Below are positions 1 through 64,000 of a DNA stretch of 64,000 bases, piece after piece. Origin of the DNA: Ignavibacteriota bacterium (GTDB lineage Bacteria; Bacteroidota; Ignavibacteria; Ignavibacteriales; Melioribacteraceae); the NCBI GenBank assembly GCA_002698995.1, contig PAAX01000026.1:248001-312000 (forward strand). The letters run 5' to 3'. The notes beneath the pieces are model-generated. The model was not told the origin of the DNA and ran no database searches. It saw only the letters and a program-made list of their open reading frames with translations. Position 1 is the first letter of the stretch, and the number at the start of each line of letters is the position of its first letter. The position numbers and the translations under genes are program-made.

Positions 1-752
1 GTTTGTATAATGCAGAAGAACGACTTCGTTCTGTAAACATGGGTGGAACTGCAATTGGTAATTCTATCTCCGCTCCCAAAGATTATATCTTAAATGTGAA
101 TTCAATTCTTAAGAAAATCACAAAGCTCCCAATCGCAAAAGCAGAAGATTTAATAGATGCAACACAGAACTTTGATGTTTTTGTTGAGGTTCATGGAATT
201 ATAAAAGCAGGAGCAGTTTCCATTATAAAAATGTGTAATGATTTAAGATTTCTTTCAAGCGGTCCTCATGGTGGAATTGGAGAGATTACTCTTCCTCCAA
301 TGCAGACAGGCTCAAGCATAATGCCCGGCAAAGTAAATCCGGTTATTCTCGAAAACTCTATTCAAATTGCAGAATTAGTAAAGGGGCATGATTCAATCAT
401 TTCCAACCTGGCAGCTTCAGGTAATTTAGAACTGAATGCTTTTGGTCCAATGATTGCCCATCTTTTTCTTAAGTCTTTACAGTTATTAAAATTTACCGTT
501 GATAACCTTGCTAATAAATGTATTGAAGGAATTAATGCTGATCATGAAAGATGTAAAGAGCATTTAATTAATTCCTCTGCATTAGCTGCATCATTGATTA
601 ATTCTTTAGGTTATGATGCTGTTCAGGAAATTGTGAGATTTTCTGAAGAGCAAAAAATGCCTTTCATAAAAGCATTAATAAAAAGTAATTTGATTGAAGA
701 AAATGAATTAAGAAATATTTTTTCAAGAGAAATAGGTTTTGAACTTGACTAA
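1..752 (+). CDS. aspA: Aspartate ammonia-lyase, C-terminal part (5' end outside window)
   Basis: Aspartase interconverts L-aspartate with fumarate and ammonia in the cytoplasm. The visible 249 residues carry the fumarase/aspartase superfamily signature GSSIMPGKVNPVI at about residues 103-115 of the fragment, preceded by the conserved VNMGGTAIG stretch. The family is about 460-470 residues long, so roughly the first half lies upstream; the TTG at base 3 is not a real start. Fumarase is the main alternative, but placement directly before hydF favours aspartase, which is often found inside [FeFe]-hydrogenase maturation operons. The last 14 nt overlap hydF, so the two are probably translationally coupled. 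Confidence 0.88.
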   Translation, partial: LYNAEERLRSVNMGGTAIGNSISAPKDYILNVNSILKKITKLPIAKAEDLIDATQNFDVFVEVHGIIKAGAVSIIKMCNDLRFLSSGPHGGIGEITLPPMQTGSSIMPGKVNPVILENSIQIAELVKGHDSIISNLAASGNLELNAFGPMIAHLFLKSLQLLKFTVDNLANKCIEGINADHERCKEHLINSSALAASLINSLGYDAVQEIVRFSEEQKMPFIKALIKSNLIEENELRNIFSREIGFELD

Positions 753-1968
753 AACAGTTCCTCAATCAGAAAGAAAACATATAATATTTGCCGGAAGAAG
801 AAATGCCGGAAAATCTTCTTTGATGAATAAATTCATTGGACAAGATTTATCAATAGTCAGCAGTTCTCCCGGAACCACAACCGATCCGGTAAAGAAATCA
901 ATGGAACTTCTCCCTTTTGGTCCCGTTGTTTTAGTTGATACTGCAGGAATTGATGATGAAGGTGAACTTGGAGAAAAAAGAATTTCTAAAACTGTTAAAG
1001 TAATTTCTGAAGGAGATTTTGTAATTGTTGTTTTAGATGGACAGAATAATCTATCAAAATATGAAACTGAGTTATTCGATCAATTGCATCAATTGGAAAT
1101 TCCTTATCATGTAGTTATTAATAAATCTGATCTAGGTATTAATTATGAATTAGTGAATTCACTAAAGGGACTAAAATTAAATTATTCAACTGTATCTTGT
1201 GTTAATGGTGATTCAATTCATCAATTAAAAGAGAAAGTTTCAAAGTTAGTTCCGGATGAATTAGATCATCCGTTAATTAGTGATTTAGTTAAGCAGCATG
1301 ATATAGTTGTTCTTGTAGTTCCAATTGATCTTGGAGCTCCGAAAGGAAGATTAATCATGCCCCAAGTTCAAACAATTAGAGAAGCTCTTGATGAAGATAC
1401 AATTGTGGTTGTAGCCAAAGACAAAGAATTAAGATCAGCTTTAAATTCTTTAAGCAGAAAACCGAAATTAGTTATTACTGACAGCCAAGCTATAATGAGA
1501 GTTGCTGCAGACGTTCCGGAAGATATCCCACTTACAACTTTTTCAATCTTAATGGCAAGATATAAAGGTGATCTTAAAGAATATATGAAAGGAATAAATA
1601 GAATTGATGAGCTGGAAAATGGAGATAAAGTTTTAGTTGCAGAAGCATGTTCGCATCATGCACAGGAAGATGACATTGGGAAAGTGAAAATTCCAAGATG
1701 GTTAAGACTTCATACAAAAAAAGATTTACAGATTGATATTAAAAATGGTCATGATTTCCCGGAGAATTTGAAAGATTATAAATTAATTATACATTGCGGC
1801 GGATGCATGCTTACAAGAAAAGCTATGCAAGTTAGAATAAAACAAGCTAAGTTTATGAATGTACCAATTGTAAATTACGGTGTAGCAATTTCATATATGC
1901 ATGGTGCAATGCCGCGGGCTATTGAAATATTTGAGGATGCAATTTCTGAATGGAATAACAAGAATTGA
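739..1968 (+). CDS. hydF: [FeFe]-hydrogenase H-cluster maturation GTPase HydF
   Basis: HydF is the scaffold on which the 2Fe subcluster made by HydE and HydG is assembled before transfer to the hydrogenase. The 409 residues match the family length. A GTPase domain opens the protein: P-loop GRRNAGKSS at 19-27, DTAG at 67-70, NKSD at 128-131. The C-terminal iron-sulfur module has C304-S-H-H and H352-C353-G-G-C356, the expected cluster ligands. The start is TTG at 739, inside aspA. hydE and hydG are not in the window and probably lie upstream of aspA. A maturase implies an [FeFe]-hydrogenase elsewhere in the genome. Confidence 0.96.
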   Translation: MNLTKTVPQSERKHIIFAGRRNAGKSSLMNKFIGQDLSIVSSSPGTTTDPVKKSMELLPFGPVVLVDTAGIDDEGELGEKRISKTVKVISEGDFVIVVLDGQNNLSKYETELFDQLHQLEIPYHVVINKSDLGINYELVNSLKGLKLNYSTVSCVNGDSIHQLKEKVSKLVPDELDHPLISDLVKQHDIVVLVVPIDLGAPKGRLIMPQVQTIREALDEDTIVVVAKDKELRSALNSLSRKPKLVITDSQAIMRVAADVPEDIPLTTFSILMARYKGDLKEYMKGINRIDELENGDKVLVAEACSHHAQEDDIGKVKIPRWLRLHTKKDLQIDIKNGHDFPENLKDYKLIIHCGGCMLTRKAMQVRIKQAKFMNVPIVNYGVAISYMHGAMPRAIEIFEDAISEWNNKN

Positions 1969-1976
1969 GGGATACT

Positions 1977-2948
1977 ATGAAAAATTATTTAAAGGGAACA
2001 TTATTTTTTGGAATCGGTGCTCTGTTTACTTTTACAGTAGTTAGTTTTTATAATCCTGTAAAACAGGAAAAGCCGCAGTCTCAAATTTTTTATTTGGATG
2101 AACCCAATAAAGAAATTGATTTGAATAAATTTTCAAGTGAGTATAGAATCATTCCACCTGATATACCTGAAAATATTACTTTCTGCGGAGAAGATGTACC
2201 TTTAAATGAATTTGAAGTTAGAGAAAGATTTCAAAGAGAAATTATTGTTAATACTTACTGGCATTCAGCTTCAATTTTATTGCTGCAAAGATCAACAAGA
2301 TGGTTCCCAATTATAGAACCAATATTAAAGGAACATGGAATTCCGGATGACTTTAAATATCTTGCTGCAATAGAAAGTAATCTAATTAATGCCGTCTCCC
2401 CTGCCGGTGCAACCGGTTTTTGGCAGTTCATGAAAGGTTCCGGTAAAGAATATGGTCTTGAAATTAATGATGAAGTTGATGAAAGATATCATTTGGAAAA
2501 AGCTACGGTTGCTGCATGCAATTATTTAAAAGATGCTAAAGAAAAATTCGGTACTTGGACACTTGCAGCCGCTTCTTATAACCGTGGAATGAGCGGAATT
2601 GATAAGCAGTTGGATAGACAAAAAGAAGAGACTTTTTATGATATGCTTTTGAACGAAGAGACTTCAAGATATATTTTTAGAATTCTTGCAATGAAAGAAT
2701 TATTCGAAAGACCAAGAGATTTCGGTTTTTACTTAACCGAAGATGATTTTCATAAACCGATTAGAACTAAAGTGGTATTAGTTAATTCTTCTATAACTCA
2801 CTTAGGTGACTTTGCTAAAAAGAATGGAATAAGCTACAAACTGCTGAAGTATTTTAATCCTTGGCTTAGAGATATTACTCTTACAAATAAAAGCAAAAAA
2901 GAGTACACAATAAAAATTCCTTACATCGAAGATATTTATGTTAATTAA
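1977..2948 (+). CDS. Membrane-anchored lytic transglycosylase (SLT family, MltD-like)
   Basis: It probably cleaves peptidoglycan glycan strands in the periplasm. The 323-residue protein has an N-terminal hydrophobic anchor (about residues 7-24), then an SLT domain with AAIESNLINAVSPAGATGFWQFM around 130-152; E133 is the expected catalytic acid and GATGFWQFM the family-1 substrate motif. The last 60 residues resemble a LysM-like wall-binding module. The ATG at 1977 is preferred over the upstream TTG because GAGGG sits 6-8 nt before it, overlapping the hydF stop. It follows hydF directly but has no obvious functional link. Its stop codon overlaps the rluD stop on the other strand. Confidence 0.85.
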   Translation: MKNYLKGTLFFGIGALFTFTVVSFYNPVKQEKPQSQIFYLDEPNKEIDLNKFSSEYRIIPPDIPENITFCGEDVPLNEFEVRERFQREIIVNTYWHSASILLLQRSTRWFPIIEPILKEHGIPDDFKYLAAIESNLINAVSPAGATGFWQFMKGSGKEYGLEINDEVDERYHLEKATVAACNYLKDAKEKFGTWTLAAASYNRGMSGIDKQLDRQKEETFYDMLLNEETSRYIFRILAMKELFERPRDFGFYLTEDDFHKPIRTKVVLVNSSITHLGDFAKKNGISYKLLKYFNPWLRDITLTNKSKKEYTIKIPYIEDIYVN

Positions 2949-3928
2949 GTTTTTTTGAGATTTTCGATTAGAGCTGAAATATCATCGGGAAGTTCTGAAT
3001 TAAAAAATACTTTTTGATTTGAGACCGGATGAACAAATCCAAGTGTTTTTGCATGCAAAGCTTGACGATCAATTATTTTTAATAGATTATCAATCCTGCT
3101 CTTCATTTTAGGGAGATCGCTTCCGTAATTAATTCTTCGTCCGTTATAAGTAGGATCACCAAAAATCGGATGCTTAATGTGGTTCATGTGAACTCTAATT
3201 TGATGAGTTCTGCCGGTTTTGAGTTTTAATTTTATCAATGATGCAAATTCATACTCTTCAATTACTTCATAAAAAGTATGAGCATGTTTTCCTTCATCTT
3301 CACTTACGGCAAATATTTTTCTATCTTTTTTACTGCGGGCAATATTACCAATTACTTCCCCTTTTTTATCTTTAAAGATTCCCCAGCATACAGCCCAATA
3401 CTCTCTTTCAGTAGAATGATTTGCAAACTGTTTTGCAAGTTTAGCATGAGTTACTTCATCCTTGGCTATCAATAATAATCCGCTGGTATCTTTATCAATT
3501 CTATGAACTATACCGGGTCTTCCCGGTTCATTAAACTCACTTAATTTTTTTGTATGATTTAAAAGAGCATTTACTAAAGTTCCGGTATAATTTCCTAAAG
3601 AAGGATGGACAACAATTCCAGCCGGTTTATTTAGTATAATTAAATAATCGTCTTCATAAATAATATCTAATGGAATGTCTTCTGGTTCGGCATTTTCGGG
3701 TCTGGGTGTAACCGGAATTTTTAATTGGATATGATCATTCGGGTTGATAATATAATTGGCTTTTACAACATTGCCGTTGACAGTTACTAACTCGGCTTTT
3801 ATTAATTTTTGAATTCTGGAACGGGTTGCATTTTCAACTACATTGGCAATATATAAATCAATTCTTTCCTTCTTCTGTCCCGGAGTAATTAACAGGTCTA
3901 TTATCTTTTCTGTTATTATTTTCGCCAT
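2945..3928 (-). CDS. rluD: RluA/RluD-family 23S rRNA pseudouridine synthase
   Basis: It isomerises uridines to pseudouridine in large-subunit rRNA. The 327 residues show an N-terminal S4 RNA-binding domain (about 18-80) and a catalytic domain with HRIDKDTSGLLLIAKD at 142-157, where D145 is the nucleophile, plus the later TGRTHQIRVH motif. Length and motifs fit RluD rather than RluB/E. It is the last gene of the yggS-to-rluD operon, and its first 71 nt overlap the 3' end of lspA. No later in-frame methionine would remove that overlap. The corresponding Bacillus neighbour is ylyB. Confidence 0.92.
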   Translation of the reverse strand: MAKIITEKIIDLLITPGQKKERIDLYIANVVENATRSRIQKLIKAELVTVNGNVVKANYIINPNDHIQLKIPVTPRPENAEPEDIPLDIIYEDDYLIILNKPAGIVVHPSLGNYTGTLVNALLNHTKKLSEFNEPGRPGIVHRIDKDTSGLLLIAKDEVTHAKLAKQFANHSTEREYWAVCWGIFKDKKGEVIGNIARSKKDRKIFAVSEDEGKHAHTFYEVIEEYEFASLIKLKLKTGRTHQIRVHMNHIKHPIFGDPTYNGRRINYGSDLPKMKSRIDNLLKIIDRQALHAKTLGFVHPVSNQKVFFNSELPDDISALIENLKKT

Positions 3929-4556
3929 CTATACTAACCATTTGTTCAGAATTGATTTCATTTATATCGTCACCGGATTCAGTTTTAATTTCCTCATCAG
4001 AATCTTTTACTTTTTCTTCGGAATGAGGTTTTTGGAAAATAAGGAGCAAAATTACACCAACAGTTACGGCACTATCTGCTATATTAAAAATGGGCCACCT
4101 TTCGTAAGTCCGCCCAAAAATTGAGAAATCGAAAAAATCGACATTAATAAAATCTACTACTCTACCGTAAAATATTGGAGCATAACCATAAAAGATTCCG
4201 TAAAATGTTCTGTCAATCATATTTCCTATTGCACCACCTAAAATTAAAGCGAGTGCTAATCTCAAGATCAATTTCTCATCTTTCAACTTAAACAAGTATA
4301 TCAGAATGCCGATACTTGCAATAATAGAAAACAAAGATAAAAATAGTTTGGAGGTTTCACCGACATCAATACCGAAAGCCATGCCTGGATTTTCTACAAA
4401 AGTAAATTTTACGAACTCGCCAATTATGTTGAAACTCTGTCCGTAACGCATCCCGCTTAAATCTAAATTTAAGAATGGGATATTAATTCCTTTAACTAAT
4501 ACTTTAGTTAACTGATCAAAAACAACAACAAAGACTGTTAAATATAATACTCGCAA
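3858..4556 (-). CDS. lspA: Lipoprotein signal peptidase (signal peptidase II)
   Basis: LspA removes signal peptides from diacylglyceryl prolipoproteins at the inner membrane; several lipoproteins in this window would be substrates. Four hydrophobic segments lie in residues 1-175. Conserved motifs include ENPGMAFG (55-62), GNMIDR (111-116, D115) and FNIADS (157-162, D161), the two aspartates being the catalytic dyad. The start is TTG at 4556, with AGGAAAG upstream and no ATG available. At 232 residues it is longer than the usual 160-170: about 55 acidic, hydrophilic residues follow the last membrane segment, and their codons run into rluD. Confidence 0.93.
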   Translation of the reverse strand: MRVLYLTVFVVVFDQLTKVLVKGINIPFLNLDLSGMRYGQSFNIIGEFVKFTFVENPGMAFGIDVGETSKLFLSLFSIIASIGILIYLFKLKDEKLILRLALALILGGAIGNMIDRTFYGIFYGYAPIFYGRVVDFINVDFFDFSIFGRTYERWPIFNIADSAVTVGVILLLIFQKPHSEEKVKDSDEEIKTESGDDINEINSEQMVSIDGENNNRKDNRPVNYSGTEEGKN

Positions 4557-4572
4557 TACTTATTCTTTCCTA

Positions 4573-5250
4573 TTAGAATTTATTCTGCATTTTTTGTTTT
4601 ACTTGAAGACAATGCTGTGTATGAGGAACCGCCATTAATCTTTCTTTTGGAATTAAAGGACAAGTTGCACAAAGATTTTGTGGTTCATCAATACAATCAA
4701 TGCAGATACCGTAAGTACCGTTATCTATTCTTTGAAGTGCATCTTCCAAATAACCTAAAAATTTAGTTTCGCGCTGAGCCCATAGATAAAGTTTTTCTCT
4801 TTCCTGAGCATCTGTTCCCTGTTCAGCCATGTGCAATGAATATGGAGAATTTTCATTAACATACTGTCCTGTTGTGGGATCCATCATTTGGTCTTTCAAC
4901 ACTTGAAGCTGTTCAATTATTTCTTCTCTTTTATCCAAAATAACTTTCTTAAAGTCTTCAAGTTCCTTCTTTGAGTAACCTTTAACTTTTTTCAGTTTTT
5001 TGGTTGGAGACATCACCTCAACTTCAGCATGAACTGCCTTTACAGTTTTCTTTTTAGGAGCAGTTTTTGCAGCAGTCTTTTTTGGAGCTGCATTTTTATC
5101 TGTACTCTTTTTTGCAGCAGGTTTGGTCTCTTTCTTTGCCGGAGCAGCTTTTTTAACAGCATCTTTTTTTACAGTTTTTGAAGCAGTTGATTTAGTGCTG
5201 CTTTTAGCTGGTTTCTTTGTTGTTGTTTTGCTTTCGGTTTTCTTTGCCAT
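4573..5250 (-). CDS. DksA/TraR-type zinc-finger protein with Lys/Ala-rich N-terminal tail
   Basis: The C-terminal half (about 95-225) has the DksA plan: a long helical hairpin followed by a short zinc finger near RLMAVP. The first 80 residues are an almost pure Lys/Ala/Pro/Thr tail like histone H1 or bacterial histone-like tails, probably a nucleic-acid-binding extension. Five cysteines are present (183, 186, 194, 197, 214); C194/C197 sit where the first DksA pair should be, while the last canonical cysteine is replaced after C214. The start at 5250 has a strong GGAGG. It occupies the place of ylyA between ileS and lspA. Transcriptional regulation is inferred from family only. Confidence 0.82.
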   Translation of the reverse strand: MAKKTESKTTTKKPAKSSTKSTASKTVKKDAVKKAAPAKKETKPAAKKSTDKNAAPKKTAAKTAPKKKTVKAVHAEVEVMSPTKKLKKVKGYSKKELEDFKKVILDKREEIIEQLQVLKDQMMDPTTGQYVNENSPYSLHMAEQGTDAQEREKLYLWAQRETKFLGYLEDALQRIDNGTYGICIDCIDEPQNLCATCPLIPKERLMAVPHTQHCLQVKQKMQNKF

Positions 5251-5266
5251 TTTACCTCCAAAGGGG

Positions 5267-8200
5267 TTAGTTTCCCAATTTTTTTATTGTGATCTCACAA
5301 TCGTAATCCCCTATGCTCCACGATTGAGTAAAACCATCATTATGATTTAGACCAAATTCAATTGAATCAGTCAATGTTTCGGTTTTTATGTAATCAGCAA
5401 ACTGATTTACATAATCGTTCATTTTATTTTCAGAACTAACAAAAACTTTTATTCTATCAATAACATCCAAACCCGAATCTTTGCGCATATTTTGAATTCT
5501 GTTTACAAACTCTCTTGCATATCCTTCTGCAATTAAATCTTCTGTAAGTTCAGAATCAACCGCAACAGTAACACCTTCATTTGATTCAACCACCCAGCCT
5601 TCAATTTCAGTACTTATAATTTCTACATCAGATTTTGTGATTACTACTTCTTCGGAATCCATATTGAATTTAAGGTCATTTCCTTTTTCCAGTTCAGCTA
5701 TTTCATTCTTTCCAAATTCAGAAATCAATTTAGCCAAACTTTTCATTAATTTACCGTATTTTGGACCAAGAACCTTAAAGTTTGCCTTTGCTGTTTTACT
5801 TACAATTCCGCTGTCATCCTGAAGAACTTCTAATTCTTTGATATTAACTTCATCTAAAATTACATCCTTCATTTTGAGAACAGCTTCTTTTTTATCCTGC
5901 GGAACAGCAATCATGATTTTTCTAAGAGGCTGACGAACTTTTAAATTCGCTTTAGCTCTCATTGATCTTGTTAAATAAACTACCTGCTGGGCTATATCCA
6001 TTTTTTCTTCAAGATCATTATCAATATAAGTAACTGCCGGGAAATCAGCTAAATGAATCGATTCAGCAGATTCTTTTTTAGTAACCTTATTTATATTTTG
6101 ATAAATCTCTTCAGCCATAAATGGTGCAAAAGGAGCTGTTAATTTTGCTACAACATTTAAAGCTTCTGCTAAGGTTTGATAAGCAGATAATTTATTTTCA
6201 TTAACCTCTGATTTCCAGAATCTTCTTCTGCTTCTTCTTACATACCAGTTTGAAAGATGATCAATTGTAAAATCAGCTACTAATCTTGCAGCTTTAGTTA
6301 CATCATAAGCTTCCATCAATTTTTCAAACTCTTGAACTGTAGAATTAAGTTTAGAGATAATCCATCTATCTATTTCAGGTCTTTTTTCATAAGGGATAAG
6401 ATCCTGTGAAAAATCAAACTTATCTATGTTTGCATATAAAGCAAAGAAAGAATAAGTATTAAGTAGAGTTCCAAAGAACTTTCTCTGAACTTCACCAACA
6501 CCCTCAACATCAAACAGAGTCGGTCTCCAGGGCGGACTAGTAGTAACCAAATACCATCTTACAGCATCGGCACCGTATTTCTCAAATAATGCAAAAGGAT
6601 CAACAGTGTTCCCTTTTGATTTGGACATTTTCTGTCCGTTCTTATCAAGAATCAATTCATTAACAATTAAATTCTTATAAGCCACTTCACCAAAAAGCAT
6701 TGTACCAATTGCATGAAGAGTATAGAACCAGCCTCTGGTTTGATCAACTCCTTCACATATAAAATCAGAAGGATAATTTTTTTCAAATATTTCTTTATTT
6801 TCAAAAGGATAATGCCATTGAGCAAAAGGCATTGCACCGGAATCAAACCAAACATCAATTAATTCTGGAGTTCTAGTATATACTTTGCCGTTCTTTTCAA
6901 ATTTAACTTCATCAACAAAAGGTTTATGAAGATCAATTTCTTCTGCAGGAAGATCTGAAACATTTATTCTTTTTCCTTCTCTTTCTACATATCCTTCTTT
7001 TAATTCAGCAATACTGCCTACTGCAAACATATCTCCATCTTCCGAAACCCACATTGGAAGAGGTGTTGCCCAATATCTATCTCTGGAAAGATTCCAATCT
7101 TTATTTTCTTCAAGCCAGTTTCCAAATCTGCCTGAACCGACTTCAGGAGGATACCAATTTATAGTTTTATTAAGTTCAACCATTTTATCAGCTATAGCAG
7201 TTGTTTTAATGAACCAGCTTTCTCTTGCATAATATATTACCGGAACATCTTCATGTCTCCAGCTGAAAGGATAACTGTGGACAATCTGTTCACGTTTATA
7301 CAGATGTCCCATTTCCTTTAGTTTTTTGATTATATCTTTATCTGCATCTTTAACAAACTGTCCGGCAAAATCTGTAATATCATCTGTAAAAGTTCCGTTA
7401 GGTTTAACCGGCTGAAGCATAGGAAGACCATACTTCTGAGAAACTTCATAATCATCTTGACCAAAAGCAGGAGCAATATGAACAATACCGGAACCATCTT
7501 CGGTACTTACAAAATCCCCTTCAATAACATAATGAGCTTTTTTATCAGGCTTTACATAAGTAAATAACTGCTCGTAATCTTGTCCGGCTAAATCTTTTCC
7601 TTTATATTTTTCAATTATTTCATACTCTTGAGAAATAACCGAAAGTCTTGATTCTGCTAAAATTAAATACTCTTCACCAAGTTTAATTTTTACATAATCT
7701 ATATTGGAGCCGACAGCTAAAGCAACGTTTGAAATCAGCGTCCATGGAGTTGTAGTCCAAACCAAGAAATATGTAACACCATCTTTTGTCAACTCACTTT
7801 CTTTAAGTTTCATAACAACATAAACAGAAGGATCAGTAGTTTCCCGGTAACCAAGTGCGAGTTCATGAGATGACAATGGAGTTTCTGATTTAGGATCTTG
7901 AGGAACAACTTTATATCCTTTATAAATCAATCCTTTTTCGAACAAAGTTTTTAATGCCCACCAAACAGATTCAATATATTCATTTGTAAAAGTTACATAC
8001 GCTTCATCAAGATTTACCCAATAGCCCATTCTTTGAGTCATCTGTTCCCACAAACCCATATACTTAAAGACAGATTCACGGCATGCTTCATTATATTTTC
8101 TTACACCGAAAGTTGGAATTTCACTTTTACTTTTAATTCCCAATTGTTTTTCAACTTCAATTTCAACAGGTAATCCGTGAGTATCCCAGCCTGCTTTTCT

Positions 8201-8440
8201 ATAAACTCTGTATCCTTTCATAGTTTTATAACGGCAGACTAAATCTTTTAATGATCTTGCCATTACATGGTGAATGCCCGGTTTTCCATTTGCGGTAGGA
8301 GGACCTTCATAAAATGTAAAAGGTTTACTTTCACTTCTTGTAGTTATACTTTTTTGGAAAATTCCATGCTCTTCCCAGAACTTTAATATTTCTTCTTCAA
8401 TTTTGGGATAACTTACTTTGTCAGAATATTGTTTGAACAT
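5267..8440 (-). CDS. ileS: Isoleucyl-tRNA synthetase
   Basis: It charges tRNA-Ile in the cytoplasm. The 1057 residues match the long form of IleRS. The HIGH-equivalent motif is PPTANGKPGIHH (47-58), followed by VMARSLKD; the signature KMSKSKGN lies near residue 603. An editing domain sits between about 190 and 400, and the C-terminal part carries the anticodon-binding domain. The GIHHVMAR variant is typical of the clade that includes eukaryotic cytosolic enzymes, which is often less sensitive to mupirocin; that last point is family knowledge, not visible here. It lies between orf203 and the dksA-like gene in one operon. Confidence 0.97.
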   Translation of the reverse strand: MFKQYSDKVSYPKIEEEILKFWEEHGIFQKSITTRSESKPFTFYEGPPTANGKPGIHHVMARSLKDLVCRYKTMKGYRVYRKAGWDTHGLPVEIEVEKQLGIKSKSEIPTFGVRKYNEACRESVFKYMGLWEQMTQRMGYWVNLDEAYVTFTNEYIESVWWALKTLFEKGLIYKGYKVVPQDPKSETPLSSHELALGYRETTDPSVYVVMKLKESELTKDGVTYFLVWTTTPWTLISNVALAVGSNIDYVKIKLGEEYLILAESRLSVISQEYEIIEKYKGKDLAGQDYEQLFTYVKPDKKAHYVIEGDFVSTEDGSGIVHIAPAFGQDDYEVSQKYGLPMLQPVKPNGTFTDDITDFAGQFVKDADKDIIKKLKEMGHLYKREQIVHSYPFSWRHEDVPVIYYARESWFIKTTAIADKMVELNKTINWYPPEVGSGRFGNWLEENKDWNLSRDRYWATPLPMWVSEDGDMFAVGSIAELKEGYVEREGKRINVSDLPAEEIDLHKPFVDEVKFEKNGKVYTRTPELIDVWFDSGAMPFAQWHYPFENKEIFEKNYPSDFICEGVDQTRGWFYTLHAIGTMLFGEVAYKNLIVNELILDKNGQKMSKSKGNTVDPFALFEKYGADAVRWYLVTTSPPWRPTLFDVEGVGEVQRKFFGTLLNTYSFFALYANIDKFDFSQDLIPYEKRPEIDRWIISKLNSTVQEFEKLMEAYDVTKAARLVADFTIDHLSNWYVRRSRRRFWKSEVNENKLSAYQTLAEALNVVAKLTAPFAPFMAEEIYQNINKVTKKESAESIHLADFPAVTYIDNDLEEKMDIAQQVVYLTRSMRAKANLKVRQPLRKIMIAVPQDKKEAVLKMKDVILDEVNIKELEVLQDDSGIVSKTAKANFKVLGPKYGKLMKSLAKLISEFGKNEIAELEKGNDLKFNMDSEEVVITKSDVEIISTEIEGWVVESNEGVTVAVDSELTEDLIAEGYAREFVNRIQNMRKDSGLDVIDRIKVFVSSENKMNDYVNQFADYIKTETLTDSIEFGLNHNDGFTQSWSIGDYDCEITIKKLGN

Positions 8441-8466
8441 TTTGCATTAAATCCATTATTAATCAT

Positions 8467-9078
8467 TTAATCGTTATTTACTTCGTATTGCTTTATTAAT
8501 TCTCTTTCAGTTCTTATGAACTGTTTGAGTTCTTTTTCAATTCTATTTTTGTTTAATATAATTTCACTTGATTTTTTCTTTGCATCAAAAATTATCTGCT
8601 CAGCTTCCAGCTTTGCCTTGTTAAGAATAATTTCAGCCTCTTTTTCTGCTTCTTTTGATTTATCAATTAGATTTGCACTTTTAAGTTCGAGTGTTTCTAA
8701 TTCTTTATGAAGTCGCATAGTTTCGGGAATTGCCATTCCGAATATTGCTATTGCACCAAGAGTAACATTTCTTAATGAATAAAGAATAATGTTTTCAAAC
8801 AAAAGATCGTTTAAGCCGAAATATTTACTGAAAAAACTGATCATTATAATTGTTATAAAAGTTGTTGCAACAATTACCGAAAAGACAATTTTACCGCCGA
8901 AAACCCATCCTAAAGTTTTATTAATTAGCCAGCCGCATGCAAATGAAAAAATTGAAAGAACAAACCAGACAGTAAAATTCTGCACTCCGGCAACAAATAA
9001 ATCTGCACTCAAAAAATTAGAGGCAAAAATAATAAATCCAAGTAAAACTGCGGTTAAGATGTAAAGTTTATTTTTCAT
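8467..9078 (-). CDS. Unrecognised membrane protein with C-terminal coiled coil
   Basis: I do not recognise a family. The 203 residues begin with about four hydrophobic segments (roughly 5-22, 34-53, 63-82, 98-118), followed by a charged, uninterrupted coiled-coil helix (about 120-200) rich in Glu, Lys and Ala, with short runs like AEQIIFDAKKKS. That helix resembles the one in DivIVA encoded two genes upstream. The ATG overlaps the punA stop (ATGA), so translation is coupled. A role at the division or envelope machinery is an inference from position and architecture only. Confidence 0.7.
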   Translation of the reverse strand: MKNKLYILTAVLLGFIIFASNFLSADLFVAGVQNFTVWFVLSIFSFACGWLINKTLGWVFGGKIVFSVIVATTFITIIMISFFSKYFGLNDLLFENIILYSLRNVTLGAIAIFGMAIPETMRLHKELETLELKSANLIDKSKEAEKEAEIILNKAKLEAEQIIFDAKKKSSEIILNKNRIEKELKQFIRTERELIKQYEVNND

Positions 9079-9899
9079 TTTATATTAAGAATTACTTCTT
9101 TCATAATTGTTGTCATTTTAGGTTCTGCTTCCATTGCAGTTGAAATAATTTCATTAACATCAACTGGTCTAAGTGAATCTGGGAAACACTCATCAGTAAT
9201 AATGCTAATTCCAAGGACTTTAATTCCCATGTGAACGGCAACAATATTTTCCGGGATTGTTGACATTCCAACCACATCTGCCCCAATTCCTCTTAAAAAT
9301 CTATATTCCGCACGGGTTTCTAGATTTGGTCCCGGAACAGCAACATAAACCCCTTTCTGAACTTTAATTCCGTTTCTCAAAGCTGCATCTTCTGCAAGCT
9401 GAATTAATTCTTTGCTGTAAGGTTCGCTCATATCGGGAAATCTTGGTCCTAATTCATCTTCATTCTTGCCAATTAAAGGATTATCACCAAGAAGATTTAT
9501 ATGATCGGAAATTATCATCACATCCCCTTTCTGGTAAAGAGGATTCATTCCGCCGCATGCATTTGATACAAGTAAATTTTTAACTCCAAGAAATTTCATT
9601 ACTCTAACAGGATAAGTAATCTGCTTCATCGAATATCCTTCATAGAAATGAAATCTCCCCTGCATTGCAACTACATTTTTACCATTAATTCTACCGAAAA
9701 TTAATTTACCTGAATGAGACTCAACAGTTGATAACGGAAAATGAGGTAGATCAGAATAATTAATTTCATGCTCAACTTGAATTTCTTTAACTAAACCACC
9801 TAAGCCGGTACCGAGAATTATTCCTATTTCATAATTATCTTTTGTCTTTGATCTAATTACTTCCAAAGTTTCATTAATCATTTTCATTAAATCACTCAT
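9075..9899 (-). CDS. punA: Purine-nucleoside phosphorylase (inosine/guanosine type)
   Basis: It splits purine nucleosides with phosphate into base and ribose-1-phosphate for salvage. The 274 residues fit the trimeric PNP family. Recognisable motifs are GIILGTGLGG near the N-terminus (phosphate site), the QGRFHFYEGY stretch, the VSNACGGMNP stretch, and VPGPNLETRAEYRFLR followed by GADVVGMSTIPE around the base and ribose sites. It overlaps divIVA upstream and orf203 downstream by ATGA junctions, although no salvage gene adjoins it; deoC, a pathway neighbour, lies far away at 59 kb. Confidence 0.93.
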   Translation of the reverse strand: MSDLMKMINETLEVIRSKTKDNYEIGIILGTGLGGLVKEIQVEHEINYSDLPHFPLSTVESHSGKLIFGRINGKNVVAMQGRFHFYEGYSMKQITYPVRVMKFLGVKNLLVSNACGGMNPLYQKGDVMIISDHINLLGDNPLIGKNEDELGPRFPDMSEPYSKELIQLAEDAALRNGIKVQKGVYVAVPGPNLETRAEYRFLRGIGADVVGMSTIPENIVAVHMGIKVLGISIITDECFPDSLRPVDVNEIISTAMEAEPKMTTIMKEVILNIK

Positions 9900-10468
9900 A
9901 ATAATTTCTCCACAATATTGTCTATATCTAAATCAGTTTTTTCTTCTTTAATTTTGGTAGCCGGAAGTTCAACACTTTCTTTAACTGCTGGTTTTTCATC
10001 TTCTTTTTCTTCGATTGGAATCGGAATAATATCCATTTCCAATAATTGAGCTTGAGTTTCAATCATTGATTTTAATTTTGCCAAAAGAAGTCTTTTTTCT
10101 TCCCTTAATTTAAGAACAGATTCACGAATATAATCAGCTTCTTCCTTAGCTTTTTCAACTATCTGCGTAGATTTAAGTTCAGCTTCTTTTATCAATAATG
10201 CAGTCTGTTTTTTCGCAGATTCAACTGCTTTGGTTGATGATTCGGTAGCATTCAATAAAGTATTCTGAAGATTCTTTTCAATTCTTCTAAATTCCTTTAT
10301 CTGTTGATTTAATTCTTCAACTTTTTTGTTAAGAGATTCATTTTCTGCTTGAAGAGATTCAACTTCATCGGAAAGTTTTTCGAGGAATGCACGGACTTCT
10401 TCTTTGTCGTAACCTCTTACGGTCTTATTAAATTCTTGATTTTTTATACTATAAGGTGAAAATTTCAT
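9896..10468 (-). CDS. divIVA: DivIVA-domain coiled-coil protein
   Basis: DivIVA proteins bind curved membrane at poles and septa and recruit partners. The 190-residue protein starts with the lipid-binding DivIVA domain, FSPYSIKNQEFNKTVRGYD followed by KEEVRAFLEKL (about residues 3-34), and continues as a long coiled coil to about 140. A variable acidic tail follows and the protein ends with DLDIDNIVEKLL. It sits between yggS and punA with ATGA overlaps on both sides. The order yggS, divIVA, then ileS is like Bacillus. Presence in a Gram-negative-type genome is known for Bacteroidota relatives. Confidence 0.9.
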   Translation of the reverse strand: MKFSPYSIKNQEFNKTVRGYDKEEVRAFLEKLSDEVESLQAENESLNKKVEELNQQIKEFRRIEKNLQNTLLNATESSTKAVESAKKQTALLIKEAELKSTQIVEKAKEEADYIRESVLKLREEKRLLLAKLKSMIETQAQLLEMDIIPIPIEEKEDEKPAVKESVELPATKIKEEKTDLDIDNIVEKLL

Positions 10469-11154
10469 TTTGTGTAATCTCGTTCACCAAATATTGATGT
10501 TCCGATACGTACCATTGTAGAACCTTCTTCAATTGCGATATGAAAATCACCGCTCATTCCCATAGAAAGTTCTGTTAGACCGTATCCTTTATTATTCATT
10601 TTATCAAACAACTCTTTAAGTTTTCTGAAACTTTGTCTTATTGTTGAATCATCATCAACAAAAGGAGCCATTGTCATTAATCCGATTAATTTAATATTGG
10701 ATGAACCTTTACAGAAATCAGCAATTTCAAAAATTTCATCCTCTTTATATAATCCATATTTGCTTTCTTCTTCGGAAGTTTTAATCTCAAGAAGAATATT
10801 CTGGATTTTATTAACCGCTTCGGCTCTTTTTTCAATTTCCTTGGCAATTTTAAGAGAATCAACAGAATGAATAAGAGCAGAAGGTTCAACAACATATTTA
10901 ACTTTATTGGTCTGTAAATGCCCGATAAAGTGCCAATTAATATCTTTTTGAATTAAAGGAGCTTTATCTCGCAGCTCTTGAGCCTTATTTTCGGCACACT
11001 CCAAACAACCGGAATCCAAAACTTCATTTATTTCATCAATAGTTCTGGTTTTGGATACAGCAATGAGCTTAATATCTTCCGGATTACGACCAATTTTCTC
11101 GCAAACAGAAGATATTTCATCTCTAATTTTTGCGATATTTTCTTTAATCTTCAT
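10465..11154 (-). CDS. yggS: YggS-family pyridoxal-phosphate homeostasis protein
   Basis: PLPBP proteins bind pyridoxal 5'-phosphate and buffer it; they have an alanine-racemase-like barrel but no known enzyme activity. The PLP lysine is in KLIAVSKTRTIDEI; further conserved patches are ENKAQEL, WHFIGHLQTNK and LSMGMSGDFHIAIEEGSTMVRIG. I place the start at the ATG at 11154 (MKIKENIAKI, 229 residues), since the 15 residues added by an earlier codon at 11199 do not look conserved. It is the first gene of the operon ending in rluD and corresponds to ylmE of Bacillus. Confidence 0.93.
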   Translation of the reverse strand: MKIKENIAKIRDEISSVCEKIGRNPEDIKLIAVSKTRTIDEINEVLDSGCLECAENKAQELRDKAPLIQKDINWHFIGHLQTNKVKYVVEPSALIHSVDSLKIAKEIEKRAEAVNKIQNILLEIKTSEEESKYGLYKEDEIFEIADFCKGSSNIKLIGLMTMAPFVDDDSTIRQSFRKLKELFDKMNNKGYGLTELSMGMSGDFHIAIEEGSTMVRIGTSIFGERDYTK

Positions 11155-11307
11155 TTTATTTAAGATTGGGAATGTATCGGATTCTAGTCTGAAAGTCAAT
11201 TAAAAACGAATAAGAAATAATGCTCTGATATTTAGGAATCTGCATATTATTATTCGTATTTATTCTTTAATAATTACATTATAAAGATTAACCAAAAAGA
11301 AGTAATT

Positions 11308-12587
11308 TTAACCTCTCTTTTCATTCAAATCAGATGAAACCGAGAAAAAATATTTCAGAATTTCATCAGTTCTTTCACGCCAATTTGCCCATTGATGGCC
11401 ATCATTAATTATCCGAAACTGATGATTTATTTTCTTTTCAGTTAATAATTCAGCAAAAATCTGATTTCCATACAAAAACGGATAATTTTTATATCCCCCG
11501 GTAAGAAGATCATATCTTCCCACATCACTATAAAAATTATGATTTCTATCTATAATTTCTTCTTCATCTAAATCACTTACTTTTTCGATCAATTGTTCAA
11601 AAATAGTAGTCGACTGTCCGGCAGCATTGAGAAATTTCTCCGGGCGATACAAAGAAGTCAGCAGAGCCATTCTCCCTCCAGCAGAAATTCCGCATATCAT
11701 CCTATCTTTATTTGATGAGCTGATTTTATAATTACTTTCAACATAGCTTAGAATTTCATCACAGAGGACATCTATAAAAATAGAAGGATTAGTATTATAT
11801 AAATCATCATCAGCAGACTTATAGTCGATAAAAACCACTGCTAAAGGGACGATTTCATTCTGCTCAATTAGATTATCTAACACATTTTTATATGAACTAT
11901 ATTCTAGAGCTTTAAATCCGTCAATTACAAAACAACTGGTAATTTGTTATCTGTATACAAATTAGAAGGAGTATAAACTGCTATTTCCCTTTCCTCAAAA
12001 AGATTATTTTTTGATCTGAATTTTATAGTATCCAAAATTCCCTTCTCTGAATTTGGATTACTGAACCGAAGAGAATCCCTTTGAAAACCGGGCATTTCAA
12101 AACTTGAATGAGTTCCGTATCCGCTGGGTGTTGTTGAGTTATTTCTTAGATCAATTATTGTGTTGCCATCAACAATCAGAAGATAGTCGAGACGTGCATC
12201 ATTAGGAACTGAATAGCTTTTATAGAAAAACGAACTATCACCACATGAAATCAAATGCAATGTATCGGGAAACTGCCAAGCATTCTGCAAATCTCCGGTT
12301 ATTAAAACTGTATCTGCTTTACCAAACCAATAAAAATTAACAATATCATTTTCGATTACCGGAGAGTTGGGATTTTCAGAAATAAAATTTTCTACAATTG
12401 ATTTTCGATTTTCAGCTTCTAATGAATTTAGTTCTTTTATAAAAGCAGTAAATTTACTTTTACTAAGTTGTAAATCAGAGAGTTGATTTGATTTGCGTTT
12501 AATTTTAGTTGAATTTTCTCCACATCCAATAAATATGATTATTGAAAAGAGAAAAATCAATGTAATCAGAAAGCTTTTAGGCGCCAA
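11308..12587 (-). pseudogene. Frameshifted esterase lipoprotein (enterochelin-esterase-like)
   Basis: Two adjoining frames make one protein. The front half (11925-12587, TTG start) has a lipoprotein signal ending IFIGC, then an E-set/CBM48-like domain ending ...TPSNLYTDNKLPVVL. The back half (11308-11924) continues with VIDGF and a putative esterase domain with GISAGGRMALL (nucleophile serine) and a late DGHQW histidine. The break is in a T4 run on the minus strand (A4 at 11929-11932): one extra T restores LPVVFVIDGF. So a single-base deletion or a base-calling error is the simplest explanation. Probable function of the intact form: cell-surface carboxylic ester or glycoside-ester hydrolysis. 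Confidence 0.8.
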
Positions 12588-12633
12588 GTTTACACCATAA
12601 CTTTAATTGATATGGTAAAAATAAATTAATGGA

Positions 12634-12804
12634 ATGAAAAGAAAAATTATAATTACTGAAGAAAGAAAATTCGGATTAAACAAAGAAGAAAATCTGCTGA
12701 ACAAAGAGAAAATCACCTTAAGCAATAATGAATTTAACTCAAGCAATGAGAAAAAGAATTTGAACAATAGCAAATTGCAATCAAACAATAACGGATTTGA
12801 GTAA
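12634..12804 (+). CDS. Possible 56-residue heptad-repeat ORF at start of 21-nt array
   Basis: An ATG at 12634 opens a frame of 56 codons that reads through the first six units of the 21-nt array and stops at TAA in unit 7. The product is Asn-, Glu- and Lys-rich with a heptad pattern (for example LNKEENL, LSNNEFN). No family is recognised. It could be a remnant of a longer coiled-coil gene, or chance, because any 21-nt array keeps one frame. Expression is unproven. Confidence 0.2.
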   Translation: MKRKIIITEERKFGLNKEENLLNKEKITLSNNEFNSSNEKKNLNNSKLQSNNNGFE

Positions 12805-12979
12805 AGCAATAACAAATCTGACTGAAACAATGTCAAAACTCACTGTCAAAATGTCAAAACTGAATAAAACAATGCAGAATCTGGATTAAACAATGAGGAA
12901 TTTGAATTGAACAATGATAGATTGGAATCGAGCAATGAGAAAATTGAATTGAGCAATGAGGAATTTGAATTGAACAATA
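12676..12979. repeat. Fifteen exact-length 21-nt degenerate tandem repeats
   Basis: Units of exactly 21 nt run from 12676 to the first palindrome, the fifteenth being cut at 12980. The approximate consensus is TTGAACAATGAGGAATTTGA. Not one indel occurs: each unit in the plus frame reads L-N/S-N-x-x-x-x. Units 7, 8 and 10 begin with TAA, TGA and TAA instead of a Leu/Ser codon, so the frame is broken three times. Divergence between units is considerable, so the array is old. It fills most of the only gene-poor stretch above 300 bases (12588-13107). Confidence 0.85.
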
Positions 12980-13007
12980 GTAGGGACAACTCATGAGTTG
13001 TCCCTAC
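12980..13007. repeat. REP-like perfect palindrome, copy 1
   Basis: This 28-nt perfect palindrome has arms GTAGGGACAACTCA and its reverse complement. It starts with the GTAG foot characteristic of REP elements mobilised by RAYT transposases. It abuts the 21-nt array and lies about 100 nt before the RAYT gene. Confidence 0.9.
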
Positions 13008-13107
13008 AAAGATAAATTCCCACCAAAAATTAAAAGGAATATTTGATAGTATTTATTATTAAAACTGATTAAATTATTACCATACAATTCTTCATATAAA
13101 ATTGATA

Positions 13108-13617
13108 ATGCACAATAGAAAACGGAACAGATTAAATGAATTCGATTACAGGCAGGGTTTTTGGTATTTTGTAACCATCTGCGTTAAAGGAATGCAACCA
13201 TATTTCGGTAGAATTGAAAAAGCAAAACTGATTTTGAATGAGTATGGAAAAATTGTGGAGGAACGATGGAAAGCGTTAAGTGAAAAATATGAATCCGTAT
13301 ATTTAGATAAGTTTGTTGTGATGTCGAATCATTTCCACGGAATTATTACATTTGACAACAACGTAGGGACAACTCATGAGTTGTCCCTACAAACGTCAGA
13401 AAAAATCAAGTCCCTATCACACTATATCGGCGAATTTAAAATGCAGTCTTCAAAGCAAATCCACCAAAATGGACTTACACAATTCAAATGGCAGCGTTCT
13501 TTTTATGACCGGATAATTAGAAATGAAAAAGAACTTCATCGGATTAGGGAATACATAGAGGAAAATCCACTAAGGTGGGAGATTGGAAAAGGGTTTGTTG
13601 ATAATTTGGAGCTATGA
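13108..13617 (+). CDS. REP-associated tyrosine transposase (RAYT, Y1 family)
   Basis: RAYTs are single-domain HUH nucleases that cut single-stranded REP hairpins. The 169-residue product has the HUH motif NHFHGI (74-79) and the later family blocks FKWQRSFYDRIIRNE and RIREYIEENPLRW that hold the candidate catalytic tyrosine (Y133 or Y149). The start is taken as the ATG at 13108 rather than the TTG at 13102. Identical palindromes lie before (12980), inside (13363) and after (13688) the gene. The internal copy encodes VGTTHELSLQ (86-95) between the HUH motif and the tyrosine without breaking the frame. RAYTs are normally domesticated single-copy genes. Confidence 0.92.
   Translation: MHNRKRNRLNEFDYRQGFWYFVTICVKGMQPYFGRIEKAKLILNEYGKIVEERWKALSEKYESVYLDKFVVMSNHFHGIITFDNNVGTTHELSLQTSEKIKSLSHYIGEFKMQSSKQIHQNGLTQFKWQRSFYDRIIRNEKELHRIREYIEENPLRWEIGKGFVDNLEL
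13363..13390. repeat. REP-like perfect palindrome, copy 2, inside the RAYT gene
   Basis: Identical in all 28 bases to the copies at 12980 and 13688. It is read in frame as VGTTHELSL within the transposase, so its transcript can form a 14-bp hairpin within the mRNA. Confidence 0.92.
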
Positions 13618-13687
13618 GATAATGATTGAAATTGATAAATGAGTTATCATGCATCGAATTTATATATTACAAATAAGAAATTCTGCC

Positions 13688-13715
13688 GTAGGGACAACTC
13701 ATGAGTTGTCCCTAC
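13688..13715. repeat. REP-like perfect palindrome, copy 3
   Basis: The third identical 28-nt palindrome, 70 nt after the RAYT stop. Together with copy 1 it brackets the transposase gene. The following 127 nt up to the HNH gene show nothing else recognisable. Confidence 0.9.
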
Positions 13716-13842
13716 AACTTATAACAAAATTATTTTATAATTTACTTTTGATTTATTTATTTCTAATAAATGGTTAAGTTTATTTCACTTAGTAAAAAAA
13801 AGTGGTATCGGAAAAACATTTACATATAGGAATAATATTGAA

Positions 13843-14577
13843 ATGAAATCTTTTTTAATTAATCCAAAGTTTAAAATTGATGATATAATTTCATATACCG
13901 AGTTAACTGCAGCAGAAGGAATGAATCTTCAAAAAGGAATGAATTTCTTAGTTAAGCCTGATTATTCTGTTTTTCTAATGTCAATTAGAAAAGGGGCTCC
14001 TTATGCAGATCGAATTGACAAAAATTCCAATACTTTAATATATGAAGGGCATGATGTTCCTAGAAATCTCTCGAATTCTCCAAAAGAAGTTGATCAGGAA
14101 TTAACAACTCCAAATGGAACGTTGACTGAAAATGGGAAATTTTTTACTGCTGCAAAGTCATATCAGACTAAATTGATAAAACATCCTCACCGTATTAAAG
14201 TTTATGAAAAAATTCAAAATGGAGTTTGGTGTTATAAAGGATTTTATAATTTATTAGACGCTAAAATTGAGGATGTTGGTAAAAGAAAAGTATTTAAGTT
14301 TTATTTGCAACCGGTTGAAATCAAATCTTTACAAAAAGATATAATAATTCCTTTCAATAGAATAATTCCCACTGAAGTCAAAGTTGAAGTTTGGGCAAGA
14401 GATAAAGGTCAGTGTATAAAATGTGGCTCTAAAGAAAATCTGCATTATGATCATGATCTTCCATTTTCCAAAGGAGGGACAAGCTTAACCGCACAAAATG
14501 TTAGAATTCTTTGCATGAAATGCAATATATCTAAATCAAATAAGATTCTTACAATTCCACCATTCCTATTTCCTTAA
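13843..14577 (+). CDS. HNH endonuclease with SRA-like N-terminal domain
   Basis: The C-terminal 60 residues are a zinc-bound HNH nuclease: C191-x2-C194, the D203-H204-D205 core in LHYDHDLPFSKGG, N219, and C224-x2-C227. The first 160 residues recall SRA/YDG 5-methylcytosine readers: GAPYADR, LIYEGHD (65-71), a conserved Q-x-L..NG..L stretch at 85-95, HRIKVYEKI, WCYKGFYNLLDA and a closing VFKFYLQPV. SRA-HNH proteins act as modification-dependent (type IV-like) restriction enzymes, so defence against modified phage DNA is the likely role. It stands alone beside the RAYT/REP region, as expected of an accessory gene. The SRA assignment is by pattern and weaker than the HNH one. Confidence 0.8.
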   Translation: MKSFLINPKFKIDDIISYTELTAAEGMNLQKGMNFLVKPDYSVFLMSIRKGAPYADRIDKNSNTLIYEGHDVPRNLSNSPKEVDQELTTPNGTLTENGKFFTAAKSYQTKLIKHPHRIKVYEKIQNGVWCYKGFYNLLDAKIEDVGKRKVFKFYLQPVEIKSLQKDIIIPFNRIIPTEVKVEVWARDKGQCIKCGSKENLHYDHDLPFSKGGTSLTAQNVRILCMKCNISKSNKILTIPPFLFP

Positions 14578-14594
14578 TAAATTTTAACATAACT

Positions 14595-14623
14595 AAAAAA
14601 GGGGCTTCCGCCCCTTTTTTTTT
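14595..14623. terminator. Bidirectional rho-independent terminator
   Basis: Stem AAAAAAGGGGC / GCCCCTTTTTT with a TTCC loop and further T residues. A-runs and T-runs on both flanks let it serve both the HNH gene (+) and nrdJ (-), which converge here. Confidence 0.93.
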
Positions 14624-14648
14624 AACTAATCTGTAATTCAAAATAACA

Positions 14649-17600
14649 TTAGCTACATCCGGTTGTTGCGCCGCAGGTGTTGCATTTTAAGCATGTTCCG
14701 TTTCTTACCATTGTCATGCTTTGGCATTCGGGACAAATATCGCCGGTATAACCTTGGGCTTTGGCTGTTTGTACTTTTGAATGCTGTGATAGTACTTTGC
14801 TTCTGTCATTTCTATATTCATCATGACCGTTTCCGTTAACCGGAGTAACTTCTACAAAATTATGATTGTCATCTAATTCAATTACTCTATGACTCACAAT
14901 TTCTTCACTTTCAAAATCGGGTTCAATTACTGAAGAATGAACTTTTGATTTCGGAATATCTTCTTCATCAACATGAGCTAAATCATTTCTTCCCAAATAT
15001 GTTACAGCCAATTCTCTGAAAATATAATCAATAACCGAAGTTGACATTTTGATTCTTTTATTTCCGGTTACAACTCCGCTTGGTTCAAATCTGGTAAATA
15101 CAAATGCATCAACAAATTCTTCCAATGGAACGCCGTGCTGCAGACCGAGAGAAATTGCAATTGCAAAATTGTTTAAAAGACTTCTAAATGCCGCACCTTC
15201 TTTGTGCATATCTAAAAAGATTTCACCAAGCTGACCGTTTTCATAATCACCGGTTCTGATGTAGACTGTCTGCCCGTTAATTTTAGCTTTCTGAGTATAG
15301 CCGGAACGTCTATCCGGTAATCTTCTTCTCTTAGCAATATATCTGTGAATAATTTTTTCTGCTACTTTAATAATATCATTTTCTTCTTTCTTTTCAATCA
15401 AGTCATCTATCTCTTCTTGAGATATTGAATTTAACGGCTGAGATAATTTTGAACCGTCTCTGTATAATGCATTTGCTTTAATTCCAAGTTTCCAAGAAAG
15501 CATATAAGCATGTTCAATATCTTTAATTGATGCATGATTTGGAAGATTTATAGTTTTTGAAATTGCACCTGAAATAAAAGGCTGTGCAGCAGCCATCATT
15601 CTTATGTGTGCTTCCGGTTTAATATATCTTGTTCCCTTTTTACCGCATTTGTTTGCTGTATCAAAGACAGGATAATGTTCACTCTTAAGATATGGTGCGC
15701 CTTCAATCGTCATTGTGCCGCATACATAATCATTAGCTGCAGAAATTTCTTCTTTGGTGAATCCTAATTCCTGAAGTAAATTGAAATCAAAGTCATTGAG
15801 TTTCTCTTCAGATATTTTCAATACATCTTTACAGAATTTATCACCAATAGAATATTTTGTGAAAGCAAATGAAATATCAAAAGAAGATGGAAGCTGGGCT
15901 TCAATCTTCTTAATTAATTCTTCTGTAAATCCTTTTGCTTTTAAGGTTTCGGGATTTATGTACGGACAGCCTTGAAGAGTTCCAGCACCTTTAGCATATT
16001 TTACAATTTCTTTTATTTGATCTTCGTTGTAACCTAATTTTCTTAATGCAGGTGGAATTGATTGGTTTATAATTTTGAAATATCCACCCCCTGCTAATTT
16101 TTTGAATTTCACTAAAGCAAAGTCAGGTTCAATTCCGGTTGTATCGCAGTCCATTACTAAACCAATTGTACCGGTTGGAGCAATAACAGTAACTTGTGCA
16201 TTTCTGAATCCATGAATTTCACCGAACTCCAAAGCTATATCTGAATCTTCTCTTGCTGCTTTAAGTAAATCAGATGGACAGTGAGTTGGATTGATTCCGA
16301 TCGGGTAAATAGTTAATCCTTCATATTCTTCTTTAGGAACATTGTAAGCTGCTCTCCTGTGATTTCTAATTACGCGAAGCATATGTTCTTTGTTTTGTTC
16401 GTACATTGGGAATGTACCGGCTTCAGCTGCTAATTCGGCTGATGTTGCATACGATTTCATGTGCATTATTGCAGTTAAAGCACCGCAGATTGCAGTCCCT
16501 TCCGGGCTGTCATATGAAATTCCCTGTCTCATCAACAAAGAGCCAAGATTTGCATAACCTAATCCTAAAGTTCTGAAATCATAACTTCTTTGAGCAATTT
16601 CTTTACTAGGATATTGAGCCATCAAAACAGAAATTTCAAGAACAACTGTCCAAAGTCTTGTTGCATGTCTGTATGCTTCAATATCAAATTTGTGTGTGTC
16701 ATCATTATAGAATTTTACAAGATTTAATGAAGCAAGATTACAAGCAGTATCGTCAAGGAACATATATTCTGAACATGGATTTGAAGCTTTAATTTCGCCG
16801 CTTTCAGGGCATGTATGCCATTCATTAATAGTAGTATGATATTGCAGACCAGGATCAGCACTTGACCATGCAGCAAAACCTATTTGTTCCCACAATTCTT
16901 GTGCTTTAATACTTTTAGAAGCTTTAGGTTTTCTTCCCTCTTTTTTGGCTTTGTCAAGTTCAACTCTAAAATATAAATTCCAATCTGTATCATCAATTAC
17001 AGCCTGCATAAATTCATTAGTAACTCTAACTGAGTTATTCGAATTTTGTCCAGAGACTGTTGCATAAGCTTCACTGTTCCAATCGGTATTATATGTTGGG
17101 AATTCAATTTCCTTAAAACCTAATTTTGCAAGATGAATAACTCTTTCAATATAGTTTTCGGGAACATGAACTTTTCTTGCTTCTAAAATTGCTTCTCTTA
17201 ATTTTCTATTGGTTCTCTTATTAAATCTATCGTTTTCAGGATGCTCTGCAAAGCATGCTTTCATTACATTATTTAAATGAAGATTACATAATTTGGAACC
17301 GGCAACTAAAGCAGCAACTTTCTGTTCTTCAATCACTTTCCAATTTATATATTCTTCAATATCAGGATGATCAATATCAAGAGTTACCATTTTTGCAGCT
17401 CTTCTTGTAGTTCCGCCAGATTTAATAGCTCCGGCTGATCTGTCCCCAATTCTGAGGAATGACATTAATCCTGATGATCTTCCTCCGCCGCTTAATGGTT
17501 CTTCGGCACCTCTAATTCTAGAAAAGTTACTTCCTGTTCCGGAACCATACTTAAACAATCTTGCTTCACGAACCCAGAGATCCATAATTCCGCCTTCATT

Positions 17601-18227
17601 AACCAGGTCGTCATTTATGGATTGTATAAAACAAGCATGAGGCTGCGGATGAGTGTAAGCATCTTCTGATGATTTTAATTCACCTGTTTGGAAGTCAACA
17701 TAATAATGCCCTTGTGAAGGACCATTAATTCCGTAAGCCCAATTTAAACCTGTGTTAAACCACTGCGGAGAATTTGGAGCAATGTATTGGTTTGCAAGCA
17801 TATAAACCAATTCATCGTAATAAATTTTTGCATCTTCTTCTGATGAGAAATAATTTGCTTTCCATCCCCAGTAAGTCCAAGTACCGGCTAATCTATGAAA
17901 AACTTGCCGGCTGTCGGTCTCACTAGAAAATCTTTCCTTTTCAGGAAGTTCTGCTAATCTTTCTGTATCTGCTACAGAAGGCTGAAGCCATGTTGGAATT
18001 CCTTTTTCTTTTTTCTTCTTTAATAATTTAGGAACCCCGGCTTTACGAAAATACTTTTGAGCCAAAATATCGGTAGCAACTTGAGACCAAGACTTTGGCA
18101 CAAAAACATCTTCCATTTTAAAAACTGTAGTACCGTCCGGGTTTCTAATCTCAGAAGTTCTCTTCTCAAATTCCATGTTGTAATAAGGATCTTCTCCCGA
18201 AATGGTAAATAGTCTACTAAACTTCAT
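14649..18227 (-). CDS. nrdJ: Adenosylcobalamin-dependent (class II) ribonucleotide reductase
   Basis: It reduces ribonucleotides to deoxyribonucleotides without oxygen, using coenzyme B12. The protein is about 1192 residues long, the size of the long NrdJ/NrdZ-type enzymes. Visible blocks are [20 protein letters not shown] (active-site region), the [20 protein letters not shown] stretch, and at the C-terminus [22 protein letters not shown], a zinc-ribbon tail that presumably carries reducing cysteines. The ATG at 18227 is chosen over the GTG at 18233 because GGAG lies 5 nt before it. No NrdB-type subunit is adjacent. No cobalamin-riboswitch box was recognised in the 245 nt upstream. Confidence 0.96.
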
Positions 18228-18431
18228 AAACACTCCAAACTTTTTTTTATGTCAATTAACAAAATTTTACTGGATGGAAATATCTCAGAACGAAAATGGA
18301 TTTCAAGTTAAATAAAAATGATTTCTAAAGCAATCAGTTGAGAAAGATTTAACACAGTAACTCAAAAAGTTAATCTAAGATAGAACGTCCAAATATAAAC
18401 ACAATTTTTCTATAAATAAAAATAGATTTAT

Positions 18432-18439
18432 TAAATTTG
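18432..18439 (+). promoter_or_regulatory. TAnnTTTG -7-type promoter box before malQ
   Basis: TAAATTTG, 33 nt before the malQ ATG, matches the Bacteroidota -7 consensus TAnnTTTG. No convincing -33 TTG element was found. Support comes from similar boxes before glgC, uvrC and the gene at 39980. Confidence 0.35.
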
Positions 18440-18472
18440 TTTTTCTTCTTGAAAATATATTAGGAGTTCATT

Positions 18473-19981
18473 ATGAAGTTCGAAAGATCAGCCGGAATTT
18501 TATTACATCCTACTTCTCTTCCAAGTAAATATGGAATAGGTGATTTAGGAAAAGATGCTTTTTATTTTATCGATTTTTTAGCCGCCGCAAAACAAACAAT
18601 TTGGCAGGTTTTTCCTTTAGGTCCAACCGGTTACGGGGATTCACCTTATCAATGTTTTTCTGCTTTTGCCGGAAATCCACTTTTAATTTCACCTGATCTT
18701 TTAGCTGAAGAAGGTTTATTATCTCAACATGATTTAGAAAATATTCCTCATTCCGATCCAAATAAAATAGATTTCGGTCAAGTTATAAATTATAAAAAAG
18801 AACTCCTTGTAAAGGCATTCGAAAACTATAAACATAAAAATGAAAACGGATTTAATGATTTTTGTGAGATCAATAAGAACTGGCTTGATGATTTTGCATT
18901 ATTTATGGCTGTTAAAGAATATCATAACGGCATTCTTTGGACTGAATGGAGCGAAGATATTGCTTTTAGAAAAAAAGGAGCTGTTGAAGCTTGGACTAAA
19001 AAATTAGAAGAGAAAATCTTTTTCCAGAAATTCATTCAATATAAATTCTTTATGCAGTGGGGAGCTGTAAAAGATTATGCAAATTCCAAAGGAATAAAAA
19101 TTATGGGTGATCTCCCTATTTTTATTGCATATGACAGTTCCGATCTTTGGGCAAACAAAGATTTATTTACTGTTGATGAACATGGAAAATTAGAAACAGT
19201 TGCTGGGGTACCACCGGATTATTTTAGCGAGACAGGACAGCTTTGGGGAAATCCATTATACAAATGGGATGTAATGAAAAAACATCATTTCAGATGGTGG
19301 AAAGATAGATTTAAACAGATGTATGAATTGGTAGATATAGTTAGAATAGATCACTTTAGAGGATTTGATGCTTTTTGGGAAATTCCGGGAGATGCTCCTA
19401 CAGCACAAACCGGCAAATGGGTTGATGCACCGGGAAGAGAGCTTTTTAAAGAAATTAAAAAAGAACTTGGCGATGTTCCTATAGTTGCTGAAGATTTAGG
19501 TGTTATCACAGAATCGGTTGAAGAATTAAGAGATATGTTTGAATTTCCGGGGATGAAAATTCTTCAGTTTGGGTTTGGTCCTAATGGAGATAACGGATTT
19601 CTACCTCATAATCATGTAAAAAATTGTGTAGTTTATTCAGGTTCACATGACAATGATACGACTAAAGGATTTTTTGAAAACGAAAGAAGAATGAATTCGG
19701 GTATTTATGAATGGACACAAAAATATCTTAATTATTATGGTGAAGATATTGTTTTTGCAGTTATAAAAGCGGCTTATGCATCAGTAGCAAATACAACTGT
19801 TATTCCGCTTCAAGATATGTTAAATTTAGGAACCGAAGCAAGAATGAATTTCCCCGGTAAATTAGGAGGAAATTGGACTTGGAGATTTACATGGGAGCAA
19901 ATTACAGAAGATTTAGCTGCAGTGTTCAGTGAAATGGTTGATATGTATGATAGAAATCCAAAGAAAGTAAAAAAGGCTTAA
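18473..19981 (+). CDS. malQ: 4-alpha-glucanotransferase (amylomaltase)
   Basis: It transfers alpha-1,4-glucan segments between chains, part of glycogen and maltodextrin use in the cytoplasm (GH77). The 502 residues open with the family sequence RSAGILLHPTSLPSKYGIGD and FPLGPTGYGDSPYQCFSAFA. Catalytic blocks are VRIDHFRGFDAFWEIP (nucleophile Asp in RIDH), VAEDLG (acid/base region) and SGSHDNDTTKGF. The start has AGGAG 6 nt upstream. glgC, for glycogen synthesis, lies 15 kb away on the same strand. The downstream TerB-like gene overlaps its stop by one base. Confidence 0.96.
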   Translation: MKFERSAGILLHPTSLPSKYGIGDLGKDAFYFIDFLAAAKQTIWQVFPLGPTGYGDSPYQCFSAFAGNPLLISPDLLAEEGLLSQHDLENIPHSDPNKIDFGQVINYKKELLVKAFENYKHKNENGFNDFCEINKNWLDDFALFMAVKEYHNGILWTEWSEDIAFRKKGAVEAWTKKLEEKIFFQKFIQYKFFMQWGAVKDYANSKGIKIMGDLPIFIAYDSSDLWANKDLFTVDEHGKLETVAGVPPDYFSETGQLWGNPLYKWDVMKKHHFRWWKDRFKQMYELVDIVRIDHFRGFDAFWEIPGDAPTAQTGKWVDAPGRELFKEIKKELGDVPIVAEDLGVITESVEELRDMFEFPGMKILQFGFGPNGDNGFLPHNHVKNCVVYSGSHDNDTTKGFFENERRMNSGIYEWTQKYLNYYGEDIVFAVIKAAYASVANTTVIPLQDMLNLGTEARMNFPGKLGGNWTWRFTWEQITEDLAAVFSEMVDMYDRNPKKVKKA

Positions 19982-20451
19982 TGATGTTAAAATTCTTTAA
20001 AGATATTTTTTTACCTGAGAATGATGAAAATACTAAAGGCAATTATCAATCTGATGAAAAGAAAATTCAAATTGCTACATGTGCTTTATTTTTAGAAGTG
20101 GCAAATTCGGATGATGAATTAAGCAAAGTAGAGAAAAAAGAAATTTTTAAGATAATGAAAAAGTTGTTTGATCTTGAAGATGAATGTGTGTCTGAGTTAA
20201 TTCATTTGTCAAATGAGCAGATTGAGAATAGTGTTAGTCTTTACGAGTTTACCGATGTGATTAATCAAAGTTTTGATGAAAATCATAAATACGAAATTAT
20301 AAAAAACTTATGGCGTTTAATTTATTCTGATGAAGAACTTAGTCCCTATGAAGAAAGCTTCATTAAGAAAATTACCGGCAACTTTCATTTAACTCATTAC
20401 GATTTGATAAATGCTAAATTAGAAGTGAAAGAAGAATTGGGTTTGAAATAA
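19981..20451 (+). CDS. TerB-like helical protein
   Basis: The 156 residues are mainly alpha-helical and acidic, with the TerB/DjlA-like pattern: ALFLEVANSDDELSKVEKKEI (two helices with acidic turn), then a repeat of it in LWRLIYSDEELSPYEESFI. These Asp/Glu clusters bind metal in TerB of the tellurite cluster. No other ter gene is nearby, so tellurite resistance cannot be claimed. The start is TAATG-coupled to malQ (a second ATG follows at 19984). Exact function unknown; a stress or membrane-associated role is what the family suggests. Confidence 0.72.
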   Translation: MMLKFFKDIFLPENDENTKGNYQSDEKKIQIATCALFLEVANSDDELSKVEKKEIFKIMKKLFDLEDECVSELIHLSNEQIENSVSLYEFTDVINQSFDENHKYEIIKNLWRLIYSDEELSPYEESFIKKITGNFHLTHYDLINAKLEVKEELGLK

Positions 20452-20462
20452 AGATATACTTT

Positions 20463-20498
20463 AATAGTAGGGGTCGAAAATTTTCGACCCCTACTATT
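20463..20498. repeat. REP-like 36-nt perfect palindrome between convergent genes
   Basis: Arms of 18 nt around GTAGGGGTCGAAAA and its complement, with the GTAG foot on both strands. It lies between the stops of the TerB-like gene and the large ligase and may also act as a bidirectional terminator. Sequence differs from the 13-kb palindromes. Confidence 0.8.
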
Positions 20499-20533
20499 TT
20501 GCTACAATTCTTTTATAACTATCCAAAATCATT

Positions 20534-23500
20534 TTATTTTATTTCTACATCCAACACTTTAACCAATCCTGAATATTTCCGCTCAATCTTAAATCCGAAT
20601 TTGTAAAAATATTCCGGTCTAAAAAATCCGGTGGTAACAAATTTATAATTCTGAGTTTTAATTCTGTTGAATAGTTCTTTCATCAACGATTCGCTTATGC
20701 CTTTTCTTCTGAATCTATTATCAACAACAATTTTATCCATAAAGATTGTGTTCTCATCAACTTCTTTGTAAAACAAACCGCCGACTAAAAATCCTCTATC
20801 TGAAATAGCTACCAAGAAATGATGATCAGGATTAAAGTTGACTGATAAATTTGCTTCAATAAATATTTGATGCAGCTTAGATATTTCCTTTGGAGAGATC
20901 GGTTTCCTTACGTAGAAATTCTTGCCTTCTGTATCAATATATTGAACAACAAGATTTGGCTCTTTATTATCATCATCCTTAGTTCTTAAAATAACAGCCG
21001 AATCTGATGGTTTAAGATGCGGGTAGCTTAATCTAGTTAAAAAATATTTTTCTTTTTCATCAAGAGTATATTGAGATTGAATACTTGAAAGATTATCAAG
21101 CAGTTGATCTCTTGTTAACTTTTTATTCTTCTGCTTTATAATTATTTGATGAAATTCTTCTCTTAATAATTTATTTGAATAGGCAAAAACAGTTTCCAAA
21201 TAGAATCTGGTTCTAACTGCCGGGAATGCGGGTTCAAGTTCAAATAACTGATAGGTATTATAAAGATCATTCAGCATTTCTGCTTGCGCCTGCAGAGTTG
21301 GATCATTATTAAGTTCAAGCCATCTGTGATATCTTTTAATTGAGAAATAAAGCTGTTTTGGTAAAAATCCTACATCTTCAATTCTCTGCATAAAGTTTTC
21401 AAGTTTTTCAGAAATTGCTTTCGATTCAACAAATTCATGATCATTCTTTAATTCATCTAAAAGTTCTTGAAGCACAAGCTTACCAATCTCCTCCCCTTCC
21501 GCATTAATAATTCCGGCAAAAATATAGTTTACAATCTGATTGTTTTTAATAAACTCATATTGATTTTCAACTTTTGCAACGAAACCAAAGTAAAGATTAT
21601 AAAACAATGATTTTAGATTAGTAAAAGTATCTCTTTCAGAAAATGAAACTACTTTAGTCCCTGTTTGATAATCATGCGGAGGAATTATAAAATTATTTGG
21701 AGATGAATCTTTAAGCATCAATTTGAAGTTTGTCAATCTCCAGAAATTAAAATACGCAGCCGATGCATTCCAAACAAAAAATGACCACAGAGTATTCAAT
21801 CTGTTTTGATACTCAACTCCCTTTTTACTTTCTCTTAAGATTAACTTATCAACAGTATCACCGGGCACAAATTTGCTTGTCCACAAATCATGTTCTTCCC
21901 AGTAAGCACCAAAATCTTCAATAAACTCCTGCACAAAATGTCGCGAACCGGCAAGTATTAACCAATTGATTTCTTCTCTTACTTTATCTTTATCAAGTTT
22001 TTTATTTAGATTAAGAACAACATCAAAAGAACCAAGTTGATGAGTTTGAATGGAAACTCTGTAAACAGATTTATCATGGTATTTTCTTAAAGGACTTACC
22101 CAAATTCCACCTGGTAAAATATTATGAAGTCTTACAATCTTACCTTTTGAAAAAAGAAAAATTGCTTCTCTAAGTAGACAAGTATTTGAGATTGCATCGA
22201 TTAATATATCCTGATCTTCTCTTTCAATCATCTCATCAAGAATGATAACATCTTTCCAAGTGTATTCTTCACCGGTTTCGGTATCAACTGCAACCTGCTC
22301 ATTTTCACCAAGCCATTTTCTAAAATTGAATCGTAATTCGGCACGCCATTTTTTACTTAACGAACTAAGAATTTTATTCTCATCTTGAAGCTGGTATTTA
22401 ACAAGAGTTTGACGAATATGCTCATATGATGTTGGATGATGACTTCCATATTCCACAATTAAGTTTAATAAATTATCAATCATTTCAAAAAATTCATCAG
22501 ATTGATCATGAACTTCTTTCAGCAAATCCTTTAAAATATTTTCATAAACAATTAAGAATGAGTGAGGTTTATTAAAGCTTCCTAAATGAGATATTAATTT
22601 TTTGTTGAGCAGATTATAGTTATTCTTTAGAAATTCTTTAAGAACAGGTCTAAGCTCTTCATCTTTTAATTTATTGGAAAGTAAAATTATCTGTTCTCTT
22701 TTAATTTCTATTAAGCTGCTTATCGAATAGTTTTTAATTATGCTTTCAAGATAATTGATATTTGAGTTGACTAAATCACCATAAAATTCTTTTATGTATG
22801 CTAACGCCTTTTCTGCATCAGCAAGTTTAGTTGAATGAAGAATTGTAATTCCAAGATTTAATCCTTCCAGCGAGAATTCTTTTGAACTGTGCAGTTTACT
22901 CAATGTGATTAAATCTTCTTCATTAGTTTCTATTGATCCTGATGGATAAATAAATTTCACATGTTCATTTGCACTATGTTCTCTTGTCCATTGAATTAAG
23001 GAACTGCTGGAAAATTCATATAGCTCTTTATTACCTAACCATAAATTTGGATTAATAAGAAAATCCTGTAAATCTATAAAAGGTAATTTTATTTTGTAAA
23101 CGTAATCTCCAACTTGATAATAATTTTCTTTAATTTTTTTAATTGATAATAATAAGTCAAGTTTTGGAATTGTAATTTTATCCTTAGAGGAATTGAAATC
23201 ACCACTTAAAAGTCCTTTCTCACGCATAAACCAATTTGGAATTCTTACATCTGTTTCTTGTATGTAAAAATCGATGTAATTCTTTTTGTACATTTCTTCA
23301 ATAATTTCATCAAAATTATTTTCGATTACTCTCCGTTTATAAGTCCCTTTAGGTGTAAGTTCACCTTCCTTTTCTGCAAATGGTCTCTCAATAAGTCTAA
23401 AGTCTACAATTCTTTCAAAGGGTGCTAAAAATTTATTGACAGTAACAATAGTGCTTGCAAAGTAATCCCTCTTCTGTTCATTAGTCATACCTGTTAAAAT

Positions 23501-25270
23501 TGAATCTTCTTCATAATTAGGAAAAATAAGAAGAGTATTAAATGGTCTGTGGTCGCCGACTAAAAAGACCTGCTTCACAAAATCAAAATCTCGAAATAAA
23601 TTTTCTATCTTTTGAGGAGCTACCGTCTCCCCTTTTATATTTTTATAAATTTCTTTTTTTCTATCAATAATTTCAATAAATCCATCTTCATCCATTTTCA
23701 TAATATCACCGGTGGGAAGCCAACCTTCTTCATCAAAGGTTTCTTCATGAGGTTGATTATAATAATCTTCCATCACATATTTGCCTTTTATGAGAAGTTC
23801 ACCATCATCTGCAACTTTAATCTTAATTCCAGGAAGTGGTTTTCCAAGTGAGTTATCTCTATATTCATAGAGTGGAGTCATTGTTATTCCACCAGTAGCT
23901 TCAGTCATACCAAAACCGCTAATAAGTTCAATACCATTTCTTTGGAAAAACCTGAATACTTCACTCGGCAGGTAACCGGCTGCAGAAAGCCCAATTTTCA
24001 ATTCACCACCGGTTGCTTTCTTAACAGCTTCCAATATTTTTTCTTCCGAATCTAGCTGAATATCTACTGTTGAAGTTATGTATTCATAAATCTGCATCCA
24101 CTTTTTAGGGATTGAAATAAATACAGTTGGTTTAACAAGCTGCATGTTTGAAATCATTGTACTCATGGAGGGATTTTCCATAAATATGTACTCAGCATTC
24201 CAGAACATCGAACCTGTCATTTCCAAATATCTTCCAAATGTATGATATAAAGGGAGATAACATAAAAGTCTGTCTTCATCTCCTAATAACGGAATTGCCA
24301 ATGCTCTGCAGAATCTTTTGTAAATAATGTTAAGATGAGAAAAGACTATCCCTTTAGGTTCGCCGGTTGTTCCCGAAGTGTACATAATTGTAGCAGTACT
24401 AGTAACATCAATATTTATTAAAGATTCATTTTTGTTATTCTCTTTAATGAAATCATTTATGTTAGTAACCCAATTCTCTGAACTGAATCCATTTACTAAT
24501 ATCACTTTCTCTAAAAACATTAAATCTTTCTTAATCGATTTAATTTTTTGAAGCTGCTTTTCATCTGAAACAAAAATTAATTTTGCTTTAGTTTGATTGA
24601 GAATAAATCTAATGTGCTCTCTTACAGCATTTGCGGGAATAATAACATTAACTTTTCCTGTTAAAAGACATGCCAAATCAACATAAATAGTTGAAAGACC
24701 ATTATCCATCAGCAGTGCTGTCTTGTCATTTCCATTATTTAAATGATTATTTAGAGCAGCTGATATTTTCCTAATTTCTTTATCAGCTTGAGTCCAAGTA
24801 ATATTATGAGTCTTATGTCCTTCAATCAGTCTGATCCAAACTTTATTTGGAGTTGTTTGAAGTCTTTGTTCATATAAATTTTTGATAGAATAATTACTAG
24901 CAAGGATTAAAGTAAGAATCAGCTCTTCCCAAATAGCTTCTTTATAGATTGAGTTTAAAAAATCGTTATATCTAATTAGATCAAGAAAAGAATGAATTAA
25001 TGGATTTTTTTCTTCAAGTGTAAGTTTTGCTAAAACTTCACCAAATTGTAAAACTAACTTTTTATTTATTATTGAAAAGAATTCACTTCTAAAATCATTT
25101 ATTCTGATAGCATCAAAAATTTCCGTTATTTGAATTAGTAATTCAGATGATTCATTATTTACAGAAAAATTATTCAACTCAACAGCTAAATCTGAAAGCA
25201 GGTTTTCCAATTCATCTTTTTCTAATCCGGCTTTACCAACTATAATCTTATCATGAATTTCTTTAATCAT
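20534..25270 (-). CDS. Giant acyl-CoA synthetase-like ligase fused to a GNAT acetyltransferase
   Basis: A 1578-residue three-part protein. Residues 1-130 are helical and unassigned. Residues about 130-660 form an AMP-forming acyl-CoA synthetase: TSGTTGEPKG (298-307), GFGMTEATGG (about 452-461), WLPTGDIMKMDEDG, and LTPKGTYKRR with the catalytic lysine near 641. Residues 660-1420 match nothing I know. The last 150 residues form a GNAT fold with VVDNRFRRKGISESLM (acetyl-CoA loop). The gene stands alone between a palindrome and gltA. Long-chain fatty acid activation is likely for the ligase; the GNAT could acetylate it or another partner (inference). Confidence 0.8.
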   Translation of the reverse strand: MIKEIHDKIIVGKAGLEKDELENLLSDLAVELNNFSVNNESSELLIQITEIFDAIRINDFRSEFFSIINKKLVLQFGEVLAKLTLEEKNPLIHSFLDLIRYNDFLNSIYKEAIWEELILTLILASNYSIKNLYEQRLQTTPNKVWIRLIEGHKTHNITWTQADKEIRKISAALNNHLNNGNDKTALLMDNGLSTIYVDLACLLTGKVNVIIPANAVREHIRFILNQTKAKLIFVSDEKQLQKIKSIKKDLMFLEKVILVNGFSSENWVTNINDFIKENNKNESLINIDVTSTATIMYTSGTTGEPKGIVFSHLNIIYKRFCRALAIPLLGDEDRLLCYLPLYHTFGRYLEMTGSMFWNAEYIFMENPSMSTMISNMQLVKPTVFISIPKKWMQIYEYITSTVDIQLDSEEKILEAVKKATGGELKIGLSAAGYLPSEVFRFFQRNGIELISGFGMTEATGGITMTPLYEYRDNSLGKPLPGIKIKVADDGELLIKGKYVMEDYYNQPHEETFDEEGWLPTGDIMKMDEDGFIEIIDRKKEIYKNIKGETVAPQKIENLFRDFDFVKQVFLVGDHRPFNTLLIFPNYEEDSILTGMTNEQKRDYFASTIVTVNKFLAPFERIVDFRLIERPFAEKEGELTPKGTYKRRVIENNFDEIIEEMYKKNYIDFYIQETDVRIPNWFMREKGLLSGDFNSSKDKITIPKLDLLLSIKKIKENYYQVGDYVYKIKLPFIDLQDFLINPNLWLGNKELYEFSSSSLIQWTREHSANEHVKFIYPSGSIETNEEDLITLSKLHSSKEFSLEGLNLGITILHSTKLADAEKALAYIKEFYGDLVNSNINYLESIIKNYSISSLIEIKREQIILLSNKLKDEELRPVLKEFLKNNYNLLNKKLISHLGSFNKPHSFLIVYENILKDLLKEVHDQSDEFFEMIDNLLNLIVEYGSHHPTSYEHIRQTLVKYQLQDENKILSSLSKKWRAELRFNFRKWLGENEQVAVDTETGEEYTWKDVIILDEMIEREDQDILIDAISNTCLLREAIFLFSKGKIVRLHNILPGGIWVSPLRKYHDKSVYRVSIQTHQLGSFDVVLNLNKKLDKDKVREEINWLILAGSRHFVQEFIEDFGAYWEEHDLWTSKFVPGDTVDKLILRESKKGVEYQNRLNTLWSFFVWNASAAYFNFWRLTNFKLMLKDSSPNNFIIPPHDYQTGTKVVSFSERDTFTNLKSLFYNLYFGFVAKVENQYEFIKNNQIVNYIFAGIINAEGEEIGKLVLQELLDELKNDHEFVESKAISEKLENFMQRIEDVGFLPKQLYFSIKRYHRWLELNNDPTLQAQAEMLNDLYNTYQLFELEPAFPAVRTRFYLETVFAYSNKLLREEFHQIIIKQKNKKLTRDQLLDNLSSIQSQYTLDEKEKYFLTRLSYPHLKPSDSAVILRTKDDDNKEPNLVVQYIDTEGKNFYVRKPISPKEISKLHQIFIEANLSVNFNPDHHFLVAISDRGFLVGGLFYKEVDENTIFMDKIVVDNRFRRKGISESLMKELFNRIKTQNYKFVTTGFFRPEYFYKFGFKIERKYSGLVKVLDVEIK

Positions 25271-25360
25271 TTTAGCGAATCCTTTTAATTCTTACAGTAA
25301 AATAAATAATCTAATACCAAACTAAAATAAAAGAAGAAGAATAAACTTCAAGAGGTTATA

Positions 25361-25391
25361 AAAAAACCCAACTTGCAATAAGTTGGGTTTT
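25361..25391 (-). terminator. Rho-independent terminator of gltA
   Basis: Twelve-base-pair stem AAAACCCAACTT / AAGTTGGGTTTT with a five-base loop. On the minus strand it is followed by a run of seven T, directly downstream of the gltA stop. Confidence 0.92.
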
Positions 25392-25411
25392 GATAATAGA
25401 TATTTAACCAA

Positions 25412-26716
25412 TTATTTTATACCGGCAATCTCTTCCAGCATTGCAGTAGTTAAAGATTTTGGTCTTTCGATAGGATAACCTAAAGCTCTATCCCAAATAA
25501 TATTTGCAGTTACTCCTAATGCTCTGCCTACACCAAACAGAACTGTATAGAAATCATATTCTGTTACACCATAATGCCATTGTATAACTCCGGATTGTGC
25601 ATCAACATTTGGCCATGGATTTTTAGCTTTGCCTTGTTCTACCAATATTGGGGGAACAACTTTATAAAGCACATCTACATATTTGAATAACGGATCGTTT
25701 GGCAAATGCTTTAATGAGAAATCTCTTTGTGCTTGGTAACGAGGATCAGTTTTTCTTAGAACTGCATGTCCGAATCCTGGAACAACCTGACCGGAATTTA
25801 ATGTATCCCAAACAAATTGTTTCATTTCATCTTCAGTTGGAATTTTTCCACCCATATGATCACTAACACCTTGAATCCATCTTAAAACTTCTTGATTTGC
25901 CAAACCATGCAGAGGACCTGCTAAACCATTTAACATAGCAGAAATAGAATAATAAATATCTGATAGAGCGCTTGCTACTAAATGTCCTGTATGCGCACTA
26001 ACATTTCCGCTTTCGTGATCACTATGAAGTACAAAATATAATCTAGATACATCATCATAAGGTTTAGCAATTCCCATCATATGAGCAAAATTTCCTCCCA
26101 TATCCAAGGATGTATCTGGAGTAATAATTGTGTCGCCTCTGTATTTCATTCTATAAATGTAGGAAGCAATTTGTGGAAGCTTAGCTAAAAGATTCAATGC
26201 ATCTTCATAAGTAGGATCCCAGTAATCGTGTTTGTTAATTCCTTTTTCATATTGTTTTACAAATACTGATTCTCTCTGCATAGCAGTAATTGCTGAAGAG
26301 AACATAGTCATTGGATGAGTATCGCGGGGTAAAGTTCTTAACAGATCAAAAATATATTGAGGAACATGCTGTCTTTTACGGAATTCCTCGGCAACATCTT
26401 CAACATCTTCTTTAGATGGAACTTCACCGGTTAAGAGAAGATAGAAAAAACCTTCTACATAAGGCATTTCACCATTTGGAACTTTAGGGAGTTTTTCAAG
26501 AACTTCCGGTATGGTAAAACCTCTGAAACGAATTCCTTCAAGAGGATCAAGATAAGAAATATCTGTGGTCAAGCATTTAACTCCTCTCATTCCTCCAATT
26601 ACTTGAGAAATGGTTACCTCACCAACTTTAACATCTCCATACTCTTTAACTAATCTTTCTGTACGGGGGCGCCATTCTTCAATCTTGCTGAACAATTTTT
26701 CTTTAAGCTTTGACAT
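25412..26716 (-). CDS. gltA: Citrate synthase, mitochondrial/eukaryotic type
   Basis: It condenses acetyl-CoA and oxaloacetate at the entry of the TCA cycle. The 434 residues contain the active-site blocks NGLAGPLHGLANQEVLRW (His in LHG) and VVPGFGHAVLRKTDPRY (His in FGH), then GKAKNPWPNVDAQSG and TVLFGVGRALGV. From memory the last 170 residues follow mitochondrial citrate synthase far more closely than the usual bacterial GltA, a type also reported from Geobacteraceae. An AGGAGG sits 6 nt before the ATG. It is monocistronic with its own terminator. Confidence 0.97.
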   Translation of the reverse strand: MSKLKEKLFSKIEEWRPRTERLVKEYGDVKVGEVTISQVIGGMRGVKCLTTDISYLDPLEGIRFRGFTIPEVLEKLPKVPNGEMPYVEGFFYLLLTGEVPSKEDVEDVAEEFRKRQHVPQYIFDLLRTLPRDTHPMTMFSSAITAMQRESVFVKQYEKGINKHDYWDPTYEDALNLLAKLPQIASYIYRMKYRGDTIITPDTSLDMGGNFAHMMGIAKPYDDVSRLYFVLHSDHESGNVSAHTGHLVASALSDIYYSISAMLNGLAGPLHGLANQEVLRWIQGVSDHMGGKIPTEDEMKQFVWDTLNSGQVVPGFGHAVLRKTDPRYQAQRDFSLKHLPNDPLFKYVDVLYKVVPPILVEQGKAKNPWPNVDAQSGVIQWHYGVTEYDFYTVLFGVGRALGVTANIIWDRALGYPIERPKSLTTAMLEEIAGIK

Positions 26717-26781
26717 GCATCCTCCTAAAATTAACTTTGATTTTGTTTTCTATTTTTTACAGTAAATTACATAAGTAAAAT

Positions 26782-28071
26782 TTAATATTCTTTCTTTATT
26801 TCAGAAGCAGCTAAAAATCCACTTTTAATTGCTCCTTCTATTGTTGAAGGAAGTTCTGTATTTGTCCAATCTCCCGATATAATAAGATTCCCAAACATCC
26901 TTTTTAGATTCAGTCTTTTTTCTTCTGTCTCAACTGAAGGAATAAAGGTTGCTCGCTTCTCTTTTATAATTTTTAATCCTATTATTTTATTTTTATTAAA
27001 ATCACTAAATCTTGTTTCAAGTTCCTTAATAAATTTTTCAGAAATTTCATCTTCACTTTGATTCATAAATCTTTCGGCTGAACTAGTTACCAGAGTAACA
27101 TGCTTATTATGATTAAAGATCCAATGAATATCAGAATCTATTAGGCCATAAAACTTTTCATTAAATGGATTTTCATTCAGCCAAATATGAACTGACAAAA
27201 TCGGTGAATATTTTAATTCAAAATCTATATTTAATGATTCAGTAATTGAATCAAACTTATTCAATGCGAATTGAGGTACTGACAAGACAACTTTATCAAA
27301 GTTAACAATTTCTCTCTTATTTGTAACTACTTTTTTTATTATTCCTTCATTTATTTCAAAATCAGTTACTCTTTCAGATAATGAGATTACCGTACCATTT
27401 CTTTCTAAATATGAAACTGCTTTTTCAATAAACACTTTTGATAAGCCTAATTTGGGTAGAACAATTTTTGCAGATTGATTTCCAGTGAAGAAAATAATTT
27501 TTAAAATTTTTATGAACAATTCAGCCGAAGATAACTTTAATTCAGTATTTAAGGTTCCAACATGAATTATTTCCCAGAATGATTTGATTGAGTTTTCCGT
27601 CTGATTAAATTTTTTAAGCAGTTCTAAAGTTGTACAGTTTCGGTAAATATTGGGCTTAGTAATTAAAATCTTCAAAAAGAAATTTAGAATTGAAATTCTT
27701 TCTTTAACTGATAATGCTTTATAACGAAGAATACCAATTAATAAATTAAAGGGATAAAAAAGTTTGTCACCACTTAATTTATTGATTTCGCCTTTTTGAT
27801 TAACAAAATTAACATTTAGATTTTTTTGAAATTCTACTCGATCAAAAGCCTCGATAGTTTTTAAATAATCAAAAGTATATTTATAACAGCCCATAAGAAT
27901 GTGCTGACCATTATCAATTTCCGTTTGAAAATCATTTTCGTTGAATGAATAAGTTCTGCCTCCAAGTTTTGGGGAAGCTTCAATAAGATGTGATTTAATT
28001 CCTTTATTTGCCAGAAAAACTGCTGTTGATAATCCGCTTAAACCTCCGCCAACAACAATTACTTTTTTCAT
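26782..28071 (-). CDS. hpnE: Hydroxysqualene dehydroxylase HpnE (FAD-dependent)
   Basis: HpnE reduces hydroxysqualene to squalene, third step of the HpnCDE route. The 429 residues (ATG at 28071) begin with the FAD-binding motif VIVVGGGLSGLSTAVFLANKG, with the second glycine-rich patch LGGRTYSF and the C-terminal amine-oxidase-like patch LIISGDWTNTELPSTIEGAIKSG. A longer form from 28098 is possible but the ATG at 28071 overlaps the hpnD stop (TGATG), typical of coupling. A phytoene desaturase is the alternative; adjacency to hpnD and hpnC supports HpnE. Confidence 0.9.
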   Translation of the reverse strand: MKKVIVVGGGLSGLSTAVFLANKGIKSHLIEASPKLGGRTYSFNENDFQTEIDNGQHILMGCYKYTFDYLKTIEAFDRVEFQKNLNVNFVNQKGEINKLSGDKLFYPFNLLIGILRYKALSVKERISILNFFLKILITKPNIYRNCTTLELLKKFNQTENSIKSFWEIIHVGTLNTELKLSSAELFIKILKIIFFTGNQSAKIVLPKLGLSKVFIEKAVSYLERNGTVISLSERVTDFEINEGIIKKVVTNKREIVNFDKVVLSVPQFALNKFDSITESLNIDFELKYSPILSVHIWLNENPFNEKFYGLIDSDIHWIFNHNKHVTLVTSSAERFMNQSEDEISEKFIKELETRFSDFNKNKIIGLKIIKEKRATFIPSVETEEKRLNLKRMFGNLIISGDWTNTELPSTIEGAIKSGFLAASEIKKEY

Positions 28072-28910
28072 CAATAGACTAAACGATATTTTGCCCAAAC
28101 CCCAACGGCAATTGCGGTTTTATCAAATTTTGAAACGTTGATTTTATTATTAAAAACATCATACTTTTCTGCATGAAGCTTTTGAAGAAGTTTATAATAG
28201 ATATGCTGCATTGCTCTTGCAGCAAAAAGTGCGGGTTTATCTTCTAAATCTAAATTGCTATTAGCTTTATTAAAATAATATTCTGCTCTCTCCCCTTCAT
28301 ATTTCATAAGTTCAATAAAATTGGGATTGTAAATATTATTCATCAAATCAGTTTCCGAATAATTGAACTTTTCCATATCATTTTTAGGAAGATAAATTCT
28401 ACCGAAATCTGCATCCTTTTTCACATCACGCATAATGTTAGTAAGTTGAAGCGCAACACCAAGATTAATTGCATAATCTCTTGTAGATTTATTTTTATAA
28501 CCGAAAATTTCTATACACATTAATCCAACAGTAGAAGCAACTCTGTAACAATACTGAACTAAATCTTCGGTTGTTAAATAGGTTTTTTTCTGTATATCCA
28601 TTTCCATTCCTTTAATAAGTTCAAAAAAGGGTTCTAAAGGAATGTTGAACTGCTGAATTATTTTTGAAAGTTTATTGAGAAGATTATAATCAGAATTTCC
28701 GTATAAAGCTTTTTCAAGCTCAATACGCCACTTTGTAAGTTTATCCCATTTTTGATCATCAGAAAAACTGTTTTCATCAACAATATCATCAGTTTCCCTG
28801 CAGAAAGCATAAACAGTATTCATAGCATCACGCTTACTTTCGGGGAGCAGGTTAAAAGCATAATAAAAACTGCTTTTACTTTTTTTCGCTATTTCTTTTG
28901 CTTCATCCAT
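28071..28910 (-). CDS. hpnD: Presqualene diphosphate synthase HpnD
   Basis: HpnD couples two farnesyl diphosphates into presqualene diphosphate. The 279 residues carry both prenyl-synthase aspartate motifs: CRETDDIVDEN (about 42-52) and NIMRDVKKDADFGRIYLP. The start codon overlaps the hpnC stop (TAATG) and its stop overlaps hpnE, so all three genes form one operon. A phytoene synthase would look similar; the trio order hpnC-hpnD-hpnE decides. Confidence 0.92.
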   Translation of the reverse strand: MDEAKEIAKKSKSSFYYAFNLLPESKRDAMNTVYAFCRETDDIVDENSFSDDQKWDKLTKWRIELEKALYGNSDYNLLNKLSKIIQQFNIPLEPFFELIKGMEMDIQKKTYLTTEDLVQYCYRVASTVGLMCIEIFGYKNKSTRDYAINLGVALQLTNIMRDVKKDADFGRIYLPKNDMEKFNYSETDLMNNIYNPNFIELMKYEGERAEYYFNKANSNLDLEDKPALFAARAMQHIYYKLLQKLHAEKYDVFNNKINVSKFDKTAIAVGVWAKYRLVY

Positions 28911-29758
28911 TAAGATAAAATTACTTTCTTTAATAATTTGAAAAAATCTTTTCTTTCAATTTTAGGTCTATTCCGAAGAACATCAAAATCTTGCTGCTTT
29001 ATTTTAATAAGAATTTCTTCACCACCTATAATCGTCAATTTAATTTGTAATTTTAATCTGCCGTTAAGGAAATTTAATAAATTTTTCCCTTCATCAAATA
29101 ACTTTTGTGTTCTTGCAACTTGAAAACTAATTAATTGTTTGAAATTACTATTTGCTGAATAATTTTCAAAATCAATTTGGTTTACATTGAAATCGGAAAT
29201 TTCATTTTTAGGCAGATAAATTCTCCCTTTTTTATAATCAACTGATACATCCTGCCAAAAATTTGTTAATTGTAAGGCGGTGCAGATTTTATCGGAAAGA
29301 AGAAAAGCTTCTTTTTCCTTAATCTGAAATAATTCTAAAATTAATCTACCAACCGGATTAGCTGAGTATCTGCAGTAATCAATAAGTTCATTATAATTTT
29401 TGTATCTATCTTTTAATGTATCCTGCTTAAAAGCAAAAATCAGATTTGTAAAATTCTCAATTGTCAATTGCTTTTCATTAATAGTATTTGCTAATGCATA
29501 GAACATATTGTTTGTCCATTTACCATTAAGTGCATCATAAAATTGATTTTCGAAATCATTAAGTAATTCTAATCTTTTTTTAGAATCATAATTATTCTCA
29601 TCTGCATAATCATCTGCAGTTCTGGCGAACTGGTAAATGACGGCAACATGCTTTCTTAAATCTTTTGGGATTAATAAAGATGCGGTAGGAAAATTTTCAT
29701 AGTGAGAATTTGCAAATTTAATTGCTTCGGTATAACCTGTAGATAAATCAAATTTCAT
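28910..29758 (-). CDS. hpnC: Hydroxysqualene synthase HpnC
   Basis: HpnC converts presqualene diphosphate to hydroxysqualene. It is a second member of the squalene/phytoene synthase family, with ARTADDYADEN and NFWQDVSVDYKKGRIYLP motifs. I place the start at the ATG at 29758 (MKFDLSTGY, 282 residues). A start at 29854 would add 32 unconserved residues encoded across the tRNA-Leu gene. It heads the hpnCDE operon, about 55 nt after the tRNA. No squalene cyclase (hpnF/shc) lies in the window. Confidence 0.92.
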   Translation of the reverse strand: MKFDLSTGYTEAIKFANSHYENFPTASLLIPKDLRKHVAVIYQFARTADDYADENNYDSKKRLELLNDFENQFYDALNGKWTNNMFYALANTINEKQLTIENFTNLIFAFKQDTLKDRYKNYNELIDYCRYSANPVGRLILELFQIKEKEAFLLSDKICTALQLTNFWQDVSVDYKKGRIYLPKNEISDFNVNQIDFENYSANSNFKQLISFQVARTQKLFDEGKNLLNFLNGRLKLQIKLTIIGGEEILIKIKQQDFDVLRNRPKIERKDFFKLLKKVILS

Positions 29759-29813
29759 ATATGGATTAGTAAAATAGTAGTTTTCAAATAAGATGAATGA
29801 TATATAAAAATTG

Positions 29814-29897
29814 TGCCCGGAACAGGACTCGAACCTGCACAGGATTGCTCCCATTAGACCCTGAACCTAACGCGTCTACCAATTCCGCCATCCGGGC
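29814..29897 (-). tRNA. tRNA-Leu (anticodon CAG)
   Basis: The 84-nt gene folds into a class II cloverleaf: acceptor GCCCGGA/TCCGGGC, D-arm with GGTAGACGC, anticodon stem TTAGG/TCTAA with loop TTCAGGG (anticodon CAG), long variable arm, T-loop TTCGAGT. The discriminator is A. The CCA end is not encoded. It decodes CUG. Confidence 0.96.
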
Positions 29898-29945
29898 AAA
29901 ACTTAATTTTAAAAAATAATTAAAGTAAAAAACTTTCCAAACTAA

Positions 29946-32237
29946 TTAATCTATTTCAATTGCTTGTTGAGAGTTTAGAGAATCAGCAACCAAATATTTA
30001 TCAAATATTTTTATAGTTGTATCCTTTTCAGAATTGAACGTATCCGGAATATCTTTAATATTTATCCAATCGGTTAAGGTTCCGGTTCGGCAGTCTTGAG
30101 AAGTTAATTTAGGATCACCAAACTCATAAATACTTTCTCTGCAGAAATTAACTCTAACAATATCTCCACTTGTAGGTACTTCAAAATCTTCAATCGGCAT
30201 TTCAATTGTTTCATATAAATCATGCATAAAATATCCCCAAATAGGGAGAGCTGCTCTCGAACCTTGTCCGTAACTTCCGGTAAAAGAAACTCTTCTGTCA
30301 TCAAATCCCACCCAAACTCCGCCGGCTAACTGTGGAGTAAATCCCATAAACCATGCATCGGCATAATCTTGAGTAGTACCGGTTTTACCACCTGCAGGCC
30401 GGTTAAAATTATGAGAAACTCTTACTCTAATTCCGGTTCCTTCATCAATTACAGTGCGGAGTAAACTAGTCATCATAAAGCTGGTTTCTTCACTAATCGC
30501 TTCTGTAGAAATTGGAGAGGAATTATAGATAACTATTCCATCTTTATCTTCAATTCTGGTAATTGACATCGGCTCATTAAAAATTCCTTTATTGGCAATT
30601 GTAGCATAAGCAGAAGTTAATTCTAAAGGAGTTACTTCAGCAGCACCAAGAGAAATTGCCGGAACCAAATCAAGTTTACTATCTATTCCCATTTTTTTAG
30701 CATATTTCCCTATCTGCCAAGTTGGGGCATAACCTTCTATAATTAATCGCGCACTTATAATATTAACAGAATTTTTAATTGCATCTCTTAATGTTAAAAA
30801 TCCACTTACACCCATATCAAAATTATTCGGACTCCAGCCGTTATAATCAAATTTTTGATTAAGCAGCGGGTAAGCCGGATACAATCCGTTATCTAACGCA
30901 ACAGTATAAACAAGCGGCTTAAAAGCTGATCCGGGCTGACGTTTAATTTGGGTTACGTGATTCAATCCATAACTGAAATTTTGATCTCTTCCTCCTATCA
31001 TTGCTCTAATTTCGCCGGTTTTAACATCAAGAACTACAAATCCAACTTCAATGGTTTGAGCAATTCTTTGAACTGAATCTACAAATGCAACATTATTTTT
31101 TAGTATTTCATAAACTGCATCCTTCTCCATTTTTGAATCTGCATTTCTATACTCAGCTCTTCTCTTAATTGCTTTGTCTAAAAGATCATCCAGCAATTCT
31201 CTGTTTCTAGACCACTTCCAGTATTTATCAAACTGTGCTTGAAATTCATCTAAGTGAGTTTTGACAGCTTTATTTGCAATGGCTTGATATCTTGTATCTA
31301 AAGTTGTGTAAATAGTTAAGCCATCTTCATACAAATCAAAATTATACTGCTTTGCCATTTTGGATAACTGCTGTCTTACATATTCAACAAAATGAGGTGC
31401 CTGTCTGCTCTGAAAACTTTCTACCTCTTTTTCCAAATTTAATGCTATAGGTTCAAGTTTAAGTTTTTGATAAGTATCATTATCAAGATAACCAACATCA
31501 ACCATATTATACATTACAAGATTTCTTCTTTGTATTGCATTATTATATCTGTTAACAGGATCGTAAATTCTTGGTGATTTAAGAAGAGCAACAAAAACTG
31601 CAGATTCAGGAATTGTTAAATCTTTTGCTTTCTTATTAAAATAAACTCTAGCTGCCGTACCAATTCCATATGCCCCTTTACCAAAGTATGATTCATTGAG
31701 ATACATTTCAAGAATTTCATCTTTAGTATAATTTTTTTCAATCTGAACAGCAGTTATCCATTCTCTAACTTTTCTTACAACGGTATCAAAAGGTGATTCA
31801 TCGGCTACCCAAAACTCGTATAAATTTTTTGAAAGCTGCTGTGTAATAGTACTTGCACCTTCTTTCTTGAATAAGAAAACAGTTTTAAACATCGCCTTCA
31901 CAAATCTCTCTAAATCAACTCCCCAGTGATCGTAAAATTTTCTATCTTCGGTTGCTATTAAAGCATTTATCAAATGAACAGGTATACTGTCTATTTTTGT
32001 CTCTATTCTATTTTGACGGAAGTACTGCCCAATTAATTCTCCGTCATTACTGAAAACATTGCTGGCTAAACTTTGTTTTGGATTTTCTAATTGTTCTAAT
32101 GATGGGAGTCCCTCAGTTACATATTGAATAAAAAAGTAAGAAGTCAAAAAGAGTATCACAAATAAACTTGAAATTGTACCCCAAAATATTTGTCTTCTTG
32201 TTGATTTATTTTTATTAACCTTTTTCTTGTCTGCCAT
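29946..32237 (-). CDS. mrcA: Penicillin-binding protein 1A (bifunctional)
   Basis: It polymerises glycan strands and cross-links peptidoglycan at the outer face of the inner membrane. About 763 residues: membrane anchor near residues 15-38; GT51 transglycosylase with ATEDRKFYDHWGVD, EGASTITQQLSKN and ILEMYLNESYFGKGAYGIGTAA; transpeptidase with GSAFKP (active-site Ser-x-x-Lys), SVN in KNSVNIIS, and KTGTTQDYADAWF. ATG at 32237 is preceded by GGGAG, hence preferred over the codon at 32252. It overlaps the lpxH-like gene's stop-codon region by a few bases at most. Gene name by homology. Confidence 0.95.
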   Translation of the reverse strand: MADKKKVNKNKSTRRQIFWGTISSLFVILFLTSYFFIQYVTEGLPSLEQLENPKQSLASNVFSNDGELIGQYFRQNRIETKIDSIPVHLINALIATEDRKFYDHWGVDLERFVKAMFKTVFLFKKEGASTITQQLSKNLYEFWVADESPFDTVVRKVREWITAVQIEKNYTKDEILEMYLNESYFGKGAYGIGTAARVYFNKKAKDLTIPESAVFVALLKSPRIYDPVNRYNNAIQRRNLVMYNMVDVGYLDNDTYQKLKLEPIALNLEKEVESFQSRQAPHFVEYVRQQLSKMAKQYNFDLYEDGLTIYTTLDTRYQAIANKAVKTHLDEFQAQFDKYWKWSRNRELLDDLLDKAIKRRAEYRNADSKMEKDAVYEILKNNVAFVDSVQRIAQTIEVGFVVLDVKTGEIRAMIGGRDQNFSYGLNHVTQIKRQPGSAFKPLVYTVALDNGLYPAYPLLNQKFDYNGWSPNNFDMGVSGFLTLRDAIKNSVNIISARLIIEGYAPTWQIGKYAKKMGIDSKLDLVPAISLGAAEVTPLELTSAYATIANKGIFNEPMSITRIEDKDGIVIYNSSPISTEAISEETSFMMTSLLRTVIDEGTGIRVRVSHNFNRPAGGKTGTTQDYADAWFMGFTPQLAGGVWVGFDDRRVSFTGSYGQGSRAALPIWGYFMHDLYETIEMPIEDFEVPTSGDIVRVNFCRESIYEFGDPKLTSQDCRTGTLTDWINIKDIPDTFNSEKDTTIKIFDKYLVADSLNSQQAIEID

Positions 32238-32238
32238 T

Positions 32239-32964
32239 TTACTCCCAATCAATAATATTTAATTGATCATCTTTATATTTAAGATAGCAAGGTTTGCTAA
32301 GCCAAGTACCCAGATTTATATATCTTCCGTTTTTATATGTTTTATCTGCTCTGTTGTGTGAATGACCAAAAATCACAAAATCAAATCCTTCATCAATTTT
32401 ATTTTGTGCTGTTTCAAAAAGTCCGTCAATTTCACCATAGTTTTTTTCTGCTGTATAATCTCTGCTCTTTTTGCTTGATGAACTTGCAATTGCAATTCCA
32501 AGGTCCGGATGAATCAAAGAAAATACTTTCTGCAAAAATTTATTTCTTAGAATTTTCTTTAGAATTTTGTAGCCCAAATCATTTTTAACTAAACCATCAC
32601 CGTGACCAAGAAAAAACTTTTTCCCTTTTAATTCAACTTCAATCGGATCTTCATAGACTTTAACATTCAATTCATCACTAAAAAAATTACGATGCATAAA
32701 ATCATGATTTCCAATTAAATAATGAACTTTAATTCCGGCATCGGTTAGATTCTTTAAAGCTGTAAATGTTTTGAAATATCCTTTTTGAATTACTCTTCTA
32801 TATTCAAACCAATAATCAAAAAGATCTCCAAGAATAAAAAGTTCTTCTGCATCTTCCTTTATAAAATTAAGAAAGCGAATTAGTTTCTCTTCTTTGAGTT
32901 TTTCTTTTTCCTTGGATTCTAAACCTAAATGAAGGTCTGAAATAAAATAGACTGATTTTTCCAA
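32239..32964 (-). CDS. lpxH: UDP-2,3-diacylglucosamine diphosphatase-like (LpxH-type) metallophosphoesterase
   Basis: LpxH hydrolyses UDP-2,3-diacylglucosamine in lipid A synthesis at the inner membrane. The 241 residues show the calcineurin-like metal ligands in order: FISDLHLG (8-15), GDLFDYW (about 46-52), GNHDF, GHGDG and GHSHNRAD. Such motifs, with LFDYW and the post-GNHD helix, match LpxH/LpxG-type enzymes better than other phosphoesterases. The start is TTG at 32964. It is coupled to the PBP1A gene, both envelope functions. Confidence 0.83.
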   Translation of the reverse strand: MEKSVYFISDLHLGLESKEKEKLKEEKLIRFLNFIKEDAEELFILGDLFDYWFEYRRVIQKGYFKTFTALKNLTDAGIKVHYLIGNHDFMHRNFFSDELNVKVYEDPIEVELKGKKFFLGHGDGLVKNDLGYKILKKILRNKFLQKVFSLIHPDLGIAIASSSSKKSRDYTAEKNYGEIDGLFETAQNKIDEGFDFVIFGHSHNRADKTYKNGRYINLGTWLSKPCYLKYKDDQLNIIDWE

Positions 32965-33018
32965 TACAATTACATTTTATTTGATTGCAAAAGATAAGCT
33001 TTTCTTATGAATTTATTC

Positions 33019-34713
33019 TTAATCTTCATAAATAAAATTTGCCAAAAGCCAGTTATTTGGATCAATTTCAACTTCATTAATTTGAAAATCTGTTTGAAGC
33101 TGAATTATTGTATCTTTTGAAGTAATATAATATTTCACACTTTCTTTTTTATCCGTACCAACCAAATTTACTTCGAGTGAAAAATTATAAATATCATAAC
33201 CGTCTTGAATCTGATTTAATTTTAGGTATGATTTATTTTTTTCTTTTACTAAAGAATAATCCGCATAAATAAAACAGACTCCATTGTAAATCCACTGATC
33301 AAAAAATTTAGTAAGATTTATACCGCTAATTTTTTCAGCAAGATTTTTCAAATCATCAGTTGAGGCATTTGAATATTTATAGGTAGTAAAATATTCTTTC
33401 AATAAAAGATCAAAATTATCTTCCCCAATTTCGAACCTCAACATATGCAGAACCCAAGCCCCTTTATTATAAATAGTAGAAGAAAACATTATTCCTTCAG
33501 GATCATAAAGTCTGGTATCATTAAAATCATTCTTTTTAGAAAAGAGAGTTGAGATTAGCGAGTTTCTTCCGCTTTTATTTTCCCAGTAAAGTGCTTCGGA
33601 ATAAGAAGAAAATCCTTCATTAAGCCAGATATCTTTCCAAGATTTTAATCCAACAGCATTTCCCCACCAATGATGAGCAGCTTCATGAACAATTACATCT
33701 GAAAAAAATCTATTGCCGCTTACAAGCTTACTTCCAATTCCAACTATAGTTTGATTTTCTATAGCACCCATCTGCCAATCAAATTCTGCAATGCCGTATT
33801 TCTCTTTTAAAAAAGGATATTCCCCAAACTTTTCATTAAAAAATAATAAGGCATCTTTAGAGACTTGAAGATCATAAATTGATTTTTCTGTATTCTCGTT
33901 CAGTAGAAAATAATCTAATGGAAGAACTTTATCATCAGACAAAATTAATGAATCTTTTATATGTTTATACTCTGCGCTGTATATAGCAACTAAGTAGGTT
34001 GAAATTGGATAATAAGTTTCCCATACATAAGTTTTCTTGTCATCATTTAACAAAACTTCTTTAAGAACTCCGTTTGATAATGATGTATAATTAGAATCAT
34101 TAGTAATTGCAATTCTTAATTGAGATTTATCATCGGGAAAATCATTACAAGGAAACCAGCTCGATGCAAATATTGGTTCACTTAAAGTTAGAAGTCTTTT
34201 ACTCCCCTTTTCTTCCGTTATGTAAAATGATCCTAATCCTTTATTATCCGGCTTTCCTTGATATGTAATTTTTAATTGTACAGTATCTTTATGATTACTT
34301 GGAAGCTCAATGTTTAGCTGGTCATCAAGCTTTTTGAATATTAATTCTTTTTCATTATAAGTAACAGATATATTTTCAAAATCGCTTGAAAAGTCTAATG
34401 AAATAAAATTATTAGATGAAGAAAGTGGAATAAAATCGATTATAGCTGCAGCTGAAATTGATTCATTATCAAGATTAAGATTAATATCCAAATCATACTT
34501 AATAACATCAATTTTACCGATATTATTTTCATAATACTTATTAATATCTTCAATAGAAACAAAATCGAAATCCAATCCGATGTTAAATACTGTTTCTTTC
34601 TGAGCAAAATTTATGTTATAAATTTTAAATAGAAGATATACTGAAATAATTGCCAGCAAAAGAACTATAATCAGCGATAAGAATAAAATTTTAAGAGATT
34701 TTGTAGTTTTCAT
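33019..34713 (-). CDS. Membrane-anchored M1-family zinc peptidase
   Basis: A 564-residue protein with an N-terminal anchor (about residues 8-30) and a gluzincin catalytic domain: VIVHEAAHHWWG around 340-350 (HExxH zinc site) and, 19 residues on, WLNEGFSSYSE with the third ligand glutamate. The GxMEN-like substrate motif appears as GAIENQT about 25 residues before. The N-terminal beta-rich half resembles the aminopeptidase N saddle. It likely trims peptides or proteins in the periplasm. It is shorter than PepN (about 870), lacking the C-terminal helical repeats. Confidence 0.88.
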   Translation of the reverse strand: MKTTKSLKILFLSLIIVLLLAIISVYLLFKIYNINFAQKETVFNIGLDFDFVSIEDINKYYENNIGKIDVIKYDLDINLNLDNESISAAAIIDFIPLSSSNNFISLDFSSDFENISVTYNEKELIFKKLDDQLNIELPSNHKDTVQLKITYQGKPDNKGLGSFYITEEKGSKRLLTLSEPIFASSWFPCNDFPDDKSQLRIAITNDSNYTSLSNGVLKEVLLNDDKKTYVWETYYPISTYLVAIYSAEYKHIKDSLILSDDKVLPLDYFLLNENTEKSIYDLQVSKDALLFFNEKFGEYPFLKEKYGIAEFDWQMGAIENQTIVGIGSKLVSGNRFFSDVIVHEAAHHWWGNAVGLKSWKDIWLNEGFSSYSEALYWENKSGRNSLISTLFSKKNDFNDTRLYDPEGIMFSSTIYNKGAWVLHMLRFEIGEDNFDLLLKEYFTTYKYSNASTDDLKNLAEKISGINLTKFFDQWIYNGVCFIYADYSLVKEKNKSYLKLNQIQDGYDIYNFSLEVNLVGTDKKESVKYYITSKDTIIQLQTDFQINEVEIDPNNWLLANFIYED

Positions 34714-34768
34714 TTATTTATGAAGAATTGTTAATCTTTTCTTAAATTAAAGTCGTTTCAAAATAATA

Positions 34769-34776
34769 TAATTTTG
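34769..34776 (+). promoter_or_regulatory. TAnnTTTG box before glgC
   Basis: TAATTTTG, 24 nt before the ATG at 34801. Fits the Bacteroidota -7 consensus; no clear -33 element. Confidence 0.35.
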
Positions 34777-34800
34777 TATAAACAAAAAAAGAGAAATTAT

Positions 34801-36039
34801 ATGCCTTTCACTGGTTCATCAGTTTTAAGAGACACAGTTACATTTATTCTAGCCGGCGGGCAAGGAGAAAGACTTTCACCATTAACAACAGTAAGAACTA
34901 AACCTTCTGTGCCGTTTGGTGGCAAGTACAGAATTATTGATTTTGCACTTTCAAATTGTTTGAACTCCGGACTAAGAAAAATCTATTTGTTAACCCAATA
35001 CAAATCAGATTCATTAAATCAGCACTTGTATGAAGCGTGGAATATTTTTAATCCAGATTTAGGAGAATTTATTTTTTCTATTCCACCGCAGCAGAAAACT
35101 AGTAATAATTGGTATATGGGGACTGCAAATGCGATCCGCCAAAATTTAAATTTAGTATCCACAGGAAAACATAAGTGGACACTTATTCTTTCCGGTGATC
35201 ATATTTACAAAATGGACTACTTGAAAATGCTTCAGTATCATATTGAAAAGAAAGCTCATCTTTCTATTTCAAGTATGTACATTCCAAAATCTCAAGCAGC
35301 TAGATTTGGTGTACTGGGCATTGACGAAAAGTATAAAGTTTTATCATTTGTCGAAAAACCAAAAGATCCTCCTGAGATTCCGGATAAACCGGGTTTCTCA
35401 TTTGTAAATATGGGAATTTATGTTTTTGATGCTGATGTTTTAAGAGATGTTCTACTAAAAATGGAAGGCGAAGGAATTGAAAATAAAGACTTTGGAAAAG
35501 ATGTAATTCCTTATATGATAAAAAGCGGTTACAATGTTTTTAGCTACAGATTTGAAGATGAAAATAAAAAAGAACAGCCGTATTGGATGGATATAGGTAC
35601 AATTGACAGTTACTATGCAGCCAGTATGGATTTGATAAATGTTCAGCCCGATTTTAATCTTTACGACGATAACTGGCCTTTAAGAACAAAAGTATTACAA
35701 TCTCCACCGGCAAAAACTCTTTCACATGAAGGAGAAAGAGTAGGTAGAGCATTTAATTCTCTTGTATGCGACGGTACAATTATTTCCGGCGGTTTGGTTG
35801 AAAGATCTTTAATTGGTCCTAATGTAAAAGTTAATAGTTATACTTATATAACTGATTCAATAATTTTTAACAATGTAAATGTTGGAAGACATTCAAGAAT
35901 TAGAAGAGCAATTATTGATAAGAATGTTGAAATTCCCGAAGGAACTGAAATCGGTTTTGATATTGAAAATGATAAAAAAAGATTCACAGTTTCTGAAACC
36001 GGAATTGTTGTTATTCCTAAGAATTATGTTTTTAAATAA
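34801..36039 (+). CDS. glgC: Glucose-1-phosphate adenylyltransferase
   Basis: It makes ADP-glucose from glucose-1-phosphate and ATP, the committed step of glycogen synthesis. The 412 residues carry the nucleotidyl motif FILAGGQGERLSPLTTVRTKPSVPFGGKYRIIDF, the GTANAIRQN block, EKPKDPP, and a left-handed beta-helix C-terminus (GGLVERSLIGPNVKVNS...). I choose the ATG at 34801 over TTG 34774 because the nine residues added are unconserved and would overlap the promoter-like box. A terminator follows at 36058. It stands alone between the M1 peptidase and uvrC. Confidence 0.96.
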   Translation: MPFTGSSVLRDTVTFILAGGQGERLSPLTTVRTKPSVPFGGKYRIIDFALSNCLNSGLRKIYLLTQYKSDSLNQHLYEAWNIFNPDLGEFIFSIPPQQKTSNNWYMGTANAIRQNLNLVSTGKHKWTLILSGDHIYKMDYLKMLQYHIEKKAHLSISSMYIPKSQAARFGVLGIDEKYKVLSFVEKPKDPPEIPDKPGFSFVNMGIYVFDADVLRDVLLKMEGEGIENKDFGKDVIPYMIKSGYNVFSYRFEDENKKEQPYWMDIGTIDSYYAASMDLINVQPDFNLYDDNWPLRTKVLQSPPAKTLSHEGERVGRAFNSLVCDGTIISGGLVERSLIGPNVKVNSYTYITDSIIFNNVNVGRHSRIRRAIIDKNVEIPEGTEIGFDIENDKKRFTVSETGIVVIPKNYVFK

Positions 36040-36057
36040 ATAACAGTTTGTTTTCTT

Positions 36058-36102
36058 AAAGCAATCTTTCTTTAATTAGTTTTAGAAAGATTGCTTTTTT
36101 TA
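36058..36102 (+). terminator. Rho-independent terminator of glgC
   Basis: Fourteen-base-pair stem AAAGCAATCTTTCT / AGAAAGATTGCTTT with a 12-nt loop, followed by a T-run. Confidence 0.92.
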
Positions 36103-36151
36103 TTTCTACAGAATTGAATTTTATACCCTTCTAAAAAATCATACAATTCAT

Positions 36152-36159
36152 TAGTTTTG
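36152..36159 (+). promoter_or_regulatory. TAnnTTTG box before uvrC
   Basis: TAGTTTTG, 22 nt before the uvrC ATG, just past the glgC terminator. Same -7-type pattern as before malQ and glgC. Confidence 0.35.
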
Positions 36160-36181
36160 CTTTTTAACAAAATCAGTTTTT

Positions 36182-38002
36182 ATGACAGAATCAATTAAAA
36201 ATAAATTAGAAAATCTTCCGGCTAATCCTGGTGTTTACCAGTTTTTCGATAAATCGCAAAAAATTATTTACGTAGGAAAAGCGAAAAATTTAAGAAATAG
36301 AGTCCGTTCTTATTTTCAAAACGGAATAACTTCTCCAAAAACTCTGGCAATGGTTAGCAAAGTTGAAGATTTACAATTAATAGTAACAGATTCTGAAGTT
36401 GAAGCTTTAGTATTAGAGAATAATCTGATCAAGGAATATAAACCGCGGTATAATATAAATCTTAAAGACGATAAATCATTTCCATACATTAGAGTAACTA
36501 ACGAACCATATCCGCAGATTTATCCAACCAGAAATATTGAGAAAGATGGTTCTAAATATTTTGGTCCTTATACAGAAGTTAAGTCGATGAAAAATTCACT
36601 TCGACTGATAAATAAAATATTCAAAATAAGAAGCTGCAAATATTTTATTGATGATGAAGTTATTGAAAAGAAAAAGATAAAAGTCTGTTTGGATTATCAT
36701 ATCAAAAAGTGCGATGGACCTTGCGAAGGTTTGATTAGTCAGGTTGATTATAATTCAATGGTAAATCAAGTAATAAAATTGTTAAGAGGAAAAACGGAAG
36801 ATTTAATTGCAGAATTAAATAGTGAAATGAATTCAGCAGCATCAAATTTGAACTTTGAAAAAGCCGCTGAAATAAGGGATAAAATTGATCAGCTGAAAGT
36901 TTATTCCTCTAAGCAGAAAATTGTTACGAATGATTTTATTGACAGAGATATAATCGGATGTGCTTCAGAAGGAAAAGATGTTTCTGCCACAATATTGAAT
37001 GTTAGGAATGGTAAGCTGGTTGGGAAAAGGCAATTCAATCTTACTGCAGATGCTAACGAAGAACTTGATCAGATATATTCTGCAGTAATAAGATTTTATT
37101 ATTCTGAGTTTGTAGAAATCCCAAAAGAGATTGTTGTAGAAGTTCAACCGTTTGATTATGATACCTTACTTGAATGGTTTAAGCAGAAAGAGAGCAAGGA
37201 ACCAAAGTTTATTATTCCTCAAAGGAAAAGTGAGACTAAATCACTTTTAGAAATGTGCCGGCAAAATGCAATTCTTCAATTAAAAGAAATTCAGCTTCAG
37301 AGGATGAAAAAGGAAGGTAATGTTCCTTATGTACTTGCTGCATTAAAAAGGGATTTACGACTTAAAAATATTCCAAATAGAATTGAATGTTTTGATATCT
37401 CTAATCTGCAAGGAACAGATACGGTAGCCAGTATGGTAGTTTTTGTTGATGGGAAACCTAAAAAAAGTGAATATAGAAAATTCATCATAAATGAAGTTGA
37501 AGGACCGAACGATTTTGCAAGTATGATGGAAGTGATTAAAAGAAGATACAGCAGAGTTGTAGAAGAAAATCAAACTCCTCCAGATTTAATAATGGTTGAC
37601 GGCGGAAAGGGACAGCTTTCATCAGCAATTAAAATATTAAAGGAAATTAATCTGGCTAACTTTGAAATAATAGGACTTGCAAAAAGATTAGAAGAAGTAT
37701 TTCTTCCCGAACATTCTGAAGCACAGACAATTCCAAGAACCTCATCTTCATTAAAATTGCTTCAGCATATAAGAGATGAAGCTCACAGATTTGCAATTAC
37801 TTTTCACAGACAAAGAAGAGATAAAAGAACTTTTACAACAGAACTTACTGAAATAAAAGGAATTGGTGATAAAGTTGCAGCAAAGCTTTTAACAGAATTT
37901 GAAAATCTAGATTTAATAAAGAATGCTTCTTTAGAGGAACTTGCTAAAGTGATAGGAAAAGCAAAAGCTGAATTGATAATTAATCATTATCAAAACAATT
38001 AA
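36182..38002 (+). CDS. uvrC: Excinuclease ABC subunit C
   Basis: UvrC makes both incisions in UvrABC nucleotide excision repair. The 606 residues include the GIY-YIG domain (GVYQFFDKSQKIIYVGKAKNLRNR, 18-41), the Fe-S cysteines in RSCKYF, VCLDY and KKCDGPC (about 155-180), a UVR motif in FEKAAEIRDKI, the RNase H-like endonuclease (ECFDISNLQG, MVDGGKGQ) and the tail helix-hairpin-helix pair (IKGIGDKVAAKLL). Stop codon overlaps the antiporter's stop on the opposite strand (shared TTAA). Confidence 0.97.
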   Translation: MTESIKNKLENLPANPGVYQFFDKSQKIIYVGKAKNLRNRVRSYFQNGITSPKTLAMVSKVEDLQLIVTDSEVEALVLENNLIKEYKPRYNINLKDDKSFPYIRVTNEPYPQIYPTRNIEKDGSKYFGPYTEVKSMKNSLRLINKIFKIRSCKYFIDDEVIEKKKIKVCLDYHIKKCDGPCEGLISQVDYNSMVNQVIKLLRGKTEDLIAELNSEMNSAASNLNFEKAAEIRDKIDQLKVYSSKQKIVTNDFIDRDIIGCASEGKDVSATILNVRNGKLVGKRQFNLTADANEELDQIYSAVIRFYYSEFVEIPKEIVVEVQPFDYDTLLEWFKQKESKEPKFIIPQRKSETKSLLEMCRQNAILQLKEIQLQRMKKEGNVPYVLAALKRDLRLKNIPNRIECFDISNLQGTDTVASMVVFVDGKPKKSEYRKFIINEVEGPNDFASMMEVIKRRYSRVVEENQTPPDLIMVDGGKGQLSSAIKILKEINLANFEIIGLAKRLEEVFLPEHSEAQTIPRTSSSLKLLQHIRDEAHRFAITFHRQRRDKRTFTTELTEIKGIGDKVAAKLLTEFENLDLIKNASLEELAKVIGKAKAELIINHYQNN

Positions 38003-39864
38003 ACTACAGCTTCACTAACCTTCTTTCCGAAAAATCTGATAATTAAATAAAGTGCAAAAAATATTAATGGAATTGCGATATATGTCGGAAGCCCGTATGC
38101 AGTTGCTAAGTCTCCAAGAATCATACAAACTACTCCAACCACAATTGCATAAGGGAGCTGCGTTTTAACATGATCAATATGATTGCAGTGAGAAGCCATC
38201 GAACTTAAAATTGTTGTATCGGCTATTGGCGAGCAATGATCGCCAAAAACAGAACCCGCCAAAACTGAACTAACAACACCAGCCAAAATTGTTGGGTCAG
38301 TAGAAAAGTTTAATCCATGCAATTCTGCCATTTTGAAACTAAGAGGAATAACAATCGGCATTACAATTGCCATGGTTCCCCAGCTTGTACCGGTTGAAAA
38401 ACTTACAGCTGCACATACAAGAAATACTAAAACCGGCAAAAGTCTTGGATCTAATGAATCACTTAATATAGAGATAAGATAATCTGCAGTTTTAAGAATT
38501 TCAGTAACATCACTAATAGCCCAGGCAAATGCAAGAATTATACATGCAAAGAGCATTGACTGAACCCCTTTTGTCCATGCATTAATCGCTTCATTTAGAG
38601 AAAGAATTTTTTGTCCAATGGACATAATTACAGCAGTTACAGAAGCTGCAAATCCAGCCCACATTAAGGCTAAAAAACTATCTGAATTAATTATTATTTC
38701 TCTTAATCCGAAATCTGTAATTCCTTTATTGGTAAGATTTAATATTCCCGTATAAATCAATCCCGCAATTGTACCAAATAAAATAACTAATATTGGAACT
38801 GCTCCATTATACCATTTAGCTTTATCAGAATTGTTAAAAAGAGAATCATCATCAAGATTACTTTCAATAGATTTATTATCAAATAGTTTTCCAGTAGTGC
38901 GTGCTCTAACCTCTGCTTTATACATAGGACCAAAATCTCTTTGAGTATAAGCAACCAGAAAAACAAAGAACAAAGCAGCAATTGGATAAAATCTGTATGG
39001 AATTGTTTGAAGTAATAATTCATAAGAATTTATATCGGAATTAACAGATCTAAGTCCAGTAGCAATTAAACCAAGTTCAAATCCAATCCATGAACTAATT
39101 ATAAAAATGCTTGCAACGGGAGCAGATGTAGAATCAACAAGATAAGCAAGTTTTTCTCTCGAGATTCTTAACCTATCGGTAATCGGGCGCATCATATTTC
39201 CGATAATTAAGGTGTTTGCATAATCATCAAAAAATATAAACAAACCCATAAGCCAGCTTGAAAGCATTCCGCTTTTTGCCGTCTTTGCAAGCTTAGTCAC
39301 TAAGTTAGAAATACCTACTGTACCGCCATTTTTAGAAATAATTCCAATTACTCCACCGAATAAAAGGGTAAATACAATGATCATTGAATTCTCTCTGTTT
39401 ACAAGAGTATCAATCATAATTGTATCAACAAAACGAAGTAAAGCGATAAAGAAATTAAAATCATAAATAAAGAAAGCACCGATAACTATACCAGCAGTAA
39501 GAGCAACAATAACTTGTCTTAAAAGCAAAGCCAAAAGAATTGCTAATAAAGGAGGTATTATGCTTAACCAACCGGGAATTACTCTAAACTCACCATTCAA
39601 ATTTTTTATTTCATTAGAACTTATTTGAAAGTTTCCATTTAGATTTACTGTTACTTCTTTTTCTAAGCTGCTTTTATCAAATAAAATTGATTGTATATTT
39701 TTTTCATTCTGTAAAATATTTACAGAAACTGATTTGAGAGAATCGGGATAATTTTTTATTGTAATTTTGAAAGGGACATCATTGAGATTTATAGAAGGAA
39801 AATCTAGTGTCTGTGCATTAACACTTAATAACAATATGAAAAAAGTTAGAAATGTTTTATTCAA
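37999..39864 (-). CDS. NhaC-type Na+/H+ antiporter with extracytoplasmic N-terminal domain
   Basis: A 621-residue membrane protein. The last 520 residues form a multi-span antiporter of the NhaC family, with conserved GLFIFFDDYANTLIIGNMMRP, GTSWGTMAIVMPIVIPL and VFGDHCSPIADTTILSSMASHCNHIDHV. Ahead of the first membrane span lies a signal peptide (1-17, cut near NA-Q) and about 80 residues of beta-rich, soluble sequence. It probably exchanges sodium and protons (some relatives exchange malate or tyrosine). The start is TTG at 39864. Monocistronic, convergent with uvrC. Confidence 0.87.
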   Translation of the reverse strand: MNKTFLTFFILLLSVNAQTLDFPSINLNDVPFKITIKNYPDSLKSVSVNILQNEKNIQSILFDKSSLEKEVTVNLNGNFQISSNEIKNLNGEFRVIPGWLSIIPPLLAILLALLLRQVIVALTAGIVIGAFFIYDFNFFIALLRFVDTIMIDTLVNRENSMIIVFTLLFGGVIGIISKNGGTVGISNLVTKLAKTAKSGMLSSWLMGLFIFFDDYANTLIIGNMMRPITDRLRISREKLAYLVDSTSAPVASIFIISSWIGFELGLIATGLRSVNSDINSYELLLQTIPYRFYPIAALFFVFLVAYTQRDFGPMYKAEVRARTTGKLFDNKSIESNLDDDSLFNNSDKAKWYNGAVPILVILFGTIAGLIYTGILNLTNKGITDFGLREIIINSDSFLALMWAGFAASVTAVIMSIGQKILSLNEAINAWTKGVQSMLFACIILAFAWAISDVTEILKTADYLISILSDSLDPRLLPVLVFLVCAAVSFSTGTSWGTMAIVMPIVIPLSFKMAELHGLNFSTDPTILAGVVSSVLAGSVFGDHCSPIADTTILSSMASHCNHIDHVKTQLPYAIVVGVVCMILGDLATAYGLPTYIAIPLIFFALYLIIRFFGKKVSEAVV

Positions 39865-39949
39865 TTATAAAATTTTCTCCTCAATTCCATAACAAAGAAA
39901 GTGTGAATATATAGATTGAGGATTAAAAACAAAAGCAAATTATTTTAGC

Positions 39950-39957
39950 TATTTTTG
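39950..39957 (+). promoter_or_regulatory. TAnnTTTG box before the gene at 39980
   Basis: TATTTTTG, 22 nt before the ATG, same spacing as at uvrC. Probably drives 39980, SixA and the small membrane gene. Confidence 0.35.
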
Positions 39958-39979
39958 ATTAAACTGATAAAAAGAATTT

Positions 39980-40267
39980 ATGTATAAGCTCTTTATTTTT
40001 CTTAAAAGTAATGAAAAAGAATTAATAGAAAATTTTTCATCTTCAACCTTGGCATTAGTAAAAAACCTTAATACAAAATATTATTTTGGTAAGATTGAAG
40101 GAAGTGCATTAACAGAAGATAAATTCACTTATGTTATAGAAATAATTACAAATAATTCTGATGAAATGAATAAACTGCTTGTTAGTCCAAACGGAAAAAA
40201 TTTATTAAGAGATTTATCTAATTACATGAATAATGTTACTACTTTTACAACTGAATTTAAGGATTAA
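39980..40267 (+). CDS. Hypothetical 95-residue protein
   Basis: No family recognised. The sequence begins with a beta strand (MYKLFIFLKS) followed by a helix, and ends acidic. It is soluble without a signal peptide; a small ferredoxin-like alpha/beta fold is a guess. It directly precedes the SixA gene, four nt before its likely start, and both are probably one transcript from the box at 39950. Confidence 0.6.
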   Translation: MYKLFIFLKSNEKELIENFSSSTLALVKNLNTKYYFGKIEGSALTEDKFTYVIEIITNNSDEMNKLLVSPNGKNLLRDLSNYMNNVTTFTTEFKD

Positions 40268-40271
40268 TTTA

Positions 40272-40724
40272 TTGGACCTCATTTTAGTAAGACACGCCCA
40301 AGCAGAAATAAGTTATCCGGATGAAAAAAGAAATTTGACTCAATCCGGTACTGTAAGTTTTCAAAAGAATTGCAGAACATTAAAGAATGAAATCGGAAAT
40401 ATTGATTTAATTCTTTCTTCCCCTTTAACCAGAGCAGTTCAAACCGGTGATATATTAAGTAATGAGTTTGAATTAAAAGATCATTTCTATATAGAAAAAG
40501 AATTATCTCCAGGTTGTAATTCTGAAAGTGTGAAAAATTTAATTGATATTTATGATGTGAATAAACTTGCTTGTGTTTTTCATATGCCTGATATTTCATA
40601 CAACTTTTATAAATTTTGTCCGACTAACAAAGAGATAAATTTTAATCCAGGTTCAATTGCAGTTATTTCTTTCGATGAAAAAGCAATACCGGGCAAGGGA
40701 AAATTAAAACTATACATTCCATAA
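40272..40724 (+). CDS. sixA: SixA-type phosphohistidine phosphatase
   Basis: A small histidine phosphatase: LILVRHAQAE (catalytic His in RHA) opens the protein, followed by LTQSGT and LSSPLTRAVQTGDIL, with later CVFHMPDIS replacing the usual GH. SixA removes phosphate from histidine residues of phosphotransferases. The start is TTG at 40272 (150 residues); starting at 40233 would overlap the preceding gene by 35 nt and add unconserved residues. The weak second histidine motif (FHMPD) leaves substrate uncertain. Confidence 0.8.
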   Translation: MDLILVRHAQAEISYPDEKRNLTQSGTVSFQKNCRTLKNEIGNIDLILSSPLTRAVQTGDILSNEFELKDHFYIEKELSPGCNSESVKNLIDIYDVNKLACVFHMPDISYNFYKFCPTNKEINFNPGSIAVISFDEKAIPGKGKLKLYIP

Positions 40725-40742
40725 TTTGAGGGAAATATAAAA

Positions 40743-40874
40743 ATGTACACATTAGTATTTATCTTAGTAACTTTTTTAGTTCTTGGTGTTTTGGGATTAG
40801 TTTTTTATTTGATTATGAGAATGGATAAAAAAATTGATAAATCGGATAGATTAGGAAACCGCGAAAATAAAAAA

Positions 40875-40883
<9 letters not shown>
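40743..40883 (+). CDS. 46-residue single-span membrane microprotein
   Basis: ATG at 40743 with GAGGG 12 nt before it opens a frame of 46 codons. The product has one hydrophobic segment (about residues 3-24) followed by a positively charged tail (MRMDKKIDKSDR...). It is downstream of sixA in the same orientation. Its last codons and stop lie over the 3' end of the ffs RNA gene on the other strand. No family name can be given. Confidence 0.55.
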
Positions 40884-40966
<83 letters not shown>

Positions 40967-40990
40967 AACTTAGATCACAAATATAAAAAA

Positions 40991-41995
40991 TTATTTTTCA
41001 ACTATTTTGTTAATCTCATTAAAAACTTCTTGTGCATTTACTTTTTTGCTCCCGCTATAATTACATTTTTTAGGATCGCCGGGACATTTAGTTTGGCAAT
41101 AATTTTCTTCCGGTAAAATAAAGAATGCTTCATTCCCTACTGGTCCCCATAATTCCGGCGCACAAGCTGTTAATGGACAAAACAATGAAATAGTTTTTAC
41201 ATCTAGAGCGGCGGAAATATGCATTGGTCCAGTACTTGCTGAAATCAAATAATCCAATGCGGCATAATAAGTAAAAGATTCGCGCAGACTTAAATTAATT
41301 CCAGGCTGCTTTAATTCTGTTAAATCCTCAGTTTCCCTAAACTTATCTTTACCAGTAATAACTACTTCAAATTTTTCAGAGTTCTTAAGAAGTTTATATA
41401 ATTCAATATATTCAGAAGGATTCCAGTTTGGTGCTGAATTTCCGCTGCTTAACTGCAATCCGATTAATATTTTGTTTGAAGGATTTAATTCTTTCTTAAA
41501 TTCAGTTACACTTTTCTTTTCTTCTTCGGATAAGAAAATTTCGGTCTTCAAATTCTGTTTATTTATTCCAATCTTCCTTGCCATATCAAAACAGTAATCA
41601 GCTTCCGATCTTAGTGGAATGTACTTTCTTCTATAAACACTTTTTGTATTGGTTATGAACTGGTAGAGTTTATGTCCAACTCCAAAACGAAATTTTATAC
41701 CGGCAAAAAAGAGTAAATAATTAATCTTCTCTGTCGGCAAAAGACTAAAAGAATGAGTGAAATTGTACTTACGTAATTTCTTAACTGTTTTTATAAACGA
41801 AGGTTCTTCATCAAGATTAATAATTTCATCCACAAAAGGATTATTCTCAAATACAGCTTCCGTATACTTTCTTACTAAGACTGCAACAAAGTTATCCGGA
41901 TTTTCTTCCTTTACCGCTCTTGGTATTGGAGTTGAGAGTACAGTATCTCCAATTCTATCCGGTCTCACTATCAAAACTCTTTTACTCTTCAGCAT
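40991..41995 (-). CDS. Glycosyltransferase family 9 (heptosyltransferase-like)
   Basis: GT9 enzymes add heptose to the LPS core from ADP-heptose at the inner membrane face. The 334 residues start with VLIVRPDRIGDTVLSTPIPRAVKE, the typical GT9 opening, and later show LISASTGPMHISAALDVKTISLF, the nucleotide-sugar binding signature. The C-terminus is cysteine-rich (CAPEL, CQTKCPGDPKKCNYSG), unlike most WaaC/WaaF. Overlap of 14 nt with the GT4 gene upstream indicates a shared transcript. Exact sugar unknown. Confidence 0.88.
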   Translation of the reverse strand: MLKSKRVLIVRPDRIGDTVLSTPIPRAVKEENPDNFVAVLVRKYTEAVFENNPFVDEIINLDEEPSFIKTVKKLRKYNFTHSFSLLPTEKINYLLFFAGIKFRFGVGHKLYQFITNTKSVYRRKYIPLRSEADYCFDMARKIGINKQNLKTEIFLSEEEKKSVTEFKKELNPSNKILIGLQLSSGNSAPNWNPSEYIELYKLLKNSEKFEVVITGKDKFRETEDLTELKQPGINLSLRESFTYYAALDYLISASTGPMHISAALDVKTISLFCPLTACAPELWGPVGNEAFFILPEENYCQTKCPGDPKKCNYSGSKKVNAQEVFNEINKIVEK

Positions 41996-43112
41996 TTAAA
42001 TCTCGTTTCATTCTGCTAAAAAGTTTTTCAAATTCTTTCTGCCAATTCAATTCTTCAGAAGCAGTTTTACAGTTATTCTTAAATAATGATAAATCGCTTG
42101 TTAAAAGTCTATTTACCGCAGATTCAATTTCAAAATCATTTTCCGGCTCTACAACCAATCCTACTTTGTATTGATTAACAATTCTTTCCATTTGCGGTAA
42201 ATTGCTTGATAAAACCGGGACTTCAGCCATAATATATTCAAATAATTTGTTTGGAAGAGCATAGTAATAACTAAGTGATATATTTTCAATTAATGCCAGC
42301 CCAATATCAGCAGTTGGAGTCAGTTTCATTAATTCTTCGTGACTAACACGACCAGAAAATGTAACTTTATCTTTAACATTATTCTCTTCAGCAGTTTTCT
42401 CAAATTTCTTTCTGAAAGGACCTTCACCAATTATAATAAAATGTAAATTTTCAAATTTTGGAAGTAGTTTAATAATTTTTTCAATTCCCCTTCCTTCATG
42501 CAAAACGCCTTGATAAAGAAGAATCTTTTTCGAATGATCTATTTTAAATCTATCTCTAATTGAGATAGGATTTTCTTCCTTTTTATAAAGAGGAATATTT
42601 CTAATTACAAGTGAATTTTGAATTCCATATCTCTGAAGCAAAAATTCAGAATCCATTTCACCGGTAGTTAAAACGAGATTTGCAGAATGAATAAACCAGC
42701 GTTCAATTAATGATATAATTTTTTGTATAAATTTTCTGTGTCTTAATCCGCCGATAAACGAATATAATTCTCTTGAGTTGTAATATACTTTTGCTTTTTT
42801 CGATCTGGCAGCAAAAATAGATAAAGGAAGAGTATAAATATCTTCTGCAAAATATATTTTTGCATCACTTTTTTTAAGAGATTTAAAATGACTAATCAGA
42901 AAACTAAAATAAAACTTTAGTGATGAGGTTTTATTTAATTTAATGATTTCAATATTTTCTTTGCTGGGATACTTGTAATCGGATTCCCAATTAAAACCAA
43001 TTATTCTGCAAGATAGATTTTTTTCTTTTAGAGAATTATAAAGATTTATAACTCTGGAATCATTAAATGGATTACCAAGGAATGAAACAAAAATATCAGT
43101 TTTATTCTGCAT
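41982..43112 (-). CDS. Glycosyltransferase family 4
   Basis: The 376 residues follow the GT4 (GT-B fold) plan: KKILLYQGVLHEGRGIEKIIKLL, LHFIIIGEGPFRKKFE, VTFSGRVSHEEL and a late EYIMAEVPVLSSN donor-binding motif. Donor and acceptor unknown; context (FemAB-like protein and GT9) points to cell-surface polysaccharide or LPS core synthesis. No signal peptide, so cytoplasmic. It starts 2 nt after the stop of the FemAB-like gene. Confidence 0.87.
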   Translation of the reverse strand: MQNKTDIFVSFLGNPFNDSRVINLYNSLKEKNLSCRIIGFNWESDYKYPSKENIEIIKLNKTSSLKFYFSFLISHFKSLKKSDAKIYFAEDIYTLPLSIFAARSKKAKVYYNSRELYSFIGGLRHRKFIQKIISLIERWFIHSANLVLTTGEMDSEFLLQRYGIQNSLVIRNIPLYKKEENPISIRDRFKIDHSKKILLYQGVLHEGRGIEKIIKLLPKFENLHFIIIGEGPFRKKFEKTAEENNVKDKVTFSGRVSHEELMKLTPTADIGLALIENISLSYYYALPNKLFEYIMAEVPVLSSNLPQMERIVNQYKVGLVVEPENDFEIESAVNRLLTSDLSLFKNNCKTASEELNWQKEFEKLFSRMKRDLNAEE

Positions 43113-43113
43113 C

Positions 43114-44079
43114 TCAACTTAACTTAATATAAAACGTATTTCTCATAGTAGTTTTAGCATCAAACTTTTCTTTAAACTCAATAAGACTCATACTCGGTGT
43201 CATTGGATTATCTGCAGATGTATCCTGAGAAACACCAATATCAACAAACTCATAACCGTTTTCAGTTGAGTCTTTTACTACTTCATACATAACTCTATGG
43301 ATAGGTTTAAATTCGGCATAATCATAATAAAGCATATTATAAAAACATAATGCAACTTGCTTATTCGGATAAAACATTAAAGAACCGCCGATCGGTTTAT
43401 CATCATAATAAACCATAAAAAGCTTAAGCTTATCAGGCATCAGTTCTTTCAATTTGAGTAAATCATCATAACTGTGAGTTGGCTTAACATTATGACGTGA
43501 TTTATTATCAAGAAGAATCGGATAAAATTCATCATATCTTTCATTCACTTCCACTCTAAGCTTAAAATCTCTGAATGTTTTTCTAACATTTCTTCTAACA
43601 GTCGGAGCAAATCTATCAATAATATCTCTATTTTTATCAAGCTTAATTGCGCTTGAAATATAATGTAAATCATACTTAAACCCTTTCCACAAAAGGGCAA
43701 AATCAAGATTTTCATTTTGATATTTTTGATAAATCAGCGGTGCCGGAGTAAGCATAATCTCATTAATGCCATTTGCTTTTGCATATTCAAGAAGAACTTC
43801 TACTAGTTCCAAAGCTTCACTAAATTTTATTACTTCGGGAGTAACAATTGATCCATAACTTGCCCCAACCGGCGATTCGAACAAACTTTGTTTTAACGTA
43901 CCGGGAAGAACTGCTTTGATTTTTCCTTTGTCAACAAACATCAAGTGATTAAAAGAGAATTTGCCGGGTGTGTGATAATCAAAAAATTTCTGCATATGAA
44001 ACATTGTGCCATTATTGGAGTTTTTAACAAATTCATCCCACTCATCTTTCCATTCTTCAGAATATTTTACAATTTCCAT
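43114..44079 (-). CDS. FemAB-like / GNAT peptidyl- or acyl-transferase
   Basis: The 321 residues match the FemAB/BioF2-like family: MFHMQKFFDYH near the start, VRRNVRKTFRDFKLRVEVN in the middle, LFMVYYDDKPIGGSLMFYPNKQVALCFYNMLY, and VDIGVSQDT near the end. FemAB proteins transfer amino acids from tRNA to peptidoglycan precursors; relatives in polysaccharide loci use other substrates. Placement with GT4, GT9 and PorV-like genes suggests an envelope glycan modification. Specificity cannot be read from sequence. Confidence 0.75.
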   Translation of the reverse strand: MEIVKYSEEWKDEWDEFVKNSNNGTMFHMQKFFDYHTPGKFSFNHLMFVDKGKIKAVLPGTLKQSLFESPVGASYGSIVTPEVIKFSEALELVEVLLEYAKANGINEIMLTPAPLIYQKYQNENLDFALLWKGFKYDLHYISSAIKLDKNRDIIDRFAPTVRRNVRKTFRDFKLRVEVNERYDEFYPILLDNKSRHNVKPTHSYDDLLKLKELMPDKLKLFMVYYDDKPIGGSLMFYPNKQVALCFYNMLYYDYAEFKPIHRVMYEVVKDSTENGYEFVDIGVSQDTSADNPMTPSMSLIEFKEKFDAKTTMRNTFYIKLS

Positions 44080-44094
44080 AATTTTTAGATAACC

Positions 44095-44991
44095 TTAGTT
44101 GAACAAATATGAAACCGAAATAGTATGCGCACTTCCCAAATTGTATTCAAACGGTGTAAACGCATAATCAAATTTAATATTATTCCAAATCAATCCTAAA
44201 CCGCCGCTGAAAGATTTTGCTTCAAATCCGGTCACGTAGCCGGCTCTAATTGCAAGGAATTTATCATATAATAATTCAGTTCCCAAATGAATATGATTGT
44301 TATCAACATCTAAATATTTTTGATATCCGGAAACGAGTGTTATATCTGTCTTAATTGATTTTACTAAAATCGGATAAGATAAACCAACTCTTAAATCAGT
44401 AGGAAGTGTAGTTTCAACATTTCTTAATTTATTCATGCTTCCTAAATTTCTTAACGCTATTCCCAAATTTAGTTCATCAAAAATTTGGTTGTACGCTAAA
44501 CCAAGATCAAAACCCCAGCCGTGGGCTTCATCGGAAAATAGATTTTCATTAATAAATCTGACTGTAGCACCGGCTTTCAATTTTTCCGTAACATAAAATC
44601 CGGTGGATAAACTTCCGAAAAAGTAATAAGCATTAAATGTGCTTAAAGCTTCTCCAGGTTTCTGTCTTATTTCAATTTCATTTATAGAAGTAGTATTTAA
44701 GCCGAATGCAAAAGGAAGTCCAAATAATTTGAAAGAAGCACCGAACAATTCACTTCTAACATCTTGAATCCATTCGTTATGAGAAACAAAAATTTGAGCT
44801 GATTTATTGTCAGCTAACAAAGCCGGATTGTAGTATAAAGAAGTCAAATCATTAGATTCAACAACTCCTAAATCGCCCATAGCAATATTTCTGGGACCAA
44901 ATCCAACTTTCAAAAAAGATAAACCGGTATTTCCGGCATTCTGAGCCAAAATAGTTCCGGCAAATAAAAATATAATTATTAGTTTTTTCAT
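44095..44991 (-). CDS. PorV/PorQ-family outer-membrane protein
   Basis: A 298-residue protein with a signal peptide (MKKLIIIFLFAGTILAQ) and the family start GLSFLKVGFGPRNIAMGDLGV, then YYNPALLA. Alternating beta strands to the end (TISVSYLFN, aromatic C-terminus) indicate an outer-membrane barrel of the FadL/PorV type. PorV shuttles substrates in the type 9 secretion system; this is one of two such paralogues in a row. ATG at 44991 is chosen over TTG 45000, as it begins the signal peptide. Confidence 0.85.
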   Translation of the reverse strand: MKKLIIIFLFAGTILAQNAGNTGLSFLKVGFGPRNIAMGDLGVVESNDLTSLYYNPALLADNKSAQIFVSHNEWIQDVRSELFGASFKLFGLPFAFGLNTTSINEIEIRQKPGEALSTFNAYYFFGSLSTGFYVTEKLKAGATVRFINENLFSDEAHGWGFDLGLAYNQIFDELNLGIALRNLGSMNKLRNVETTLPTDLRVGLSYPILVKSIKTDITLVSGYQKYLDVDNNHIHLGTELLYDKFLAIRAGYVTGFEAKSFSGGLGLIWNNIKFDYAFTPFEYNLGSAHTISVSYLFN

Positions 44992-44996
44992 ATCAC

Positions 44997-45977
44997 TCAA
45001 AAGTTAAAATTAATTCCAATTATATGTTGATCGCTTGATGAATATGGTTCAATTCTGAACGCATAATCTACACCAAGAATAAAAGATTCAAAGTTGTGAA
45101 AATAAGAAAATCCGGCAGAAGGACGAACAGGTATTTCAGAATTTTGAATATCCCAATTATTTAAGCCTGCTCTTAAATATAAATCTTTAAATATATTATA
45201 CTCTGCACCAATTTTTAAGTAGTTTGTTTCAGCATTGCTTTTTTCAAATTCTAAAGCAACAATTAAGTTAGGATCATCAAACATATAAGATATACCAAAA
45301 ACTTTAATTACAGGGAAGATATCTTCTGTATTTCTTCCGTCTGTTCCGAAAAGATCCGAAGTATCCCATTCATATTTACTTTTAATATCTCTAATCACAA
45401 AACTCGCGGTTAAATTATTACTGAATTTATAAATAGCTCCAATATCAAAACCAATACTGGTGGATGTAATATTTTCATATAATTTGTAGTAATAGAATTT
45501 TGCAGCAATACCAATTGCAAATTTTTCTGAGAATCGATTTGAAAGACCCAAAAAGAATTGGTTTTCCGATGTAGATAAATCGCCGGTAGGCTGACCTTGA
45601 CTATCTCTTCCGTCAATCTCTGAAACTCCGGAATTTATAACTCCGGCACTTACTCCAGCAGTTGCTCTCGGTTTATCTGTTTCCTTTTCTTTTCCGAATT
45701 CGAATTTCCTTGTAAATGAAAGGAAATTAAGTGATCTATCAAGACTTAAAAAGGAATAACCAACTTGTGCAGAATTCATTTCTTGAAATGCAGATAGAGC
45801 GGGATTATAATAAGAAACTAAATTTCCTTTAGTAACTGCAGAAACCGCATCTCCCATTCCTATTCCTCTTGCACCAAATCCCATTCTACTAAAAGCCCCA
45901 GGCTTAATAGATATTTGGCTGTACTGCGCAGAAATTGTAACAGCAAAAATTAAGATTAATACTAACTTCTTTATCAA
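44997..45977 (-). CDS. PorV/PorQ-family outer-membrane protein
   Basis: The 326 residues start with a signal peptide ending VTISAQ, then PGAFSRMGFGARGIGMGDAVSA and SYYNPALSAFQE, the family opening. The barrel region ends in GINFNF. Paralogue of the next gene. The start is TTG at 45977. It directly follows the BNR/FlgD-like secreted protein, suggesting an accessory type 9 secretion or surface attachment unit. Confidence 0.85.
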   Translation of the reverse strand: MIKKLVLILIFAVTISAQYSQISIKPGAFSRMGFGARGIGMGDAVSAVTKGNLVSYYNPALSAFQEMNSAQVGYSFLSLDRSLNFLSFTRKFEFGKEKETDKPRATAGVSAGVINSGVSEIDGRDSQGQPTGDLSTSENQFFLGLSNRFSEKFAIGIAAKFYYYKLYENITSTSIGFDIGAIYKFSNNLTASFVIRDIKSKYEWDTSDLFGTDGRNTEDIFPVIKVFGISYMFDDPNLIVALEFEKSNAETNYLKIGAEYNIFKDLYLRAGLNNWDIQNSEIPVRPSAGFSYFHNFESFILGVDYAFRIEPYSSSDQHIIGINFNF

Positions 45978-45988
45978 AATTTCCTCAA

Positions 45989-47587
45989 TTATTTTAGAAC
46001 TATAATTTTTCCAAAGAGCGGATCATTACCGCCGATATCAATTCTATAAAAATAAACTCCATTCGGTACTTCATTACCTCTATCATCAATTCCATCCCAT
46101 GTATCAACTGGAGAAGATTCATTTGTAAAATTTCTCGGAGCATTTTGAATTACCGTTCTAATTAGATTCATTCCGAAATCAAAAATTCTAATTGTAACAT
46201 CTTTTGATTGACCGTCGGTTGAGTACTTGAATTTTATAGGCTTTGCTCCATCCGGCTTAAAAGGATTTGGATAAGCATAAACTTCATTTGAAGATGCTAA
46301 AGGATTTGATGCAGTAAATACTTTCCAATCCCCTTCCCAAATTTTATTTGTTTCTCTTAATCTTGCCAATCCATCAGTAGAACCTACCCAAACGTAATTT
46401 AGATTATTAACAACATTATGATTTGCAGAATAAAAAACAGTAGTATTAATTGATGATCTTGTTCCGGAATCTCTGATAATTGGTGCTGCTATCCAATCAC
46501 TTCCGCCGTTTGTCGATCTAAAAACACCGTTATCAGAAGCCGCCAATACATGCCCGAATTGAAATCCGGAATTATTATAATATCTGAATCCAAAGTTATG
46601 AACCTGTTCATTTAAGAGTGTATTTGTCCAAGTTTCACCACCATTGTTAGAATAACTGACAGCAGTAAACTCAGTTGCTCCTTCAGCTCTCCAAGTTGCA
46701 CCCCAAATCGAATTATCAATTTTATTATAACCAAGGGCAGTAACAAAATTGCCGCTTATTGATTCTTCTTGATTAAGATGATTAAACTTTCTCCAGCTAA
46801 TTCCATCGTCAGTAGATTTATTTATTCCACCGGCAGTTCCAACCCAAACGGTTGAATCATTTGAAGCGATAACTGAGAATACTCTATGATTCAAATTATT
46901 TTCGTTACCAAATGCACCGGCAACCGGCTGAAGAGAAAATGATAAAGTATCAGTAGGTTTTATTGAATCCAAATAATCCGGAGGTATAACAACCCTTTGC
47001 CAGGTCTGTCCCATATCAGAAGATTTTCTCAATCCTCCCGCAAATGTTGCAATAAAAATATGAGTATTAGTTAAAGCAATATCATAAGCTAAATTATTGA
47101 TATCTACCGTAACGGGTAAAGCTCTTAACTCATTAATTCCGTATGTAACAGTAACATCATCTTCATTATCCACAGGCTGTGGAATTGCTGTCCATGTTTC
47201 TCCGTTATCTGTAGAATATTTTAATCCGGTTCCTTGAGGAAGAGACTGACCGTCTCTTTCAATAGTTCTTCCGGTTGCAACCCAGACAACACCATTTTTT
47301 GCTGCGACAGAAATAATTCCATCAGACCCAAATGGATCAGTGTTATAATAATTTTTCCAAGATTCACCATTATCGTTTGATCTGCTTAATCCTCTTGATG
47401 TACCTAACCATATTGTATTATTCTCATCAATAACAATATCAAGAATTGAATTACTTCTGGGTGTTGCATCATTAATTTTTCTTAATTGATTATTCTCAAA
47501 AGAATAATTTTGCGGATTTAGCTGAGCTATTAAATTAAATGCTGATAACAATATCAGCAACGATATAAATAAATTTCTTTTTATCAT
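45989..47587 (-). CDS. Secreted BNR-propeller protein with FlgD/T9SS-like C-terminal domain
   Basis: The 532 residues have a signal peptide (to about residue 22, NLIAQ), five or so BNR/sortilin-type repeats with D-x-G-x-T/S-W cores (NNGESWKNYY, DNGETWTAI, DMGQTWQRV, DDGISWRKF, NNGGETWTN) forming a beta-propeller, and a C-terminal domain (about 440-532) starting YAYPNPFKPDG and ending VPNGVYFYRIDIGG...KIIVLK, which resembles FlgD-like and type A T9SS sorting domains. Likely exported and surface-attached. Overlaps the lipoprotein gene by ATGA. Confidence 0.83.
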   Translation of the reverse strand: MIKRNLFISLLILLSAFNLIAQLNPQNYSFENNQLRKINDATPRSNSILDIVIDENNTIWLGTSRGLSRSNDNGESWKNYYNTDPFGSDGIISVAAKNGVVWVATGRTIERDGQSLPQGTGLKYSTDNGETWTAIPQPVDNEDDVTVTYGINELRALPVTVDINNLAYDIALTNTHIFIATFAGGLRKSSDMGQTWQRVVIPPDYLDSIKPTDTLSFSLQPVAGAFGNENNLNHRVFSVIASNDSTVWVGTAGGINKSTDDGISWRKFNHLNQEESISGNFVTALGYNKIDNSIWGATWRAEGATEFTAVSYSNNGGETWTNTLLNEQVHNFGFRYYNNSGFQFGHVLAASDNGVFRSTNGGSDWIAAPIIRDSGTRSSINTTVFYSANHNVVNNLNYVWVGSTDGLARLRETNKIWEGDWKVFTASNPLASSNEVYAYPNPFKPDGAKPIKFKYSTDGQSKDVTIRIFDFGMNLIRTVIQNAPRNFTNESSPVDTWDGIDDRGNEVPNGVYFYRIDIGGNDPLFGKIIVLK

Positions 47588-48369
47588 TTAACCAAAAAAT
47601 TATGTGTTAAAATTTCGCTTTTTTTATTTCCTTTATCTTCGGCTTGAAACTCTAATTTGTAAATCCCTTTTTGATTAGATTGATTGATAACAATTATTCT
47701 GGAATATCTTCCGTCACCTGGAGTTTCATCACCATTACCGGTCAGACTGCCGTCATCAAAAAGAAATGTTGGAGCTCCGGAAGAAACTCCATCCGGACGA
47801 GTTACAAAAAAGTAAACACTTTTAATATCATTCAAACCGTTTTCATCATGCACTTTTACCGAAACGGCAAAAGCAGTTGTATCTGCGACAGTTAAACTGT
47901 CCGGAGCAAATACATCAGAAAGAACAGGAGGGATATTAGAAGTCCCGTTATCGTACCTAAAGTTTTTTACCGCTGCTTTTTTCTGTTCACCTAAAGAAGT
48001 AACGAAGAATTCAATAATATAATTATCGGTCGGTATTTCTTCAGTTAAAACAAAAGAAGTCGTGTAAATCAAATCATTATAATTTTCATCGGGTGCTGTT
48101 CCATCATCTTTTAATTCTTTGCCGGATGACAATGTATATCTTCCATCAATACTCAAAATTTGAGCGGTTACTTTTTCTATATTTTCGGAAGTACTCAATT
48201 GAAGTGAAGTTACTAATTCGGTTTCTTCTTGAGTTAACACAATTAATGATGGAGACTCAATTTTCACAATTTGATAATCTGCTTCTTCAACATCAATCAC
48301 ATCATTTGGAATTTCATCGCAAGAAACAAAAAATAAAACTGCAGTAAATATTAAGATTAAATTTTTCAT
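47584..48369 (-). CDS. Lipoprotein with two Ig-like domains
   Basis: The 261 residues have a lipobox (AVLFFVSC, Cys17) and two beta-sandwich modules: the second (about 150-261) begins PPVLSDVFAPDSL and contains DDGSLTGNGDETPGDGRYS, a Ca-binding-like stretch common in surface proteins. No enzyme motif. It is the first gene of the seven-gene run ending in GT9, and its ATG is preceded by nearly 200 nt without other features. Probably anchored in the outer membrane as a partner of the BNR protein. Confidence 0.75.
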   Translation of the reverse strand: MKNLILIFTAVLFFVSCDEIPNDVIDVEEADYQIVKIESPSLIVLTQEETELVTSLQLSTSENIEKVTAQILSIDGRYTLSSGKELKDDGTAPDENYNDLIYTTSFVLTEEIPTDNYIIEFFVTSLGEQKKAAVKNFRYDNGTSNIPPVLSDVFAPDSLTVADTTAFAVSVKVHDENGLNDIKSVYFFVTRPDGVSSGAPTFLFDDGSLTGNGDETPGDGRYSRIIVINQSNQKGIYKLEFQAEDKGNKKSEILTHNFLVK

Positions 48370-48564
48370 AAACTTCTTAAATAGTTATAAAATGAATGGC
48401 AGCTTTTATGCTAGTAAAGATATGAACTTTAGAAATGTTCAAAAACATATGAGAAACCGCCAATTAATTATTCAATAAAAGTAAATTAGTAGCAATTTCT
48501 CTATATAAGTTTCCCAATTTTTTCTTTCAAATTTAGGCAGATAGAACCTACTTTGTCAAGACAA

Positions 48565-49560
48565 TTATAATGATGCAATAAAAGGCGCCGGAGAAAATGA
48601 TAATAATAAAATTATTATACTAACATAACCTAAAATCATTCTGAAATTATCCAACTTTCTAAAATCATAAACAGGTGGATGTTTTATTTTAATTATAAAA
48701 AAAAGTATTAAAGCCCAAAACAACCAACCCGACCAGCCAAAATCTAATCCAATTTCCAATATAGAATCAAGTAAACCGATAAATCCAAGTAATGATAGTG
48801 CAATTAATGAAATACCGGAAACTGCTTCTTGAATTTTTTCTCCGAACATTGAGTAAATAATATGTCCCCCATCCAATTGACCAACAGGAATCATATTCAT
48901 TGCAGTAATAAATAAACCGAACCAGCCGACACAAAGATAAGGATAATGGTAAATCTCATTCATTGGAGGAACAAACTGATCTGGATTAGTTAATAAATTT
49001 CTTAAAGCAGCAAATAGCAATGTATCACCAAATTCAAAACTGATTGCATTTTTACCATATTCAGTCGTTAGATAATCTGGATGTATATTTAGAATATATT
49101 CAATTCCAGGTAAATGAGTAAAACCATAAATAAGAACAATTAGTGATGCAATAAATCCGGCAATTGGACCGCTTACGCCAATATCGAACATTGCTTTATT
49201 ATTACCAACTACTTGGCGAGTTCTGATCACTGCACCCATTGTTCCAAAATTTAGAAAAAATGGTAATGGTGGAAATGGAATATAATAAGGTAATGTAACA
49301 TCTATTTTATGATATTTTGCTGCAAAGTAATGTCCGAATTCATGGCATGTTAAAATAAACAGAATCGATAAAGCATAAGGGAGTCCTTTCGAGAAATCTT
49401 GAATATCATAAGGACCGGCACTTCCGGTAGTCCAAAACATTCCGGCAATTAAAGTTGTTACTAATGTTATCAAAAACAGGGTAATATGAAAACCAACAGA
49501 ATGTTTCTTTGGAATGGTTGACTTTCTAAAATCATATGTTACGTTTTCTTGATTTGACAT
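48565..49560 (-). CDS. Site-2-type intramembrane metalloprotease (M50)
   Basis: The 331-residue membrane protein has HEFGHYFAA (73-81) as zinc motif within a hydrophobic segment and NMIPVGQLDGGH (222-233) as the second. M50 enzymes cut transmembrane segments of regulators or signal-peptide remnants. The start is ATG at 49560, TAATG-coupled to the DUF1207-like gene. It lacks a PDZ domain, so it is not RseP. It is the last gene of the 55040-48565 operon. Substrate unknown. Confidence 0.87.
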   Translation of the reverse strand: MSNQENVTYDFRKSTIPKKHSVGFHITLFLITLVTTLIAGMFWTTGSAGPYDIQDFSKGLPYALSILFILTCHEFGHYFAAKYHKIDVTLPYYIPFPPLPFFLNFGTMGAVIRTRQVVGNNKAMFDIGVSGPIAGFIASLIVLIYGFTHLPGIEYILNIHPDYLTTEYGKNAISFEFGDTLLFAALRNLLTNPDQFVPPMNEIYHYPYLCVGWFGLFITAMNMIPVGQLDGGHIIYSMFGEKIQEAVSGISLIALSLLGFIGLLDSILEIGLDFGWSGWLFWALILFFIIKIKHPPVYDFRKLDNFRMILGYVSIIILLLSFSPAPFIASL

Positions 49561-50390
49561 TATAAATCTAGGTTAATCCCAAAAGCACTATATTCTTTAT
49601 CCACATCATAATATTCTCCGTGAATACTTTTGCCGGAATAATAATTATAGTAAACACTAAAACCTTTTCCATTTATTTTTCCAAATTTAATTCCAAGCAT
49701 AAGCGAATGATTTGGAGTGATTTTTCCGGTATTTCCAAGTTTTAAATCATAAGCAGCAAAAGGTGTAAAAACATCAAATACTTTTTCATTGTAAAAGTAA
49801 TCAAAACCGAGCTGGTAATTATCTTTTCCAATCGTATTAGGAGTAACATTAATTAAGTATGTGATTCCAGCATAAAATCTTAGTGAGTTAATTTTGTAAT
49901 AAGGCATCAATTCAAAAAACTCTCTGCTGTATACAATCGGATTTCTATTATCTTTCCATTTATTGGCTGTTCCGTCAAAATGTCCATCCACAAAATGTGC
50001 GCTGATATGGCTTATTCTTAATCTTGCTCCATATTCAGTATTTTCATTTATTGATTTTTTGTAACCAAAATTAAATCCGAATAAATAATCAACCGCATCA
50101 ACAGGAAAATGAAATTCACTTTCTCCTCTTAATAAAGTGTATGTGAATAAATCAGCACCAAATGTAAATGATTCAGAATCATCTTTGGTGAATTTTATAA
50201 TGTCCATAGAATTTCCGATGTCCATCCTAAGTTCATTTTTCCCGGTCTGGAAAAGAAATCCAAGCTTTGGTTCTAATATATTTGCAGTAAATGGCTGAAT
50301 ATTTAAATCATCCGGGAAATACTCAATTCTATTTTGTGAATAAACCGCTGAACTGCTAATCAAAATCAGTAATAACAATAATTTTTTCAT
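49560..50390 (-). CDS. DUF1207-like outer-membrane protein, copy A
   Basis: A 276-residue beta-barrel with a signal peptide (MKKLLLLLILISSSAVYSQ) then YFPDDLNIQPFTANILEPKLGFLFQ, a DUF1207-like opening. ISHISAHFVDGHFDG and a C-terminal FGINLDL follow. Start set at ATG 50390 rather than 50468: the longer form overlaps the GT2 gene and lacks a signal peptide. It is a diverged paralogue of 54183-55040. Function unknown; probably an outer-membrane component for the glycan or lipid of the operon. Confidence 0.75.
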   Translation of the reverse strand: MKKLLLLLILISSSAVYSQNRIEYFPDDLNIQPFTANILEPKLGFLFQTGKNELRMDIGNSMDIIKFTKDDSESFTFGADLFTYTLLRGESEFHFPVDAVDYLFGFNFGYKKSINENTEYGARLRISHISAHFVDGHFDGTANKWKDNRNPIVYSREFFELMPYYKINSLRFYAGITYLINVTPNTIGKDNYQLGFDYFYNEKVFDVFTPFAAYDLKLGNTGKITPNHSLMLGIKFGKINGKGFSVYYNYYSGKSIHGEYYDVDKEYSAFGINLDL

Positions 50391-50400
50391 TAATTCTCCG

Positions 50401-51492
50401 TTAATTATAAGTTCTTCCTTTCCATCTAACTTTTCTGTTAGGAATAACAAAAGGAAGAAGCACAACATATATCAAAAAGTAAATTTCAAAAATAACAAAA
50501 TGGCTAATCTTTAATTTTAGAGATAACTTTCTGTAAATCTCTTTAAGAAAATAATAGTCGATAAAAAATTTAAATAGACTCATTACCAAAGTATTTACAG
50601 TAAAGAATAAAGGTTGGGTTAAAATTAAAACATGAGTAATAAACGCAGTAGCCATTACTGAAAAACCAACTAAATCAGATTTTAGACCACCTACACCCCA
50701 TCTCTTTTTCTGCCAATAAAGAGATTTTAAATCATCAAACGGTTTTGAAGTTACTAAACCTTCTTTATCAAGAGGATAAATTATTTTATACTTTTTAAGA
50801 TTGTGCATTGCCATCAATACTTGAAAATCTTCTGTGACAGAAAACGGGATTTTTTCATATCCGCCTATTTCATGATAAACATCTTTTCTATAAGACATAT
50901 TATTGCCGATGCAACTAAGTGGTTTACCAAGATTCATTGTTCCGCCGGCAACTCCAAGAAGGTAAACAAAATCAACAGACTGCATTGCTCTGTATAAATT
51001 ATTATCAAACTGATTTGTGTAACCGCAAACCATCGCAGTATCTTTAGTAAAATAAGAAGCTAAAGTTTTTGCCCAAGTTTTTGATACAACACAATCGGCA
51101 TCGGTTGTTAAAATAATATCGCCGGCTGCAATCTCAATTGCGTTTGCTATTGCATTAGCTTTCCCTTTAACGATTCCAATACTTTTTTCTGGCTGAATTA
51201 ATTTAAAGCGAGGTTTGTCTTTAATATAATTTTCTGCTAATTGATATGTATCATCAGTTGAGTGATCATCAACCACAATGATTTCAAGTTTATCTTCAGG
51301 GTATTCCAAATTATTTAATGAAGTTAAGCAGTCAATTATGTTGTCATGTTCATTTCTTGCGGCAACAATAACTGTTGCATTTGGAAGCTCATCATCTTCT
51401 AATTTTGGATATTCCTTTACCGCGCCGATTAAAAAAACTGCAATTTGAATAAAGTATAATGATATAAAAATAAGGAATATTACTTCAAACAT
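50401..51492 (-). CDS. Membrane glycosyltransferase family 2, copy A
   Basis: The 363 residues have an N-terminal span, a GT2 domain with NATVIVAARNEHDNI, VVDDHSTDDT, TTDADC (DxD) and a QxxRW-like QKKRWG, and three C-terminal spans ending VRWKGRTYN. This architecture occurs in processive and lipid-linked GT2 enzymes such as ceramide and carotenoid glucosyltransferases. It shares the terminal WKGR motif with the other GT2 of this operon. Overlaps the deacetylase by 13 nt. Substrate unknown. Confidence 0.85.
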   Translation of the reverse strand: MFEVIFLIFISLYFIQIAVFLIGAVKEYPKLEDDELPNATVIVAARNEHDNIIDCLTSLNNLEYPEDKLEIIVVDDHSTDDTYQLAENYIKDKPRFKLIQPEKSIGIVKGKANAIANAIEIAAGDIILTTDADCVVSKTWAKTLASYFTKDTAMVCGYTNQFDNNLYRAMQSVDFVYLLGVAGGTMNLGKPLSCIGNNMSYRKDVYHEIGGYEKIPFSVTEDFQVLMAMHNLKKYKIIYPLDKEGLVTSKPFDDLKSLYWQKKRWGVGGLKSDLVGFSVMATAFITHVLILTQPLFFTVNTLVMSLFKFFIDYYFLKEIYRKLSLKLKISHFVIFEIYFLIYVVLLPFVIPNRKVRWKGRTYN

Positions 51493-52115
51493 TCGGCCGG
51501 AACTCCAAACTCATAATTCTTTTCTTCTGCTCTCTCTGAAATAAATTTAATAGAATCCAAAATGACATCTTTTGATTTCAAGCTGTCATGCAATACGATA
51601 ATTGAATTCATCTTTAAAAAATTTGTAACGGCAAATTTAACAATATTTAGATCATTTTTATAATCTAAAGTTAGTAATGACCACATTACCAGTTTATAAT
51701 CTTTTTGAATTACATTTTTGTATAGGTTGAAATCAATTCTCCCTTTTACCGGTCTGAAATATTTTGATTTGTTTTTGGTCAGATTAAAATATTCCTTTTC
51801 AAACAATTCTATCTCTTCTTTAATTTTGTTCTTATTAGAGAACCATAAAGTTTGGTGATTAAACGTATGATTTCCAATTTCATGTCCCTCACTTAAAATT
51901 TCTTTCGCTAAAGAATTTTCATTTTTTATATTATTCCCAACACAAAAGAAAATCGATTTGATCTTTAATTGAGATAACAATTTCAAAATACTTTCAGTTG
52001 CAGCTTTAGTTGGACCATCATCAAAAGTTAAGAGAAGCTTATTGTTTTTGGTTTCCCAATAAGCTTTGGGGAAAATTGATTTTATAATTTTCGGAGGATC
52101 ATAGAGATATTTCAT
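51480..52115 (-). CDS. Polysaccharide deacetylase (NodB domain)
   Basis: The 211 residues contain the NodB motif TFDDGP (30-35) and GNHTFNH (81-87), giving the Asp and two His that bind metal, followed by YFRPVKGR and VLHDS. It removes N-acetyl groups from a glucosamine-type sugar. No signal peptide is seen, so it may act on the cytoplasmic face on a lipid-linked intermediate. It sits between two GT2 genes with overlaps on both sides, so its substrate is likely their product. Hopanoid and lipid A-type pathways use a similar trio. Confidence 0.87.
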   Translation of the reverse strand: MKYLYDPPKIIKSIFPKAYWETKNNKLLLTFDDGPTKAATESILKLLSQLKIKSIFFCVGNNIKNENSLAKEILSEGHEIGNHTFNHQTLWFSNKNKIKEEIELFEKEYFNLTKNKSKYFRPVKGRIDFNLYKNVIQKDYKLVMWSLLTLDYKNDLNIVKFAVTNFLKMNSIIVLHDSLKSKDVILDSIKFISERAEEKNYEFGVPAECLK

Positions 52116-53248
52116 TACTTATTAAGATTCCTCCCTTTCCAGTTAAACTTTCCAAATATTCCAATTATCGGAGAAATAATAATGTAAGGTATCTGAAATA
52201 TTTCTGCCGTTAAAAAGTATCGTAAAAGTGATTTATCATAAAGATCATTTAATCCTTTCTGCATGACTAAAAATTCAGATAAAAGTTTAGCAAAAACTGC
52301 TGCAATTAAAGATATCCCAATAATACTGTTTCCCAAAAAGAATAAAATTAATTGAATAGGAATCATTATGTAAAAAAGGAAAATTATAATCAGTAGAAGA
52401 ACTGTAGAAATGCTTTCATATCTAAATCCCTTACTTGCCCATCTTGCTCTTTGATTTACAAATCCGGATAAGTTCTCTTTACCATTAGTAAATACTTTTG
52501 CAGATTTAGAATAGGCAAATTTAATATTCCATTTTCCTAATGAAGCAATTTTCTGTAAAAGAAAATCATCATCACCGGAAGAATAATTAATTGTATCGCC
52601 AAATCCACCAACTTCAATAAATACTTTTTTTCTGTATGCTAAATTAGCACCGCTGCAAATTATCGGTTTGTTAATTGCAATTAATCCAGCTGCAGATAAA
52701 TTTAATCCGGCAAATTCTAATCGCTGAAAGCTGCCAATAAAATTTGGTTTAACAATTAAGTCAACCGGACCGGCAACTAAAGCAGTTTTTTCATCAAAAT
52801 TACTAATTAGATTTTTCAACCAATCTTTCTCAAAAAAGCAATCGGCATCCGTTGTAACGATTATATCATTTTTTGAATTCTCAATTCCAAATAGAATTCC
52901 TCTTTTCTTTCCAGCTGATTTTTGATTGTCAGTCTGCAAATGAATTAATTTGATGAAATCTCTTTTTTCAGTTTGATCAAATATCTGAATAGAAGAATCA
53001 TTTGAACTATCATTTATATAAATTACTTCCAGCTTATCAATTTCGTATTCGATTTGATTTACTGCCTCTATTGATTTTTTTATATTCTCTTCTTCATTTC
53101 TAAATGGAATTAATAAGGTTACGCTTGGAAGTTTATCTGAAGATTTAATTTTGCTATCAGATAGTTTTTTCAATCCAAAATAAATTGAAAAAATAAATAA
53201 CGAATAGAGAAACGTAAGCAATATTGATATTATGAATAAAGTTATCAT
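52115..53248 (-). CDS. Membrane glycosyltransferase family 2, copy B
   Basis: The 377 residues have an N-terminal span, SVTLLIPFRNEEENI, VIYINDSSNDSS, TTDADCFFEKDW (DxD), QRARWASKG, and C-terminal spans ending NWKGRNLNK. It shares layout with the other GT2 of the operon, indicating an old duplication. The ATG at 53248 lies within the flippase-like gene's stop (TGATG) and is preferred over TTG 53251. Confidence 0.85.
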   Translation of the reverse strand: MITLFIISILLTFLYSLFIFSIYFGLKKLSDSKIKSSDKLPSVTLLIPFRNEEENIKKSIEAVNQIEYEIDKLEVIYINDSSNDSSIQIFDQTEKRDFIKLIHLQTDNQKSAGKKRGILFGIENSKNDIIVTTDADCFFEKDWLKNLISNFDEKTALVAGPVDLIVKPNFIGSFQRLEFAGLNLSAAGLIAINKPIICSGANLAYRKKVFIEVGGFGDTINYSSGDDDFLLQKIASLGKWNIKFAYSKSAKVFTNGKENLSGFVNQRARWASKGFRYESISTVLLLIIIFLFYIMIPIQLILFFLGNSIIGISLIAAVFAKLLSEFLVMQKGLNDLYDKSLLRYFLTAEIFQIPYIIISPIIGIFGKFNWKGRNLNK

Positions 53249-54174
53249 CAATCTTTTTTTGTAATGAAGAAAAATCCGATTAAAGCCGGAAACAGCAAAT
53301 TAATTGTAAAAATTAAAATAGAAGCATTAAATGCTGCAGCACCGCTGATATTAAAAAAGGTAGAATAAAAAACTGAAGTTGATTCTCTTACTCCTAACTC
53401 CCCAAATGATATCTGAGGAATTAGAGCTTTTGAAAACATAATTACATTGCTCATAATAAAATTTTGTTGAATCAAACTATCACTTTCAAAAGCTGTTAAA
53501 AGCAATGAGAATTGTAAAGTGTAGATAAAGTAAATTACTACCGAATAAAAAAAAGTTACTAATAGAATTGTATGATTTACAGTCTTTAAAGAAGATAACT
53601 TTTCAGCAATTTTAGCAAATATTTTGAACTTCATAAATCTGGCTGCCGAATGTGATTTAGCAAAAATTATAAATAGAAAAGGAATCAATGGAAGAATTAT
53701 CATTAAAGCGTAAGCTCCAATTTTTACAATAATATTCAAATGTAGAAAATCACTTACAAAGAAAACAAAAAATACTCCGCCAATTAATACAACTGAAACT
53801 AAAACGAATAGTTTATCAATAAATGTTAAAGCTGCTATTTCTGTAACGGAACTTTTATTAATATCCAATGATCTTCCGTAATATTCACCCAACCTCATTG
53901 GCGTAAATATCCCGGAACTTAATCCGACAAAAAGCGAGCGTATAATTTTTTTATTATCATAAAAATTTATGGTTGAGTTTAATAAGTATTTCCATTTCAA
54001 AAATTGGAAGAATAAATTTGGGATCAATAGTAAAAGTGCGGAGGAAAATAAAAGTAAATTAACTTCCTTAAAACTGCTGATAATATTCTGCAGTTCAACA
54101 AAAAATAAAACATACACAATTAATGAAACTGCAATTATAAAGCGACTTATTCTGATTATTGTTGATTTCTGCAA
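53248..54174 (-). CDS. UPF0104/LPG-synthase-TM-like membrane protein
   Basis: The 308 residues form about eight hydrophobic spans. Motifs FVGLSSGIFTPMRLGEYYGR and ISFGELGVRESTSVFYS are those of the lysylphosphatidylglycerol synthase/AglD membrane domain (UPF0104). These serve as lipid flippases or anchors in glycolipid pathways. No catalytic LPG transferase domain is attached. The start is TTG at 54174, with AGGAAAG before it. Its place between two GT2 genes and DUF1207 barrels favours lipid-linked glycan handling. Confidence 0.83.
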   Translation of the reverse strand: MQKSTIIRISRFIIAVSLIVYVLFFVELQNIISSFKEVNLLLFSSALLLLIPNLFFQFLKWKYLLNSTINFYDNKKIIRSLFVGLSSGIFTPMRLGEYYGRSLDINKSSVTEIAALTFIDKLFVLVSVVLIGGVFFVFFVSDFLHLNIIVKIGAYALMIILPLIPFLFIIFAKSHSAARFMKFKIFAKIAEKLSSLKTVNHTILLVTFFYSVVIYFIYTLQFSLLLTAFESDSLIQQNFIMSNVIMFSKALIPQISFGELGVRESTSVFYSTFFNISGAAAFNASILIFTINLLFPALIGFFFITKKD

Positions 54175-54182
54175 AAGCTTTC

Positions 54183-55040
54183 CTAAATAAATTCAAATAA
54201 AAATCCGATACCGAATTTATTGTTTCTCTGAAAATAAAACTCACTAAATGGATTTCTGCCGGAATAATAATTTAAGTAAAATGTTATTCCTTTGTTTTTC
54301 CATTCACCAAATTTGATTCCCACTTTAACGGAATTATTTCCTTCATATTCATTTGTTCCGTCAAGATTAAAATGATAAGCTGCAAATAAATTCGCATCTT
54401 TATCAAATAGAGAAAATAATTTTGTATAAGCACTTTCAATACCAAAACCAAAAACCCACTTTTTCAAATCTAATGGACGAACTAGAGTTGAATAAGAAAC
54501 TAAGCCATAATATCGAGTTAAAATTTCACTTGCAAAAAATTCATGTCCCAAAATCAATTCACCAAAATCTTCTGTGTAAGGAATAGGTTCATAATTATTT
54601 TTCCACATTTTCGTATCTTTAATATAACTGCCGTCCACCAAGTGAGCGCTGTTATGAATAATTCTGAATCGACCAATAAGATTAGAAGTTTTAGATTGTT
54701 CAATTCTAACAGAAGCATTTCCTCCAAAAAATCCATCTAAAGCATCAATCTGAAGTCTGTTTCCGGCAAAACTTGTTGCTAAACCATAAGCCATAAACTC
54801 GGCACCAACAGTTAAATATATTTCATCTCCAAAATGGAAGCCCAATAAATCAATTGAATTGCCAATATCAACTTTAAGATTTGCATTTGAGGGATAATAT
54901 AAAATTCCCATATGGGCTTCTTGAAAATTTGCGCGAAGAGGTTGAAAATTCATTCCATCCGGAATAAAATCAAATCTGAATGAGTTGCTTTGCGCATAAC
55001 TTGAAACAAACAAAATAAATAGGAGAAGTAACTTTTTCAT
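54183..55040 (-). CDS. DUF1207-like outer-membrane protein, copy B
   Basis: A 285-residue beta-barrel with signal peptide (to about residue 18, SYAQS), then FDFIPDGMNFQPLRANFQEAHMGI, IHNSAHLVDGSYI and a C-terminal FGIGFLFEFI. It matches copy A at 49560 block by block (IGNSIDLLGF/IGNSMDIIKF; HNSAHLVDG/HISAHFVDG), so the two are paralogues. It opens the operon. Function unknown. Confidence 0.75.
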   Translation of the reverse strand: MKKLLLLFILFVSSYAQSNSFRFDFIPDGMNFQPLRANFQEAHMGILYYPSNANLKVDIGNSIDLLGFHFGDEIYLTVGAEFMAYGLATSFAGNRLQIDALDGFFGGNASVRIEQSKTSNLIGRFRIIHNSAHLVDGSYIKDTKMWKNNYEPIPYTEDFGELILGHEFFASEILTRYYGLVSYSTLVRPLDLKKWVFGFGIESAYTKLFSLFDKDANLFAAYHFNLDGTNEYEGNNSVKVGIKFGEWKNKGITFYLNYYSGRNPFSEFYFQRNNKFGIGFLFEFI

Positions 55041-55159
55041 GTAATCATTTGTTTAATTTAATTGAAAAGAGAAATATAAATTATATGCCGCTTATAAACT
55101 GAATTTAATTATTTGGTTTATTTATTCTTATTTTTAGAGTTGTAAAAAATGGAGAGAAA

Positions 55160-56785
55160 ATGTTCATAAACTTTTCCGATATACCTGGACATCAAAATTT
55201 ATTTTTAGATTATCTGTATGAATTTGATAACGTTGAGAAATATTTTAGATATAATTTTCGAGATACAAATAGTTTTTCATCATTATTCCAAAAAATAAGT
55301 GAATCGGAAAGAGCCGATAAAAAATCAGTAGTTAATGCTATAAATCAATTTTATTCTGCTTATAAACCATCAAAAAAAACAAAAGTAAATATTGAGTTAT
55401 TAGGAAAGGATAAAACTGTTGCCGTAGTTACGGGTCAGCAGCTTGGAATTTTAGGAGGACCGTTATACACATTTTATAAAACTATAACTGCCATTAAGCT
55501 TGCATCATCCTTAAAAGAAAAATATGATGATTATAATTTTGTTCCGGTCTTTTGGCTTGAAGGTGATGACCATGATTTTGAAGAAGTGACAGAACTTAAT
55601 TTAATTAATCAAAAGAATGAACTGCAGAAATTTATTTATAACGATAATAAGCCGGAAGATTTTAACAGAGGAAATATCGGCAGACTCGCTTTTAATGAAG
55701 GGATTGAGAACTTTATTCAAGAAGTAAAGAGTGAATTAAGAGAAACTGAATTTTCTAAAAATGTATTTGAGTTATTCGAAGATTCTTACAAATCGGGAAA
55801 TACGTTTAAGAAAGCTTTTTCCGATCTTATCTTTAACCTATTTGATGAAGAAGGATTAATAATTTTTGATCCTCAGCAGAATGAAATAAAAAATCTGCTC
55901 AAACCGATATTCAAAAAAGAACTAAGTAATTTTGAAGTTCATGCAAATGAAGTAGTGAAAATAAGTGCCGATCTTGAAGAAGTTTATCATTCACAAGTAA
56001 AAGTTAAACCAATAAATTTATTTTACAGTGAAAATAATGGAAGATATTCAATTGAACCTGAAGATGATCTTTTTAGATTAAAAGGTAAAAGACAGAAATT
56101 CACATTAATTGAACTGCTGGATGAGATTGAAAATTATCCTGATAAATTTAGTGCTAATGTTTTACTCAGACCAATTACTCAGGATTATCTTTTGCCAACC
56201 GGATTTTATGTTGCCGGTCCAAGTGAAATTTCTTATTTCGCTCAAGTTATGCCTTTGTATAATAAATTCGGAATTTCGGAACCGGTAATTTATCCGCGTT
56301 CTTCCGTAACAATTTTAGAGAAAAACATTAAAGGTGTTCTTGAAAAGTATGAATTGAATATTGAAGATATTTTTGTTGAAGAAAAACTTCTTAACAACCG
56401 AGTATTAAATCAAGTTGCAGATATAAGAATTGACGATTTATTACACGAATATGAACATCAAATTGCTAAGGCAATGGATAACATTAAAGAAAAATTATTC
56501 GGTATTGATCCCACTTTAAAAGATTTATCAGATAAGACTTATCAGAAAATTAAGCAGGGATTAGATACATTAAAATCAAAAGCCGAAAATGCTCAAGAGA
56601 GAAAACATGATGTTGCATTAAGGCAGATAAAAAAGGCAAGCATTTCATTATATCCAAATAATAATCTGCAGGAAAGAGAATTAAATTGGCTCTACTTTGC
56701 AAATAAGTATGGAATGGATATTATTAAATGGATTTTTGATGAGGTGGCAATAAATAAATTTGAACATCAAGTAATAGAGCTGTAA
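55160..56785 (+). CDS. bshC: Bacillithiol biosynthesis cysteine-adding enzyme BshC
   Basis: BshC adds cysteine to GlcN-malate in bacillithiol synthesis. The 541 residues contain the family stretch VAVVTGQQLGILGGPLYTFYKT, FVPVFWLEGDDHDFEEV, LRPITQDYLLPTGFYVAGPSEISYFAQ and a coiled-coil C-terminal region. Size and motifs match BshC. The cell presumably uses bacillithiol as thiol buffer; bshA and bshB are not in the window unless an unassigned deacetylase acts as such. Preceded by GGAGAG. Stop lies in a hairpin loop. Confidence 0.95.
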   Translation: MFINFSDIPGHQNLFLDYLYEFDNVEKYFRYNFRDTNSFSSLFQKISESERADKKSVVNAINQFYSAYKPSKKTKVNIELLGKDKTVAVVTGQQLGILGGPLYTFYKTITAIKLASSLKEKYDDYNFVPVFWLEGDDHDFEEVTELNLINQKNELQKFIYNDNKPEDFNRGNIGRLAFNEGIENFIQEVKSELRETEFSKNVFELFEDSYKSGNTFKKAFSDLIFNLFDEEGLIIFDPQQNEIKNLLKPIFKKELSNFEVHANEVVKISADLEEVYHSQVKVKPINLFYSENNGRYSIEPEDDLFRLKGKRQKFTLIELLDEIENYPDKFSANVLLRPITQDYLLPTGFYVAGPSEISYFAQVMPLYNKFGISEPVIYPRSSVTILEKNIKGVLEKYELNIEDIFVEEKLLNNRVLNQVADIRIDDLLHEYEHQIAKAMDNIKEKLFGIDPTLKDLSDKTYQKIKQGLDTLKSKAENAQERKHDVALRQIKKASISLYPNNNLQERELNWLYFANKYGMDIIKWIFDEVAINKFEHQVIEL

Positions 56786-56797
56786 AAGCTCTATTAC
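56771..56797. terminator. Hairpin spanning the bshC stop codon
   Basis: Perfect 11-bp stem GTAATAGAGCT / AGCTCTATTAC with the five-base loop GTAAA, which holds the TAA stop of bshC. It lies between the convergent stops of bshC and aroA. There is no strong T-run, so termination efficiency is uncertain. Confidence 0.6.
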
Positions 56798-58078
56798 CTA
56801 TTTAATAATTGAGTTCAATTGTGACATAAAATTTGGATTGGAAATCTTAGCACAATCAAAATTGTTAACTTCTCCACCGTTTTTATTCAACAATGAAAAT
56901 ACTGCAAATGCCATAGCAATTCGGTGATCATCAAAACTTTCAAAAGCTTTAATTTCAAAATCAGTTCTGTTATTTTCAAATTCAAAACCGTCTGTTGTTT
57001 CTTTTACATTTATGCCGAGAAGCTGCAGATTGTATACCATAGATTTTATTCTATCAGATTCCTTCACTCTTAATTCATCTGCTTCTGAAATTTTGAATTT
57101 ACCTTCAGCAAAAATTCCGGCAATTGCTAAGATTGGTATCTCATCAATTATATTTGGAATGATCTCACTTGGTATTTCTATGTTTACCAAATCACTTGAT
57201 TTAATAAGAAGATCACCATAGTCTTCTCCGCTGCTAGACTGCTGATTTACAACTTCAATATTTCCATTCATTTTCTGAAGAATTGTAATTATTCCGGTTC
57301 TACTTGGATTTAATGAAACATTTTTTATCAACAGTTCGGAATCTTTCGAAAGTAAAGTTAAAATCATAAAAAAAGCAGCAGTGGAAATATCAGAAGGAAC
57401 AAAATATTCTTTTGCGTGCGGATAATATTTTTTTGAAGATTCTATAATTCTTTTTCCATTTTCTACTTTTACCGGAAGTCCTAACATTCTTTCAGTGTGA
57501 TCTCTTGTTTCTTTTGCTTCAATTATAAAACTTGTTTCTTCGGAATGAAGTCCACATAAAAGTAATGCACTTTTTACTTGAGCACTTGCAACTTGTAATT
57601 CATAGGATATTGGTTTTATACATTCAACCGGATTAATTTCTAAAGGTAAAAAACCATTGTTAGAATTAATTGAAACTCCCATTAAGCTCAACGGTTCAAT
57701 TACTCGTTTCATTGGTCTTTTTGATAGAGATTCATCACCGATAAGAATGGATTCAAAATTTTGTGGTGATAAAATGCCGCTGATCAAACGGACAGTAGTT
57801 CCGGAGTTTCCACAGTCCAATTCACTTTTAGGTTTTGTAAATCCCTTAAATCCTTTTCCTATTACTTCGGTATGATTTTCAAAATGATTTATTTCAACTC
57901 CCAATTCCTTAAAACATCTACTGGTACTTTTTACATCTTCACCAAATGATAAATTTCTAATTATAGATTTCCCTTCTGCCATTGAAGCAAACATAACAGA
58001 TCTGTGTGAAATTGATTTATCCCCAGGAAGGTAAAGTTCACCATTAATTTTATTTATCTTTTCAAACTTTGTAATCAT
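56798..58078 (-). CDS. aroA: 3-phosphoshikimate 1-carboxyvinyltransferase (EPSP synthase)
   Basis: It joins PEP and shikimate-3-phosphate in aromatic amino acid synthesis. The 426 residues show LPGDKSISHRSVMFASMAEG (16-35), LDCGNSGTTVRLISGIL, RDHTERML and DELRVKESDRI. The GNSGTTVRL and later blocks place it in the standard family, with the glyphosate-binding loop of class II-like spacing not resolved here. Overlaps the trmH gene by ATGA. Last gene of the ymdB-to-aroA operon. Confidence 0.95.
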   Translation of the reverse strand: MITKFEKINKINGELYLPGDKSISHRSVMFASMAEGKSIIRNLSFGEDVKSTSRCFKELGVEINHFENHTEVIGKGFKGFTKPKSELDCGNSGTTVRLISGILSPQNFESILIGDESLSKRPMKRVIEPLSLMGVSINSNNGFLPLEINPVECIKPISYELQVASAQVKSALLLCGLHSEETSFIIEAKETRDHTERMLGLPVKVENGKRIIESSKKYYPHAKEYFVPSDISTAAFFMILTLLSKDSELLIKNVSLNPSRTGIITILQKMNGNIEVVNQQSSSGEDYGDLLIKSSDLVNIEIPSEIIPNIIDEIPILAIAGIFAEGKFKISEADELRVKESDRIKSMVYNLQLLGINVKETTDGFEFENNRTDFEIKAFESFDDHRIAMAFAVFSLLNKNGGEVNNFDCAKISNPNFMSQLNSIIK

Positions 58079-58677
58079 TTATCACACCATTCATCTATAT
58101 TTTTTTCAATTTCATTTTCAGGCAAATCTTTACTTGGATACATTCCTTTTATTTTTCTTTGCCGCAAGGCTTCATAAATTGAAACTGCAGCGGCAACCGA
58201 AACATTCAAGCTCTGTATCATACCATGCATAGGAATGTAAAAAGTTTTATCGGCTAATTCAGCAGCTTCTTTGCTTATTCCTCTATGTTCATTTCCTATA
58301 ACAATTGCAGATTTTTCAGTAAGATCAAGTTCGTAAAGATCAACCGCATTTTTATCTAAGATACTAGCATAAATCTTAAATCCTCTTTCTCTCAATTTAG
58401 AATAACATTCATCTATCGATTCAAATTTATTTTTACCTACCCACTTATAAGCAGATGCAGAAGAAGATTTTCCAATTTTAGGATATTTTTCATAATTATA
58501 AACAAGAGAAGTTTCATTAATTCCAACAGCATCGCAAGTTCTAAATATAGCACTAACGTTATGGGGATCATGAATATTTTCAAGCACAACAGTTAAAGAA
58601 TGCTGTCTGTCTTTCACAACCCTAGTAATTTTTTCCAATCGTTCGGGAGTTTTAAATTTTCTCAAGTTATTTATCAA
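58075..58677 (-). CDS. trmH: tRNA/rRNA 2'-O-methyltransferase of the TrmH (SpoU) family
   Basis: The 200 residues carry the three SPOUT motifs: ENIHDPHNVSAIFRTCDAVGI, SAIVIGNEHRGISKEAAELAD and YIPMHGMIQSLNVSVAAAVSIYEALR, the last forming the knot and SAM site. Most similar to TrmH, which methylates G18 of tRNA. The start is TTG at 58677 (or a second TTG at 58665). Overlaps the HicB-like gene by 11 nt and aroA by 4. Confidence 0.9.
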   Translation of the reverse strand: MINNLRKFKTPERLEKITRVVKDRQHSLTVVLENIHDPHNVSAIFRTCDAVGINETSLVYNYEKYPKIGKSSSASAYKWVGKNKFESIDECYSKLRERGFKIYASILDKNAVDLYELDLTEKSAIVIGNEHRGISKEAAELADKTFYIPMHGMIQSLNVSVAAAVSIYEALRQRKIKGMYPSKDLPENEIEKNIDEWCDK

Positions 58678-58891
58678 AGACTAGTTTGTAAATAATTTTA
58701 TTGGAATGCTTTCTGGCTCGGTCAATTTTAATTTTTTGTTCTTCAGAAAGATTTAAATAGAAGTAAACTAATTCAACGGTTTTATCAATTGCATCATCTT
58801 CATTGTGAGCCCAGCTTTCGCAGCCTGAAAGGGACGGGACTTCTGCAGTATATCCATCATCAGTTTTTGTAACAACCAAATCTAAAATCAT
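58667..58891 (-). CDS. HicB-like protein without an adjacent HicA
   Basis: A 74-residue protein with the HicB/UPF0150 fold: YTAEVPSLSGCESWAHNEDDAIDK in the N-terminal half. In toxin-antitoxin loci it neutralises the HicA mRNA interferase, but no HicA gene of 60 or so residues is found on either side. The neighbours are deoC and trmH, both housekeeping. The ATG overlaps the deoC stop (TAATG), so it is translated with the operon. A regulatory or domesticated role is inferred. Confidence 0.7.
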   Translation of the reverse strand: MILDLVVTKTDDGYTAEVPSLSGCESWAHNEDDAIDKTVELVYFYLNLSEEQKIKIDRARKHSNKIIYKLVFDK

Positions 58892-59763
58892 TAATATCCG
58901 CTGCTTTCTTTAGAACTATCACCAGTTACAATTTTAACACTTGCAGATGCACCGATTCTATCTGCACCGCTTTCAATCATAGCTTCAGCGTCTTCCTTAG
59001 TTCTAATTCCACCTGATGCTTTAACGCCAACTGAACTACCGACAACATAACGCATTAAAGCGACATCACTTGCTGTTGCACCACCGGTACTGAATCCTGT
59101 TGATGTCTTAACAAAATCAGCTTTTGCATTTTTACTAATCAAGCATGCTTTTACTTTTTCTTCATCGGTTAATAGTGAAGTTTCAATAATAACTTTGCAG
59201 ACAGCATTATATTTTTTTGCAGCTAAAACAACTTGGTTTATATCATTGAAAACATAGTCATAATCGCCCGATTTTAATCTGCCGATATTTATAACCATAT
59301 CAATTTCCTGAGCTCCTTGAGAAAGAGCAAGCTCAGCTTCTTTTCTTTTAATATCGGTACAATTTGCCCCCAAAGGAAATCCAATTACAGTGCAGACTTT
59401 AACCGGAGTATTTTTCAAATAATCATAACATTGAGAAACATAACAAGGATTAACACAAACAGAAGCAAAATTATACAGCTTTGCTTCAGCACATAATTTA
59501 TCTATATCTTCTTTTGTAGTATCAGGTTTTAACAAGGTGTGATCAATCATTCTAGCCATAGCAGAATTTTCAAGTTCGTATCCGATTCCAGGACCGGCTG
59601 CTATTCTTGATGCACCGTTATTAATAATGTTTTTAACTGCCATAGGTTGATCAACAACATTTCTTTCCCAACCAACGCAGCTGTTTACAGAACAGTAAAA
59701 ATCTTTTAATGCTTTTTCAGTAAATACCTGTGATACTACTTTGTCAATTAATGGATTTCCCAT
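58891..59763 (-). CDS. deoC: Deoxyribose-phosphate aldolase with N-terminal extension
   Basis: It splits 2-deoxyribose-5-phosphate into glyceraldehyde-3-phosphate and acetaldehyde. The core (about 70-285) contains [46 protein letters not shown] (Schiff-base lysine) and VKASGGIRT. The protein is 290 residues against about 220 usual; the first 70 form a Cys-containing extension (CSVNSCVGW) that I do not recognise. Starts ATG at 59763. Operon neighbour folD upstream is separated by a REP-like palindrome. Confidence 0.93.
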
Positions 59764-59804
59764 TTTTCAAAATCCTTATTATGTGCTAATAACTAAAGTT
59801 AATT

Positions 59805-59831
59805 ATTGCCCAGACTGAGAGTCTGGGCTAC
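59805..59831. repeat. REP-like stem-loop with GTAG foot
   Basis: Nine-base stem GCCCAGACT / AGTCTGGGC with the loop GAG; on the minus strand it is preceded by the GTAG foot (CTAC at 59828-59831 on plus). It lies between folD and deoC inside an operon and may be a third REP class or an intra-operon attenuator. Confidence 0.7.
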
Positions 59832-59834
59832 AAT

Positions 59835-60722
59835 CTAATTTGATAAATTATTTTTTCTAGCAAAAGAAGTAAAAGTGTTCTGTAATAGCATTGCAATAGT
59901 CATTGGTCCAACTCCGCCTGGAACTGGAGTGATATAAGAACTCTTCTCTGCTACTTCATCAAAATCAACATCACCTACAATTTTATAACCTTTTTCCGAA
60001 TTTGGATCATCAATTCTGTTAATACCAACATCAATCACAACAACATTATCTTTTACCATTTCTTTAGTAATAAAATTTGCTCTTCCAATTGCTGCAATTA
60101 GAATATCTGCCTGCTTTGTAAAGTACGATAAATCGGGTGCAGCAGAGTGGCAAATAGTTACAACTGAATTTGCTCCTTCAGCTTTTTGAAGCATAATATT
60201 TGCAATTGGTTTACCTACAATATTACTTCTTCCAACAACAACAACATGTTTCCCTTTTGTTTCAATTTTATATCTTTTTAATAATTCCCATATTCCATAA
60301 GGGGTACATGAAAGAAAAGTTTCTTTGCCAATTACCAAATTACCAACCGAAACCGGATGAAAACCGTCAACATCCTTCAAAGGAGAAATTTTTTCAATCA
60401 CTTTATTTTCATCAATATGTTTTGGTAAAGGCAACTGAACAAGAATGCCGTTGATTTTTTCATCATTATTATATTCATCAATAATGTTAAGCAGTTCATC
60501 CTCAGAAATTGATTCACTTAATTCTCTCTTTTCCGAATACATTCCAATTTCAGCACATGATTTGTTCTTCATTTTTACGTAAATCTGAGAAGCTGGATTT
60601 TCTCCGACAATGATTGTTACCAATCCCGGAATTTTACCGGTCACCTCTTTGGCTTTGGCAATCTTCTCTTTCAATTCATTTTTAATTTCTTGAGATACTT
60701 TTTTACCGTCAATTAACTTCAT
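59835..60722 (-). CDS. folD: Methylenetetrahydrofolate dehydrogenase/cyclohydrolase
   Basis: Bifunctional one-carbon enzyme interconverting 5,10-methylene-THF and 10-formyl-THF. The 295 residues contain VGENPASQIYVKMKNKSCAEIGM (the lysine in YVKMK is catalytic), QLPLPKHID, DVDGFHP, VVVGRSNIVGKP and TPVPGGVGPMTIAMLL. Complete and unremarkable. 8 nt after the ymdB-like gene; same operon. Confidence 0.96.
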   Translation of the reverse strand: MKLIDGKKVSQEIKNELKEKIAKAKEVTGKIPGLVTIIVGENPASQIYVKMKNKSCAEIGMYSEKRELSESISEDELLNIIDEYNNDEKINGILVQLPLPKHIDENKVIEKISPLKDVDGFHPVSVGNLVIGKETFLSCTPYGIWELLKRYKIETKGKHVVVVGRSNIVGKPIANIMLQKAEGANSVVTICHSAAPDLSYFTKQADILIAAIGRANFITKEMVKDNVVVIDVGINRIDDPNSEKGYKIVGDVDFDEVAEKSSYITPVPGGVGPMTIAMLLQNTFTSFARKNNLSN

Positions 60723-60730
60723 TTATAAAC

Positions 60731-61528
60731 CTATTTTGATTTTTCAAATTCCGGAAGAATAATTCTTTCGATATGGAGCGCTTTTCCGGTTTCCGAATCT
60801 ACTTTTACAAACACACCGCATAAATGATTTTCATCAGTTGCAGTAACATATTTTTGCGGTGTTTGAAATATGAATCTATTTATTGCTGCTTCTTTTTTCA
60901 TTCCAATAACAGAATCGTAAGGTCCTGTCATACCAGAATCAGTTAAATAAGCAGTGCCGTTCGGAAATATTCTTTCGTCAGCAGTTTGAACATGAGTATG
61001 AGTCCCAACAATTGCACTTACCTGTCCATCTAAAAAGTGAGCCATCGCAATTTTCTCTGCAGTAGCTTCTGCATGAAAATCAACAAAAATAACTTTTGTT
61101 TCCTGCTGAATTCTTTTAATTGCCCATTCTGCTGATCTAAAAGGACAATCAATTTGAGCCATAAAAGCTCTTCCTTGCAAGTTTAGAACTCCAACTTTTC
61201 CCTTTTTAGTTTCTGCAATAAAAAACCCGTTTCCGTAAGTCCCTTTAGGATAATTCAAAGGACGCAAAACTCTGGCTTCCTTTTTCAAATACTCTTGAGA
61301 TTGATGTTTATCCCAAGTATGATTTCCACCGGTAATTACTTTCACATTGAGGTTAAAAAGCTGTGTACCTTCTTTTTCAGTACATCCTTTGCCGTCAGCA
61401 GCATTCTCGCCATTAGCAATTATTATATCTGCATTATACTTTCTTTCAAGACCGGGAAGCCAAGTTTGAACCATATCCATTCCCGTTGTGCCTACAACAT
61501 CTCCGATAAACAATATATTTATAACCAT
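60731..61528 (-). CDS. YmdB-like metallophosphoesterase (TIGR00282 type)
   Basis: The 265 residues have the family opening ILFIGDVVGTTGMDMV followed by ANGENAADGKGCTEKE and TGGNHTWDKH, which bind two metals, plus VDFHAEATAEK and AIVGTHTHVQTADE. In Bacillus, YmdB is a cAMP/cGMP phosphodiesterase that influences biofilm choice. Starts at ATG 61528 (MVINILFIGDVV); an ATG at 61561 adds 11 unconserved residues. The first gene of the operon through aroA; it diverges from the DnaQ/UvrC fusion, 59 nt away. Confidence 0.9.
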   Translation of the reverse strand: MVINILFIGDVVGTTGMDMVQTWLPGLERKYNADIIIANGENAADGKGCTEKEGTQLFNLNVKVITGGNHTWDKHQSQEYLKKEARVLRPLNYPKGTYGNGFFIAETKKGKVGVLNLQGRAFMAQIDCPFRSAEWAIKRIQQETKVIFVDFHAEATAEKIAMAHFLDGQVSAIVGTHTHVQTADERIFPNGTAYLTDSGMTGPYDSVIGMKKEAAINRFIFQTPQKYVTATDENHLCGVFVKVDSETGKALHIERIILPEFEKSK

Positions 61529-61587
61529 AACACCAAATTTTTGTAAATCTAAATATATCATTTTAGGAGGCAATCTAAAAATTTGTA

Positions 61588-63294
61588 ATGAATTTAAGTT
61601 TTGACTCGTTTATTTCAACAAAAACTTCAATATTTGCTGATATGCAAAAAGTCGATTATTCAGAAATAGAATTAAAAGATTTAGAATTTACCGTTATAGA
61701 TTTTGAAACAACCGGAACTGCAGCATACACCGGAAGAGCTATTGATATTGGTCTGGTTAAAATTAAAAATGGAAAAATTACAGATTCATATCAATCATTA
61801 ATTAATCCGGAATGTTACATACCGCAGTATATTACCGAAATAACCGGCATTACTAATTTGGATGTTGCCCATGCGCCGGTTTTTGAAGAAATAGTAAACA
61901 ATGTTCTCAATTTTATCGGTGATTCAATTTTAGTTGCTCACAATATGAGTTTTGATGAATCTTTTCTGAAAGAAGAATTAAAACGAGCCGGGTTAGATCA
62001 TGTTCAGAATACAAAACTTTGCACACTTAAATTGAGCAGAAGGTTATATCCCGATTTACCAAGTAAATCTTTAGGTAATTTAGTAAAGAAATTTAGAATT
62101 AGACACAGAGATGTGCACCGAGGATTAGGAGATGCAACTGTTACTGCAAAACTATTTCTAAAGATAGTTAAGGATTTAGAGAGAGAAAAAAGTATTTCAA
62201 AATTATCACAAGTATTGGCATTCCAAAACCTTCCTTCTCAAAAGACTTCAGTTAAATTAATAAAGAAAAAAATTGCTTTTGAATATTCAAATCTTCCAGA
62301 TCATCCCGGAGTTTATTTTTTCAAGGATAAATCTGAACAAATAATTTATATAGGTAAGGGAAAATCATTAAAGAAAAGAGTTGCAAATTATTTTACAACT
62401 TATGCAGAGAGTAAAGCAAAAAAAATATCAAGAGAAGCGTATAATTTAGGTTATCAAAAAACAAATTCTGAGCTGACCGCATTATTAGCAGAAACAGATT
62501 TTATCAAAATTCATGATCCTAAATTCAACAGATTCTTAAAAAAGTATCCACAGCAATTTTTTGTTAAGGTTAATCTGGATAAAGAATATCCGATGCTGAA
62601 GCTCTCTACCACATTTGATTTTGACGGGAACGATTATTTTGGACCTTATTCAAATAGAGATATTGTTAAAACTATTATCAGTATTGTAGATAAAACTTTT
62701 GAATTAAGAGAATGCACCGAGAGAGAATTTTCAAAAAAGAAAGGATGTTACTTAAAAGATATTAACAGATGCTCCGCTCCCTGCATTAATAATGATAAAG
62801 ATTTATATCAAGAAGAACTTAATAGAGTTTATAATTTTCTTGAAGGAGATAATCAAGTTGCTGTAAACAGACTTTTGGAAAGGATGAAATTATATGCTGA
62901 GAATCAAAAATATGAACAGGCCGGAGAAACAAGAGATACAGTTAATATGCTGTTAAATCAGCTTACAAGAACAACTATACTTTCAGAACCAATTAATAAA
63001 TGCAATGTTTTGATAGAAATTAATGAAGGTTACGGTAAAGATTATATTTTAATGAATGAAGGAAAGATGTTTATTAAAGATCACATTGCTGATAAAAAAG
63101 ATCACTTAATTCCAGCTTTAGAGGATTACTTTTACGGTACAATTTCAATAAATGATTTTCCCGAAGAAAGACATTTAGAACATTTCAAGATTTCTTTGAG
63201 CTGGCTGGTTAGAAATAAAAACAATGCCAGATTTTTTTATTTAAAGAATTACAACTCAATTGAAGAACTTTTTACTGAAGTAAATATAAGTTGA
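61588..63294 (+). CDS. DnaQ exonuclease fused to UvrC-type GIY-YIG module
   Basis: The 568 residues hold two nucleases. Residues about 28-200 are a DEDDh exonuclease: FTVIDFETTGTA, HNMSFDESFL and HRGLGDATVTAKLF. Residues about 230-480 repeat the N-terminal half of UvrC: GIY-YIG in HPGVYFFKDKSEQIIYIGKG, cysteines in LRECTE, GCYLKDINRCSAPC, and a UVR-like helix around RLLERMKLYAENQKYEQAGE. The RNase H-like half of UvrC is absent. Related fusions are known in other phyla (Cho-like). The ATG at 61588 is taken; TTAGGAGG lies unusually far (17 nt) upstream. Role in repair is inferred. Confidence 0.88.
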   Translation: MNLSFDSFISTKTSIFADMQKVDYSEIELKDLEFTVIDFETTGTAAYTGRAIDIGLVKIKNGKITDSYQSLINPECYIPQYITEITGITNLDVAHAPVFEEIVNNVLNFIGDSILVAHNMSFDESFLKEELKRAGLDHVQNTKLCTLKLSRRLYPDLPSKSLGNLVKKFRIRHRDVHRGLGDATVTAKLFLKIVKDLEREKSISKLSQVLAFQNLPSQKTSVKLIKKKIAFEYSNLPDHPGVYFFKDKSEQIIYIGKGKSLKKRVANYFTTYAESKAKKISREAYNLGYQKTNSELTALLAETDFIKIHDPKFNRFLKKYPQQFFVKVNLDKEYPMLKLSTTFDFDGNDYFGPYSNRDIVKTIISIVDKTFELRECTEREFSKKKGCYLKDINRCSAPCINNDKDLYQEELNRVYNFLEGDNQVAVNRLLERMKLYAENQKYEQAGETRDTVNMLLNQLTRTTILSEPINKCNVLIEINEGYGKDYILMNEGKMFIKDHIADKKDHLIPALEDYFYGTISINDFPEERHLEHFKISLSWLVRNKNNARFFYLKNYNSIEELFTEVNIS

Positions 63295-63399
63295 TGTAGA
63301 GACACCACATATTTCCTATCTACCTTTCAAAATTTTTTCTATCCGAAAAAATGTCTATTCCATTTTACGTTATGAAATAATTCTTGACATGATAGAAAC

Positions 63400-64000
63400 T
63401 CAATAGTTAAATCCAATTCCAATTTTTATGAATGGATTTACATCATTTCCAAACAATTTAATTAAATTGTTTACTCCCCCTTCAGTTTGTATGTAAATAT
63501 CATTTTTGATTTCAAATCTGATTCCCATTATAATATCGTTTAAAAAATTTCCTCGCATTGGGAATGTATAACCAAGACCTAAATTTGTACCTAAATAAAT
63601 ATTTCTCCTTAAGAAGTAAATAAGTCCAATTTTGTATTACACCTGAAAGGAATTGATTCCAAACTCATTCACTAAACCAAAGTCTGCTTCTTCTTTTGTA
63701 TGACTAAACGAGGTAAAATACTGATAATTAAGATTAACAAAATATTTATACTTTTTATAAGGGAAATAAGAGAGACTATAATCTACAGAACTATTATAAC
63801 CTACATAAAGATTAATTTTTGAATTAGAATAATAATGCACACTATCCTTCGTAAAATTCAAATCAGCATTATTTGCATGGAAATAATTATCGATGTAACG
63901 GATTCCGAGTCCAAGAAATAGTTTACAGCTGCTGTTGTCCGAAACTCTAAAATTTGAATTTGTTCGAGACAATTTTCGATCTTCAGCAAAGTTTTTTTGA
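63400..64000 (-). pseudogene. Outer-membrane beta-barrel fragment with in-frame stop (5' end outside)
   Basis: The minus frame is open from the window edge to 63640, then has TAA at 63637-63639, then continues in the same frame for 78 codons to TGA at 63400. Both parts read as beta-barrel strands: FLGLGIRYIDNY and FVNLNYQYFTSF before, YLGTNLGLGYTFPMRGN and a C-terminal FIKIGIGFNY (aromatic end) after the stop. So a single gene has acquired a nonsense codon, or the stop is read through. No family name is possible from the fragment. Confidence 0.7.

What the first reader, a model, noticed from the sequence alone, without database searches (positions are those of the whole stretch)
13363..13390. 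A REP palindrome inside the coding sequence of its own transposase
The internal copy is read in frame as VGTTHELSL between the HUH motif and the catalytic tyrosine region. The mRNA can fold a 14-bp hairpin here and the DNA could be a target of the encoded enzyme, giving possible self-regulation. I recall similar GTTHELSL inserts in annotated Bacteroidota transposases, which would make this recurrent.
Basis: partly seen in the sequence, partly recalled or inferred. Interest (0 to 1): 0.72.

Follow-up and report, generated by a model that had tools for sequence, protein, structure and literature searches.

The report
REP palindrome inside its own transposase
A small bacterial transposase gene carries, read straight through in its protein, a copy of the hairpin DNA that this kind of enzyme acts on; this arrangement was already known for the family, but comparison suggests that the DNA, not the encoded peptide, is what is kept.

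Summary
A perfect 28-bp palindrome (13363-13390) lies in frame in a RAYT/TnpA_REP gene (13108-13617), with identical copies 100 bp before and 70 bp after the gene. The general phenomenon is in print: Quentin et al. 2018 describe double-foot REPs in frame between HuH and Y in TnpA_REP subclass 2.4. This is a new member of a known kind.

What the comparison adds:
- 96 of 136 related RAYTs have a palindrome in this one loop.
- Footed ones are read in two frames; the third would give a TAG stop.
- Internal palindromes match flanking REPs in 26 of 48 testable loci (permuted mean 1.4).
- Among 28 gene pairs chosen for sharing a palindrome, it is the best-conserved stretch in 27; in six genomes it is the only copy found.
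- Palindrome sequence covaries with residues 1-12 and 103-132, near the DNA-binding region of E. coli TnpA_REP.

Best reading: the enzyme's own substrate hairpin, tolerated in a flexible loop and kept at the DNA level. Autoregulation is untested; selection on an mRNA hairpin found no support. In-frame REPs in four secreted-protein ORFs of the same genome show that selfish insertion into tolerant loops also happens.

The parts
13108..13617 (+). RAYT / TnpA_REP-like HUH-Y1 transposase gene, 169 aa from ATG 13108
   Evidence: Pfam Y1_Tnp 27.6 bits; NCBIfam REP_Tyr_transpos 64.7 bits, below its cutoff of 80; 4ER8 best by profile and by fold
13363..13390 (.). Internal double-foot REP palindrome, read in frame as VGTTHELSL(Q)
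12980..13007 (.). Left flanking REP, identical 28-mer, 100 bp before the likely start codon
13688..13715 (.). Right flanking REP, identical 28-mer, 70 bp after the stop codon
13330..13338 (+). HUH motif codons H76-F77-H78
   Evidence: alignment to 4ER8
13354..13413 (+). Low-confidence loop (residues 84-103) between a strand (76-83) and a helix (104-121) that holds the insert
   Evidence: AlphaFold2 model, mean pLDDT 87, block means 70 (81-90) and 61 (91-100)
13411..13500 (+). Residues 103-132: identity in this stretch covaries with palindrome sequence; predicted specificity determinant
   Evidence: partial Mantel tests
13105..13140 (+). Residues 1-12 (numbering from 13105): second stretch that covaries with the palindrome
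13552..13554 (+). Catalytic tyrosine Y150 (YIEENP)
   Evidence: alignment to 4ER8; Y motif from Quentin 2018

Best explanation
The gene is a REP-associated tyrosine transposase of the kind Quentin et al. call TnpA_REP subclass 2.4 (Bertels RAYT group 4). The insert is a double-foot REP of the family that this enzyme processes, sitting in a flexible surface loop that tolerates it in the two reading frames that avoid a TAG stop. It is kept mainly as DNA: the single-stranded palindrome is the enzyme's own substrate or binding hairpin, so the gene always travels with a copy of its substrate from which REP families can be seeded. Shown by computation: location, frame, recurrence, match to locus REPs, conservation beyond codon needs in some clades, covariation with two protein segments. 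Inferred: that this enzyme binds and cuts this hairpin, and that the linked copy is useful to the gene.
For: Loop palindromes: 108 in 5,581 aa of loop (codon shuffles 0.6), against 15 in 19,886 aa of the rest of the domain (shuffles 6.6). Footed REPs: 3.46 per kb in the loop, 0.89 and 1.33 per kb in the first 50 bp of flank, 0.02-0.08 per kb beyond 300 bp. Two phases, 37 and 21 of 58, none in the stop phase; at least 11 phase changes on a weakly supported tree of 56. Internal and flanking REPs match in 26 of 48 loci. The share of pairs with palindrome identity of 85% or more rises with protein identity outside the loop: 3 of 3 at 0.7 or above, 44% of 61 at 0.6-0.7, 1.3% of 1,203 at 0.4-0.45. 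In 27 of 28 pairs that share a palindrome it is the best-conserved 27-nt stretch of the gene; in 8 RAYTs chosen for one shared palindrome, 8 of 8 full codons are identical in all 28 pairs. The internal copy is the only one found within 2 mismatches in 3 of those 8 genomes and in the genomes of L023, L028 and L044. Residues 103-132 (four overlapping blocks) and 1-12 covary with the internal palindrome beyond all 300 permutations and, for most of these blocks, with flanking ones; in E. coli TnpA_REP the DNA-binding helix alpha3 and the region around beta4 contact the REP (passages). Family genomes with a RAYT match (29; E up to 1e-20) have a median of 9 GTAG elements, those without (28) 1.5; p = 4e-5.
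Against: 40 of 136 RAYTs have no loop palindrome at the threshold used, and some have short loops with no trace, so it is not essential. Perfect palindromes are about as common in loops (43 of 58) as in flanks (35 of 53), which fits recent insertion as well as selection. The 28 pairs and the 8 genes were picked because their palindromes agree, and most pairs come from one clade, so they are neither unbiased nor independent; over all 95 pairs the median palindrome identity is 0.79 against 0.61 for the gene, helped by the shared GTAG feet, and several close pairs have different palindromes. The segment 103-132 lies just after the loop, so linkage could add to its covariation, and the flanking REPs are often near-copies of the internal ones; block 115-126 does not covary with flanking REPs (p 0.15) while 49-60 and 127-138 do (p 0.03, 0.04). 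All 11 genomes are titled MAG; completeness was given only for G035. I saw no binding or cleavage data for any member of this subclass.
Confidence: 0.55

Rival explanations
1. Neutral self-infection. RAYT activity scatters REPs near its own gene, and the only place in the gene where one survives is this dispensable loop. The insert has no function; conservation reflects recent or repeated re-insertion.
For: REP density falls steeply with distance from the gene. Insertions in two frames, two or three per loop in some genes, and at least 11 phase changes on a weak tree. The loop is low-confidence coil, and Quentin 2018 judged that it may have little impact on the enzyme. The same genome has in-frame REPs at one loop site in four secreted-protein ORFs.
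Against: The loop is about three times denser than the nearest flanking DNA although it is coding. Near-perfect conservation occurs in genomes where no other copy was found to act as donor.
Confidence: 0.3
2. Autoregulation. The enzyme binds the hairpin in its own gene (as single-stranded DNA) or in its mRNA and limits its own expression.
For: The RNA hairpin is stable (z = -6.2). The palindrome is plausibly the enzyme's substrate. The internal copy is the only one found in six genomes.
Against: No strand asymmetry of wobble pairs (29 against 25, or 33 against 33). No fixed frame or sequence. 40 of 136 relatives lack it. Nothing here tests regulation.
Confidence: 0.1
3. Selection on the encoded peptide: VGTTHELSLQ-like peptides do a job in the enzyme.
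For: Within clades the peptide is conserved, for example VETPDRASL and RGGSRTAPT.
Against: The same palindrome is read in two frames as unrelated peptides (VETLHATSLQ in L162 and SRDVACNVST in L152 from one 28-mer). Synonymous sites are conserved too in the clade tested.
Confidence: 0.05

Closest known systems
TnpA_REP subclass 2.4 of Quentin et al. 2018 (PMC6006769), corresponding to Bertels RAYT group 4
   Same: HuH NHFH, WQ, double-foot GTAG...CTAC REPs flanking the gene, REP in frame between HuH and Y, variable extension between the HuH strand and the next helix
   Different: Y motif here is YIEENP against consensus YIxNNP; their profiles could not be run. The two-frame reading, single-copy conservation and covariation are not stated in the passages I read
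E. coli TnpA_REP (4ER8) and the REPs it cuts
   Same: Fold, catalytic motifs, GTAG-tagged hairpins
   Different: E. coli REPs have a bulge; Quentin 2018 calls in-gene REPs unique to subclass 2.4, and E. coli TnpA_REP is in their subclass 2.2
Rickettsia palindromic elements (RPEs) and other intragenic REPs (Di Nocera 2013, PMC3733652)
   Same: Short palindromes inserted in frame in protein genes
   Different: [quoted passage not shown] here the tag is GTAG and the host gene is the REP-associated transposase

Membership tests
TnpA_REP subclass 2.4 / RAYT group 4 | HuH motif NH[IFV]H | tested here: met
   NHFH at 13327-13338; table
TnpA_REP subclass 2.4 / RAYT group 4 | W-Q motif before the Y helix | tested here: met
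   W129 Q130, nearly invariant in an alignment of 45; table
TnpA_REP subclass 2.4 / RAYT group 4 | Y motif YIxNNP | tested here: inconclusive
   YIEENP: one consensus position differs
TnpA_REP subclass 2.4 / RAYT group 4 | Flanking double-foot REPs GT[AG]G...C[TC]AC | tested here: met
   12980-13007 and 13688-13715
TnpA_REP subclass 2.4 / RAYT group 4 | REP inserted in frame between HuH and Y, in the extension after the HuH strand | tested here: met
   13363-13390; loop between strand 76-83 and helix 104-121
TnpA_REP subclass 2.4 / RAYT group 4 | Assignment by the authors' own HMM or tree | not testable with these tools
   Their profiles were not among the libraries used
NCBIfam NF047646 REP_Tyr_transpos (equivalog) | Score at or above the curated cutoff of 80 bits | tested here: not met
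   64.7 bits, E 7.9e-18; so not filed in that equivalog
IS200-like Y1 transposase (Pfam PF01797) | Score at or above the gathering cutoff of 23 | tested here: met
   27.6 bits
Active REP transposase | Binds and cuts its REP as single-stranded DNA | not testable with these tools
   Needs a bench assay
Rickettsia palindromic element | CGTC end tag | tested here: not met
   Ends are GTAG and CTAC; tag definition

The most novel reading that the evidence does not exclude
RAYTs of this group are self-labelled enzymes: each gene keeps, under selection on DNA, one copy of its own substrate hairpin inside the reading frame. The internal palindrome then gives the enzyme's specificity directly, with residues 1-12 and 103-132 as the reading surface, and lets the gene seed a new REP family after horizontal transfer (1 copy in some genomes, 124 in another with the same palindrome).
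Probability: 0.4. Interest if true: 0.72.

Novelty: new member of a known kind. Interest (0 to 1): 0.5.

Why it matters
How RAYTs recognise their REPs has been worked out experimentally for few enzymes (passages of PMC8266576), and where REP families come from is open. If the in-gene palindrome is the enzyme's cognate hairpin, many enzyme-substrate pairs can be read off sequence alone and a recognition code can be tested. The loop is also a clear natural case of mobile DNA becoming protein sequence again and again at one site, in more than one frame.

Tried and rejected
Peptide-level selection: rejected as the main cause, because the same palindrome is read in two frames. mRNA-hairpin selection: wobble pairs show no strand bias, so not supported. 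Gene conversion from genomic REP copies as the sole cause of conservation: unlikely where no other copy was found. Position of mismatches within the stem was set aside because the detection rule favours intact inner pairs. The idea that L152 is a chimera joined at the palindrome (N-terminal half nearest L134 at 0.76, C-terminal half 0.48) is kept only as a lead. Nearest neighbours by N-half and by C-half: in 4 cases only the former, in 14 only the latter, shared the palindrome (p 0.03, rows not independent). A viral-contig scan confirmed no relative. On print: searches; among the four papers of which I read passages, only PMC6006769 reports REPs inside the transposase genes. That is no proof of absence elsewhere, since most subscription papers are not held. 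Seen of each paper: PMC6006769, section 13 and found passages; PMC3733652, abstract, section 16 and found passages; PMC8266576 and PMC2817692, found passages; all others, listings only. The name Bertels group 4 comes from PMC6006769; the Bertels paper was not seen.

Rows dropped: of 155 ORFs matched by the family model in 151 loci, 136 were kept after leaving out those under 140 aa and duplicates. In one search, 8 of 80 loci were skipped by the motif filter; loci of that set all had a match. could test 48 of the 91 RAYTs with an internal palindrome of arm 10 or more. One search used 56 of the 57 RAYTs with a footed loop REP, and its tree is weak (28 of 53 inner branches open). One search used 86 of 91. 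could read 11 of the 23 module hits. One search stopped with an error after its first results; one search went on with the rest. One search also stopped with an error and was repeated.

Full report
What is there. The 28-bp palindrome GTAGGGACAACTCATGAGTTGTCCCTAC occurs three times in the window, all perfect: 12980-13007, 13363-13390 and 13688-13715. The middle copy is in frame in a 169-aa transposase (ATG 13108 to stop 13617) as VGTTHELSL(Q). The genome has 14 copies at up to 3 mismatches (12 exact; reversed control 0) and 39 GTAGRG...CYCTAC elements of this general form (control 1). The protein is a Y1_Tnp whose nearest solved structure is the E. coli REP transposase 4ER8. In the predicted structure the insert lies in a low-confidence loop between the strand after HUH and the next helix.

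It is recurrent. Of the other RAYT-like matches in the same genome, the two complete close ones carry other palindromes at the same place; one match is cut by a contig end (L005) and one is a distant RAYT without an internal palindrome (L006). With 80 loci from public genomes and those of 57 genomes of the same family I aligned 136 distinct RAYTs. 96 of 136 have a palindrome (arms of 9 or more) in this loop: 108 palindromes in 5,581 aa of loop (codon shuffles 0.6), against 15 in 19,886 aa of the rest of the domain (shuffles 6.6). 58 loop elements in 57 RAYTs have both feet (GTRG...CYAC): 37 in one frame, 21 in another, none in the frame that would read TAG; shuffled loops give 0.05.

It belongs to the local REP family. 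Among 91 RAYTs with an internal palindrome of arm 10 or more, 48 also have a flanking palindrome within 1.5 kb; 26 of the 48 match at 85% or more, against a permuted mean of 1.4 and maximum of 6 in 1000. Footed REPs number 3.46 per kb in the loop, 0.89 and 1.33 per kb in the first 50 bp up- and downstream, and 0.02-0.08 per kb beyond 300 bp. Family genomes with a RAYT match at E up to 1e-20 (29) have a median of 9 GTAG elements; those without (28) have 1.5; p = 4e-5, or 7e-5 without the own genome.

DNA rather than peptide. The same palindrome is read in different frames in different RAYTs, for example GTAGAGACGTTGCATGCAACGTCTCTAC in L152 and L162. Of the 56 rows in the tree, L112 has the highest identity to the window's protein (54% over 113 columns) and carries the window's palindrome with one change in another frame; that gene also has a stop. 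Among 28 pairs picked for sharing a palindrome at 96% or more in the same frame, it is the best-conserved 27-nt stretch of the gene in 27 (median nucleotide identity elsewhere 0.63). Over all 95 pairs of that call (protein identity 0.5 or more, same frame and length) the medians are 0.79 for the palindrome and 0.61 for the gene. In 8 RAYTs picked for one shared palindrome, from records named as several phyla, 8 of 8 full codons are identical in all 28 pairs, while codon identity at conserved residues elsewhere is 0.30-0.68 (single-pair p 7e-5 to 0.05). Copies per genome in this set (up to 2 mismatches) are 2, 1, 4, 1, 1, 2, 124 and 2. For L023, L028 and L044 the internal copy is the only one found; the genome of L023 appears to be the same as G035. 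There 8 of 9 codons (L023 against L028 or L044; p 0.03) and 9 of 9 (L028 against L044, close relatives; p 0.23) are identical. These six single-copy genomes speak against upkeep by conversion from other REPs, with the caveats that the genes were chosen for their palindromes and that the assemblies are MAGs.

Which part of the protein goes with the palindrome. Identity in residues 1-12 and in all four overlapping blocks of 103-132 correlates with palindrome identity after allowing for whole-protein identity, beyond all 300 permutations; the block just before 1-12 also does; 7-18, 49-66 and 127-138 pass only the 95th percentile; blocks around HUH and the catalytic tyrosine do not. With flanking palindromes of 42 RAYTs the same segments stand out: 1-12 p 0.02, 103-120 none of 500, 121-132 p 0.008, but 115-126 p 0.15; residues 49-60 (p 0.03) and 127-138 (p 0.04) also pass. 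In E. coli TnpA_REP, K82 in the DNA-binding helix alpha3 and residues around beta4 contact the REP (passages). Caveats: the segment abuts the loop, and the flanking REPs are often near-copies of the internal ones.

Against a special function. 40 of 136 lack the palindrome. Perfection is similar in loops (43 of 58) and flanks (35 of 53). Wobble pairs show no strand bias (29 against 25; 33 against 33 with all 108). In this genome REPs also sit in frame in other genes: three secreted-protein ORFs read VGTTHELSLQ and a fourth reads VGTSRDLSLQ at the same module site, that is 4 of the 11 modules I could read out of 23 hits. Type IX sorting tails were found in L013, L019 and L173, and not in L018, which is cut by the contig end. 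So tolerated selfish insertion is real and may be the whole story.

Known or new. Quentin et al. 2018 (PMC6006769; section 13 and passages) report REPs inside subclass 2.4 tnpA_REP genes, in frame and generally between HuH and Y, call this a unique feature of the subclass, and think it may have little impact. Di Nocera et al. 2013 (PMC3733652) list intragenic GTAG REPs; their section on transposases does not mention this case. The window's gene is therefore a new member of a known kind. The two-frame reading, the single-copy conservation and the covariation are additions that I did not see in the passages read.

Noticed in passing
L013, L018, L019, L173 (own genome): The window's REP (VGTTHELSLQ; one of the three copies has one change) and a sister REP (VGTSRDLSLQ) lie in frame at one homologous site (FEIxR...WE) in four secreted-protein ORFs; type IX sorting tails were found in three of them (L013, L019, L173).
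   Followed up: partly
L184 1498-1526: Another GTAG palindrome lies in frame inside a type IX sorting domain (TIPTKVGDANFASPTNVTLR).
   Followed up: no
window 12763-12978: Imperfect 21-bp tandem repeats end directly at the left REP.
   Followed up: no
window 13843-14577: Gene after the right REP encodes an HNH endonuclease domain with a weak SRA-like match below the Pfam cutoff, perhaps a restriction enzyme for modified DNA.
   Followed up: no
window 20467-20494: Another perfect double-foot palindrome, GTAGGGGTCGAAAATTTTCGACCCCTAC.
   Followed up: no
L152 against L134 and L062: L152 resembles L134 in the N-terminal half (0.76) but not in the C-terminal half (0.48), and its palindrome matches L062: possible recombination at the palindrome.
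   Followed up: partly
L061 genome (G063): 124 copies of GTAGGGGCGGTTCGCGAACCGCCCCTAC at up to 2 mismatches, against 1-4 in seven other genomes with the same in-gene palindrome.
   Followed up: no
L006: A more distant RAYT without an internal palindrome is flanked by GCACAGACTGAGAGTCTGTGC-type repeats.
   Followed up: no
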